Made by a program: the position numbers and the translations under genes | Notes under the pieces: model-generated | What the model saw: only the letters and a program-made list of their open reading frames with translations | What the model was told of the DNA's origin: nothing | Databases searched by the model: none | Part shown: positions 1 through 64,000 of the stretch, in pieces | How the letters are laid out: each line of letters starts with the position of its first letter | Numbering within the stretch: the stretch's first letter is position 1 | Assembly: GCA_037179385.1 (NCBI GenBank) | Contig: CM074195.1 | Location: 8,261,787-8,325,786 of the forward strand | Origin: Holothuria scabra | Taxonomy: Eukaryota; Echinodermata; Holothuroidea; Aspidochirotida; Holothuriidae | DNA: 64,000 bases | Direction: 5' to 3'

Positions 1-125
1 GACTTCATTTATTGATATCTCAGTGGAGAAATACATGTTCGATTTGAATGGAAGTTTCACGACACTGTGTATTGGTTCCTATTTCACACATGACATAAAA
101 TTTTTGCTTAAAATTCCCCTTTAAG
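1..125 (-). mobile_element. TTAA-flanked MITE, end fragment cut by window edge
   Basis: Matches the 51940-52066 end of the MITE: GACTTCATTTA, TATCTC, GATTTGAATGGAA, TTTCAC, TTTTTGCTTAAA, CCCCTTTAA. The rest lies left of the window. Confidence 0.75.
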
Positions 126-312
126 TCAGACCGGCCACTGTTTTTTCCAGTTGTGGCACACTGGTTTGTTTTCCCTACCCCATCGCCTACGCTGAGCAAC
201 AAGTACGATGACAGTAGGATCAATGATTAAAGTCGTTAAAATGACCCTGCCGGGACTAGAACTCTATAGATCTTCTGGCTGCAAGTCGGATGCTCTAACC
301 ATGCACGCAGTC
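120..312 (-). mobile_element. tRNA-derived SINE, 3'-truncated
   Basis: On the minus strand, from a tRNA-like head (GGTTAGAGCATCCGACTTGCAG, then box-B-like TAGTTCTAGTCCC) into the body AAACAAACCAGTGTGCCACAACTGG. The usual tail is missing because it abuts the MITE end at 125. Confidence 0.6.
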
Positions 313-339
313 GGTAAAGGATGGGACAAGAGCAGAAGA

Positions 340-552
340 GGTTAGGTTAGGTTAGATGGAGTTTTACGGCCCAGTTTCCAACCATTTGTTTCAAGTTGGG
401 AGGGCCACGGCTTTTTTTCTAGTTGTGGCTCACTGTTTTTTTTTCCCTACTCCATTGCTTATGCTAAGCACCAAGCACAATGGCAGTAGGTTTCGTTTTT
501 AAAGTTTTCGGTATGACCCAGCCAGGACTCGAACTCCAGACCTCCCGACAAA
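340..552 (-). mobile_element. tRNA-derived SINE
   Basis: Body motifs in order on the minus strand: box-B-like GAGTTCGAGTCCTGGC, GCTTAGCATAAGCAATGG, AGTGAGCCACAACTAG, TTGGAAACTGGGCCGTAAAA, then a CTAACCTAACC tail. The head is partly lost. Confidence 0.75.
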
Positions 553-750
553 AAACAGAAGAGAGAAACAGTGGCGTAGAGATGGTCAGAAATTTGGAAA
601 ATTGGCAGGTTTGAGGGTATATTGTGTATTGTATATGTGATTACTGGAAACAATTACATAAATGGATGTAATCTATAAAATATTTGAGTTACACTGAACG
701 TGTGGAGAGGGATAGCGTGGGGTTTATTTCCATTATTTTGTTAGTGCAAG

Positions 751-1011
751 CTATAGACGAATGCGGACAGCAAGTGATGGTCTGATTTAGTCGGCCATAA
801 CTGGGGTCCATCACCTATTAATCTTTCAAATTCCTCGTTTACCTATATCATGGATGGACTAAATTGAATCTTAATTCACTCAATTTCACTGAATATGAGG
901 GTTTGAAATTCATGTAGACAATAAATAAAGACAATTTAAGACTAATGGACCCCACTAATGGCTGCCTACATTCACTAACACATCACGATCGCTAATCGGA
1001 TTCGTCTATAG
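751..1011. mobile_element. CTATAGACGAAT-type MITE, copy A
   Basis: Inverted ends CTATAGACGAAT and ATTCGTCTATAG. Interior marks are CAGCAAGTGATGGTCTGATTT, CTGGGGTCCATCA and TTTCACTGAATATGAGGGTT. Flanking TA suggests a Tc1/mariner-type origin (inference). Confidence 0.85.
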
Positions 1012-1725
1012 GTTACAGTAGATTCATTTGTTGTTAATTGGATTACTTCGTAACCGATTGATTACCCCCCATCTATAACGCTACTCCCGACACCGAAAAC
1101 TGATTGATCGCTCAAGCACTACCATACCAAACATCTTTCGCTTAAGTATTGATTTTTGTGAGGAAAATGACACTTTGATAAATAACAATGTTATCTTTGC
1201 GGCGGGATCCTAATCTGTCAAATTGGAACTGTGTAAAAACCGCGCTGCATGCACGACCCTGTGAGGTTACATGATGACGTTTTCTTGAATGTATGTTAAT
1301 GTAATCATACCAGAGAGCTGTCGCTCATACTAACATACTTTGCTGAATTCCGTGCCTTCATCTAGGGTTAGCTACGTTTCCGGATTTACTAGACCCCCCC
1401 CCCCTTTTTTTCTGATTCGAGGTAACCGTGTCGTCCGGGCGGAGTTTTAAAATTTTCCAAGGTGTCCTGCAGCTTCTTCACACTTTTCTGTTTTCGCTTT
1501 CAAATTCACAATGTAATATTTTGCAATATCTAGACATTGGAGCTAATACTTTGACGAAGTACCGCATTAGCTCCATGATCTGGATACCTTTAAAAAAGGG
1601 GGCGCCCTCAACCAGATCGGGGGTTCCTGTCTTATGATAACCCTAACCAACGACAATATGACAATCCTCGATAAAAATGGTGGGACGAAACAAGGAAAAC
1701 TAACAATGACTAGATCATTCTTCCA

Positions 1726-2095
1726 TTAAAGAGGCTCATTGAGTTGGTTCATGAAATTCAACAAATTTTTCCAAACCTGCTAAGTTTCTTCACATTCTAA
1801 TGACAAGTGGTCAAACTTAGACAACCCCAATATACATACAAACAAATAATGTTTTATGAGTGAGTACTTAATGGTTCAATTCAGATTTCAAAAATTCGTG
1901 ACCAGACACTTTTTCAATTCATATACCAAAGCGATGCAAGTAAAGACACCACAAAACTCAAAATTTTAACTTGTCCTATGACTATTGGATATGAAACTAG
2001 ACTCATTATGTTAACTATGACCATTGCGGTTATGTATTAGTGACCCTTTAAAAATCTTATTTAGTCATGGATATCAACTCAATGAGTCCCTTTAA
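1726..2095. mobile_element. TTAA-type MITE with CTCATTGAGTTG ends, copy 1
   Basis: TTAAAGAGGCTCATTGAGTTGG-like left end and CAACTCAATGAG…CTTTAA right end, 370 bp. The inverted relative lies at 39708-40080; the blocks AATTCGTGACCAGACACTTTT and TCATGAAATTCAACAAATTT are shared. Confidence 0.8.
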
Positions 2096-4128
2096 ATGTT
2101 GTGGCGTTCTGAAGCTTCAACCAGGGAGGTGTTACTTATCACACCTCCCTGCTTCAACATTGATACCGGAAGCGGGTTTGTTCCCTGTATTTTTGTCGAG
2201 GATCATAGACGAAGTTTCGCATATTTTAAATGAAAGGCAAATTTACTGTAGCCTATCTTTGTACCGAGAACCTACGTGAAGAATTTTTCTCCTGCATATT
2301 GTAATTAAATCGGTATCAATTCATTCGCAGAGTGGCCAAAAAAGACGCTCCTCGGAAAATGTTTATAGAATGTCTCAAGCCTGCTACTTTCAGAAATGTT
2401 GGAATTCCTTACATCTTTATTAGAGTTTAAAACAACATTCCACGTCTTAGAAGAAATCCCTCCTCAGCTTACCCGGGGAAAAGTTGTTTCCAAGCGGTGA
2501 AAATCGTGCGGACAAGTCACACGTACAATGCCTCACACACAGACAGACACAAACACGCACACAGACACCAAGACTCAACAGTATGGTTCTACATATATTG
2601 GGCTTATCCAACTTAAGAACCAAAAATTATTTATAAATAACTAAATAAAAAGGAATAAGTAAAAAAAAATACTAAAATTAACAAAACGGATCAAAATTAG
2701 AAGAATCCCACTGAAAAAAACGACCGCGGGCATGATCCAAATGAGGTCATTGATCGTAATATAGCTTCAGTAGGCCTGGGAGGTGTTATGAGACAGTTTT
2801 AACACTTCAAACAAATTAAACACCTTTTGAATTGACAGGATTATTACTCAGATCAGGTGTGCGGACTAAACACCTGCCTGTTCATACACACAGTTGTTGA
2901 GGGGCAAGTTGGTGACGGAGAAAAACAAGATAAAACTAATATATAATACCAATCTATATGCGTATATGGGCTCCTCTCTGCAAGGGGTGAGGACAACACC
3001 GACTCTGAAAGAAAAAATATTATTTTCCCGAATTTCAGCAAACTGGTGACACGTATACGAGCTTACAAGCTAATCGAGAAAACTGGGATGGACGGGTGTT
3101 TTTCGGATGGATCTATAGTGAATAAAAAATTTGATTAATTTCATAGTAAGCGAGTGGAGAGAGAATTCTTGTTGTCATGCCCAATATATGTATGGTACTC
3201 ATGATGCAAGAAAGACTATACCTGAGCGGTGTCATCTGCACGAAACGCCCTGAAAATTTGAAAAAAAAGACGCGATCTCTCAAAAAGCCGGAAATATATA
3301 TGTCCCACGATTGTAAGTAGAATATAAGCAGTCGTTATATAGTTTGATGTTCTTTTACAATAAAGCTATTCGTGTGCCTGAAAAATTATGCCGTTTCCCT
3401 CTTTGACTGGGTGCTTGTCGATTAACCCCTGCAAAAACGCCAATGAATAAAAACCCTATCTATACATGGAAGTACTGGCTTGGGACATGGACTATTGCAC
3501 TGCTGTAGGCCTAGTAGGAAGCAGGTTCATCGGGAGCCGAGATGTGAGTACAACATGCTGCAATCAGAAATTTTCGGTTATAATTTCTTTCGCGATTATA
3601 CCGCTAAATTTGTCATTGAGAGACTGCCAAAACTAACAAGGAATTTATTAAATAAACGAACTAACAAAATTTGTGGTTCTAACGTTCCGTCAACAAGACG
3701 ACTTGAGTTGGAAGCTCCAAGAAATAATCGTATATATCGTATTAAAAGTTTAAAAGCAGTCCTTGGTCAGAGGAAAATTCAGTTTTCTACAGGTACGGGT
3801 CACAATCTGCATGATCATTACCCACGGTCTGATTATGGGAGGCTGATGGGACATATTGCCATATGTCTACAACAGTATCTGAGAGTGTCGTGCACTGTTC
3901 TAAAGCACGGTCTCAGAGTTAATAGTTGTAACCTTGCCTTCACCTCCCCCTTCCCCTCCGAAATAAAAAAAAAATCAAATATAGGCTAACCACTGTTTAT
4001 TTCGTTGTGTTATTTTTTTTATAAAAACTGAACAGAACACTTTAGGAGCTTCCCGAGACGCCTGTTTCGATCCATTCCGGGAATCAGTCAGTCGGAGAAA
4101 GCACTCGGAAATAGTCAACGAGGCTGAC
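2096..4128. other. Unassigned stretch
   Basis: Contains a C run and CA/GA-rich simple sequence (about 2530-2575) and a 169-codon open frame at 3480-3989 that resembles no family I know. No splice-bounded exon was convincing. Confidence 0.5.
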
Positions 4129-4554
4129 CCGAGCGTCAGTGGCGTAGCTACTGGGGGCGGGGCAGGGGGGGGGCAAGTTGCCCTCCCCCCGGAAAAATTT
4201 TTGTGGAAATTTGATGAAAATGGGGAAATTTGATGAATCTTCTTATTATTACAAAAATTTCTGTTAGAATAAGAAATTGTGAGACATTTCTCCCACATAT
4301 ATCGTATTTTCATGCAACAAATTAACTCAGATTTCGTCAGTGTCGCATGAACCGGCCAAATTCGCGTTCCACAGAAATGTCCTCGCCGCGTAGCAGACTG
4401 AATGTTCTCTTGTGCTTGTATACGCACGGGGGTTATGATCAGTGCATTTCAGTGCACAGGAAGCTGTTATTCACGTGATACTTTGGGAATTCAGTAAAAG
4501 GATGTGAAAACTGACAAGTCACTTTATGGCAAGCGAAATGTCCAATAATTAGAA

Positions 4555-5145
4555 AAATCAAGTTTTTCGATCGAAAAACCAAGTTTATCGGTCGAAAACC
4601 AAGATTATCGGTCGAAAAACCAAGTTTATCGGTCGAAAAACCAAGATTATCGATCAAAACCATGTGTTCCGCCGATAAACTTGGTTTTTCGACCGATAAA
4701 CTTGGTTTTTCAACCAAAAATCTTGGTTTTTCGACCGATAATATTGGTTTTTCGACCGATAAACTTGGTTTTTCGACCGATAAACTTGGTTTTTCGACCG
4801 ATAAACTTGGTTTTTCGACCGATAAACTTGGTTTTTCGACCGATAAACTTGATTTTTCGACTGATAATCTTGGTTTTTCTAATTATTGAACAAACAACAT
4901 GTAATATCGGCCGAAAAACTTGGTTTTTCGAATCACTGGACAAACTGTTTCGAAAAACCAAGTTTATCGGTCGAAAAACCAAGTTTATCGATCGAAAAAC
5001 CAAGTTTATCGATCGAAAAACCAAGTTTATCGATCGAAAAACCAAGTTTATCGATCGAAAAACCAAGATTATCGGTCGAAAAACCAAGATTATCGGTCGG
5101 AAAACCAAGTTTATCGATTATTTCGAAAAACTTGGTTTTTCGATT
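4555..5145. repeat. 21-bp tandem repeat array, left arm, with internal inversions
   Basis: The unit is TTTTTCGACCGATAAACTTGG and variants. Orientation switches: minus-type units about 4555-4655, plus-type about 4670-4890 and 4905-4930, minus-type about 4955-5120, plus-type about 5125-5145. The array can therefore fold on itself as well as with the right arm. Because 21 is a multiple of 3, five of six frames stay open and yield spurious ORFs such as repeated GFSTDKL. Confidence 0.95.
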
Positions 5146-5449
5146 ACCATGGTGATTTGCCGGTACTACTTTCTGCGACCACGACATGCTAGATGGCGGC
5201 TCCTTCAAAATGATTGATACATATCATTTTGCATAGCTTAGGTCCGTAACTTCTAAAAAGAACATCATCAAGAAACAAAAATGGAATTAAGGTTGGCCAA
5301 AATCAGTGGCGTAACCAGACCTGACTGTCCGGGTGGGGGGGGGGGCAATAGCATAGAGGTTTCCCGATTTTGTACTAGTTGAGCTGTTGAGATGATGTAC
5401 ACTGTTTTAGTTTGTGGGTGTCTTAGGGCCTCAAGGGAAGTGTTGTGTT

Positions 5450-6319
5450 TAGTGGCGTCGGAGGCAATATTGAAGTGGGGGGGGGGGAGTACAGTTTTGG
5501 ACCATGCAACTCATTATACCCCATTGATCAAAAGGTACATTTTTATACTAAATTTTTTGCCTTTTCTACGAGCAAGAACAAATTTTTTTAAGTAATTCTG
5601 ATTTCTTTCTTTGGTGTGAACACTGCTATATTAGGTACATACCGAAAATTTGGGTCCTTAAACACATTTGTAAATATGGAGCTTGTATTGCAGGAAGCTT
5701 TCTGGGTTTCCCATGAGGAAGTTTAAAGAATTGGGGGATTACTGACGAATCTGTACCTCCTTCAAATATTGGTGGCAAATCTGAGAATGATTGCATTCTA
5801 AAGTCCTCCCGACTGTCTGGCAAAAAGCCGTTCGGCGAAACCAAAGTATAAACTGCTTCCAGAAGAAGCTAGATTGCACGATTACTCAGTCGTTGATGCT
5901 ACCTAATGTTATCTAAGGCATACGAACTGGCACTTTACGATTACATTTCAAAAGTTTCTCGAACTATTTAGACAAAATATTTCAAAATCAAGAGCTTTCA
6001 GTGAAGAAAATTTGGAATTCTATGAAAGACAGTGTACAAAAATGGCAATATAGCTGCGGTGTCTCTTGATGATGTAGTGTCACATGTGCTAAATATCCGA
6101 TTTTGTCATTTCCAGAGCTCGGAAAAGTTTGCCAAACTGATTTATGTGCGACAGCAAATGCACCTCACATTGCAGTTTAGTTGCAGCTCCTTTTGAGATT
6201 TGGAACAATGAAAAAAGGGGATTCATTACCCGGGAGGAGCGGAAGCATGGTTCCGCTGCTTCATTTTTCACGGGGGGGGGGGGTGTCACCGCCCCCAGTC
6301 CCCGCTTTCTACGCCTATG
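5450..6319. mobile_element. G-rich ~0.87-kb hAT-like repeat inside the foldback centre
   Basis: The left end is (T)AGTGGCGTCGGAGG plus a G run; the right end is TTTCTACGCCTATG. Flanks GTTGTGTT and GTGGGGTT could be a decayed 8-bp duplication. The interior (GGAGCTTGTATTGCAG, then CTGAGAATGATTGCA, TAATGTTATCTAAGGC, CAGAGCTCGGAAAAGTTT) recurs at 11480-12256, and in part at 10600-11190. Confidence 0.6.
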
Positions 6320-6944
6320 GTGGGGTTGTGGACTGCTCCCCTCCTCAAACACCACCATCTGAATATAATTTTGATTACTTTTCACCTCAAGTCCCTTTGA
6401 CAGAGAGTCGGGATGACTTTAAAAAAAGATTACTTTTCACATCCCAAATGCGAGCAAATTTTATGCAATATGGTCAACACTTACATGACTTGGTGTCTTC
6501 AGGTAAAACGAAAAATATACACGAACTCAAGTTTAACAATTCATATGTCAACATGAAAATATATCTGATATATTACATCCAAATAAACATTTTTTAAACG
6601 TTAAAGGAAAAAACGCTTTATGTTCTTGGTCTTCTTGCATGAACGGTCTTTAAATGTGGGCTGTATTGTCCTATAGTTAAGTTCCATTCGTCAGATGGTC
6701 ATATACTGAATGTATTGATGACTGGATCAAAGTCAATACTCGCAGAAATGTCGCTTTCTGTATAATGAGGAGAGCACGATAGGAAAGTCTTTCCTCCGAT
6801 AAAGTGGACCTCAGATATTATTATATTAACTTTAGGCGACTAAATGAATGTTCATATATTTTTCTAAATGAATGTTCATATATTGACCAAAACAGTGTTC
6901 CACGGAGGCAGATCATCCTTGCTTTTGATGTTATAGTTGGTCCA

Positions 6945-7095
6945 CTTTCTTTCTTTTCTCAATTTTCTCTTTTTTTCCTTCCCCATTTCTTTCCTCCCCC
7001 TCCTTTTTCCGTTTTCCTTTTTTCTTCTGCCTTTCTTTCCTTCCCTTCCCCTCCTTTTCCTCTTTTTCCTTTTCTCTTCTTCCATTCCTTCCATT
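6945..7095 (+). repeat. Polypyrimidine tract
   Basis: About 150 bases almost purely of C and T (runs such as TTTCCTTCCCTTCCCCTCC), in the foldback centre. It produces opposite low-complexity frames rich in Phe/Pro/Leu or in Lys/Arg/Glu; these are not genes. Confidence 0.9.
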
Positions 7096-7439
7096 TCCGT
7101 TTTTTGTGTCGGGATGGGGGCACGCTACTCACCGTTGAAATGAGCGAAGATTTGGCAGTCGACTAAGGAATGAAGCAACTTTAGGTTCTGACGATCTTTC
7201 TTGTCTGTTATGGTGCTGAAACAGTTGATAATCACAAACAAGAATATTATTTTGGCCAACCTAAATTCCATTTTTGTTTCTTGACGATGTCCTCTTTAGA
7301 AGTTACCAACGTTAGCTATGCAATATGATATGTACTGTACGTACGTACTGAGCTGCATGCATGTTGTTACATAGCCCATCAATTTGATGGAGTCGCATGT
7401 CGTGGTCACAGAAAGTAGAACCTGCAAATCACCATGGTA

Positions 7440-7970
7440 ATCGAAAAACCGGGTTTTTCGAAACAATCGAAAAACTTGGTTTTTCGATCGAAAAACTTGG
7501 TTTTTCTACCGAAGAACTTGGTTGCACTAATTATTGGACGTTTTGCATTGACAAACTTGGTTTTTCGACCGATAAACTTGGTTTTTCGACCGATAAACTG
7601 GGTTTTTCGACCGATAAACTTGGTTTTTCGACCGATAATCTTGGATTTTCGACCGATAAACTTGGTTTTTCGATCGAAAAACTTGGTTTTTCTAATTATT
7701 GGACATTCGGCTTCGAAAAACCAAGTTTATCTTTCGATATACCAGATAGATCGAAAAACTTGGATTTTCGACTGAAAATCCAAGTTTTTCGACCGATAAG
7801 CCAAGTTATTTTGAAAATCCAAGTTTTTCGACCGAAAGACCAGGATATGGAGATAATCTTGGTTTTTCGACGGATAAACTTGGTTTTTCGACCGATAATC
7901 TTGGTTTTTCGACCGATAAACTTGGTTTTTCGATCGAAAAACTTGGTTTTTCTAATTATTGGACATTTCG
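7440..7970. repeat. 21-bp tandem repeat array, right arm
   Basis: Same unit as the left arm, mainly plus-type at about 7440-7715 and 7855-7960, with inverted and degenerate units at about 7716-7840. The end motif TTTTTCTAATTATTGGACATT appears inside the arm (near 7690) as well as at the terminus, so whole arm ends have been duplicated. Confidence 0.93.
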
Positions 7971-10040
7971 CTTGCCATACACTACCGTAGACCCCCGAGG
8001 TTGTTATGTTCTTTTACAAGCTAGCAGTAGCTGTACGATTTTACTCTGTGTAAATAACGATGGATGGGGCTGAAACAATCCATGGCCAACGATAAACTTA
8101 AAGTTAATCTAGAAATTAGAATTAACGGGATCTGTTGGCACACTTACATTTTGTTACTTAGCCTAATCCTTGGAGGCTTACAAGCTAGTTCGGGAAAATA
8201 GCTTTCTGCTCACTTTGAGTGTAACAAGAAATGGACAATGAGTACCTTGTAGCCTTCTACACTTAACAGACTGCTTTTCTCACAGGATATCCTGTGTGAT
8301 CGAGCCACTATTAGGCCTCCTTAATGGCGTGCGAAGGGGAGACCATTGGGCATGCCCCCCTCACAGATGCCATTTTTTCTTTGTTCTAAAAATACGTAGT
8401 CTAACTTCATTACCACAGATTTTACTTCAAAAGATAGCATATGTGGCACTAGATTGCTTATAAGGACACCTAATTTTCAAAAACTTTCAAATGGGAAGGA
8501 TTGTCCCTGCAAGGTCTTTCAGTGATGTCATTTTTTTTAAATCCTACAAATAGACCTAGGCAAATTCTGTCAAATTCCAATTTTACTTAAAAAGGTAGAC
8601 TCTGTTTCCCACTGGTGGCATCGATAAAAAAGACTACATGTTTAGATTCTCTTTACAAAATAAATACGCTATTTTGACCATCTGAGGGGTCTGACTTTTC
8701 GAAACTTTCTTTACGCTCCGCGCCAACCAATGGTGGCGCTTCGCTCGGTCTTTTGGGCAAAATTACATTTTTTGGGTAAAATTAGCTCTTAACTCTCTGA
8801 TCACTTTGCAGTTTGCGAACATATTTTGAAGTGAGCATTTTATTGCAAACGACAAAAGAAGAATGCGACTGGCTAGATTCTTCGTATTAGCCTGGAAAAT
8901 GCTATTTCCGGCCATCTAAGGGGTCTGATTTTTCCAAATTTTCTCTACGCTCCGCGTCAACCAATGGTGGCGCTCCGCTTAGATACTCTTTATGACAAAA
9001 TAACATTTTGTGGCCAATGAAACCAAAAATACCGATCAATGCTCTTTTATTTTGACTCCTGAAAGTGTGCAAATTTAATGACAAGTTTTGCTTCGTAGTG
9101 TAGCATAAATGGCATAAGGAAATGCATGTCAAGACACAAAAGTTTCAGTTTTATCCTCATGAACAACCACGATTCAACTTTTAACACTGTTCCTGTCAAA
9201 GTCGAAAATCTTGCACCATTTTGCCTCTAGGCTCCTTGAAAACGTCAAAAAATTTCCGGACACCCCTCCCCTTAGACCATACTGCATGCCCCTCCCCTTC
9301 ATAGAAATCCTGCGTTAGTACATACAAATAAACCAGATATTGTTTATCAAAATAATATACTTTGTTATTTCCGATTGCTCTATGTTTTACTTTAAGATTA
9401 AAATGCACGTAACATTACAAAATGACATGGTAATGTTGTTATACTTGTAAGTTTGCATATTTTATATGAAATACATACACATTGACCGGGAAAAGTTTTG
9501 GGGAAATTTCATACCTTTGCCCCCCCCCCCCCTGGAAAAAATCCTAGCTACGCCACTGCCGAGCGTTAACACCTTTTTGCATCTCAGTCCTTCACAAAAA
9601 CAAACATTTTCTAAAGGTGCGATGGGGGTGGGGAAGATTTAGACCTCTCCCACTCCAGGACAGCGCAGTGCATGGCCTCCCCACACTTGCTTTTATTAGG
9701 CTAGGTTTAAGGGCGCTGAGTGTTGAACTGTGGTGAGAACGGAGAAGTAACGACATCAAGTGGAGCGACACAATCAGCTGACGCATAGCTCACAGAAAAC
9801 ATGGCTTAATATACCTCTCAGATTTCCGGCCACCCTATGAGTTTCAGCAGCAAAGTATTCTTTCGAAAACATGTAGGCCCAAGGCCTATGGAAATTTACA
9901 TTTCCACTATGCCACGTAATAAAGGAGGCGATTAGAGAATTTCAAATATGAACAATTCATCACTATTTATGCTGAATTCCAAAACAAAAAGGGACCCAGG
10001 CTGCCAGAATCCTAGAGTTTGGGCCGTATAATCCTTAGAG

Positions 10041-11190
10041 GCAGTGGCGTAGGAAGCAATATGAAAGTGGGAAGGGGGGGGGGGACGGCCGAACAAGTTT
10101 GCACCTCACCCCACCCCATTGACGACCGTTGTGCGTGATGCTCCGCATAAGCAATGAGATATTGAAAACAAGCCAGTGAGCCACAACTGGAAAATGGCCG
10201 TGGCCGACTCAACTTGAAGCAATAGGTTGGAAACTGGGCCGTAAAACTCCATCTAAGTAACTCACTAACTAACCTAACCCATTGACCAAAAGGTACATTT
10301 TTATGCTAAATTTTCCATTTTTTCAAGGAGCAAGAACGATTGTTTGGTTTTTTCTTTTTAAATAAAAAAAATGAAATGCTATGACTCATTTTTTCAAGTG
10401 AAACTGCGTACTGAAAAGGTGGAAATAAACGTGTTTCCTGCAGCCATGCTACACAAGACAACAATTCTAGTAAATCTGTACCCTCTGCAACAGTGACTTT
10501 TTTCGGAGGGGGGGGGGGGCGTTAGCACCCTAATTTTCCGATTTTTTGTTAAGTATGAATATACTATTGTATTAGGAGCGTCAAGTTGCAGCGCGCGGAG
10601 CGCACCGAAAAGTTGGGTCCTTTTAGACAAATATTTCTAAATATGGAGCTTGTATTGCAGAGAGTAGTTTAGATTCAGGGTTTCCTGTAAGGAAATTTGA
10701 ATATTTGGGTTACTATCGAAAAATCTGCGTTTCCTATTAGCATAATCTGAGATACAGCATGTCGACTGAAGATCGTTGTTGCAACATCATGTTATCTATT
10801 CTCGGCGACATTCATAAAGCTCCCGTATAGTTTGTTGCCTTTGTCAGACAAAATATTCAAAAGTAAGAGCCTGCACTGAAGAAAATTTTAGGGAAACGGC
10901 ACTGTAGCGGCTCGGGAAAGTTTGTCACTCCACTCCTTTTTGACCACTCACTGCATTAGGGGCTGTAGGCCTAATTTAGGGCCCGAATTAGCGCGAGGAA
11001 TATTTTGCCTTTTTAAAACTAATAATTACAAATACGGAACTTTTAGGAGGAAAAATTCGGAATTTTATGAAAGAAAAGTTGGGAAACCCACACTGTAATT
11101 CACTGGTGTCTCAAATGGCAAATTCCCGAATTTTTCACTTCTTCAAGGCAGGGAGACTGTTGCCCCCTGCCCCTTGTAGCTACGTCATTG
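10041..11190. mobile_element. G-rich hAT-like repeat, second copy, disrupted
   Basis: It begins GGCAGTGGCGTAGGAAGC followed by G runs and carries the same interior blocks as 5450-6319 (CATTGACCAAAAGGTACATTT, ATGGAGCTTGTATTGCAG). A SINE fragment sits at 10118-10280. It ends in a C-rich block with TAGCTACGTCATTG, possibly a decayed right terminus. Borders are uncertain; the right end might instead be at 12256. Confidence 0.5.
10118..10280 (+). mobile_element. SINE fragment (body and tail)
   Basis: 5'-truncated: CCGTTGTGCGTGATGCTCCG, AGCCAGTGAGCCACAACTGG, GGTTGGAAACTGGGCCGTAA, and a CTAACTAACCTAACC tail. Embedded in a G-rich hAT-like repeat. Confidence 0.75.
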
Positions 11191-11479
11191 CTCTGCAACA
11201 TTGAACATCGGGTAACACTTTGACATTTCAATAACTAAAGGCTCCACCTACACAGACTTCTCAACTGACATGGTTGAGAGTTAACTGATGATAGGTGTAT
11301 GTGAAATTATTTGAGTACGGTGGGCCTGAACTGCTTCCCTGTCTGAAATATGCTGTCTTGCTCGAAAGACTATCAAAGCGAAGCGCCACCTTCAGGAGGC
11401 GCGGAGCGTACAGAATATTTTGAAAAATAGAGGCTCTGAGACATCCGGAAATTGCATTTCTTGGGCTTGTAAGTAGCAC

Positions 11480-12256
11480 TTAAGCTACAGGGGGTATAAC
11501 AGACTTTTTAGGAGAAAGGGGTAAGCACCCAAATTTTCCGATTTTTTCTTCCAGGTGGGAACACCCATTGTTTTACGGACGTAATTTGCGGCGCGGGAAG
11601 GGCGGGAATTTTTGCCCCTTTTACGCAAATATATGTAGATATGGAGCTTTTAGGCTGCAGAATTGCTTTGGATTCCGGGTTTCCTGTAAGGAAATTTAAC
11701 GAGTTGGGGGAATACTGAAGAATCTGCACTTAGTTCGTATGTTTGTGGCAAATCTGAGAATGATTGCACGTGCGACGACTGAATCGTTTTTGCTACATAA
11801 TGTTATCTAAGGCTTTCGAACTGACGCTCTCCAATGACATTTCAAAAGTTTTCCAAACTTTGTAGTCCCTTTAAGACAAAATATTTCAAATTCAAGAACT
11901 TTCATTGGTAAACATTTGGAATTTTATGAAAGACAGTTTATAAAAATTGCAATATAGCTGCATGCCGATGTCTCTTGATGATGTGGTGTCACATAGTAGG
12001 CCTACGGTAAATATCTAATTTTGTCATTTTCAGAGCTCGGAAAAGTTTACCAAACTGATTTATGCGAGCACTACTGCATTTATTATTTCAGTTTTGCAGC
12101 GCGCGAAGCCGCCGGAAATTTTGCCGTTTTGAGATTTGCAAAAATAAAAAAAAGGGGTTTTCTGTCCCGGTAAGTGGGGAGCGAAAGCATCATGCTTCAA
12201 CCCCTCATTTTTCTTTGGGAGCTGTCGCCCCAAGCCCCACCCCATCCCCTTCCTGT
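11480..12256. mobile_element. G-rich hAT-like repeat, third copy
   Basis: Closely parallels 5640-6319: ATGGAGCTT, CTGAGAATGATTGCAC, TAATGTTATCTAAGG, CAGAGCTCGGAAAAGTTTACC, then a C-rich end with CCTATG. The left part (GTAAGCACCCAAATTTTCCG) also recurs inverted at 24880-24950. It includes a GC-rich block at 12095-12120. Confidence 0.55.
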
Positions 12257-14638
12257 GCCTATGCTCAGAGACTAGGACTGTTTGTAGGCAATTTCAGTCA
12301 GACTTTCAGTTCGATGTAGCCAGGGGTGGCGCCAGCGTGGGGGCCGGGGGCCGGGGGCCATGCCCCTCCCCCCGTCGGGGAACACTGGCCCCCCGTCGGG
12401 GAAGGTCGGCGGTTTTGTCGGGGAGGACCAAAAAAATAAAAAAAAAAAATAAAAAACCTCAAAGGACTGAAGTTACTGGGTGGGTGATTTTGAACATATT
12501 TTTTGTTTTGTAATTCTATTTCAATGCATATTGGAATCGATTTTCAATCACTTCTTCTTAGCTCCGTTATACCTCATTCCGTGTACCTTGTCCTATCTCA
12601 TCCCCCGTCGGGAAAGGACGGCATTTTTTCGGGGAGGCCTAAAACTGTGAAAAACGTAAAAGACTGAAGTTACTGGATTGATGATGATGAATTGTTTTTC
12701 CTCTTTGAACTATTTTCTCCTTTGTAACACTATTTTAATGCATATCTGAATCGTTTTTAATCGCTCTTACTATCCCTCACCCCACCTTCAATCCGTGCGT
12801 GCAAGGTCATGTCCCCGTCGGGACCCCCCCCCCCCCTTCGTTGCTGAGAAAATCCAATTTCGTCGGGGAGCCTTCATCTACAGGCCGATAAAAGATGTGG
12901 GCATGATAACTTCCGTCACCCGGACAATCTTCTTGATTTTGCCTACTAGAAGACCATACCTTCCAGGAAGCTCACAATTCCGATCTTTCCTTACAAAAAC
13001 GGGCCAGACGTTGCTCATGTGCATGCAGTCCCCTATGTTCTGCCATCTGGCCTGCCCCGACAGCCGAATTTTTGCTTTGGTAATGAAAATCGGCCAGACC
13101 GTTTTGAGCTACACATAATGATAAACAGTGGCGTGAGAATGTCTCCCCCTAAGTCTGACTGAAAATTCATTTGAAGCCACCTTGTAACGTGACGTATTTT
13201 CATATAGCCTACCTTGGAAGTAAAATCATTTATAATCTGATTGAAGTTCCCACAGTCACGTAGAAAAAGTAATCTTTTTAGTGGATCTTGCAGTTGAATA
13301 CAACGCAGATTCTTAGAAGAGTCAAATATATTAGTATGTTTTCAGTTCCATTGCATAGTTTCCCCCGAAAAGAGACAAGACCTTTGATCACTTAGTAAGT
13401 TGGGTTTTTTCTGTTGAAGTGAAACTCATTTCAAAGGAAAGCTCAAAATAATGGCTGCTTCATTTCTAGTTACAAGTGCAGAAATGCCATTTCAGGCTTC
13501 CGGAGGCCAGAGGGGTTAGATTTTTTAAACAATTTTCTCTACGTTCCGCGCCAACTGACGGTGGTGCTCCGCTTAGATTGTGTTTTGGTCGAACAGATTA
13601 CTTAACAGAACAATGGATGCTTGCATATTATTCTTCGTTTTGGGGCAATATTATAAAGTGAAAATTTTATTGCGAAAGAAAGGTCAAAATAATGGCTACT
13701 TTGTTTCTAGTTACCAGCCCGGGAAATGCCTTTCCCTGCTATCTGTGGGTTCTCAATTTTTCAAAAATATCTATGCGCTTCTCTTAGATAGTCTTTCGGA
13801 AACTTTAGGATTACATTTTTCGGACAGAAATCTGCCCCTCGAAAGCTGAAACGCTCCCGTACGCCTATTTCAATAAATACAATATAAAACTTAAAATATA
13901 TGGGAAGCCACACTTTTTCCGCGCGAAAATTTTCCAATTTAGTCCGAGTGCCTTAATCTGCATGATGATATTCAGTAACCCCATCTGCCCATCGTGACTA
14001 CAGATCATCCCCTACTTAACTTTTCTTACAAGGTCAGATTCTTCCGTAAAAAACCCAAATCTGTCATAAAATTACAACATATCCCCAATGTAAGCTTCAG
14101 ATTGTTAAAAGTGGCAAAATTCTCCAGTTTCGATGTATACTCAGTATAACAAATAACCAAAGCCAGCTGCACTGCAGTTAATCACCCCGAGATTTTACCT
14201 AATTTTGCTCTTGAAAGCAGTGGCGGCGGAACCGGGGGGGGGGGGGGGGGGGCTTGGGGGCTTAGCCCCCCCCATGAAAAAAGAGGGGGGGGGAAAGGGA
14301 TGGTTAGCCCCCCAATATTTGTTAGGTGCGCTTCAAGAAGTGGTGACCGGTGACGGCGGGAGAATATTGAAGTGGGTGGTGAACATGTTTTCCATCAGTC
14401 TAATGCACAATATAGGCCTACTAATAATTTTAGGGGAAAGTTGTCGATGAAAAAGATACTGGACACGCTAAAGCCTCTTTATCATCCCCAACCCAATCTC
14501 CGAGCTCCTCAAAAAGTGGAAGCAGTATGGTCTCTTACTGCGTAATCTTGTTAAGTTTTACTGATCGTTTTTCGCGAGGTTGAACAACGCATTCTACTAC
14601 CGTTAGTACACAAGTCTATAGTACGTTTGGGATTTGAG

Positions 14639-16281
14639 CAGTGGCGGAGCTGCCATATGGTCAGGGGGGCGGTCGCCCCCTGACGGACTAAAATCGTCTG
14701 TCCGCGCCCTTTTTAGGTTTTTAACATACTTAACTCTTGCACCATTTTTGGGCAAAAGACATAATTTAATAGCGTTGTTTAAAGGCCCAGATAACAAAAT
14801 GCCCAAACAGCCACCAGTAACTGTACTATCTGCACTTTATTCTGATGAAAAGGGTCATCTTCTGTAATATAGGGATAGGTTTTTGCCGAGACGTATCTTC
14901 ATGCTTTATACGCACTAATAAATGCTGTCACTGTGCTACTAAGTTCATTGCTTCCACACCAAGCCTGATTTATAAGCTAACAAAATACACAGACTGACAT
15001 TAAATTAACCCTCCCTGTCAATAACAGATGTTGCAAAGGGCGCAACAATAATTGAAGCGCAAAAATACCTCTTGTTGTCGGGGATATTTGTCAGCATAGA
15101 CAATAAAAAGAGTTCATAAAGGTACCAAAATAGCTTCCACAACATTTTTCAAAATCATTTGAAGAGAACATTCAGGTTAAAATAAAATAAAAACTGTCAT
15201 CATAGTGGTAATGGTTTAAGAGTTTTAATGAGCAGTTTCCATTTTGCTTTTCTTCAAGTGACCATTCTCATGATAAATTACAATTGTTTGGTGTTTTCTG
15301 ACACTGCACGATAATCCCATGAAAATGCTTGTTTCTGTACTTACGTGACTCAAAAGCCAGAAAATTGCATCTAATAAGCCTAGGTTTAGGCTACTTTTAT
15401 TTAGTATAAATTCGGTATCTAGAGAGCCAAACAGACCTTTTGTCTTGGATATTTCTTGCAATGTACTTAATAAATGGCTATTTCAGAGTGGTCACAGGAT
15501 GTAAAATACGTCAAGCAATGTTTCTTCGTGCACTTATCTTGATTCCCAGATACCAAAAATGTACACCTTACGGTGATTAATTTCCATAACTTTTTCCTCG
15601 TGTAAGATTTGCTTGCTACTTGGCTCTAACAGGTTTAATCTTTATCTTCACAAAGTAGCCCATTATAACATTAGAATCTTAAATCGAGACCTGACAATAA
15701 CACACAAAATAAAATGACCGCCTTTATACTAGAATGTGAAAGGGAGGGATAGAAACATGGGCGTCCGTAGGTAGGGGCAAACGGAACTTGCCCTCCAATG
15801 GAAAATAAAAAAAAACTGAAAAAACGAAAAAAACATATAGAAAAAGACGAAGAAAAATTAACATCAACATTCCTTAACAGTTCACTCAGTGTTTTCCCTA
15901 TTTATATGCGGTAAACAGGCTTTAGAAATAACATTTCCAGAGATCTGGGAGACATTGTGGGATAAAATTTTTGGGCGCTCCGCGCCAACTCATGGTGGCG
16001 CGGAGCTTTCCCCCTTATAGCATTTTGCCTAAAAGAATTTTGCCCAGCCCCCGAAATTTTCTTCTGCGGAGACCCATGGAGAGACAATTTAAACATGTTT
16101 TAATAGAAAAACTTGCGGAGGAGAAATGGCAAAGTAGTCTTCTACCAGGTTCGGAAAATCAAATGGAAAGTCTGAAAAGCTGTGGTCCCGATCGTGCTGA
16201 GGTTCAGGGTATTTACTCCTTCGAAGCGCCCCTGCAAACCATTTTCGCCCCCTCTGACCGAAATCCCTAGCTCCACCACTG
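14639..16281. mobile_element. 1.64-kb hAT-like element nested in 12321-17598
   Basis: Termini CAGTGGCGGAGCT and AGCTCCACCACTG are inverted, and the exact 8-bp duplication GATTTGAG flanks it (14631-14638 and 16282-16289). The interior is AT-rich with no recognisable coding capacity. It holds a further element at 15756-16078. Confidence 0.88.
15756..16078. mobile_element. CATGGGCG-ended hAT-like MITE, third nesting level
   Basis: Termini CATGGGCGTCCG and TGCGGAGACCCATG are inverted; flanks GATAGAAA and GAGAGACA match at 6 of 8 bases, a decayed duplication. It resembles the MITE at 19222-19503 throughout. It carries an exact 11-bp palindrome (GCTCCGCGCCA at 15977-15987 with its complement at 15996-16006). 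Confidence 0.75.
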
Positions 16282-17120
16282 GATTTGAGATCGGTATAGA
16301 TTAGGTTGGTGGTATTCTTGGGAGGAACCACGGGAGGGGGATGTTTAGGGGACAAATGGTATAGATCTAGGGGAAATATAATTGAGTAATTGACATGTAT
16401 GAGTGGACAAATGTAACAAGGGGTGCAGAAAGTGAATAACACGGCAAACAGAATCAATGAAAGAGGATGCATAATTAATTATTGTTCTTGTATCATCTCA
16501 ATTTATCTGATATATATTACCATTTTTCACAGGCTGAATTTTTTCTTTTTAGCTGAGAAATTTTAAACATGAGAACCATATTTTAAGGCTGGATACATGC
16601 AACATAGAACACGCGGGAAGTGCCGTTTCCGGACACCTGGGGGGTCTGTAAAGTCAAAAATTTTCTTGTTCGCTCCGCGCCAACTGATGGTGGCGCTCCG
16701 CTTAGATAGTCCTGCTGGCACTCAGCCCCCCCCCCCCCCCCCAATATTTTTTCCGTTCCGCCGCGCCTGCTTGAAAGGCATAACGCTTAATAAAGAACCT
16801 AATTTTATCATTATAACCTAACAGAAGCAAATTTTCCTGCAATATGATAAGCTCAAAATGTTCAAATCTTCGTTCCAAAAAGGGAAAAACTTTTCGGGCA
16901 AGCTTCTAGTCTCCTCTGGAGCCTGGCCTAAGTACGTAGGTCTAGAACGATTAAATGTATGAACGCAGCAGAATTTCCGCTGTCGCGTATAAAACGTTTT
17001 TGATTTTGCCCATATGAAGGACAGATTTTTTGATAAACACCCCGACGTTTTAATGATCTTTACAAAAGCCAAATTTCTTTCAAAAATTTTAATTTTTTTC
17101 TACAAAATATACTCCAGATT

Positions 17121-17430
17121 TTTAGAGGCCCAATTCTCTCATCCCAAACAGTATCAATTCTCCTAACCTTCTTAATTAAGCCCCTCCCACAATTGTCTGA
17201 AATTCACCCTCATCCAGACATGTCACAATCTCACTTTATTGCTTCATGGTGAATATAGAAAGCTCAACGTGTATAATCAGAACACTATCAGAACAGTTTT
17301 TGTTGTGTAATATAAGTTTTGGCACTCTGCATTGTTTGAATTAGCAGTCAATCAAAAAGCTGAGCCAATTGAGAGTTTCTGTTACCCTATGCTAGAAGTG
17401 TAGTTTGGGGTGAGAGGATTGTCCCTTTAA
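17121..17430. mobile_element. ~300-bp TTAAAGG-ended MITE
   Basis: AGAGGCCCAATTCTCTCATC at the left and TTTGGGGTGAG … CCCTTTAA at the right, inverted ends of about 25 bases. Very close to 55916-56220. Sits within the outer hAT at 12321-17598. Confidence 0.82.
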
Positions 17431-17606
17431 GAATTTGTTAAAAAGAAAGCCAGAAATTTCGGCACGCTTCGCGCGCCTCAAATTTTGCCAAGTCACGTCC
17501 CACTGGAACCCACTCAATGCCTTTGTAGGGGCCTTGAAATGCTGGCCCCCTGTCGGGGAGCTTGACCCCCTGTCGGGCAAATCCTGGCGCCACCCCTGGA
17601 TGTAGC

Positions 17607-19122
17607 CCTCTGTTCACATGTTCTCATATTGTGCAGTTATCCTATCTTACGACATTTACAGCAGGATAGAAAGAACTAACGTCTTGAATGTAGACTAACC
17701 TACTAGTAACCAGGTCCCACACAGCTGGAGTATAAACTTGGGTGAGACACGCAGCTGTTTTATGACATTGTCTCTTTAGAAACTTCTTAGTAATATATTT
17801 TTAGCCATTGTAGAATGAGCCCTCTATACCACCACACGAGAGAAGGACAATAAAACTGAACGCGAGCGTTCAAATCGGCAAGATAGCCTGGACTGACAGC
17901 CTCAGTCTGACAGATTTTGCACAGCGGTGATGACGATCTCTAACCAAAGAAATCAATAGGTTTTGCCTCCGTGCATATTATATTATGACCTTGAATCATA
18001 TCCTCACAGTAATCATTGAACAGCAACACTCTGATAGAGTTAGCAACAACGTAGACTCGGACTGTGTACACAGCACTAAGGATTTTATTACAGTAGTTCG
18101 TTGGTTTGCGAGCTTAAAGAAACTGAAAGAGGCTTTCATCGCTTTTCACGAGGAAGGATAAAGTATCCCCCGCATAGTCGGTTGATTCAGACACGCATCA
18201 TCGCCTTGAGATTCATGGAAGGTAAGTACAATGCTAATATGTAGCCATGTACGTAGTCTGTCTTATTCTTGCCTGTATGTTCAGTGCGAAAGTTGCCTAC
18301 AGACGATCTCTTTCTTTACTATACAGCAGCAATAATGTTAGATTTAGCAAAGCAGCTAAGTGAAATGATCGCACAGCAGACAATGTACAATAGGCCAATA
18401 TGATACCATGTATACTTCCGTAATTGCATTGAGTCTTGTGCTATTTTTGGCTGCATCGGCTCGTAGGCGAATGAAAGCAATCTTGAGATTCCACCGGTCT
18501 TTGCCAATCGACATGTATCCTAATTGCACTTGGCTGTAATTTGAATGAGCTGACAAATCGTAGGAGATTTGAGTCACTTCTTCCCGCAAAATCGCAGTTT
18601 TCGGCTTTATAGCGAGATGTGCATGAACGTTAATATAGCCCACTCGAGTATTTTGGATCTATTTTGCGGCTGTTCTCGTAAAATGCTTTCAAAAGAGGAG
18701 TACATAGGCCTGTTCGGAATTCTCCTTCAAATCAGCATTGATCACAGACAATTTCCTCAAAATTTGATCGGATTCAGGTAAGAGATAGATTGATTCTTAC
18801 TCAGTCTTATTAGCCTGAAACTATTGGGATTTTGTCAAATAATTGATCATCTATTCAAGAGTGCTCCTCTTAAAAGATTTTTCCTCAATTTGAGGAAGTA
18901 GCATGTAGGCACTTTTTTAGTTTGTACTTTGTAGGTCTAGTGGTAGTAAGGGGGAGGCGCCGTCTCCCTCTTTCCCGTGTATTTTTTCAATATTTTATCA
19001 TACAGGACTGTCTGCCTACTCCTAAAAAGACTCAAAAGACTTGATACTTGACCTAGGGCTCTTCCATAAAGTTAGTTACAACTTGCGGTTCGTCCGAAAA
19101 GACTTTATTGCCTTTTGCTGGC
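17607..19122. other. Low-repeat stretch with possible exons
   Basis: Not recognisably transposon-derived. A donor-like AAG|GTAAGTAC stands at about 18221 and another ends the candidate exon at 18777. It may be the 5' part of an unrecognised gene. Confidence 0.3.
18569..18777 (+). CDS. Possible coding exon with splice donor
   Basis: An open frame ends exactly at a good donor (CAG then GTAAGAG). Its distal part, from MLSKEEYIGLFGILLQ to FPQNLIGF, has ordinary codon use and no repeat origin that I can see. No family was recognised and no partner exon is certain. The true 5' border may be an internal ATG near 18682 or an acceptor. It could also be chance. Confidence 0.22.
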
Positions 19123-19221
19123 TTAAAGGGGAAGTATAAGCAAAAAAACATAAATAAATTTTCATATGTGAAAGAGGAACCCAATCTACACAGTGTGGCG
19201 AAAGTTCCATTCAAATCGGAC

Positions 19222-19503
19222 CATGGGCGTCCGCAGGTAAGGGCAAGGGGGGCACTTCCCCTCCCCCCTGAAAAATCAAAAATTTGAAAAAACGTATAAA
19301 AATCAAAGCAAAAACCTGAACAAAACGTGTTTTCCAAGTTTCTATGCCAAAAAAGGCTTTAGAAATGCCATTTCCGGCGATCTGGGGGGCATTTTGGGCT
19401 GAAATTTTCTCACGTTTCATGTCAATTCATGATGACTCGGAGGTTTTGCCCCCGTCTAGAAATTTTGCCCCCCCCCCCGACTTTTTTTCTGCGGACGCCC
19501 ATG
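19222..19503. mobile_element. CATGGGCG-ended hAT-like MITE, 282 bp
   Basis: Perfect inverted termini CATGGGCGTCCGCAG and CTGCGGACGCCCATG, with exact 8-bp duplications AATCGGAC (19214-19221 and 19504-19511). The copy of the host MITE at 51584-52066 shows the unoccupied site as a single AATCTGAC-like sequence. The interior has G and C runs and the TTTAGAAATGCCATTTCCGG block shared with other elements. Confidence 0.92.
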
Positions 19504-19624
19504 AATCGGACATGTGTTTCTCGAGATATCAGTAAATGAAGTAAGTAGATTTGTGTTCAAAAGTGAGTTTGAGGGCAGCAGAGCTTCAATCACTTCCTCA
19601 CATTGACAAGGAATGCTTTGTTTC

Positions 19625-21374
19625 CAGTGGCGTAGCTACTGGGGGGGAGGGGCAGGGGGGGAAAGTTGCCCCCCCGGAAATTTTTTGGGGAAATTTGATG
19701 AAAATGGGGAACTTTGATGAATCTTCTTATTATTACAAATATTTCACAAAATTTTTGTTAGAATAAGAAATTGTGAGACATTTCTCATACATAATTCGTA
19801 TTTTCATGCAACAAATTAACTCAGATTTCGTCAGTGTCGCATGAACCGGCCCAATTCGCGTTCCACAGAAATGTCCTCGCCGCGTAGCAGGTTGAATGTT
19901 CTCTTGTGCTTGTACACGCACGGGGGTTATGATCAGTGCATTTCAGTGTACAGGAAGCTGCTATTCAGGTGATACTTTGGGAATTCAGTAAAATGATGTG
20001 AAAACTGACAAGTCACTACCGTAGACCCCCGAGGTTGTTATGTTCTTCTACAAGCAAGCAGTAGCTGTACGATTTTACTCTGCGTACATAACGATGGATG
20101 GGGCTGAAACAATCCATGGCCAACGATAAACTTAAAGTTAATCTAGAAATTAGAATTAACGGGATCCGTTGGCACACTTAGATTTTGTAACTTAGCCTAA
20201 TCCTTGGAGGCTTACAAGCTAGTTCGGGAAAATAGCTTTTTGCTCACTTTGAGTGTAACAATAAATGGACAATGAGTACCCTGTAGCCTTCTACACTTAA
20301 CAGACTGCTTTTCTCACAGGATGTCCTGTGTGATCGAGCCACTATAGGCCTCCTTAGTGGCGTGCGAAGGGGAGACCATTGGGCCATGCCCCCCTCACAG
20401 ATGCCATTTTTTCTTTGTTCTTAAAAATACATAGTCTAACTTTATTAACACAGATTTTACTTCAAAAGATAGCATATGTGGCACCAGATTGCTTAAAAGG
20501 ACACCCAATTTTTCAAAAATTTTCAAAGGGGAAGGATTGTCCCTGCAAGGTCTTTCAGTGATGTCAATTTCTTTTAATTCCTACAAATAGACCTAGGCAA
20601 ATTCTGTCAAATTCCCAATTTTTACTTAAAAAAGTAGACTCTGTTTCCCACTGGTGGCATCGATAAAAAAGACTACATGTTTAGATTCGCTTTACAAGCA
20701 TAAATACGCTATTTTGACCATCTGAGGGGTCTGATTTTTCGAAATTTTCTCTACGCTCCGCGCCAACTAATGGTGGCGCTCCGCTTAGATAATCTTTATG
20801 ACAAAATAACATTTTGAGGCCAAGAAAAACCACAAGTATACCGATCAATGCTCATTTATTTTGACTCCTGAAAGTGTGCAAATTTAATGACAAGTTTTTC
20901 TTCGTAAGGTAGCATAAATGGCATAAAGAAATGCATGTCAAGACACAAAAGTTTCAGTATTACCCCCATGAACCACCACGATTCAACTTTTAACACTGTT
21001 TCTGTCAAAGTCGAAAATCTTGCACCATTTTGCATGTAGGCTCCTTGAAAACGTCAAAAAATTTCCGGACACCCCTCCCCTTAGACCATACTGCATGCTC
21101 CCCCTTCAGAGAAATCCTGCGTACGCCACTGCGTTAGTACATACAAATAAACCAGATATTGTTTACCAAAATAATATACTTTGTTATTTCCGATTGCTCT
21201 ATGTTGTACTTTAAGATTAAAATGCAGGTAATATTACAAAATGACATGGTAATGTTGTTATACTTGAAAGTTTGCATATTTTATATGAAATACATACACA
21301 TTGACCGGGAAAAGTTTTGGGGAAATTTCATACCTTTGCCCCCCCCCCTGGAAAAAATCCTAGCTACGCCACTG
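19625..21374. mobile_element. 1.75-kb hAT-like element, foldback-free relative of 4137-9558
   Basis: Termini CAGTGGCGTAGCTACTGGGG and TAGCTACGCCACTG, flanked by exact TTTGTTTC duplicates (19617-19624 and 21375-21382). The empty site is kept at about 51868-51884 as GGGAAACAAAGCATTCC on the opposite strand. It matches the other element from end to end, but has no foldback insert at the CAAGTCACTACCG junction near 20015 and lacks one of two CGCTCCGCG modules. Confidence 0.92.
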
Positions 21375-22337
21375 TTTGTTTCCCTTTGTTTTATCAGACT
21401 GTTCTGTTGAACTTGAAGTTAGTAGGAGTATGACCTACCTGTGAGCGATGCAAAGTTTGTAAAATCCTCATGCCACTTATGCAATCACATTTTAATTATA
21501 TGGGATTGTTGAGGAGAAAACTCAGTCTAAAGTTTAAAGAAAAACAAAAGACTGCCCATTGATGTGGGGATGTGATGTCATATGTGCTTGCTTCAAGTTC
21601 ACTTTTTGTTGAAAATGTGAAAACTTTACGTGCTCATATCTTGAGAACCACACATCGGGTTTCAATGCAAACTTCACCAAAATGCTCAGAATAAGTACTC
21701 CTCTAACATACCAAATCCTGTTGTGACCTTAACCCCTTTATTAATAAGTTTTTCAAACTGCAGTACGTAGCGTCTTGAACCAGGAATTTTTGTTGAGGAG
21801 AGGGGGAGGGAACTGACGGATGTCTGCATAATTTTTGTGCTTGAGGTCGTGAACCCTCAGACAACCGGAACTGGCATTTCCCTATAAGAAGAATCTACGC
21901 AGTCATTGAGCTTTATTTAACAATATAATGTACGCTTCAAAAGAAATGACCAAAGTGCAAAATGATTATAAAAAGAAATATCAGATTCAAATAAAATGTA
22001 CCACTTTCATTTTCCGGGCAAAATTTTTTACGTCCTCCCGTCTCCGGTCTGAACGTGTTTCTGGAAAACATCACAAGAACTGTTTGCAACTTTTGCCCGA
22101 ACCGCCATTTCGGAGAAAATGTTTCACGTACAGGACTATGGGGAGAGGCTGCGGAGTTTGAAAAAATGTGTCGTTTAAAGCTTTCAGTTTGTAAGGCTGA
22201 GAGCCTGTGAAATCAATGTTTCCAAAGGCATATGCCGGTGTAAGCTACCCGAACCGAATGTGTCGCAAATTTTGTACTATCTTCAATTTCTTTTTATGAA
22301 AACATAACCCAGATTGAAAGATGATTTTTATTTTTAG

Positions 22338-22412
22338 ATTGAAGATTTTAGATTGGAAGAATTGGGATATCTGGCGACATTTCTGCCATTGTGTGCACGA
22401 GACTATGCCATG
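22338..22412 (+). CDS. Possible 75-nt coding exon
   Basis: Flanked by a T-rich acceptor (TTTATTTTTAG) and a donor (ATG then GTGAGC). In phase 0 it is open, from IEDFRLEELGYL to CARDYAM, with a protein-like composition. A second frame is open too, so the phase is not proven. No family was recognised. It stands in a stretch without obvious transposon sequence. Confidence 0.3.
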
Positions 22413-22705
22413 GTGAGCCTTAAAAACAAATGTCTTATATTTAGCTGCCCGTGTGTCGCAACTTAAAAAATGTTTAATTTTTCATGATTCTCTAACCCTG
22501 ATTGAGTGACTATGATACTATATTTTTCGAATTCGGGCAAGTTTAAATTTTTCTGTTCAATTGAAAACATAGTAGGCAATGCCAGATTTTTTAGGACCCA
22601 ATTGACTACCCGAAATTTCCGGACTCCAGATTGTGCGAAAATTAGGGGGTCTGCAGTCTAGTAAACTGACCACAGGAGAGTGGTAACTTTGAACAGTTTA
22701 TCGCA

Positions 22706-22906
22706 TGGACCGCGGGCGGAGACGGGGGGCTAGGGGGGCTTTAGCCCCCGCACTTTTTTGCTGTGGGCATTTTGGGCCCCTTAAACTGCATTTTTGGCCT
22801 TCTTAAACTGCATTTTTGGCCGTCTCAAACTGCATTTATTTTATTGGACATACTGGGCCGCTTCGATGGTTAGCCCCCGCACTTCAAAATTGGCTCCGCG
22901 GCCTCA
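22706..22906. mobile_element. Short G/C-rich repeat, possible MITE
   Basis: GACCGCGGGCGGAGAC with GGGGGCTAGG at the left and TTAGCCCCCGCACTTC … CTCCGCGG at the right give loose inverted ends. ACTGCATTTTTGGCC is repeated inside. No clear target duplication. Confidence 0.4.
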
Positions 22907-23001
22907 GTATCGACACACAATTTCGAAGATGGAGATGTTGAAGTCTGCAAATGCTACAAGATCATTGTAATTAAAATTGTTTTTCATCTCATTAATTTTG
23001 T

Positions 23002-23276
23002 TTAAAGATGACCTGTCGTTTCTTGGAAATACAATACAATCTATGCCGGATTTGGGATGACGTCACAGATTATCCGTGTCGTAACTTCGATTGGCGAACC
23101 GATTCGATACTCTATCGATGATGTCAAATCAGTGGCACCGTATCGAAAACGTTCGTATTATCGGCGGTGCAACCAATCAGTTCACAATCGAATTTAAAAC
23201 ATGGGTAGTTTGTGACGTCATCCAGAATTCGACATAGTGTTTAATTTATTTTCATGAGACGACGGGTTATCTTTAA
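23002..23276. mobile_element. MITE with ~70-base inverted repeats and TGACGTCA
   Basis: Left TTTAAAGATGACCTGTCGTT … GGATGACGTCACA; right TGTGACGTCATCC … GACGACGGGTTATCTTTAA. Arms match imperfectly over about 70 bases. The CRE-like palindrome TGACGTCA is present in both. Confidence 0.75.
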
Positions 23277-23890
23277 CTATTTTAACACCTTGAAAATATA
23301 TAAAAGAAATAGCTCAACACTTGCCAGATGCAAACGGATAAATTTTACAACGTTTTAGAAAGAAAATAGCAGTGGGCTACAGTATTGTCTCTTAGAATGG
23401 TCTAAATCCTGGCTGTCGGACCTACGTCTCGCGGGCCATCGTCAGGCCCACCGCAAAATCGCTTCCGGCCCGTCAGAAATGATCCATAGTGCAAAATTTT
23501 TCAGTAAGGAGGATTAACTGATGGCATCTTTAGGTTACATATATTTTATGCGATGAACCATCCCAGTCTCCTGTAAATAATAATATTGAAATAAAAATAT
23601 TAATGTCGGTTTGTGTGTGACTTTGTTCACGTGAAAACGCATGAACTGTGAGATTTTCCCTGTACATGGTTGTTCTCTCGTTTAAGTTGTATGTGTAGTT
23701 TGCGCTTGCATCGACGTCACTGCGTGGCACGTCTCGCCTTTTTCATCCAGACATCCATTGCACAACATTTGTTACTACTATGTGTTATATAGGGCGCGCG
23801 TATTGGTATCGCACGTACCTGCGCATGATTAATTTCATCCAGTCTGCCAAACTGAAAGGCGTTGACCAGTTGACGTAACGTGCATAATCT

Positions 23891-24076
23891 CTATAGGCGA
23901 ATCCGGACAGCAAGTGGTGGTCTGATTTCAGTCGGTAAATTGCATGTTAATTCCTTCAATTTCACTGAATATGAGGGTTTGAAATTCATGTAGACAGTAA
24001 ACGAAGACGTTAAGGCTGATTTACCCCACTATAATGGTATACTGTTACAACACAAGCGCTGACTGAATTTGTCTAT
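23891..24076. mobile_element. CTATAG-type MITE, copy B
   Basis: CTATAGGCGAATCCGGACAG to AATTTGTCTATA; same interior blocks as copy A, with a deletion in the left half. Confidence 0.82.
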
Positions 24077-24470
24077 ACGCACGTCAAGATTTCTAATAAA
24101 AGTTATCTATCCGCTCGACCGAAAACGAAAAAAAAAACAGTGTTTGCCGCGCGCAATGATTGCATTTTGTTGAATTGCCGAGCTTCGGACAAAGATTGAA
24201 AAAAACAAAAAAAAAACATTTGTACAGCATGCTTCCCTTTGTCCATTATAGCCATTACGTGTGGCCCACCGCTGCAAAAGGTTGGACAACCATGCTCTAA
24301 ATACAGAAATATTAACCAGAAACCGATGTAATTAATTACAGTCTTCCCTGATTCGAGTAAACATCAATACAAATTTTTATTGTCCGTCGTGAATGAATCA
24401 TAAAAATACGCACTGACTGCAAATTTGAACAATATAAAAGAAATAAAGAGTCGGTGAGATTCTGTTCTCC

Positions 24471-24554
24471 ATGGTATGGTATGGTATGGTATGGTATGGT
24501 ATGGTATGGTATGGTATGGTATGGTATGGTATGGTATGGTATGGTATGGTATGG
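24471..24554 (+). repeat. Pentanucleotide microsatellite (ATGGT)n
   Basis: About 17 uninterrupted units. Both strands are open in one frame (YGMVW and its antisense), which makes two false ORFs. Confidence 0.97.
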
Positions 24555-24648
24555 AGTCAAAAATATCTTCCAGTATCCAGTATCTTTATCAATTAAACAC
24601 CTTTTAATCAACTCAAGGTACCTTCATCGCCCCAATGCTGGATTTATA

Positions 24649-25210
24649 ACCAGCGGCGTAGGCTACGGCGGGGGTGGGGGTGGGGGGAGAAAGTGCGATC
24701 GCCAACCCTGGCTCTGGAGAATTAAAAATTCGAAAATTTGTCATCTGTGACACTAGTCAACCAGCGTGGCTTTCCCAACCCTTCTTTCATGAAATTTCGA
24801 TTTCTCTCCAATATAAGCGTCAATTTGCAATTAAATGGTTTAAAGAAAGCAAAATTTCCGGCGCGCTTCGCCCACCGCAAACTGCGTCGCTAATAGTGGT
24901 GTTCACACTTCAAAAGAATCGGAAAATTTGGGTGCTTGCCGTCTGGAAAAAAGTCTATAGCTATACCCCACTAGATACCAGTGAGTTACCAGAACGGTTT
25001 ATGGAAATCAGTAGATGTGCGCCATCACTGCAAGACCTATGATTCCCCAATGTGCATACATCCAGCACAGCGCCTTGTAACTTTCACTTACGGTAAGGGG
25101 GCCACAACACTAGCAGTATCGATGGCATCCTGGGTAAAATATGGAAGGCTTCTAATAAAACCCACAGGGGTTAAGGAATATAAAATACTGTAGGACAACA
25201 ATACCACCAA
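24649..25210. mobile_element. G-rich transposon relic, inverted relative of the 11480 repeat
   Basis: Starts CCAGCGGCGTAGGCTACGGC with G runs. CGGCGCGCTTCGCCCACCG and AATCGGAAAATTTGGGTGCTT at 24858-24940 are the complement of blocks at 11520-11600. Right border not defined. Confidence 0.5.
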
Positions 25211-25570
25211 CGATAAAGTGTCCGAAGTTTGTCCTGAGCATCTCGTAACTTTGTCTGAGTTTCCTCTCCATTGTTATTTTGTATTACTATATAACTGTCG
25301 TTCAAAAAACGGAAATAGAAGCCAATAAATCATTTTCATGATCGCATGACAAAGTAGCCTTAGTTTTGGAGCACTAAATCGTTTCCGAGAGGATAACAAA
25401 CTTAATTGCTCCCAACAGGGGGAAGGATTAGGAAGCTCCGACTGTCCGAGTTCTGCGTAGTTTCGTCTGAATCACATTCGCAATCGAAGAAGTGTAATTT
25501 CCATCAGAATGAAAAATTTTCACCTCTTTTCCCATTGTAGCAGCGAAGAAACAACAAGTTACAAACTTCT

Positions 25571-25662
25571 TGAGGTTAGGTAAGGTAAGATGGGGTTTTA
25601 CGGCCCAGTTTCCAACCAATTGGTTCAAGTCGAACCGGCCACGGCCTTTTCCAGTTCTTGAG
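25571..25662 (-). mobile_element. SINE 3' fragment
   Basis: Only the last ~90 bases: CTGGAAAAGGCCGTGGCC, GGTTGGAAACTGGGCCGTAA and a CTTACCTTACCTAACC tail. Confidence 0.7.
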
Positions 25663-25948
25663 AAACATAAGTGTTACTTGGCTAAATAGTAGACCTTTTC
25701 GGCCCTGTTCCGAAGACCCTTGGTTCTATGAAACTGCTGCACGATACATTATTGACCCTCCCTTTGAACTGAGTTCACGTTATTCCCCACTGGTAATGTT
25801 CGCATAGCTCCCAAGCTCCAAGAACCAATATTCGGGGGCACCTTCGAGTAATATAGGCCTACGTTATGGAAAATTTCGGCTTGGGGAGGGGTAAAAAGGA
25901 GGGATGTTCCCCCTTTTTAAATGGTTGCACATTTTAATCAAATTAGCC

Positions 25949-26273
25949 ATTAAAATCATTGAAGGCCGAATCCTCTCTGCCAAATTACAATTTATTTTAA
26001 TCCACAGAAAATCTCAACTGGGACGGCTCTTTGGTGGACACCTGGACAACAAATTTAAAACAATGCAGGGTAGCGAAGCTCATAATAACACAGCATTCAC
26101 TGTTCTGAGAGTGTTTTAATTAAACATTTGGGGTCTTTAATACTCATCCTGAAGCAATAAACTGACATTGTGTCCAGATAACGATGAATTTTAGAGAGGT
26201 TTATGAGGGACCTAAGTAAGTACGTTAGGACAGTTGGAATTGTTTTAGGTGAGAGGATCAGGATTTAAATTCA
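25949..26273. mobile_element. ~300-bp TTAAAGG-ended MITE, diverged
   Basis: Minus-type copy: AAATCTCAACTGGGACGGC, ACTCATCCTGAAGCAATAAAC, CAGTTGGAATTGTTTTAGG. Ends are decayed. Confidence 0.65.
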
Positions 26274-26586
26274 CCTCCCAAAATACCAGCACTTATAATT
26301 TCAAACTCCCAAAATTTAAACCTCGCCAAATAATGTGATCATTGGCTAAAATAATTTCTGATGCAGTACAGATCACAATAGAGGGAGAGCTTCGAATTTC
26401 GAATTTGAAATTTACATTCCACTCTCCCTAGCCGTCAATAGGATATTAATGGGGTGCCAGGGTCCAAAATTCCGACTGACTGTATGCTTTTCCGATTGAA
26501 TGGGGGTGGGTGTCATCCCGTCAGCTTCGGGCAGTACGAATACCTAACAAATATGAAGGGATACTGTACGTTCAGTCCTATACGGG

Positions 26587-26742
26587 CAGGGTGGTTTTTT
26601 TTTTAAATCATGATTTTAATCAGTGATTTAAATCAAGTAAATCGATTTAAATCAGTTTTTTTACTAAAAAATGATTTTTTTCAATTAAAATCATGATTTT
26701 AATCGTGATTTTAATCAAGGTTATTTAAATCAAACAGCCCTG
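26587..26742. mobile_element. Short AT-rich MITE with CAGGG ends
   Basis: From CAGGGTGGTTT to AAACAGCCCTG, filled with alternating ATTTAAATC/GATTTTAATC motifs. hAT-like non-autonomous elements with this composition are widespread in animals. No clear 8-bp duplication. Confidence 0.7.
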
Positions 26743-26784
26743 TATGAAACTGTGTACTTAGAAAAGACAATTAGTTTGTTACAA

Positions 26785-27069
26785 TTTTAAGACAATACAA
26801 CATAGTGAGCAAATGAGATACAGTAACAAAACGGCTCATCTACGAAATTAAATATCATACGACCTTCTCCTTATTTCTCTTTAAAGTAGTATCTTTCATT
26901 ATATGTTACCACTTCAATATTCACATTTAAGATAAATCAAGCAGAGTCGTCTAGTAAATTTTACATTTGAGGAGAAAAATATTGTCACATGACTTGCAAA
27001 AGCCAATCCTGGAAAAAGATAGACTATTATACTTCTTCAAGTTGAGGTCATTACATTTCCCCTTTAAAT
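26785..27069. mobile_element. MITE of the GCAGTC family, diverged
   Basis: TATTGTCACATGACTTGC, ACTTCTTCAAGTTGAGG and CCCCTTTAA align with the right half of 57791-58030. The left end is unclear. Confidence 0.5.
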
Positions 27070-27404
27070 GGTCTCGACTGGAAACGACTCAAGTATAGAA
27101 GGCTGGTCACACTACAGTGGATTTCAATCCGAAATCCGATCCGACTTTTTCTAGACTGTATCAATAGCTTCCTGTTTGGAGTTTGTTCTAAGGTTTGAAT
27201 AGCATGCTATATCGTATTCCGATCCTCGTTTGTCTTGCAATGGACTGACCTGTTTAAATTACCTGACTTACACTCATCAGAGCGATATGTGTTTCAAAAG
27301 AAGTCCGATATTTTACGACTATTTGAGACGAAAGTTTCGACGTAACGTCACGCCGCATTTGATTTTCATTTTAGTTTCGCAATCCTCTGATACGAAACGA
27401 TTCA

Positions 27405-27655
27405 TATAGACAAATCCGATCAGCGCCTGTGTTTAGTGACTGAAGGCAGCCATTTGTAGTGTCCATCAGCCTTAAATCGTTTTCATTTTTTATCTATACC
27501 AATTTCAAACTCTCATTTTCAGTGAAATTGAGGGAATCAAGATACAATATATTGTACATCCATCCATGACAAGCAAGGGGATTGAAAGATTAAAAGGTGA
27601 TAGACCTCAGTTGCCGAATTGAATCTGATCATTACTTGCTGTCCGAATATTTGTG
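27405..27655. mobile_element. CTATAG-type MITE, copy C (inverted)
   Basis: TATAGACAAATCCGATCAG at the left end. TCTCATTTTCAGTGAAATTG and ATTACTTGCTGTCC are reverse complements of the interior blocks of copy A. Confidence 0.78.
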
Positions 27656-28100
27656 CAGATGTTCCCCAATATTTGGCTCTGTCTAACAAGTGGTGTAAGA
27701 AAGCTTACTAAAACTCACATAAAATCCGACAGTTATCCGATCCAAAGTTGCTTAAGTGTGAGCCACTCATGAGCCCAGCCGCAGTCGGCCATATATTTCG
27801 AATTTTGTGTATGACCCCGCCCATCTGCCCGTTCTGTGTCAAATGCCGAGTCCTGTTAAATAAGGGTTTGTTCAAACACCGTACTTCATTGTTTCAGCCA
27901 AACCCGTAGCCAAATAGGGCAATGATCTCCAGAAAATATTGTTTCTTCTGAAGCTATTTTGCCTTTCATGAAGCCCCAAATTTTTCAGACGTTCGAAAAT
28001 GATACAAATGTATTAAGTCAATACTAACTGGTTGCCGAATATCAGCCTGGACTAGGCCCGCATGCCATCCGCCTCATAGCTTGGCTTGGCTTTTCGCCCC

Positions 28101-28383
28101 CTTGAGGGCATTCAAATCTCACCCAAACTATAATTTCTTTAGAAGTTTACAGAAATTCTCAATTGGCACAGCTCTTTGATTGACAGCAAGTCCAAAAATG
28201 GAGAGAATAATCTAGCATGTACAGTATACTGTACTGAACTGAGAGTGTTCAGCCTTGCATACTCACCCTGAAGCAATATTCTGAGATTGTGTAAAGACGA
28301 GTATCAGTGTTAGATAAATTTGGTAGGAGTTGAAGTTAGTTTTTAAGGGAAACTGTTTAGGGTGCGAGGATAAGGCTTTTAAT
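28101..28383. mobile_element. ~300-bp TTAAAGG-ended MITE, inverted
   Basis: TCTCACCCAAACTATAATTTC, AAATTCTCAATTGGCACAGC and ACTCACCCTGAAGCAATA are the complements of the family interior. Confidence 0.75.
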
Positions 28384-28621
28384 TACCTTCTTTGTCTGCG
28401 AGCCTGCTGATTGCTAGCTGTTCTGCGAAAAAGCTTTTTTTATACAATAATGCGGTGGGTCTATGCATTGATATCTTCAGATGAATCTGTTGGAACTAAT
28501 GAATATATCTAACTGTTTTAAAGTTTCCGGTATCTGTTCATTTTCATCACTTTTTTGTAATTTATTATAAGCCCTGGAAAAAATAGGATGTTTACATGGG
28601 CCTGGTCTGTATTACTGGCAC

Positions 28622-28882
28622 TTAAAGGGCAAGAGCAGTCATCCCAAATTGAAGTAATGTAGTAGACTGTTCAGTTTCACGATTGGCTGTTGGGAGTCAT
28701 GTGACAATGTTTTTTCTCTTCAAATGTGAAATTTACTGAAAATAACTGCTTGGTTTACCTTCAGTATGCAAAATTAATGTCATACAAAGTAATTAAAGGT
28801 ACTTTGATGTGAAAAAAGTGAAAATTGTGTTATTTAGCTTTTTCTTGAAAGTAATTTTGGAGGGACTGCCCTTTTCCTTTAA
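28622..28882. mobile_element. MITE with TTAAAGGGCAAGAGCAGTC ends, copy 1
   Basis: The right end GGACTGCCC … CTTTAA mirrors the left. The interior has TCATGTGACAATGTTTTTTC. Related to 57791-58030 and more distantly to 26785-27069. Confidence 0.75.
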
Positions 28883-31800
28883 CCCATGTACTTATTCCCG
28901 TATCAACTTCTTGTTGACTATAAATACTCGTTACTATTTTGGTGGTGTAACACAGATTTATAAGCAGCCTACCAGAACAATCAATAAACTTCCAAAGTAA
29001 ACCTTTCAGTAAGGTATAGAGCTGCAGTACAACTGTCCTTGAAATAAAGATTACCAAATTGATAGCAAGAGACAGACGTCCTGTATCTAGTAGGCTATAG
29101 TTAATTGCTCCATATCGTGCGTCGCGTTTGTGTTCAGCGCATTTATGTACGGTGATGTATGAGCAAAAATGAGAGAGGGTCAATATAATATTTGATTGAT
29201 TGTGGTGGAAGTCTTAGTATTTCTTAGTACTATTCACCCTGCGGTCACCACAGACCTTCAATAACTAGATTATCAATTATGGAATCGTCATCATATGAGA
29301 ACTGATTTCAAAAACGGAATTATCATGGAGATGCCACTTCACTCAAACTTTATAAACTAACTAGATAGTTGCCACAATTCGCTCAACAAATCCCTCGCAC
29401 CAGTCTTTGCCGAATGTCATAAATTAACATTGGTGCTGTGTGATAGACGGGTTGTTATTCATCGTTTATAAATCTGCATGAAAGTTCATTAAAAGTTCAA
29501 GCCAGGAATGTTATTTAAACTAATGCATGAGGGCATTGCAGGGGAGAGAATTAATTCATCACTCTGTTAAAACGACGATGCATGCTGACATTTGTGTATA
29601 CTCATTATGTGCATCAATAATGCATTTTAATCGTGTTTCTCTTCAACTATACCTCTATAGGAGGGACATAAAGGTGAAGGTTCGTGTAATGAGTGACGGT
29701 TCGGGTAGATGGCGAGATTGTTTCGAAGTTGCAGCAGAGAGTTGCTATTCTATGCTCTCTGCTTGCAGTACAAAGTTAACGTAAACTAATTGTGATTGCT
29801 GCTAAATGTCAGGAAAAGTCATTTTATATTGACTCATTTAAAAAAGAAGTTTCAGGAAGCGTCGCCGGGATAAAAAGGTTAACAAGACCAGGATCAAGAG
29901 GCCGAAAAGACAAAAAAAGGTTCGTGAGACGGGCTGTGCGAAGATGGTTCGCGAAACCGAAATTTAAACCCAGTTGACTCAGTTTTTCATTTTTGGTCTC
30001 GCGAACTATTTTTACATTTTGGGTCTCCGCGGGTTTTTCTTATTTGTCGCCTACCCTTTCCCATTTTGATATTCGGCCTCGAGAACTGTCGGTCTTGTGG
30101 GATACCACTTTTAAAAAAGTTTCCCAAGAACCCCGCTCTATTAGGGTTCTGTACTAAAGACTTTAAGAGCTCCCACCTCTTGTATCCATGCATACATGGG
30201 ATGTGATGGTTGACGGAGAGTATAACTCTGCTTAAAACTGCGATGACCCCTCTCTGTTGCAAGAACCGCTACTGTCAGTGGAGAGGGGGCGTGGCGCGAG
30301 GGTCTTAGTTAAGTAGGTTGGGAGAATCGGAAACATTTGGGGGAGTGGATTAGGCCTTTAAGGTTGTGGAGTCTTAACTGGTGTACTTGTAATGTACTTT
30401 GCTTTGCTAATGATATCATACTGAACGTTTGTTTGTTTATATATTTATAAATTTGTCTAAGATTTAACATAAATTTGAATGAACATGGGCACGGACTTTG
30501 ATGGAACGCGGAACGTACCCAAGCGCAAGTGACATACATTACTGAACGAAACCAGAAACCATTATGCCTATGTCTCTGAAGTACCCTCACGCGTTTTCGC
30601 AAAACTCACTTTTAGTGTAGTTTTGCATCATTCAAACATTTCGGGCGACAGTAATTGTCTTTTAAGCGGTGCTTGGAAATGCTTCAAGTAGTTACTGTTC
30701 AAACGAATTCCGGTTTAATACCATAAAATATTTACTCACTGAGGTTTTGAAAAGGGTTACACATGTGAATGCCGCATTTGGGAATTCTTCAGCGGTCCTC
30801 AACTACCACTTGGCATTTAGATGAATTTAGTGTTTATAAAGCCACAATAATTACTTTTCAAAACCTCTTCCTTATAAGTGATCATTTCTGTCAGCTTTGG
30901 AACAAAGTCAAAGTTTAGTAAGAGTGGCCGTCAATTCAACTACCCCTTTTAGTTGAGCGCCGGAATACCCGATTACAAGCTTTATTGCAACCTTTAGGCT
31001 CTCTGACCAAATAAGAAATTGTCTTCCGCGGAGGTACAGCTTTCCCAACCTGGTAGGTGCACTCCGGTCCAATTTGTGTGAGTTTAAAAGCCAAAAATAA
31101 CCTCTAGTAGCCCGGCTCTAGCCATAGTAAGGCCCCAAAACCTTCAATGAACTTAAAGCTTTATCTTTCATATCTATGTTCCCTTATAACAAACCCTTGA
31201 TATATCTCCTCATTGTATCCGTCCGATAAGAAGGCCCTGCTCTTACCCCCTCCCCCCCACCAGGCTTAGTGAAAGGTTCCAGTCTGGTCGATGCCTTCAC
31301 TCACACACTTGCAATACCCGAGTGTCCAATGTAACGATCGCTTTAGAATTTCTGCAAACAGAAACCACCGCTGATGACAGAAAAACAACAAAAGCCAACC
31401 CACTTTGACAGTCAAACGTGAGGAATAGTTGTGTACGGAGCTGAGCGCCGTATTAAAGGCCCATCACTGGTTGCATGACTGGCGCTATAAACATTATTCA
31501 GCAACCCCTTTCCCTTATCTATTTATAAGTGAATGACCTACTGATGAATACATTTTGGTGAAGACCGCCATACTCAAGTTCATATTCGGAGTTTTCGGAC
31601 ATAAGTTCGGGGTCGGGCCAGCTTACTAAATTGCCCCGTAATATACGCCCTGGAAGGGTAGTTAAAATATCGTACAGAAGCTTCCAGAAGTTCTATTGTA
31701 AGAGTGTGTTATTGGTGCTCTTTTTACGGAAGGTCACACAGCCAGTCAATCAAATGCATTGGCGCTTCTTATGAGGGAGGAGGGGGACCATGATCCAAAA

Positions 31801-32210
31801 TCAACTTCTGTGAAAAAATAATGAAAAAACAAAATTTACTTCAAACGGTGCTTAATGTTGCGCCAGATTGCATCTGCAGCTGGTCACTCCAAGACAAAAA
31901 ATTCTAGCTACTGTACGCCAGTGACCACATTGATCACTGCGGGTGGCTCATAGTAGGTGAACGTTTCCTTACAGCGATCTGAATCAACTTAAGTGGTTGT
32001 ATTGGCTGCTTTCACGTGACGTCATAATTGTTAGCCACGGCCACTACCAGGCAAAATATCAGAGTCATGCGTAGCGCACCACTAGCGTCGGTCGTCAGCT
32101 GCTTCTCAGCTAGCTACACTAGCTAGCGCACTACAATTCGACCATCTAAAAAGTAGTGGGCTTGTGACGTCAGGGAAATCACTCAAAAGTTGCTATTTTG
32201 AAAGACATTA
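28883..32210. other. Intergenic, nothing firm
   Basis: Unique-looking AT-rich sequence. Several open frames of 60-100 codons (e.g. 29527-29784, 30309-30602) show no motif or family. A C-rich block stands near 31245. Confidence 0.5.
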
Positions 32211-32312
32211 ATGTACCCTGTACTTGAATCGGAATCAGTCCAGATTCGTTCATATGGACACAACATAACCATGTTTAATGAATTCTTCACCAGAACAAAC
32301 AGGTTGGTTCCA

Positions 32313-32333
32313 GGTTCGTTCGTTCGTTCGTTC
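32313..32333 (+). repeat. (TTCG)n microsatellite
   Basis: About five TTCG units some 360 bases upstream of the sulfotransferase-like start. Confidence 0.85.
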
Positions 32334-32689
32334 TTAACTAGCCCAATTTCAAGCCGGGACGGTTGGCTATTATTGCTGACATTTAAAGGTTTACAGTATA
32401 CTCCACAAAATGTAAACGGCGACGCTGGTCATTGTCCTAAATTTGACACATATAATTACAAGATGGCCTCTTTTGCCTTTTCTTTTTCAGGAAGCATGAA
32501 ATCATGGTGTCAACGCCGATAGAGATTGACTACACCCAAGAAGAGTAATTACAATCCGAAATTCGAAATCATCAGAATACCGAAAGAGAAAATGCTTAAA
32601 ACTCCTGTATGGGAAAGAAAATCTCATCGAATAATCAGAAGTGCAACATTGGGTCGAAATGAGAGGCAGTTCTTATAACATCTCCCGTA

Positions 32690-33754
32690 ATGGCCTTGAT
32701 AAGGATAAGTTCTTTCTCAATGTGCAAAGTTTGTGAGGTAACTTTTTTGGTTATACTTTTTCTGTGGATCATTGCGTCTCTCATGGAAGAGGTCGTTTAT
32801 GGAGATGACGAGGAAGAGACCGCCATCTCCAATCGCTTATTCCAGAGCAACCACAAAAACGAAATGAAACGGAACTTTACTTGTTACAATGACGATGACC
32901 CATTTTCCAGAAAATTATTTCCAGATAAGATCTTGAGAGAAAGAGGGTGTGAGCAGCGTTTGCCAAGTGTTTTGGTTTCAGGAGTCAAATATTGTAAAAC
33001 AGATCTGCTGACGTCAATATTACGTCATCATCCGTATCTAGTATTCCCCAAAACGGGCGATGTTTCATACTTTAGTGACTATTACGATATGGGTATAAGA
33101 TGGTACCGACGGCAGATGGGATTTTCGATCAGAGAACAGTTAAGCGTCGATTCAAGCTCCTCCTACTTCACTCACCCATCCGCCTCCGAGAGAATCTCCA
33201 GGGAACTTTTGGAGAATGTAAAGGTCATCGTACTTTTTTGCGACCCTGTGGTTAGAGCGTTGAGGGAATCGAGGGACATCAAACAGTCTCAAGAAGAATT
33301 GTTAAATGACATGGTGGTAGAATTACAAGACGATCAAACAAGCGATGACCACGAAGTCTGGGGGTGGTCCACCTCAGACCTAGGGGGGTCCTCTTCCAAT
33401 CCCATCATCTCCAAAGGCCTCTACATCAACTTCCTGCCGACATGGTACAGACATTTGCCAGAAGAAAATTTTTTCATGTTAGGGGAACAGAGACTCTTCA
33501 ATAATACCTCGGAGGTCTTGACCAGAATAGAAAAATTTTTAAAATTACCGTCCTTTTATGAATCTAAAATTTTTCGTGACCCATTCCAAGACTATATTTG
33601 TCTCAGAACATATGATTTTAATCCATTTTGTTTCTCTCAAAAGAAATCCGAGATAGCATTGGTAAACACCGCAGTGGAGTTGCAAGAACTTCAAAAGTTT
33701 TATGAGCCTTATAACCAGAAGTTACAAAAATTGTTTCTTGTGCCAGTTTTATAA
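32690..33754 (+). CDS. Divergent heparan sulfate 3-O-/N-sulfotransferase-like type II membrane protein
   Basis: 354 residues, complete, in one exon. The family transfers sulfate from PAPS to glucosamine of heparan sulfate in the Golgi. A short cytosolic tail and one membrane anchor (about 15-32) precede a stem with an N-glycosylation site (RNFT, 61-64). The sulfotransferase domain runs from about 91. The 5' PAPS site is seen as LPSVLVSGVKYCKT (K100, T104 kept, glycines lost). Then come SYFSDYYDMGIRWYRRQMG, a YFTHPSASERI motif, the 3' site KVIVLFCDPVVRALRES (178-194; C184 replaces the usual Arg of RDP), SKGLYINFLPTWYRHLPEEN, and a pair of late cysteines (304, 314). Family order and length fit HS3ST. 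The altered PAPS contacts suggest weak, changed or no catalysis. An acceptor-like site (TTCTTTTTCAG, ending 32490) may start this exon. Confidence 0.82.
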   Translation: MALIRISSFSMCKVCEVTFLVILFLWIIASLMEEVVYGDDEEETAISNRLFQSNHKNEMKRNFTCYNDDDPFSRKLFPDKILRERGCEQRLPSVLVSGVKYCKTDLLTSILRHHPYLVFPKTGDVSYFSDYYDMGIRWYRRQMGFSIREQLSVDSSSSYFTHPSASERISRELLENVKVIVLFCDPVVRALRESRDIKQSQEELLNDMVVELQDDQTSDDHEVWGWSTSDLGGSSSNPIISKGLYINFLPTWYRHLPEENFFMLGEQRLFNNTSEVLTRIEKFLKLPSFYESKIFRDPFQDYICLRTYDFNPFCFSQKKSEIALVNTAVELQELQKFYEPYNQKLQKLFLVPVL

Positions 33755-33780
33755 GTCTTTCTGATTGATCCACGTCAGTG

Positions 33781-33786
33781 AATAAA
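33781..33786 (+). terminator. Polyadenylation signal of the sulfotransferase-like gene
   Basis: AATAAA lies 27 bases after the TAA stop. It is in the right place for a short 3' UTR. The cleavage site itself is not identifiable. Confidence 0.55.
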
Positions 33787-35645
33787 CACAAAACATTGAC
33801 ATGGAGATCTTTAGTGCCATATATTGCCGTTGTAAATATTCAACACTACAGATTTATTAGATTACTAGATCATATCGAATTTTATTGTAGATTTTACTAG
33901 CATTTGCGTTAGATCATAATATTCATAATTTTTGCAATCTTCATTTTATGACAACCTCGGCTTTTAAATGCGCGAAAAACCATTTGCTTTAAATTTAATT
34001 CCATATTAAAATGTCATTTGATTCTTGAAAAAATAGTGGAATATTTTATTCAGCTCATTAACAAATTCATTTGAAGTTTAAATCTCGCTCGTTAACTCCT
34101 CTTTCAAAAGGTTTTTTTCACAACTTATGTATGGACACTAGGGTAATCATCGTTTCGGGCTTTATCAAATATTTGCCTAAAATTATGTACCAAAAATTCT
34201 AGCAAGCCATTGATTGAGGCCAATACAGTTGTATGCTACACATTCTTTAATTAAAAAACAACGATATTGTGTGTATGATTCATGCGTGGTATATCTAGTG
34301 TGCAAGGCGTTGGCCAAGGGTTTTTTGGGGGTTGATACCCTCCCCTTCCCCCTTACGGTCTATACCCCTCCCCCTTTCGGTCAAGGCTTTAAAAAGAAAA
34401 TACAGTGGCACGAAAATGGTGCTTAAAAAGTTCATGGCATACATACTTTCGCATTTGGAGACGTTAAAAATCCATTTTGCTCCAAAGGGAAATTGAGAGA
34501 GGGGGCTGTGAACGGTCCCCATTGGAGAAAAAGGAAGACGAGGGGAGGCCATTATCTCCCTCCACACACCGGAACGTGGAGGGTGACAACGCTTATCTTC
34601 CGCCATTATCCGACAACCCCTCCCAAACGTGGCTATGCTATTGTTATACATGCATGCAGTAGACAGACTGTGTACCTCAAGTTTCGGAAAATTCTGTCAC
34701 TGTAGATATGAAATGGCAAATTTAGTCTCCCCCTCCCCATGTATGCGGTAGCCGAGTATAGCCGCGCGTTCCTCAAAAAGTGCGTTCGGTGTTGAGTTAC
34801 GCGTGGCATTCACTAGAATGAGGGTACACGTTGCATCACGTTCTTCTGCTGTGAATTACACTTGAGGTAAAAGGTCAAAGTGGCAATGACCAAGCCCTCT
34901 CTGAAGCTATTGAAACTTAACTTTGATTGGCCATGCTGCATAATTGGAAAACAGTATGGGGTTCATTCGTGAGTTTTCCTATGACGACCTGTTGAGAACT
35001 CCTCACGGGGTCCTAAGGCTACAAAACAGACAAAATTTCGTAGAGTAATCTGTGGTTCACCACGCTCGTCTTATTTCTCATTCAAAAAGGCAAAAGAAGC
35101 CAGTGATCTGATTCGTGTGGAGAGTACTTACTTCACGTGCATGCATCTCGTGAATTATATTGCTATATTAAATTTAAAGATGAAAAAAAAAATTCTAAAT
35201 AGGTTCGAAGTCACAGGAGGATATGGGTCACCTCCCAATTTATCATAAAAAGGTTTTCTAACTTTTGAAAAAGAAAAATTATTTGGATGAAAAATAAATA
35301 TTAATTTACCCCACTAGGCATCACACCTAACCCATCAAGAGTAATCCTACTTAAGTAAAAATCAGGAGTAATCCTGCCTAAGTAAAAATAAATCGCAACA
35401 ATTTTGCATGTAGGCTCCTTGACAAAGGCAAAAATTTCTTAATGGGTGAGGAGACACCCCTTCAAATCCCTCGCCTGATCTGACGAAACTCTCAAACTGA
35501 TGTGCCCCGAAATCTGACAGTCTGGCTACGGACCTGATAGCAACCAAGTCAAATCAGGCTTCTCTAAAAGTGCCTCCTCTAATCCATACTATGAGGCATC
35601 TTGTGAGAGTCTAATGCATGGAGTCCAACGGCAAAGTCACCAAGT
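33787..35645. other. Intergenic with C/T-rich repeat remnant
   Basis: 34300-34660 has CCCTCCCCTTCCCCC-type blocks and open frames on both strands, best read as transposon remnant. The rest is AT-rich with no signal. Confidence 0.45.
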
Positions 35646-35888
35646 GGGGTTAGTTTGATGGAGTTTTACAGCGCAGTTTTCAACCTCTTGGTTCAAGTCG
35701 AGCCGGCCACGGACTTTATATCCAGTCGTGGCTCACTGGCTTGTTTTCCCTATTCCATTGCTTATGCGGAGCATCACGCACAAAGGCAGTAGGTTCCATT
35801 TTTAGTCTTTGGTATGGCTCGACCTGGGAATAGAACCCAGGCCTTCCGCATTAGAGGCAGATGCCCTTACCGTTACACCAAACACGCG
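35646..35888 (-). mobile_element. Full-length tRNA-derived SINE, head type 2
   Basis: The minus strand reads TTTGGTGTAACGGTAAGGGC (A box) through GGTTCTATTCCCAGG (B box), then the family body and tail. The head differs from the TGC-anticodon type at 36490. Both boxes are well preserved. Confidence 0.85.
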
Positions 35889-36489
35889 ATGGTGGGAACC
35901 CAGGGCATCACAGGCATGTAACCCAAGGCCGTCGTCCACAGTCCTTTTTGACAGAGGGGGAAGTGGAGTCCAATGGTAAAATCCCTGATGGGGATTCAGG
36001 GCGCCACAAGCATGAAGCCAAAGGCCGTCCACAGCCATTTTTGACAGAGGGGGAAAAGGGACATTGCCAATGTGCGATTTGGGGTAGAGTCTAAGGCGCG
36101 GGTCACACTACAGCAATTTAGGATGAAATTACGGACCGATTTTTGTGAGTAAGTCTACTTCGCTCCTCCTTACAACCTTTTTACATATGCATTTCCCTAA
36201 TTGCCTAACAATATCTATCTGGCAGACACTTAGCACAGGTGACCGATATTTGTGAGTTAAAAACTTCGCTACCACTACTGGTCGTGAAGAACCTAAAAAC
36301 CTGCCAACCTGTGTAAGTACATGATTTGTATCCAAGGACTACGAAAATGAAATGTAGACTAAATATTTTGCAACGTCACATGGACAGGACAGCGTTTTTC
36401 AGAGGGCAGCAGACTAACTCATAGAGCAAGATATAGAAGTCGATTGTGCAAAGAATAGAAGGCAAAGTGGATGGAGTTTATTTATATGG

Positions 36490-36707
36490 AGTTTTACTGT
36501 TCAGTTTCAAACCAATTGGTAGGGTCGAACACGATTTTTTCCAGTTGTGGCTCACTGGCTTGTTTCCCCTACTCCATTGCTTATGCTGAGCACCAAGAAC
36601 AATGGCTGTAGGTTTCGTTTTAGAAAACTTTGGTACGACCAAGCCAGGGCTCGAACTCCCAACCTTCAGACTGCAAGTCTGATGCTCTAACCGCTAGACC
36701 ATGCAGT
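36490..36707 (-). mobile_element. Full-length tRNA-derived SINE, head type 1
   Basis: The minus-strand head CATGGTCTAGCGGTTAGAGC has an A box, an anticodon-arm-like TCAGACTTGCAGTCTGA (loop reads TGC, alanine-like) and a B box GAGTTCGAGCCC. The family body follows. The tail is short and degenerate. Confidence 0.87.
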
Positions 36708-36857
36708 AGGTCTGCCTTTTTATCAGGGTTATGTTTATCAACTAATTGTACTGCGTGGTGTGCCATTGGGAGGACAAGTTGTGCCAACTTTTGGTACCAT
36801 AGAAACATCTTAGTGCCTGTAAAGAAGACCATGCCATGATATCTCCATGGTATAGAC

Positions 36858-37240
36858 CAGTGGTTCTCAAAATTTTTCAAAATACCACCCCCATAAGGCT
36901 TCCATGACTGATCCAATTCCCCCCTCCCACCCAACATATCATCATATTTATATAAGTCTTTGACTTTGAGCTTTCGACTTTCAATTTCCAGCACCAAAAT
37001 GACCCAAATAAGTTTTATATTGGGTAAATTTTTGTCAGTAGTTGCTAAACCTTTCGGAGAAGGCAGTCTGTGTCAACCACTCTGCAACCTCTTAGGTTCC
37101 TTTATTGCACAAATGTAAGAGAACCTCCAGGGAACCTCTAGTCAATACCAACGCCCCCCTATTGCTTGCAAACTCCTCAGCGCCCCTTGAAACTTTTCAA
37201 CGCCCCCAGGGGGCGGTAGGGACCACTTTGACAACCACTG
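36858..37240. mobile_element. hAT MITE, 383 bp, with perfect 8-bp duplication
   Basis: Termini CAGTGGTTCTCAAA and TTTGACAACCACTG; the duplicate GTATAGAC lies on both sides (36850-36857 and 37241-37248). The CAGTGGTTCTCAA end is a known signature of Charlie-type hAT elements. C- and G-rich subterminal blocks are present and there is no coding. Confidence 0.93.
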
Positions 37241-37782
37241 GTATAGACTCTTACTCCGCTGGGTCATCTGTCACCTAAGAAAACAGTAAAAACACCTTAC
37301 AAAGAAAGGAGAAGTGGTGGTATCTCCTATTTAAAGTAACTTGTGACTAATTGTACCAAGGAAATATGAGAGACTGAAATCACTTTGTAACTTCCTCCCT
37401 CCTCCCTAGCCCCTTGAGTTCAAAAGAGGGGGGAAGAAAGTGGAGTCTAGGAAAATTCTTGGTGTAAGCAAATGAAAGCACCCATTTCTTCTGCAAACTA
37501 TATATATACTGTGCAGGTACACCAGTGGAAAAATGATGGGAAAAGGCAAAGATTTTGACAGGGTTAATGTTCCATACCGAATTTGGCACCAGATAAACGA
37601 TGCATATGCAAGTTGTGTTTACTCTGCCACATTAACCCCAAAAATGTGAAAAAAAGAAAAGAATGAGAATAAAAAAAGGAGTTCAATTTGAGAGGAAATT
37701 GACATTGACATATATATATATTGGACGGAAGACAGATACAAGTTACCAGGCAGTTATTTTATGATTTACATCTATATACAAA

Positions 37783-38030
37783 CTATAAATGAATGAGAAC
37801 AGCCAAGTGATGGTTTGATTTAGTTGTCCATAACTGGGGTCCATCAGCTTGAATCTTTCAAATTCTTGGCTTTCCTGTACCATGGATTGATGTACACCAA
37901 AATACCTTTCGATTCCCTCAATTTCACCGAGAATGTGAGTTTAGAATTGAATGTAGGAAATAAAATATTAAGTCCAAGCTGAAGGACCCTATTAATAGCC
38001 AAATAACCAGCTGCTCCAATATATCTATAG
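37783..38030. mobile_element. CTATAG-type MITE, copy D
   Basis: CAGCCAAGTGATGGTTTGATTT, AACTGGGGTCCATCA and AATTTCACCGAGAATG follow the interior order of copy A. The right end has ATATCTATAG; the left end is decayed. Confidence 0.78.
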
Positions 38031-38449
38031 AGATATCACCTAGGCAAATAATAATCACAAAACTGTTGGTTCCTGCTATAGTGGTAGAATGTCCATGCTC
38101 CTATAGGCATTAAGCCAGAGGTTGTAGGTAGGCTTGGTGGCATGCATACCCCTTGGTAGGGAATGTACTTGCCTTAGAGCTTACTGCAACTTCTCAGGCA
38201 TGTTACAAGAAAAAATGTAGTATGTTAATACCCCAAAAACACTTCAGTTCAGTTTTTTGTCCAGTAATGCATTTCTAACCCTTCCTTCAAAAGCCTAACC
38301 CTTCCTTCAAAAGCTATCCCCTTCCTAAGCTAATTTCTGATGGATAAAATCTGAACTCTTTCTTAATTGTTTCTATCAAGGCTTTTTGCATGTCACTATA
38401 AAAGCTTGAAAAATAGATCATTATAAAAATTGCAAAGACTTAACACAAA

Positions 38450-38737
38450 TTGTTATTGTAAGACAAGCTTTAAGTACAAATTTGTTATTGTAAGACAAGC
38501 TTCAAGTACAAATCTGTTACTGTAAGACAATCTTCAAATACAAATCTGTTACTGTAGGACAATCTTCAAGTACAAATTTGTTATTGAAAGACAAGCTTCA
38601 AGTACAAATTTGTTATTGAAAGACAATCCTCAAGTACAAATCTGTTACTGTAAGACAATCTTCAAATACAAATCTGTTACTGTAGGACAATCTTCAAGTA
38701 CAAATTTGTTCTTGTAAGACAAGCTTTAAGAACAAAT
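38450..38737 (+). repeat. 32-bp tandem repeat, nine units
   Basis: Unit starts GTTATTGTAAGACAAGC and ends TAAGTACAAATTT, with T/C and A/G variants. Variant pairs recur in the same order (units 3-4 and 7-8 nearly identical), indicating a multi-unit duplication. Confidence 0.93.
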
Positions 38738-39160
38738 AAATTTAATAGCTTGTAAATACTTCAAAATTGTTAGCTTTTTTTTATTTTAAAATTTTAATTA
38801 GATTTGATCTTTGAGATTTTCCAATATGCAAGGTATGTTTGACTCTGAAATAGTTAAGCTATAATCTCAAGGTGATATTCTTAAATATGAAAATACGGTT
38901 TTCATTCAGTTGAATACAAATATTGCAGGAAAGTCTCTCTTTATTATGCATGTACACATCTTGGCCATGGAAAAGTGTTTCAAAATTTCAATGCATTTTA
39001 ACGGTTTCACTTTTTTTTTTGTCACAAAATGCAATGAATGACTGCTTCATCAGTCATCTCGATATCAATCTTACAATTGCTGTAACTTGGATCAAACCTT
39101 TCATCAGGGTTTCCATTTTAATGAAACCAGGAAAGTTTCTGCATTTTTGGCCTTTCATCA

Positions 39161-39460
39161 TTAAAGGCCTAACCCTTTCACCCCAAACAGTTCCAGTTCT
39201 CCTAATCTACTTACTTAGGCCCCTCCCACAACTGCCTAAAATTCATCCACATCCAGACTTGAATCTCAGTTTGCTTAAGGGTGAGTATACATGACACTAA
39301 TGTGCAATTAAAACACTTGCAGTACAGTACATGCTGTGTAATATGAGTTTAGTACTGGGCATTTTTTTAACTTGCTGCCAGTCAAAAGGCTGACCTAATT
39401 GAGAATTTCTATGGATGTCTACAAATATTGTGGTTTGAGGGAAAAGGACAAGCCCTTTAA
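39161..39460. mobile_element. ~300-bp TTAAAGG-ended MITE
   Basis: TTAAAGGCCTAACCCTTTC to AAGCCCTTTAA; the interior CCCCTCCCACAACTGCCT and AATTGAGAATTTCT are family marks. Lies downstream of the NPHP4 stop. Confidence 0.82.
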
Positions 39461-39707
39461 TGCAGAAGTCAGTAAAACACAACCCACACACCAACATGAA
39501 CCAAGGTACCAAACCTTTCATCCCTCGGGTGGTAGTCCCCATTCCACCATACTGGGATTTTTTTTCTCTGCAGGCAAATTTCTAGTCCTCTCTCCAGGCA
39601 AATGAAAACAAAATTGTGCATCATATTATGCAAATTTATGCAAATAATCCAGATGCAAAAAATAGTTAAAATGTGAAACTAAGTTAAACCTTTAGTGTTT
39701 GCTGATG

Positions 39708-40080
39708 TTAAACCAGTGATCAATTGAGTTGATATCGATGACTTAATGAGAGTGTTAAAGGATACTTCCACATGACAATGCTTATAATTAGCACAGTTAG
39801 TCAAGTTTTTTATATCCAGTAGTTACGGAAAAAGTTAAAATTTTATATTTTGCAGTGTCCTGACTTGTACTGGTTTTGTGCATAATTTGAAAAAGTGTCT
39901 GGTCACGAATTTTTGAAAACCGAATTGAACCGTTAATTACTCACTCACAAAACAGTTATTTCTATGCTGGATGTGGGGATTGTCTAAGTTTGAGTAATTT
40001 GTCATTGGTATGTGAAGAAAACTTAACAGGTTTGGAAAAATTTGTTGGATTTCATGAACCAACTCAATGAGTCGCTTTAA
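39708..40080. mobile_element. TTAA-type MITE with CTCATTGAGTTG ends, copy 2
   Basis: Reverse-complement relative of 1726-2095, with AAAAGTGTCTGGTCACGAAT and CCAACTCAATGAGTCGCTTTAA-like end. It lies just downstream of the NPHP4 stop, so it may fall in the 3' UTR or flank. Confidence 0.8.
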
Positions 40081-40273
40081 CCTTCCGCACAACCTTCAAA
40101 CACTCAAGAATTCTCCATTCCTCTGGAGACAATTTCTCTTCTTCAGATACAGAGATTTTTCTGCCTCATTCTTTGTTGATAACCACCATTTCCATCATCA
40201 TCACCATGACAACATCACACAATGACAACTACCATCCAGGGCATCGGAATATCCAGGGTATCCAAGCCTTCCA

Positions 40274-40417
40274 TCAAGGTTTATATGATGCTCGTACCAG
40301 AAAGGTTTCTTCATTTTTGTCCTTTTCGTCGTTGATGAAGATGTAGATATCGATGCTACCCATGTACTGACAAGGGGCAAACCTCATCCCTATGGTGGTG
40401 GTCTCTCCTCCATCCAT
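40274..40417 (-). CDS. NPHP4: NPHP4 terminal exon with stop codon
   Basis: 144 nt including TGA at 40274-40276, encoding residues 444-490. [20 protein letters not shown] and [13 protein letters not shown] match the extreme C-terminus of vertebrate NPHP4 in position and length. The acceptor follows TTTACTTCTTCAG. The 3' UTR runs to lower coordinates; its end is not resolved. Confidence 0.94.
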   Translation of the reverse strand: MDGGETTTIGMRFAPCQYMGSIDIYIFINDEKDKNEETFLVRASYKP

Positions 40418-43400
40418 CTGAAGAAGTAAAGAAGAACAAACAACACTGCAATGACCTGGTCTCAGGTGGTTTCACATGTAAAAACTACTGCTTGCAAGCT
40501 CTTGTGTCAAATTTGCTACCATTCATGATGCATGATGTTACACTCAACATTCTCGGTAGTTTGCCCTACAAGTATTAAGTTAATTTGGAGGTGGTTAAGT
40601 GTGATTTATCATTTCTTTGTTTTAAATTCCAAACACAAGTTGAGATATTTCAGATGGAAAACTATTTTAAGGCTTGGAAAAATCTCTAAATTCCCAAAAT
40701 TTGTGTGAAGTCATGGAAAAATTGTGCAAATTTTAACAAAGTGACATTGGTCCACCTTAGACAATCCCCTCTGACACAATCCTGTTTTTGGAGTCCAATG
40801 GCTTTTTCTTGACTTTCAAGGACCTATACTGACATTTCCAGGACGTTTAAAAACAGTCAAGTCCCATATTTCTGTCTTTTAACCACAAATAATGTATCTG
40901 AGCACTAAAAACACAGGAAAATAAATCCACTCCTTAAAATTTCCTTGCCTTCCTAGTACCATTGAAGAAATTGCTCATTTTCCCTGGCATTCAAGGCCTG
41001 AAAATTCAAATTTTGATTTTCATTTTGGTTTTCAAAAACCTATAAAAGGCCCACTTTTTTAAAAAATAGCAATTATGCACATCTATACAGGATATCTGCA
41101 CCTTCTCTCCCCCAACTTTATTTTAAATAAAGAAACCTTTCCTAAAATCACATAAAGAATTTTCACAACCTACATAATATAACATAGACTTTGAATTTAA
41201 CAAAAATGTTACTAGTTTTACAGGTAAGAACAAACATTAATATTCTAAGTGAGAAAAGAACAATATCACTTTACAAAAAATTTTCATGACTTCACACAAT
41301 TTTCCTACACATGAAATTTTTTCCAGGCCTTAAAATATGTTTTCCAAATTTTATGAATTTTCAAGGCTTTTCATGACGGTGACTTCCATTGTGCTTGGTG
41401 TTGCACATAAGCAAAGAAGTCTGGAAAGCAAGCCAGTCAGCTACAACCAGAAAAAAAGGCCATGGCTGGCCGGACTTAAAGGGAAATATTGCATTTGTTT
41501 TAGAAGAAAATTTCATCCTTTTTTAAACCAATATTTATTGACACAGAGTGATAAATGATTAAAAATAATGCAGTGTGGTAGTCTTATTTTAAAAAAATAA
41601 GTTTCTCTCAGATTGAAATTAAGTTTATTTGTTGCACAAGATTGAGCTGTTCACCCAAACTTTCAACATTTCAAAAAGATGCAACTCCCATAGCTCTACT
41701 TGTTCATAATATTTTGAGGAGATGAAGCAATTGCTGGGGTGTATGGTTGACAATGAATAGTTTTATGATGTCTTCAGTATTTTCTTTGAACACTATGTTG
41801 GAATATTTTAATCACAGTATTTCCCTTTAAATCAATTAGGGACTGTCTCCAATTCTTCCCATGGTTTCCTGACAGGCAAAACTCCAAGCCATTGTTTAGC
41901 TTGTACACTCTTCAGTGAACACAGCCCAGTCCACACACAGCTTAATGAGCTAGCAGGAGAGCTGTGAGTTTTCACTAACAAAAGCTTTCCTTAGTTACTG
42001 CTTTGAGTGGCAGACTGGTATGAAAAGAAGTAGCTCTTCATGCATGGTTGGATTCAGTGAAAGAGCTACACTGACTGAAACTGCATCCCAAATAAGGCAC
42101 AGTTAATCAATAATCCATTGAAGGTTTTCTGAGCAGCTCCTTTTGTTACCATAACAAAAGGACATGACAACCATTGCTGAAAGATGAGCCTTTACTGTCC
42201 ACAGAGTCACTGAAGTGTAGCCTTAAACCACTCCCCTTTTGCATATGCTGTGGCTGTGAAGAGGAGAGCCAGCCACACACTTGATACACACTCTGAATAG
42301 ACCCATTGTTGTGCCCGCCCGCCAGTAACCATCAGTAAGAGAAGTCTACAACCCCTTAGTGAAAAACTAAGAAGTAAGACCTCATCAAACTGCCTACACT
42401 AACTCCATGACTGCAGAAACCCTGCTTATACTGTAAATGTTTCCTAGTAAAAATAAAAATATACCACTCACCTTGAGAGTAGTTTCTTTAAATTGCACCA
42501 GGTCTGGCCGATTGCATTTGATGATGAAAGTCTTTGGGGTAGAGTATGGATTCTTGTAGGATATTTTCTGAAGACAGACAAAATATGAGTAATCAACAAG
42601 GAGATCATCAACAAAATTGCCCTTCAAGGCCACACCTACTTACCCAATTCTTCTACCTAATTACTTAAGCCCCTCCAACAACTGTCTAAAACTCATCCAG
42701 GCTCATCCAGTGTCTCAGTTCATTCCTTCAGGATGAGTATACAAGGGTACCCAAAGTGTAATCAGAACATTCTCAATACAGAACGTGCTGTTTAGTATGA
42801 ACTTCAGTACCCTGCCTTTTTTTATTTTGCTGTCAATCAAAGAGTTGTGCCAATTGAGAACTTAAGGATCACAGGATTTTAGAAGTGTGTATTTTTCTGT
42901 AAGGGGTCTTTTCATGGCATGGACACATGGTAAGCATTACACAAAAAATGCACTCATTTCACCTAGAGAAAATTGAATGGTGGGACATTTTGCCCAAATG
43001 TAGCAACATTTATGCACAGATTTACTGGTCTTCAAAATCCCCTCCCCTTAATCAGTCTTGTTCCCAACAAAATGTAACCCAAATTTCAAGAATTTCAACA
43101 TTGTACTGGGAAGCAGTGAACTGTCCCATAATGTATTTTTGTCCAGGATTCCAGAGATTAGAAAAATAGAGTAAGACACACATCAAGTATATTATGCACA
43201 ACAAGGAAGGGAGTAACATGTAATTTCTCAAATTGTTTTATTCTTCAGAGCAGATCCATTTCCACTGAGACCTACAAAAAACAGGTGCATTACTTAACAA
43301 TTATGTTTTAATTCTGTTACCATGGTGATAATAAAAAAAAAAGATGACAAAACATCAGATCAGAATCCTAATTCAGAATAGGTGTAGTGTGTTTGGACCT

Positions 43401-46400
43401 TTTCAATTCCATGCTAAATGTATCTTTCAATCAGTTGTCAAATTTATAAATGGCTTTCATTTTATCATGTTTCAAATGTTTAACATTTATGTTATGATGA
43501 CTGATTAGCTCATGTATACTCTGTATTAAAGGTACAAATAGAACAAGAAAGATACTTTTTAGGGAATTAAGGATATCGTTTTAACATTTACCTGCTGTTG
43601 AGAGAAGGATGCACATTTTACCTAAAAGTGAAGGAATCAGGAGGGACATCTCTCCCACTAGTTGTCATGCCTACTTAAGTATGCTTCAAAATGTGTCAAG
43701 AATAGTTGTACCATTTTACATCTCACCTCCATTCCAAAACAAAACTTTTCCAAGGGGGAAAGGATCACCTCTCCCCTTTTAGGCAATCTATCAAAAATCT
43801 CCACCTCCACTAAAAAAACTTTCTTGACATTTAAGCAGGGATATCACCAACCAGGCCATATTTAAAGGTTCCAGTTTGTCAGGGAGTTACAAAAATTATA
43901 AGACAAAAATGAGCAAAGATCATCTCAAAGGAAAACTTCACATGTAGCCCTCAAAAAATGAAGATTAAGAAAACAAGATTAAAACCAGAATGACAGGTGG
44001 CACTTAAGTGAATGACACTAGATAAACATCTAAATATAGCTGCTTGTAGAAAATAATGAGAATAATTACAATAAGGCACTGACCTTATTGGAGCCCTTGC
44101 CACCTCCTACGGGGAGGGTCAGCTCAAAGCCCTTTGTGATGACTGGCTCTCTGCAGGTGACAGCAATCAGCCAAGTACGTACAAGTTGGTGGTAATCCAC
44201 GTCTGATATCAGTTAAGAATCACACTTTGCTGGTTAGTAAAAGCTAACAGTATTGACGTAAAATTTACAAGACCAACAATATAACAGCAAAATTTCCCTG
44301 TAAACCTGACCTTTGCAGTTTCCCACGTGCTTTAAAGGGGGACTTAATTTGACAGAGATTATTAAAGTGACAGATGGCAAGCAGCATTTTTCAAAGCAAC
44401 ACATTGATTTGGTTCATTTAATTCACCAAATGTTTGCAAATCTTTGAAGATTTTTTTCACACACCCTTGACCACGGTTGTCACCACGTCAGGCGGCACGG
44501 GCAGTACTACCCAGCTTTCAAAATCTCCACCAGGTACTTGCCATCAATATCAGCATCACTGCCCGCCCCAAATTTCTTTCCCTAACTGAATAAAATTCTT
44601 AGATTTCTTTAGAATTGAGTGATAATTCTTTGTTTTTTGCAAGCACTCTCTTATCTTCAAAATTTTTTTGAAGGGGAGGTGGGTCAGTGACTCCCCTAAG
44701 ACTGCTCCCTCAGGACGGTGACCACAATTACCCGCCTCTCAAAATGGTCCAGTGACAATCCTGCCCATGACAAATAGTCAAACTTAGATAATCCCCATAT
44801 TGAACACCTTTGGCTGTGAAACTTGTTTTATTAAGCTCATCAATGGCGTAGCCAGGGTTGTGTCATGGGGGGGGGGGGGGAATGTCATGAGGGAAAAGTC
44901 TAGGGATAGAGAGGAAAAAATGCTGTTTTAGGGTTGGGGATTCTAAACCCCCTCCCCATGCTCATAATAACTCAATCTACCAATAGAGGGGCAAATTAGA
45001 TTGAAAGATGTAAGAGTTCAGGGAAATTTCTTTACTTCAGAAAATTGTGAGACTTGAGCAGAATTCTCAGGAAATCCATTTTGCTAGACAAGAGGTTCTA
45101 TTGTGGTCACCCATGATTGTTATGGCCATAGGAGGGAGAAATTTTTATTGGCTTTTGCAATCTTTTCACACAAATTTATTACTTACAGTGAAAGGGCTAA
45201 ACCAATTGAGAATTTCTGTAGTCTACTGTAGGAATTGAAGTTTGGGGTGAGACTTGATTGCCTTTAATAACAGTTGTAAAGGATACCAACAACATTAATG
45301 TACATATACTTGCTGCCCTTCTGCTTGGGAGACAGGTAGACTTGGACCTCATGGACAGAGTTAGCCACCAACATGAAAGGTTCTGAAGGAGTCATCTGGA
45401 ATAAAGCAAAAATTAATTCATTTACAAACAATATTTTCAATGTATGTAATAAATGTATTACAAAACTATAACTGAGTTATTTCATTTTTACCATTTTCTA
45501 ATAAGTAATATATTGTATCTCCATTTAAACAAAATTCCCCTTTAGCGCTTGAAGGGGAGTGTTTTAACATATCTACACCCTCTTGGGTTCCAACGAACTC
45601 AAATATGGCTGCCTCCACCCAAAAAAAACAGTTATAAGTGTAAAGCAAGTGCAACTCTGAATACAGATCTGGAAAGAGGTGATGAAGATAAGAAGAAGAA
45701 CATCTTCAAAATATGATTATAAAGATAATCTGCAAAAATGGGCTATTCTAACAATCAATCTAGTATTTCTCTAACTTGTACACACATATTGTGCATATGG
45801 AATGTAATATACAGCTCAGTATGCAGTACAGAGGGACAACCCCCTTCTGAAGGAAAAAGGTTGATATTGCACTTGGAATAAAGTAAACGAAGACACAGGA
45901 AAGTACAACAATTTTCTGTTAAATGGTAAAACAGGAGCAAAACAATTTACTTTCATTTCAATGACTATTACAACAGAAACAGGTGCAAAGGATGATTATC
46001 GTGTGGAAATGTAATTAATCCAAACCATTTTAAAAAGGATGTTGATGGACTATCTAACCAGTAAAATCTCTTCCATTTACAATGTGATATTTAATTGTTT
46101 TCAGATATTATCTTTGTCTACCAACAAGTAATAATGAGTTAATAATTAACACTGTTTTCCAGAGTAAAACATGACAGCCAGTTGGAGAATGGCAAGTGCA
46201 TTCAACTTTTTAATACTGTACAGAAACATGCACTTTTCAGCTGGTGTACTTTGTTAATGGGGAAAGGGGGTGAATTTGGAAGAGAGAGGGGTAAGGTGAA
46301 AAGGGGGGGGGGGTGATATCTTTGATTACAGTAAACATGCCTGTTTTGAGAGGCAGGAAATACTGTGGGCAAATTCTACAACTTCCAGCCCACAGCCATC

Positions 46401-49400
46401 TGTATCTAATCCCTCCACAGGCATTTGAATTTTCAACAAGTGTGTAATATTTTTGTGACAGACAGGGATTATTTCTTGTTTTCCTCAACAAATATACAAA
46501 AAAATTGAACTGCCGCATAGGTACTTCAGCAAAGTGCTTTCTCCCCATTGATCTAACAATATCGAATTATCAAAATCAACTTAACCATGATAATTTTTGG
46601 TGCCAAATTTGGTTTCACAGATGGGATCTAATGACAGACCAGCACGCATATGTCATGTAGCATCTTAATAAAGAAGTAAAGTTCAAACACTTCCTCAACC
46701 ATAGTTCAGGTTGAAGTTTGGTTTCAAATAAGGTCCTTCCCTTAGTCGTCTCTTTTGATAGACAGGAAATACAGTAGGTAAGTTCTACAATCCCTAGCCC
46801 ACAGCAAGACATTTGACGATATTGTGGGGCACACCTAACGTTGTGGGGTACACCTAACGTTGTGGGGTACACCATACTGACTACGGGACACTAAGTTATA
46901 ACGTTGAATAAAATAACTACATGTCCCTTTTACGTATGGACAGGGCATGCTGCAATAACATTCTTAAGCAGATTGTCACTGCTGTCCATATACAAGGTCC
47001 ACCAACATATAGGGTCTTGAACATGGTTCACCCACATAGCTCCTGGCTATATAGGGTCTTGCACATGAAATTTTGGGCTTACTCAAGTGGTTTGATACAA
47101 ACAGATTGAACTAGAAATGTGTACCATTTTAATTCATATGAATGTAAATTTTGGTCAAATTCAGGAAGTAGAATCAAGGACAAGGTGTTGTTCTTCTATT
47201 TGTTTCCCATTTTGCCTGCAACGATGTAGACTCATTGTAAAAATTCCCCTCTTAGATGGCTGCAGTGTTGGATGCAAGATTCTCTGTTTACATTGACAGT
47301 CTGTGGATACACCTAACTTGTCCCCTCTTAGATGGCTGCAGTGTTGGATGCAAGATTCTCTGTTTACATTAACAGTCTGTGGATACACCTAACTTGTCCC
47401 CTCTTAGATGGCAAGGATAGATACAACCTGCACTGGCTTAATTTTGGCTCACTCATGATAAAATCAGCCCTTCTGACCCTCACAAATTCCCACCACTATC
47501 ATAAATCATATAGAAATTAACACCAGATCTCTTCCAAGAGGTCTCAACTTGCCGAAGAGAGTTACTGCTATGATATTGCTGCTTTAACAATTCTCACTTA
47601 GAAAACAAGATACAGGGAGTGCCATTTAATGCCATGTGTCACATGAAGGGTTGTCACCAAGCCTGGCAGCACCAGGCGGTGCTACTTGGCTCTCAAAGTA
47701 TCCACCAGATACTCGCCATCAATTTCAGCTTTGCCTCCCGGCACAATTTACTTACCCTAACTGAATAAAATTCTTAGATTTCTTTAGAATTTAGTGATAA
47801 TTCCTCATTTTTTGTAAGCACTCTCCAATCTGCAAAAATTTTTCAAAGGGGAGGTGGGACAATGACTACCCTTAAACCGCTCCCTACGGACAGTGACCAC
47901 AAATTACCCGGCTCTTAAATTGGTCTGGTGAAAACCCTGGTCACATGAATTACAAGTTTCTATTTTTGCCAAAATTTGTATTTGCCCTTCATGCCAATTC
48001 ATGGTAGTATTACACTTAGCCTACAACACGATGTCCATCCATCACTAAAATCTCTCTGGCTAAAACCCTTCTCAGACAGTTGTCTACATTGAACAATGTG
48101 CTATAAAGCCCTGTCCACACTATGCCACGCGACTTATTGCAACAAGACTGTCTTGTCGTGGTGGGCGACTGAAGTCCTTACTAGTTTACGAGCATAGTGT
48201 CTACATTATACCACAAACTGCAGGTCCATGAAGTGTCACGCAAAATTCTAATGTTCAGCATACTCTTAATCTGTTACGTTGAAGAGACAGGAATGTGTTC
48301 TGTCCATTTCGATTAACTGAACTTTGTGGACTTCATTTCAAAAGTCCCTCATTGTTGTCAGTTTCACGTTTCAGTTTCATGCGACCCGAACATGTTCCGT
48401 CGCATGAAACTGGGTTGCGCATCTGCTTGCAACTAGTTGCAAAGCATCCCACACTTTGCACTGCATCTGAACAATCTTGTTGCAATGCGTTACATAGCAT
48501 TGAGTCGCATAGCTTAGGCAGGGTTAAGAGAGCTTTGTTGCTAGGAACTTATTTACCATTCAACAAGACAAAAAAGAACTTCAGGTTAGTTGGTTATTCA
48601 TAGAGGTTTTTCTGCTCAGTTTCTAACCAACTGCTATAACCTGACCACAAAATTTTTCCTCGTTGTGGCTCACTGGTTTGTTTTCCCTACTCCATTGCTC
48701 CATTGCTTATTCTGTGCATCAAGCACAACAGCAAAAGGTTCCATTTTTTAAGTATTCAGGACGACTCAGCCAGGACTTGAACTCCCGACCTCCAAACTGC
48801 AAGTCAGATGTTCTAACCACTTCACAATGCAGTCAGTCGAAAGGACTTTGGGTGGCAAAAATTACCAACTTTGTGCAGCAAAGACTATGGAGGTGAGAAA
48901 GGAAGGAGAGAGGATGCGAAAGAAAAAATCTTACCACCATTTCTTGGGGATGGGAAGAAAAACACTGCACCAGGCGTGATGCAGTAGTTCCTTTCAAAAC
49001 AACTGAGAAACTTTGTGTTTGTCCTTCAATACAGCTGACATCCATTCTTTGTAGTGCATGTACATAGAACTGCCAGATTTGAAGAGGTTTGGAGAGGTAA
49101 GGATCCCTGTGAGATTAAAACAAGAAAAGGTAGAATAACAGACTTGAAAAAAAAAAGGAGTTTTACCTGGAATAAACAAGGGATCACAAGGATAAGAGCA
49201 GTGAATTTCTTTTTCTATGTGAACCTTATTTCTTGAAAAATAAAAGTTACTATGATAACTTAGTTTACATTAATACATATCATTCAATAGAGTACTTTTA
49301 CTGACCTCACATGCCCTGACCCTTTTAATGAGCAAGAATTAGTGTTACATATCGCTAGCTGGGAAGCAGCTGAGGACCAATGCAATGATGATTATAATTT

Positions 49401-52400
49401 TTGACAGGTAGAGGGTGTGACTCTGTAATTATGACATCAACTGAAAGCACTGTATACCTGTTCAATATGGTATCAAGGGTAGCAAGATTATCTGTACAAA
49501 ACAAAAGCAATAAAGATCTTAATAAAGGGAAATTCCCTCACAGTGGCAGCAATACGGGGGAAGGGGAGGGGGAATGGGGGGAATTTCCCCCACAGATTTT
49601 TTCCTTGCCTCCCAAGTTTCCCCCCCCCCCAAAAAAAAAATTAAGTTGCTGGAATGGAAGGGTATGTGGCCTTTTGTGTGTGTGTTGGGGCGGAGGTGGG
49701 AGTGCACTGGCGAAGGGTGACCATGCAATTGATACTGACGAAAAGTTTACCTACATGCACTCTAAGTAGGCCCCCATCCTTCTGGGTTAGGTCAGGGGTT
49801 TCCAATCTACATGTGGTAAGCATATCACTAATGATACAAAGTTACCCTGTCTTGGCAGTACACAGGGTGGTACATACCATGCTTCATTAATTTTTAAATT
49901 GTTTCTTATTCTCCCCCATGCATCCATCAATTATTTCTGTGGGCTGCATGCCAACTGATGATTGCAATTTGCTTAGATGGTGTCTTTACAGCTTATCACT
50001 ACTTCAACACCTTGCCCATCCTCAGCATCCCACCCAAATGAAAAAGTCTGGTTAGGCCAACGACTAGTATAGTGGTACTTGGTGGCACTGCGCAAAGGTG
50101 AAATGATACTCCCAAAGAAAAAAAGAGTTGTTAACCTTGGAGTTAGATCAACAGAAAAATAAAATAATAAACCTCTCCTGGGACTTAATTTTTCACCCAG
50201 AGATATGCTAAAACCTTAGAGCTTCCAGGGCTTTGCCCCTTAGGCCCCCACCGGGGCTTTTCCCCTAGCCCCACCTGCAAGACCTCACACTTTGTGCTTG
50301 GTTTCACGCTGCGCATGAAAATTTTTACCCCCCAGCATTTTCCTTAGCCCTCAGTTTGCCCCCCAAAATTTGATTCTGGCGCTGCTGTTCCCTCATGATC
50401 CTTACATGGTTCCAATTCTCAAAACTATAAAATTACTTCTGGTCTCTTCTCATAATCTGAAACTCCCCTTTATGCAGACAAAATATACTGCTGAAAATTT
50501 GAAAGGGATTGAATTAGGATAAAATAATTAACCTGAGCAAATAGATATCACCATGGCAACAAGCAACACAAACAATAACATGTTAATATATGTACAATCT
50601 TTAGAGACTGCAGAAATTCCACATTACATTTTACTATGTTCAATTTATGTTTGTAAGCACAATATATAGAACAGTACCACTGTAAAAGGTCTTTTTAACC
50701 CTACTGACAAAAAAAATATACTCACAAGTATATGACAATGTAGAATTTCTTCACCGAGGGCGATGCACCGCACGCTACTTTTATGAAAACATCCTGAGGC
50801 TCACCGGGATGCTGTCAATGTAAAAAAAAAAAAATCATGTCACACAAATTTATCTGAATTTGATCAAATGTTTTATTCCATGTGAGCCTCAAACAAGAGC
50901 AGTTTTTTTTTTTAAGGAAAGACTGGAAAGAACTCCTGCATTCTAGCGTTCAAGTTCTCAAATACTGATTGTTCAAGACACTTCTGTGTTTTTAATCAAA
51001 ACTGACTGTGCCCCAACTCAGGTTCAGTCAAATTTGATAATTAACAGCTTACGTGCTCATTTAGAAAATTTTCACAGTTAATTTCCTGCTACCGCTTAAT
51101 ATTTCCTGTCCCCTGTAGAAATGAATCAATCATTCAAGTGCCATAAAAAGAAAAATACAGGTTGCTTATGGGTTAAAATTTTTTAAATAAAAGATCCATG
51201 TTTTACCCAAATAAAGGTTTTATGTAGGTAAAATATAGACGGATCATCACATCAGAGGTAAAATAAAGCACCAAAATAGAGAATGCTCCCCATTCACTTT
51301 CCATTTTAATTTGTCTCATCTCATCATACAAATATTGGCACACATGGAATGCAGTACAGACTATGAAAAACTTCATGTTTCAGGTCTAAAACAAAACTAT
51401 GAATCTTGACAATTCAATTACTTTCTTTTTTCTGCCCACATATATTCACACTGTTCAGTTTACAAAATACAAAACCGTTCTTTTGTATGTTTTAGGAACA
51501 TATTTAAACACATACAGGCCCTATTTTTTTGAAAAAGGTTTTTATAGGTTTTATAGAAATGTAGGTTCACTTAAAAGAAGGGTTTAAGGTCATTACAGGA
51601 TTTGGTATATCAGAGGAGTACTTATTCTAAGCATTTTGGTGAAATTTGCATTGAAATCCGACGTGCAGTTCTCAAGATATGGGCACGTACACTTTTCACA
51701 TTTTCAACAAAAAGTGAACTTGAAGCAAGCACATATGACATCATATCCCCACATTATTAAAATGTGATTGCCAAAGTGGCATGAGAACTTTACAGACTTT
51801 GCATTCCCCACAGGGAGGTCCTATTCCAGTTAAGGTCAACACAACAGTCTAATAAAACAAAGGGAAACAAAGCATTCCTTGTCAACGTGAGGAAGAGATA
51901 AGTTCTGCTGTCCTCAAACTCACTTTTGAACACAAATCTACTGACTTCATTTACTGGTATCTCGAGAACTACATGTCAGATTTGAATGGAACTTTCACCA
52001 CGCTCTGTAGTTTTGGTTCCTCTTTCACGTATGAAAATTAAATTTTTGCTTAAACCTTCCCTTTAAATGAATGATGTGTGAGGACAACAGCTATCAAGGA
52101 TATTGCACCCATTAGAGCCATCAGAAATTTACTTTTCATAAAAGGGCTGTAACATAAAGAAATTAAAAACAAACAAACAAATAAGGAAATAAAGATAATT
52201 TATAACACAACTGATCCTTTGAACATAAACACCCTGCACAGAAAACATGCAAACTAATTGAAATTTCACTCTATAATCTTGACAAAAGTTCTCCATACAT
52301 ATTACAAATGAAAGGACAACAAGCATTTTTTTTTTAAACAAAGCAAGATAACAAGAACTTCATGAGGAAAAATTTTCCGTTGCCTTAATCCAATACAGCT

Positions 52401-55400
52401 ACTGCAGTTTTAAGGGAAAAACTACAGTTCCCAATTAAAGTTTCTAATCACTGATTCATCACCCCAAAAAGCTGCTTCAATGGGCAGCAGCTTTGATGGA
52501 CATTCTCTTACAATAGAGACCAAACAACTTTACATTTACAGAAGGATCAATAAAAAATTCTGAAATAAGTGTAAGCAGAAGGGGGTCAAATTATTCAAGG
52601 TGAATTGTAACATTTGGTCACCTTTCAGTTTACTCTGGGATAAACTGTAATCAATTGTCAACTTCTATGGATATTGGCAAATGTTTGAATGAGCACCTAA
52701 ATTCCCATTGATCATGCCATGACATTGCTTCTTGAGAAAGCAACATAGACTCTTCAGTAGATCAAAGGTGGTGTGGGGTGTAACTAATATCTGAGTTTGT
52801 TACTGCATGATCTGTGTCCTCAAGTGATCTATGCTTTCATTGTGTTCACACAGCATGAAAAGCAATTAACATATACTTGACTGACCTGTAAGCTAACCCC
52901 AAGTGTCGCGTAACTTTTTATGTATTTTAATATATCTGTTACTGTCAATCAAGTAATCAGATGTGAAACCTGACTATATCAAGTGTGTGTGTAGTCAGCT
53001 TTTTTTCCTCCGTGAGGTGATTATATGCAATCACACAGAGATGTGTTAGAAATTTTCAAAAAATGAAAAGGGAAGTTTCATCATAATAAAAACTCCTTAC
53101 AAAATTGGAAAACAGGGTTTGAACACATTCGAAACAACAAAATTCCATGACTTTTCCATGACTGTCAAGGGCCTTGGGTCATATTTACAGGACCTTTAAA
53201 AGCCTGACAGATACTTTATTTCTGTTCTTTCTTTTTTCCAAAAATAATGCATCTGAACATTGAGAAAATTGGAACAATGGGTCCACTTCCTAAAATTTCC
53301 TGACTCTTCCAGGAACGTTTTAAAAAAAAAAAGTGTTCCTTTTTCTAACTCTCTGAGCCTGGGAATTCAAATTTATGTTTTCTTTGACTTTCAAGGAATT
53401 CCAAGACCTGTACAAATCCTGGAATAAAAAGAAATTGTAAAACAAAATGAGTAAAGCAGCTGTGGTTGAGTACTTACGACTGTCTTAGCTTCACATATAA
53501 CATTCTCATCACTGCATTTGGCAAAGACCTGACTCTGAGGTTCACTGTGACCTGTCATTTCTAGGAGAAAAAACAACAAGTATGATGAATGGTTATGATT
53601 AATAGACAAAAGGGAAAAATTGAAACTTGAAAATCCTTAAATAGAAATGAAAATGCAAGTAATTTCTTTATATCATATATATATTAAAGCTTTATGGGTT
53701 TATGGGGAATGTCTCTTGCATTTAAAGGCACTATTACATCATCTGTAACAAATTTAGGAATATCTCCACATTGCTATCCACCATTCTTCACTGCCTGACA
53801 AATGTTAAAGCAGTTTCTCTCTGATTGGACACTTAAAGTATTTGGTCATGCATCAGCTCATGATAATGCATGATTGAGGTTAATGCAAGTCATGCAGAGA
53901 GGCGAAGCCCAAGTGCATCCTGTTATAGCATTAACCTCTATGAGTGCCGTATCCTGTTTTAATGCACAGGTCTAGAGTTTTTAAACCTAATTCATTCATA
54001 AACTGGTACTACAATGATTTCACTCAACACTGCAGAACAGATTTTTCAAGTGTAAATTCTCACATTTAAAACTACAAAGCCACAGTGCATTTTCATTACT
54101 GGGAGACCATCTCCAAACTACTCATGATCCCCTGGCCAGTATGAATGGATGGAAGAATTATAATTTGTGCAATCTGTGGTGGAACTCAATGCATAGTAGA
54201 CAACTTTCACAGAGAAGTTGGTTTATTATGGCCCTTATGACAATAAAACTTCATACAAACTTTGTGGCAATTCCAGGGAGATGCACTTGGCAGACATAAG
54301 GTCACACCTCAATATTTTTTTCATGTTGGTAAAAGTACTGGAAGTAACCTTAGTAAGGAAAATTTGGTTGTCCTTCAAAAATTAAGATGAAACTATTGTC
54401 TTTGTAGGAAATTAAAATTGTATAGACTGATAATAGGCTACATAATGACTGAATAAATTCAGTCCCAGAATGAAGTTTATTTGCACATCAACTATCATTA
54501 GATTATACAACAGGGTTATACCAATGAGGTTAAGGAGGACTGAAAAAAGGCATGAGTTAAAAGGTTTCAAATTTTGCATCATTTAATTCTTACAAGGTTT
54601 GGAGGACAAGACTTTTTACCAGTAACAAATATTAGCTTTTTTTTCCTGTGAGGTTTTCAATCCTTGAAATGACATGGCCCAGTTATCAAATTATAAATTA
54701 CTTATTGCAGAATGTAATGGTTATAAAGGCACATAAGAGAAGACTTGAAAGGGTTTACTTACCCATCACTAGATCACATGTTTTTCAAATGCAGCAATTC
54801 TGCAGCTATCTCCAATTATCCCCACAATTCTTATCTCTGCTCAATCTCTTGAGCAAACAACATCTCAGGGCAATTTGATCACAACTTCCTAACCAACAAG
54901 TTTCCTGAACTACTTGCTGCTAACTGTCATCTGAGTCCATTGTTTGAGAGATAAGACATGCACCACTAAACAGAGTTACCACTCTAGGAAGACCTGCATT
55001 CACAATAAATATCCACGATAAACTCAACCCCTAACCCCCAACCCCTACCCCCATGGGTTGTAGAATATCCCCATTGTATTTCCTGCCTGTTGTCTGAGGC
55101 AACTAAAGGGAAGGACCTGCAGAGTGTTTGAACCAAACTTAAACTGTGTTTGGAACTTTATTTTCACTTTAACCTTTTATCAAGCTGACACTAAACATGC
55201 TTGTGCTAGTGTATTGTTAAAACTCATCTAACTAAAAACATAACCTGATAAACTAAATCAAATGAAGTTAAAAAAAGAAAAAAAAAACATAAATGCAACC
55301 ACAGGACAGGTTTCTGAGTTTCAGAAGGTGCTGTATTTCAGTAATGGGCATTTTGGCAGCATGTGAATTTTCATACCATTTTGGGATTTACTGCCCACTT

Positions 55401-58400
55401 TAACAGAATAAATCACCTTCACAAGGCATCAGAACATAATGAAACAAATAAACTTTGAATGCTTAAACAAGCTCTGACAAGAACAAGCTACCTGTGAGTG
55501 CACCGAATGGAGGTAAGCGAATTGACTTCTTCAGGAAACTCTGTTCAGGATGTTGAAACCTAAATGTTTGGTCAATAATGTGAGGCTGTGGCTCAACACT
55601 GAGTGAAAGTACGGCAATTGGTTTATTGTCTTGAGTACGAAAATAAACCTAGATGAACAGGAAATAAAAGAAGATATGTGATGTTAGTCTGTATTGAGGA
55701 TAGCTGTAACTTTGAGGAAGAGCTACTCACAGTAACAAGGAAATTCCTGAACTACATACATATTTATATTTGTGGGCAACAATGATTATTCAATGTTGTG
55801 GCTGAGAAAGGGGGGGAAGAACCCTATCCTTGTACTAGAAAAGTCATTTGCCTAATGGTAAACCTTTGCAGCTTCCTTCACCTGTCCTATGAGTTATTAT
55901 CTCTATGTTTACTACTTAAAGGCCCAATTCTCTCATCCCAAACAGTATCAATCCTCCTAGTCTTCTTAATTAAGCCCCTCCCACAATTGTCTGAAATTCA
56001 CCCTCATCCAGACACAATCTCAGTTTATTGCTTCTGGGTGAGTGTAGAAAAGCTCAATGTGTATAATCAAAACATTCTTAGAGCAGTTCATGCTGTGAAA
56101 TATAAGTTCTTGTACTCTGCATTGTTTAAATTAGCAGCCAATCAAAAATCTGAGCCAATTGAGAGTTTCTGTTATCCTATACTAGAAGTGCAGTTTGGGG
56201 TGAGCAGACTGGCCCTTTAAAGCAAACGTACTTCACTACAAACAGTACTAGCAACAACTTCACAACAAATTGTCATATTAGCCATGAAATATACTACAAC
56301 AGCCTACCCTAGAGGTGCTCATTGGCAGTTAAGTGCAGAAATACAGAGAGGAGAAGAACCTTGTGAGAAAATGAGCCCTGCGCTGATAAACTTTCACTTA
56401 ATAGGCAAAATTTTAATTCATCAGGAGTTGCAACATATTGCAAATGGCAACAGATCTACTGGAATGATGATGTAAACATATATATGTATGTACATGAATT
56501 AGTAAGTTTAGATGGAATTTTACAGCCAAGTTTCCAACCTATTGGTTCAAGTCAAGCCGGCCACAGCCTTTATTCCAGTTGTGGCTCACTGGCTTGTTTT
56601 CCCTACTCCATTGCTTATGCGGAGCATCGTGCACAACGGCAGTAGGTTCCATTTTTAGAGTCTTAGGTATGACTCAACATGACAATAGAACCCGGGTCTT
56701 CCAGGTGAGGTCAAAGGCGGATGCTCTACCACTAGACAAAACACACGGTTTGTGTATATGAAAGACAATATACATGCATAGTTGCCAACATTGTCATCTC
56801 AGAAAACAGAATATATAACAGATAATTTACTGTGTGCCCATGACAAATGAACAAGCACTTGCCTACAGGGGCAGGATCTAGGGTGCAAAGCTCCTTTTTC
56901 CCTCTCTTGACAGTCACAATATAAAGTGGAATACAAGGTTGTAAAGATAAAATTCTATTTTGTCAATGCTTTTGCTCTGACATGTTCTGATCACTTACAG
57001 TATTGATAATTTAACACATTTAAACTTAAAGTCAGAAATTTCGGATGTTCTGATTTAAAAGGGTGTTAAAGTTCAGAAACAAGAACAGCTCCCCTTAAAG
57101 TAAAAACATTGGCTGGTACGGATATATAAATTCACTTACAATTTTAAGAAATAATCTCCCACCCTGAAAACCTACAGAATGCAAATGTTTCTCCAATATA
57201 TGCAAAGTATGAAAGACAACTAAATATTTTTTGGTTTATGCAAAGAAAAGATTCATTCCAATTATTTTGGTAATCTTTCATTTTAGCAATTCTAGTTTTC
57301 ATACTTGAGACCTAAAGTGAGTATGAAACAAGCATGGATTATGGATTATTTCATTTTATTATATTGATAAACAATGTTTGTTTCCTTTGCCTAGTCATTT
57401 TGAACCTGCACTTGATAGGAATTTAAACTTTTCTCAAGAGATATTGACCCCGTGTTTGGTCTAACAATAGAGCATCAACCTCTCACGCAGAAGGTCCCAA
57501 TTTGATTCCCATGTCAAGTCATACCAAAGACTCTAAAAATGGAACCTACTGCCGTTGTGCGTGATGCTCGACATAAGCAATGGGAAACAAGCCAGAGAGC
57601 CCCAACTGGAAAAAAGGCCATACGCTCGATTTGAACCAATAGGTTGGAAACTGGGCTGTAAAACTACATCTAACTAACTAACTAACAAATTCATGACATA
57701 TTAAACTCCATAACCTCTAATGCATTCATGTCCTCATAGTACCTGATCATGAAGTACAAAACTGGTTGCAAAGTTACAAAAAAGGACCCATTAAAGGACA
57801 AAAGCAGTCACCCCAAACTTATTTGAAGCAACAATTAAATCTAACAATTTTCTTCTCAATTCTCTTTAAAGTATCTTTTATAATATTTTAGGACTTCAAT
57901 ATTGCATAGTCAAGGTAAAGCAAGCAGTTACTCCCTATAAATTAACACTTGAGGACAAAAAATACTGTCACATGAAACAGGAGAGTGCACTACACTACTT
58001 CAAGTTGGCAAGACTGCCCTTGCCCTTTAATGAGACTTTATTTATGTCAAACTTGATTTCTTCAAGTTAACTTTGTGCAAAAACTGCTGGTATCTCCAAA
58101 TCTTCTCATTAGAATTCAATGTAAATTTAATCAGGATATAAAGAATAAATCTCCTTTGTAACAAACAAAAAGCAAATTCAAACTGAAATGTTTCTTTGAA
58201 CTACTTGCCTCAATCGAGTAATTTGCAAATGCAAAGTCAAGTGGCTAAAAGAGAGAGAGTAGAAATCCTTGAGGGAGTTTTGATACTCTATAAATATATA
58301 TATACTCAATATTTTAGTAACAATGATGCAACTGATTAAGTAGTGTAAGGCAGCCTTCAGAGACCATTTGTGTGAAATGAACTTACCATTACTGTCTTTC

Positions 58401-61400
58401 CTTCTAAAGAATCATCTACTGGGGCTATCTGTTTGGTCCAGGTATTCTGTTGTCTGACTGATGGGCCCTGTATAAGTAAATGTAATATAAAAATATATTT
58501 TTGAGGGATGGGAGGAACTGGATTAATATGATTAATAATGTGCAACATAATTCAAGCCTACTTTCAAGCCTCTTTAATAATACTAAGTAAGCATGAATAT
58601 GTGAGACTAATGTTTTAAAACTGCCCATAAGGCTCCGTCTCCTTCCTGTACCTCGTAGCTCTGGGAAATAGGATAAGCAGACCTGACGAAAACTCAGCAT
58701 TTGTGGTTTTGTTCAAAATATTATTTGACAGGCCATTAACAAACAGGTTCTGTAGGACATTGCATGCAGTGTCAAGTTAAAGCCAAGATGACAATACAGT
58801 CAAGTTGCATACTTCAGTACACTCTCCATGAATGATATAGGAATGAGTGTAGCAATAAAGTTTGAGATGAACATGGTTTGTGGACACAAAAGATAAAATG
58901 TTGACACAAGAGATAGGTGTTGTGTTCAGAAAGTAGCTGAACTTTCTTGAAGTTTGTCTAACTGAGGGGTGGGGGAGGAAAACTTCACACATTTCTTCAG
59001 CTACTTTATGTCACATGGCTTATCAGCTCATGTCTTAAGAGGTAAATCCTGCACTCCTCTGTTATCAGATAAGATATTTTACTCCTCCGACTAGCTTTGG
59101 CAAAGGCATTTATGTTCAATGATGGACTGCCTTCCCATCTTGGGGAAGTAGGTCACAAAAACTGGATGCAAGGGCCAGTCTGATGGGATGTGGAGTCTTG
59201 GGAGAAGGGTCCCTTCACCCTTCCCGAGAGTATCTTCTCCCATAGCCAAACTTATTAACATGAAATAACCATGACCATAGTTTTCTAACCTTGGGGTCAT
59301 AACCCCAACTAGGGTCAAGGAGCACTTTTCATATGGTCTTAGACTGGTTCCAATTATATTTTAAAATTTGACATACCCTAACTGTAAGAAGTAAATATCA
59401 CTTATCCAGCACTTCATTATTGCTAGAGATGACAGACTAGCAAGGCAGGTGTTAATGACAGCTCCCGTGTAGAATCAAATGCAACAACTACATATTGTCA
59501 TCCAAAATACAAATCTTGCCAGCACACTGGAGACAGTAATTTCAGATATGAAGTTGTTGGTTTTATGAAGTACATTGACTGGAGTGGTAATCTGTTGCTA
59601 GTACCTGAAATGAAGTTGCCTCAAGAACAGTGTTAGGAACCTCTAGTCTAGTCAAACTTACCTGTGGTTGTACATAGTGACTTGTCTTGAAGCTCTGATA
59701 TTTAAACGGGATGAAGACTTTTTCCTTAGGTTTGAGAAATATCTGAGCACCTTTCTGGTTTTCATTAGGCTCTTGATTGAACATTCCTTCCTCGACAGGG
59801 GTGGAGGTCACTTTGAAAAGTTTCTTCAAGAACCTAACCTCTTTGTTATTTGTTATTACACTAAAATAAACCAGAAATAAGAAGGTTACTCCAGAAGTAT
59901 AACATATTAACAGCTGCTCACCCAAACTACAATTTTTGTAGAAGTCTAAAGTTGTGGGAGGGGCTTAAGTATGCTAGGAGAATTGGAACTGCCTTGGCCT
60001 TTAAATAACATTTTATCACCATCTATGCTTAAGAAACATTTTATAAAAAAGAGTTGATTTGTTTTAAGTTATCTAAGTCAAATCTTTGATTAGAGCATGA
60101 GTCGTCCATCATCTCACACCTTGCTTTCAAACAACAGACACAAATGATTGTTAGCAGAAAATAGTTCTGGCAACTTGTTGATTTGGTTGTGGTAAAGAGT
60201 GTCTTAAGAGCTTGTGTTTGCTCAGGAGATTAAGCAACTCTAGGGATACTGTAAATGGCGGGGGCTTCAACAGTGATGCATTTGGCTAATGGGCCCCGAT
60301 ATAATAAACCTTTGAAATACAAACAGTTCCATCAAAACCATGTTGGATATGACTTGAGAACCTGATACACCAAGCTCACATTTTAGTTTGGAAACCAACT
60401 GATTGCAATGGTAACTACAACAGGTTGGGGGTACATGTGTTTCCTCATAACCCCCATCTTCATAAATCTGAGACAAAATGAAGACATAATAATATTAAGT
60501 GGAAATGTTTGGCTTCTACCACTAGGAGAAAAGGGAAGTTGTTAACACTGTTCACAAAGAACCAACTAGCTTTCTGAATTCTGCTTTTAACCCGTACCTG
60601 AGTTCCCTGTCTTCCCATTGTATTGATATAGTATGTTCCACATTGTACGGATTTCTCAACTCAAATTCAAAATATTCTGCTGCAGCAAAGGTGGGGTGTA
60701 TGACATGTTGAGTGGTAATCACTGATTGTAACATAAGTAAAATTCCTTCTTTTTTGTTGAGGCTCCTGTTGGAAAATAAAAAAATATTTTATTCAAAGTA
60801 CACACTTATGAACTACCATTCCAGATATTGAGGTTGTAGAAAATGCCACGATTTTTCCCACTGTCGTAAGAGGCAACTAAAGAGAAACCCATATTATACT
60901 TGAACCATACCTGAAATGAAATTTAAATTTGAACCTTTTATTGAGTTAACTAACGCTATATATCAGACCTGAGTTATTGTCCTTAAATCTCATCTAACTA
61001 ACCCCAGAAAATGATGTGTGCTAGCACAAAAAGGCACCCCTCTTCATTTATTCCGCAATGTACGAACCTTCAAAATTTAAATTTTAAGCATTGATGCTTG
61101 CCAGACTTTGATCTATGTATCCCAAGTCTAAACCCATGCTTAAATCCTTTTTCAACCTTTTGCCACTTAAACTGTTTATTCCTATTAGGTTTATACTTCA
61201 AGTTTCCCAATCTGCTACAATACACATGACTGAAATGAAGCACCTTCTGGAAATTCCAAATCCTGTAAACTGACTGTCTTGGAGTGTTTTTTCAACTAGG
61301 TTGAGTTTGAATTTTTATTCTGAAAGGTTGTGCAGTGTTGCATATCTCTCAAACAACAGACTCAACTGACAGTTAGCGCAAGTAGCTCTGGCAACTTCTT

Positions 61401-63174
61401 GATTAGGAAGTTTGTGGACAATGGGGACTAATTGGTAGCTTGTTAGTTCAATGGATTGAGAAAAGATACTTGGGGGATAGGTGAAGAGAGTTGCAGAGGT
61501 GCTGCAGTTGGCTAATGAGTCTCAGAGGTGCTACAGTTGGCCAATGAATCTCAGAGGTGCTACAGTTGGCTAATGAGTCTCAGAGGTGCTACAGTTGGCT
61601 AATGAGTCTCAGAGGTGCTACAGTTGGCTAATGAGTCTCAGAGGTGCTACAGTTGGCGAATGAGTCTCAGAGGTGCTGCAGTTGGCTAATGAGTCTCAGA
61701 GGTGCTGCAGTTGGCTAATGAGTCTCAGAGGTGCTACAGTTGGCTAATGAGTCTCAGAGGTGCTACAGTTGGCTAATGAGTCTCAGAGGTGCTACAGTTG
61801 GCTAATGAGTCTCAGAGGTGCTACAGTTGGCTAATGAGTCTCAGAGGTGCTACAGTTGGCTAATGAGTCTCAGAGGTGCTACAGTTGGCTAATGAGTCTC
61901 TGAGGTGCTACAGTTGGCTAATGAGTCTCAGAGGTGCTACAGTTGGCTAATGAGTCTCAGAGGTGCTACAGTTGGCTAATGAGTCTCTGAGGTGCTACAG
62001 TTGGCTAATGAGTCTCAGAGGTGCTACAATTGGCTAATGAGTCTCAGAGGTGCTACAGTTGGCTAATGAGTCTCAGAGGTGCTACAGTTGGCTAATGAGT
62101 CTCTGAGGTGCTACAGTTGGCTAATGAGTCTCAGAGGTGCTACAGTTGGCTAATGAGTCTCAGAAGTGCTACAGTTGGCTAATGAGTCTCAGAGGTGCTA
62201 CAGTTGGCTAATGAGTCTCAGAGGTGCTACAGTTGGCTAATGAGTCTCAGAGGTGCTACAGTTGGCTAATGAGTCTCAGAGGTGCTACAGTTGGCTAATG
62301 AGTCTCTGAGGTGCTACAGTTGGCTAATGAGTCTCAGAGGTGCTACAGTTGGCTAATGAGTCTCAGAGGTGCTACAGTTGGCTAATGAGTCTCAGAGGTG
62401 CTACAGTTGGCTAATGAGTCTCAGAGGTGCTACAGTTGGCTAATGAGTCTCAGAGGTGCTACAGTTGGCTAATGAGTCTCAGAGGTGCTGCAGTTGGCTA
62501 ATGAGTCTCAGAGGTGCTGCAGTTGGCTAATGAGTCTCTTTGCAACATGCTACTTTTTAAATTGTACTTGTACACTGTTTTCTGTTTAATCTCTTTAGGT
62601 GAGCTGTCAGAGCTACACATGTGGTGAGGTTTAATGAAGATGCTTTTACCCTATGTTACCTTACCATAGCTGATAAAAATAAAATAAAAAGTCAGTTCAA
62701 CTTAATTTCACCATAAATTTTGATGGAACTTTATCATCAACCAATTTTGTGAAATTTTGAAGCCACTTTAGTAATAACGACTTCTGTCTAGCTTTTTTAT
62801 TCTTTCCATGATCTTTTAATCTGAAATGACTCACACCAAACATGACAGGGTTCTTCCTTTGGAAAGAAAATTTTTTAACCAATTATAAAAGGTATATACA
62901 TCATTCCTACCTTGAGGTATCATATTTATAACCTTGTCATCACGAACACATGCAAGTATCATTGCAACTTTTACCAATTCCTTTTGCATCTGACAATCCT
63001 TCAAAAAATGTCAAACTGACCTTTGACCTACCCCAGAATTACCTCAGAGCTAATACTTCTATCAAAATATAAAATGTTTGCTCATATCATGACAACAGGC
63101 AATAGTTTCACTTACCTCTGAATTTCTATTGTCTTCAAGTCTCTTGTTCTTTGTACCTTTTCTTCTTTCTTAAG
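40274..63174 (-). CDS. NPHP4: Nephrocystin-4 (NPHP4), 3' third of gene, 12 exons
   Basis: Nephrocystin-4 is a scaffold of the ciliary transition zone and acts with NPHP1 and RPGRIP1L; it is mutated in human nephronophthisis. Joining exons 63116-63174, 60598-60765, 59662-59860, 58387-58467, 55492-55648, 53478-53560, 50726-50811, 48935-49106, 45287-45395, 44084-44202, 42472-42567 and 40274-40417 gives one frame of 490 residues ending in TGA. All introns obey GT-AG and all phases match. The identification rests on colinear matches to the vertebrate C-terminal region as I recall it: [49 protein letters not shown]-like [36 protein letters not shown] and [10 protein letters not shown]. The region is known to be rich in Ig/MSP-like beta-sandwich domains. 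The human protein is about 1426 residues, so roughly two thirds is missing to the right. No convincing polyadenylation signal was seen close below the stop. Confidence 0.93.
40795..41050. repeat. Dispersed repeat, copy in last NPHP4 intron
   Basis: Partner of 53145-53410. The surrounding stretch 40418-42471 otherwise shows only AT-rich intron sequence. Confidence 0.5.
42472..42567 (-). CDS. NPHP4: NPHP4 exon
   Basis: 96 nt in phase 0/0, encoding residues 412-443: [18 protein letters not shown], then [13 protein letters not shown]. It starts the last Ig-like domain. The acceptor is CTGTCTTCAG and the donor GTGAGT. Confidence 0.93.
42617..42886. mobile_element. ~300-bp TTAAAGG-ended MITE, right end lost
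   Basis: ACTTAAGCCCCTCCAACAAC, TCAGGATGAGTATACAAGG and CCAATTGAGAACTT; the TTTGGGGTGAG end is gone. NPHP4 intron. Confidence 0.7.
44084..44202 (-). CDS. NPHP4: NPHP4 exon
   Basis: 119 nt, encoding about residues 372-411: [33 protein letters not shown]. The acceptor is TGATATCAG and the donor GTCAGT. It runs in phase into KISYKNPY. Confidence 0.93.
44472..44763. mobile_element. CAGGGTT-type hAT MITE, copy 1
   Basis: 292 bp with inverted ends CACGGTTGTCACC and GTGACAATCCTG; flanks CCCTTGAC and CCCATGAC match at 7 of 8. About 80% alike by eye to 47646-47939, sharing CCTAACTGAATAAAATTC and AAGGGGAGGTGGG. Located in an NPHP4 intron. Confidence 0.82.
45287..45395 (-). CDS. NPHP4: NPHP4 exon
   Basis: 109 nt, encoding about residues 336-371, [20 protein letters not shown] through KYMYINVV. 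It completes the Ig-like unit begun in the previous exon. The acceptor follows GCTTTATTCCAG and the donor is GTATCC. The terminal aspartate codon is split. Confidence 0.9.
46826..46873 (+). repeat. Short tandem repeat in NPHP4 intron
   Basis: ACACCTAACGTTGTGGGG(T) repeated about 2.5 times. Confidence 0.8.
47246..47412 (+). repeat. 76-bp tandem duplication in NPHP4 intron
   Basis: Two near-identical units from CTTAGATGGCTGCAGTGTTG to ACACCTAACTTGTCCCCT plus a partial third. Units differ by a single seen base (TTGACAG against TTAACAG), so the duplication is recent. Confidence 0.93.
47646..47939. mobile_element. CAGGGTT-type hAT MITE, copy 2
   Basis: 294 bp; ends AAGGGTTGTCACC and GGTGAAAACCCTG, with exact GTCACATG duplicates at 47638-47645 and 47940-47947. 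Located in an NPHP4 intron. Confidence 0.88.
48598..48833 (-). mobile_element. tRNA-derived SINE in NPHP4 intron
   Basis: Head type 1 with a mutated A box (TGTGAAGTGGTTAGAAC) and B box GAGTTCAAGTCCTGGC. The body is diverged. It lies about 100 bases past the donor of the exon at 48935-49106, in the same orientation as the gene. Confidence 0.8.
48935..49106 (-). CDS. NPHP4: NPHP4 exon
   Basis: 172 nt, encoding about residues 278-335: [20 protein letters not shown] followed by SHPQEMV. This is the strongest single match to vertebrate NPHP4. The acceptor follows TTTTAATCTCACAG and the donor is GTAAGA. A SINE ends about 100 bases beyond the donor, in the intron. Confidence 0.95.
50726..50811 (-). 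CDS. NPHP4: NPHP4 exon
   Basis: 86 nt, encoding about residues 250-278: [17 protein letters not shown], then KKFYIVIY. The acceptor is a long T-rich run ending TTGACAG; the donor is GTGAGT. The last codon is split with the next exon, giving YLDPYL across the junction. Confidence 0.92.
51584..52066 (-). mobile_element. TTAA-flanked MITE, uninterrupted copy
   Basis: 483 bp from TTAAGGTCATTACAGG to CCTTCCCTTTAA, in an NPHP4 intron. It is the inverted relative of the interrupted copy at 19123-21732 and contains both unoccupied target sites. No coding potential. Confidence 0.85.
53145..53410. repeat. Dispersed intronic repeat, also at 40795-41050
   Basis: Both copies share TATTTCTGTC/TTCTTT, AATAATGYATCTGARCA, CCACTTCCTAAAATTTCCT and GGGAATTCAAATTT-like blocks in the same order. 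No terminal repeats recognised. Confidence 0.55.
53478..53560 (-). CDS. NPHP4: NPHP4 exon
   Basis: 83 nt, encoding about residues 222-249 and including [17 protein letters not shown], the conserved cysteine-containing motif. The acceptor follows TTTTTTCTCCTAG and the donor is GTAAGT. Confidence 0.93.
55492..55648 (-). CDS. NPHP4: NPHP4 exon
   Basis: 157 nt, encoding about residues 170-222. It carries [19 protein letters not shown] and [19 protein letters not shown], a nearly gap-free match to the vertebrate protein. The donor is GTAGCT and the acceptor ends CATCTAG. Confidence 0.94.
55916..56220. mobile_element. ~300-bp TTAAAGG-ended MITE, intact
   Basis: Best copy: TTAAAGGCCCAATTCTCTC to GCAGACTGGCCCTTTAA, 305 bp, inverted ends matching at most positions over ~28 bases. 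NPHP4 intron. Shorter fragments of the same family lie at about 45168-45270 and 59908-60007. Confidence 0.85.
56500..56747 (-). mobile_element. tRNA-derived SINE in NPHP4 intron, sense to the gene
   Basis: Head type 2 (TTGTCTAGTGGTAGAGCATC, then GGTTCTATTGTC), body and tail well conserved. It is an inverted neighbour of the copy at 57447-57692. Confidence 0.82.
57447..57692 (+). mobile_element. tRNA-derived SINE in NPHP4 intron, antisense to the gene
   Basis: GTGTTTGGTCTAAC head, B-box-like TTTGATTCCC, the body GTTGTGCGTGATGCTCGAC and GGTTGGAAACTGGGCTGTAA, and a (CTAA)n tail. It can pair with 56500-56747 in the pre-mRNA. Confidence 0.82.
57791..58030. mobile_element. MITE with TTAAAGGACAAAAGCAGTC ends, copy 2
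   Basis: 240 bp; the right end AAGACTGCCCTTGCCCTTTAA is the inverse of the left. NPHP4 intron. Confidence 0.78.
58387..58467 (-). CDS. NPHP4: NPHP4 exon
   Basis: 81 nt in phase 0/0, encoding 27 residues from GPSVRQQN to EGKTVM. This is a weakly conserved linker placed by phase and order. The acceptor follows TTACTTATACAG and the donor is GTAAGT. The next exon continues [14 protein letters not shown]. Confidence 0.85.
59662..59860 (-). CDS. NPHP4: NPHP4 exon
   Basis: 199 nt, encoding about residues 76-142. TPVEEGMF and [18 protein letters not shown] match the vertebrate positions directly after the NPYNV motif. The acceptor is TTTTAG and the donor GTAAGT. Confidence 0.93.
60598..60765 (-). 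CDS. NPHP4: NPHP4 exon
   Basis: 168 nt, encoding about residues 20-76 of the fragment. It contains [20 protein letters not shown], one of the best conserved stretches of the family and the first strand pair of an Ig-like domain. The acceptor follows TTTTCCAACAG and the donor is GTACGG. The final serine codon is split across the next intron. Confidence 0.93.
61489..62538 (+). repeat. 29-bp minisatellite, ~36 units, in NPHP4 intron
   Basis: Unit TCTCAGAGGTGCTACAG plus TTGGCTAATGAG. Units are nearly identical. Variants are CTGAGG for CAGAGG at about 61899, 61986, 62102 and 62305, and CTGCAG for CTACAG near both ends. Spacing between the CTGAGG variants is 3, 4 and 7 units. Confidence 0.97.
63116..63174 (-). 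CDS. NPHP4: NPHP4 exon (most 5' exon in window)
   Basis: 59 nt, entering in phase 0 and leaving two bases (AG). It encodes a basic, charged segment starting [19 protein letters not shown]. The acceptor is a pyrimidine-rich run ending CAG; the donor is GTAAGT. It joins in frame to the exon at 60598-60765 across an intron holding the 29-bp minisatellite. No further upstream exon could be recognised in 63175-64000. Confidence 0.8.
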
Positions 63175-64000
63175 CTGATGGAAAAAAGGAACGAAAACAA
63201 CTTTTAAGAAAAGTAGTGCAACTATTTCATTTCATTATTTGTTTTTCACATCGTAACCCATTTTTATACACATAATATATATACACATTAACTAATGTCA
63301 ATAAACTTGGTCTTTAATGACTTGAAGGATGTAGGACAACAAGCTACAATGAACCTGGCAAAGTGCTCAACTCCTTCAAGTGAAAAAGAAAAAGTTAAGT
63401 AACAAAAACTGAACAAGATACTTTAATTACTCCCTTCTCACCTGCCCCTCTCCCTACACATGACCACCAAAGCTTCATATCTCCTGCTACAGGCAAAACC
63501 TGAAACTCCTATAAGGCAAGGTTTGGTTGGTCTCCCCCTCCCAATAGGGCACAACTAAATGAGAAGTCCAAAGGCAGTTCAGTTATAATGCAATAATTAT
63601 TGTCATTTTTTAAATTAATACATATTTTTTAAGCCCTTCATTCCATGAAATTAGCAAACAACAGCCTGCGGTAATCACAAAGCCATTATAAGGAGGTGGG
63701 GGAAAGTGAGAAGGTGGGGCCACTTGCCAGGACCTTGAGAGGACACAGAATTTGAATATTACGCAGTCCTACAATAATACAATTTTAATGGATTTGTAAC
63801 ACCATATCTGATTTGTTTACATTTCATGTCCATTTTTGAAGCCATTTTTTACCATGATAATGGCAAACACAGGCCTGGAAGTGATCCCTAAATGGGCTAT
63901 GAGGTACAGGGATTAAGAAGTAGCCCTGAGACAGTCTTAAAAAATGGTCTGATAAAAAAGACTATCTCCCTTTTTGAGAGCACTCTTTATTACCATAAAA

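Follow-up and report, generated by a model that had tools for sequence, protein, structure and literature searches.

A foldback-armed DNA transposon of probable IS3EU affinity in Holothuria scabra

We describe a transposon lying at positions 4525-7979 of a 64-kb stretch of the Holothuria scabra genome (GCA_037179385.1, CM074195.1; hereafter the window), and we read it, with a probability of roughly 0.85, as a member of the IS3EU superfamily of DNA transposons, non-autonomous and with foldback arms. IS3EU elements have TA..TA ends and usually 6-bp target duplications (PMC10045372), and their fungal members have TAYGG..CCRTA ends, terminal inverted repeats (TIRs) of more than 30 bp and 6-bp duplications (PMC12730594), as given in the parts of these two papers available to us. 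The element in the window has this signature: its termini read TATGG...CCATA, the outermost 33 bases at either end form an exact inverted repeat, continued inward by the arms, and its family duplicates 6 bp. It differs from IS3EU in having no transposase and in bearing long foldback arms, in which 21-bp blocks occur inverted, and the portions of the IS3EU literature examined make no mention of foldback arms of such kind. Among 5.39 million open-access papers, IS3EU co-occurs with the word "foldback" in a single one, only through a reference-list entry, and never with "subterminal".

Anatomy of the element and its insertion site

Long inverted arms made of short tandem repeats assign the element, as judged from its sequence, to the structural class of foldback elements (Table 1). 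The terminal sequence has one plus-strand and one minus-strand match in the window, both without mismatch. The preliminary description of a foldback element here is confirmed, with its borders moved from 4524-7980 to the span given above. The ends read TATGGCAAGCG (the TATGGCAAGCGAAATGTCC ends of the family); in the search for a partner, the pattern TATGGCAAGCGAAATGV occurred at 4 places. Within either arm the 21-mer runs forward in some blocks and inverted in others, as had been described before; in the left arm, for instance, 4694-4860 and 4950-5116 are 94% complementary over 167 nt.

The element interrupts a copy of what appears, from its ends and duplication length, to be a hAT-type transposon, whose 5' part carries the terminus CAGTGGCGTAGC. 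A second copy of this putative hAT-type host lies nearby and preserves a paralogous empty site, as was initially proposed: both flanks of the foldback element align to it without interruption, the left one as given in Table 1 and the right one (7980-8745) to 20014-20785 at 95% identity. Exact 8-bp duplications flank both host copies, CCGAGCGT around the interrupted one and TTTGTTTC around the other.

Table 1. Coordinates in the window of the foldback element, its target duplications and the two putative hAT-type copies
Feature	Position	Strand	Basis or remark
Putative hAT-type host element, 5' part, interrupted by the foldback element	4137..4523	+	91% identity to 19625-20017
Left target duplication, damaged (CACTT)	4520..4524	+	sequence; 6-bp family rule
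Left terminal inverted repeat TATGGCAAGCGAAATGTCCAATAATTAGAAAAA	4525..4557	+	exact inverse is 7947-7979
Left arm, first 21-mer block, forward	4552..4659	+	TRF, 5.2 copies
Left arm, second 21-mer block, inverted	4672..4879	-	TRF, 9.9 copies
Left arm, third 21-mer block, forward	4950..5118	+	TRF, 8.0 copies
Left arm, inner non-repetitive part	5140..5303	+	inverted partner 7249-7440; inverted repeats I11, I25
Centre, without detected transposase	5304..7248	+	about 90-97% identity to other copies
Right arm, inner non-repetitive part	7249..7440	-	inverted-repeat comparison
Right arm, forward and inverted 21-mer blocks and internal end-motif copies CTAATTATTGGAC	7468..7952	.	TRF, 23.9 copies; arm maps
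Right terminal inverted repeat	7947..7979	-	exact inverse of 4525..4557
Right target duplication CACTAC	7980..7985	+	sequence; continuation agrees with the empty site near 20014
Second putative hAT-type copy, not interrupted by the foldback element (paralogous empty site)	19625..21374	+	alignment; own duplication

A genome-wide family with 6-bp duplications

Searching the genome with the 28-bp end, at up to two mismatches, returned at least 294 matches, and the reversed pattern used as a control returned none. When 43 ends were read, at loci picked by their match to one end, 41 matched all 28 bases and the remaining two had one and two mismatches. More than 1 kb of the centre is common to 18 of the 22 copies read, the window copy included. 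The three alternating blocks are kept in arm A of 15/17 copies, and the order in arm B is the same in 17/17; block reversal is a trait of the family.

The target duplication of the family is 6 bp long, being exact in 14 of 20 copies and within one mismatch in 17, compared with 3/380 in controls with mismatched flanks; no exact duplication of 3, 4, 5 or 7-10 bp was found among these 20 copies. The duplication had been put at 3-4 bp, which has to be corrected. Viewed alone, the window copy does read that way, because its left duplication has decayed to CACTT as compared with CACTAC on the right. The duplications and the termini together bear out the idea of a foldback-type transposon whose borders are common across the genome and whose duplication has a constant length. 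The refuting outcome named in the preliminary description, copies lacking common termini or a fixed duplication length, was not observed.

IS3EU-type relatives and the search for a transposase

The same genome encodes IS3EU-type transposases: the Pfam domain rva_4 (PF24764) gave 91 matches among the 150 of 329 candidates that were scored. Three rva_4 elements could be followed to both ends, and all three have TACGG...CCGTA termini, tandem arrays in both arms (of period 21, 41 and 23 bp) and exact 6-bp duplications (GTTTTG, CATTAC and GGAAAC); two have an open transposase reading, and that of the third is broken by two stops. In the group L035-L048, arrays of period 19-24 or 41 occur at 7 of the 10 loci whose 5' flank was read, a survey biased by the choice of L042-L048 as relatives of L040, and one in which the ends of L043 and L045 are almost alike, so that the seven loci are not independent. 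Under a strict rule (period 19-24, at least four copies) the count is 6/10, as compared with no array of this kind in 170,081 bases of background. A second rva_4 group, L029-L034, has no array of at least four copies at any of its six loci. The ends of L041, L044, L046 and L047 were not found, and the L035 group yielded no right end. The rva_4 family ends, TAYGGAAG or TACGGCGG, are similar to the TATGGCAAGCG of the foldback family without being identical to it.

These relatives bear on the possibility that the foldback family derives from an element of some other integrase-like class, such as a Polinton or a relative of Ginger, that makes 6-bp duplications and has lost all its genes. According to the part of PMC10045372 available, duplications of 6 bp are also made by Polintons, and GingerRoot falls into one group with IS3EU; however, the TAYGG..CCRTA ends, and the rva_4 transposases encoded by tandem-armed relatives in the genome, make such an origin unlikely.

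The IS3EU-type DDE transposase is found with similar-armed relatives of slightly different ends, and not in the window copy or in the copies read. The preliminary description had suggested checking whether any copy encodes a transposase in the middle. Not one of 84 transposase places falls inside the 50 end-to-end terminus pairs drawn from 169 of the at least 294 termini, and among these pairs we found no copy combining these exact ends with a transposase; two of the 84 places come within 20 kb of one of the 169 listed termini. The first is the rva_4 match L034, which holds one TAG and one TAA, at a distance of 12 kb from the terminus C1:55476413; by eye a retroelement-like ORF adjoins, and the two are probably unrelated. 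The second, at C20:9222310, is a short match 17 kb from a terminus. Protein searches (tblastn) of the window and of L001-L028, a set that includes five long copies (L009, L012, L021, L022 and L023), detected no transposase with the ORFs of six loci, the sole match being between an ORF flanking L035 and the flank of L028, and none with the transposases of L035, L040 and L041, a search whose positive control was detected. Pfam matched none of six ORFs sampled from L009, L012 and L021, nor the window ORF 32663-33754. We also considered, and set aside, the idea that the long copies L021, L022 and L028 keep an autonomous remnant in their additional interior sequence; three L021 ORFs had no Pfam match. 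Foreign reading frames are present in L023.

Known foldback elements and the role of the arms

FB of Drosophila (31-bp units, 9-bp duplications) and TU of sea urchin (about 15-bp units, 8-bp duplications) resemble the element in their foldback arms of short tandem repeats, and TU too comes from an echinoderm. The kinship with FB and TU implied by the preliminary description is not supported, however: the termini and the duplication agree with IS3EU, whose members in this genome have arms of tandem repeats similar to those of the element. Galileo and the P superfamily do not fit either: the Galileo duplication is 7 bp long, and 0/20 copies are exact at that length. Galileo, placed in the P superfamily, does share long, internally repetitive inverted arms (PMC3573991, seen in part).

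Most foldback elements are assigned to Mutator, Galileo being among the exceptions, in the portion of PMC4079207 available. We considered a Mutator-type member (as FB, Tetris or Tm1), moved by a Mutator-like transposase. Tetris, a foldback element of Drosophila virilis that the same portion places with Mutator and for which it gives no known transposase, is also non-autonomous, and has the same gross anatomy: long, modular inverted arms with internal tandem repeats, a variable centre and no coding capacity. However, its repeats are of about 220 bp and its duplications of 8-10 bp, as against 21-bp repeats in alternating blocks and a constant 6-bp duplication here, where 0/20 copies are exact at 8, 9 or 10 bp; with ends that fit the IS3EU signature, a Mutator-type origin is very improbable. 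A local rearrangement of a 21-bp satellite, with blocks inverted by chance and without transposition, would account for the free variation of unit number between the arms of different copies, but it is refuted for practical purposes by 294 termini spread over many contigs with exact borders in common, by the 6-bp duplications and by the clean empty site.

Returning to the IS3EU assignment, we infer both mobilisation by an IS3EU transposase and a binding role for the arrays. A DDE integrase of the rva_4 kind would recognise the TATGG...CCATA ends and insert the element at 6-bp targets resembling NACGTN, so giving rise to duplications of that length. The arrays that lie immediately inward of the ends, whose units of about 21 bp span two helical turns, are probably extra transposase-binding sites, such as the tandem repeats of Galileo are said to hold (cited in PMC4079207, seen in part). 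In the foldback family the arrays would have expanded, and their blocks would have been inverted in an ancestor, so that each arm came to be a set of hairpins. More tentatively, and with the odds somewhat against it, all this might be joined in one reading, in which an IS3EU lineage of this genome provides its transposase with a landing platform of multiple sites, made of the arrays of about 21 bp inside both ends; such a platform would expand and invert freely, foldback elements would arise repeatedly from autonomous IS3EU parents, and the alternating block order seen here would be a maintained architecture rather than decay.

Similar tandem-repeat arms occur here on IS3EU elements with an open transposase frame, beside an extreme non-autonomous derivative. 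The role of the arms thereby becomes testable, through the binding of the transposase to the 21-bp unit and through the relation between unit number and transposition.

Copies of the element and their target duplications

The foldback element at 4525-7979, which ends in an exact terminal inverted repeat of 33 bp, interrupts a hAT-type copy (so called from its ends and duplication length) with termini CAGTGGCGTAGC and an 8-bp duplication CCGAGCGT. A second hAT-type copy, at 19625-21374 with the duplication TTTGTTTC, has no interruption, and is a paralogous empty site rather than an allele.

We searched the 1.19 Gb assembly (31 contigs; the window is C17:8261787-8325786) and found the 28-bp end at 294 places (145 + 149) with at most two mismatches, and its reversed pattern at none. 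Positions were listed for 169 of the at least 294 termini, taken from the 28-bp pattern, a further pair of longer patterns (matching 51 and 92 places) and the fetched loci; they formed 50 neighbouring +/- pairs of median length 3,204 bp, with 35 of the 50 between 2.8 and 4.0 kb, six below 1 kb and nine above 4.5 kb. Twenty loci of 10 kb were then read, and because they were selected by best match to the left end, part of the conservation seen at one end reflects that selection. Across these loci and the window all 28 end bases matched in 41 of 43 ends, leaving out end-like sites with 5-6 mismatches inside the arms. No partner transposase with the element's exact ends was found among the 169 of at least 294 termini placed and the copies read.

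Scoring of the target duplication used 20 copies with both ends: the window copy and 19 from the fetched loci, of which locus L015 contributed two; the one-ended L009 and L023 were excluded. A 6-bp flank repeat was exact in 14 and had at most one mismatch in 17; exact repeats of other lengths numbered three at 2 bp and none at 3, 4, 5 or 7-10 bp, and pairing the left flank of one copy with the right flank of a different one gave 3/380. Insertion targets are palindromic around ACGT, with A at position 2 in 27/40 and C at position 3 in 24/40 (both strands counted). The three copies failing the 6-bp rule are the window copy, whose flanks (left CACTT, right CACTAC) are offset through one lost base, together with L025 and L015b, each of which has two mismatches over 6 bp; the end pairing of L015b is uncertain in its nested cluster.

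Family members also sit within other family copies, as the nested insertion in L015 shows. This cluster of mutually inserted copies spans L015 889-8247 (C6:48914188-48921546); one of its copies has an exact 6-bp duplication, TAATCT, within a 21-mer array, and another lies in an end-like spacer.

Architecture of arms and centre

Features of the window and rva_4 elements traced to both ends
Feature	Position or length	Orientation or ends	Arrays	Duplication	Found by
Left arm, 21-mer block 1	4552-4659	forward			tandem-repeat search
Left arm, 21-mer block 2	4672-4879	inverted			tandem-repeat search
Left arm, 21-mer block 3	4950-5118	forward			tandem-repeat search
Right arm, mixed 21-mer array	7468-7952				tandem-repeat search
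Tandem array	24471-24554		ATGGT x 16.8
Open frame, 363 aa, resembling heparan sulfate 3-O-sulfotransferase-like protein	32663-33754
Tandem array	38445-38737		32 bp, 9.2 copies
Repeat	47245-47412		76 bp, 2.2 copies
Tandem array	61494-62538		29 bp, 36 copies, 97% matches
L049+L040	5,420 bp	TACGGAAGCCC	21 bp, 4.4 and 8 copies	GTTTTG
L048/L050		TACGGAAGCGTATTG	41 bp, 18 and 5.3 copies	CATTAC
L043/L051		TACGGAAGACTAATG	~23 bp, 14 and 16.5 copies	GGAAAC

In the window element the left-arm blocks are complementary to one another (94% over 167 nt), and inward of the arrays both arms carry a non-repetitive inverted segment (5140-5303 / 7249-7440). Several stretches in 10275-12064 are 80-86% similar to its centre, e.g. 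11778-12064 versus 5884-6146. The open frame in the table had 52% identity to its sole named match, an Apostichopus japonicus sulfotransferase-like protein, and no match in a Pfam search.

Arms were compared in the 17 of 22 copies read that have both arms and at least part of the common centre; L009 and L023 are one-ended and L026, L028 and L015b lack that centre, and these five were excluded. Arm A has three alternating blocks in 15 of the 17 (L024 and L025 deviate) and the block order of arm B is identical in all 17, with unit numbers differing among copies, e.g. block 1 of arm A has 4-9 units in those 15 copies. In many copies the end motif CCAATAATTAG recurs internally at arm B block borders, a pattern suggesting arm growth through duplicated end-plus-array modules.

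Of the 22 copies, 18 contain over 1 kb of the centre, and these centres form two subfamilies of nine copies each; mean pairwise K2P distance is 2.1% in the first (36 pairs) and 4.5% in the second (36 pairs, range 0.7-11.5%), and 8.2% separates the two. An additional interior of ~5.4 kb is common to the longer copies L021 and L022 and occurs in part in L028; three ORFs tested in it gave no recognised gene, and it is possibly captured DNA.

IS3EU transposases and tandem-armed relatives

Excerpts of two papers describe IS3EU elements with TA..TA ends and 6-bp duplications (PMC10045372) and, in fungi, TAYGG..CCRTA ends, TIRs above 30 bp and 6-bp duplications (PMC12730594). The genome holds at least 91 matches to rva_4 (PF24764) integrases (150 of 329 candidates scored), and a 307-aa query gave 89 (112/112 scored). 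Holothuria leucospilota (61%) is among the named protein matches to one of this genome's integrases, which together with the Apostichopus japonicus match above suggests a holothuroid (sea cucumber) source. A 430-aa ORF at L035 matches rva_4 at 1.6e-35. The D, D and E of a DDE site recur in three rva_4 proteins; in L040 these putative catalytic residues are D222, D281 and E321.

Three rva_4 elements were traced to both ends (table). The sequence read for L048/L050 and L043/L051 has a gap across the transposase (779 and 749 bases, respectively), and there the matches to the 307-aa query show one TGA and one TAA in the former and no stop in the latter. Visual inspection of another IS3EU family, L042/L052, places a TACGGCGGC end at C2:10781581 (the 5' end alone seen), directly followed in the 5' arm by 21-bp arrays over ~1.4 kb (C2:10780115-10781581). 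Two IS3EU transposase matches lie in opposite orientation ~1.3 kb apart at C8:19157333-19160330.

Among ten loci with the 5' flank read (the L035 type, counted once, and L040-L048), which were picked as relatives of L040 and so are not a random sample, seven carry arrays with periods of 19-24 or 41 bp. Near the end of L035 lie 94-bp arrays, with a 21-bp array in its interior, and the 5' flanks read at L041 and L044 have none. Arrays of at least four copies occur in 0/6 loci of the second rva_4 group (L029-L034), and the background of 170,081 bases contains no array of period 19-24 with at least four copies. The literature compared consisted of open-access papers; Repbase may already contain repeat-armed IS3EU families.

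A proposed mechanism for arms and movement

Duplication or self-insertion in an ancestor is the probable origin of the inverted blocks, which would have been inherited since, with unit numbers later altered by slippage or unequal exchange. Movement, by cut-and-paste or a related process, would most likely depend on an IS3EU transposase that is supplied in trans and acts on the TATGG ends. A unit of ~21 bp could place binding sites on one helix face. Extra binding sites are reported for the arms of Galileo (cited in an excerpt of PMC4079207), and the arm arrays of this family may serve as additional transposase-binding sites.
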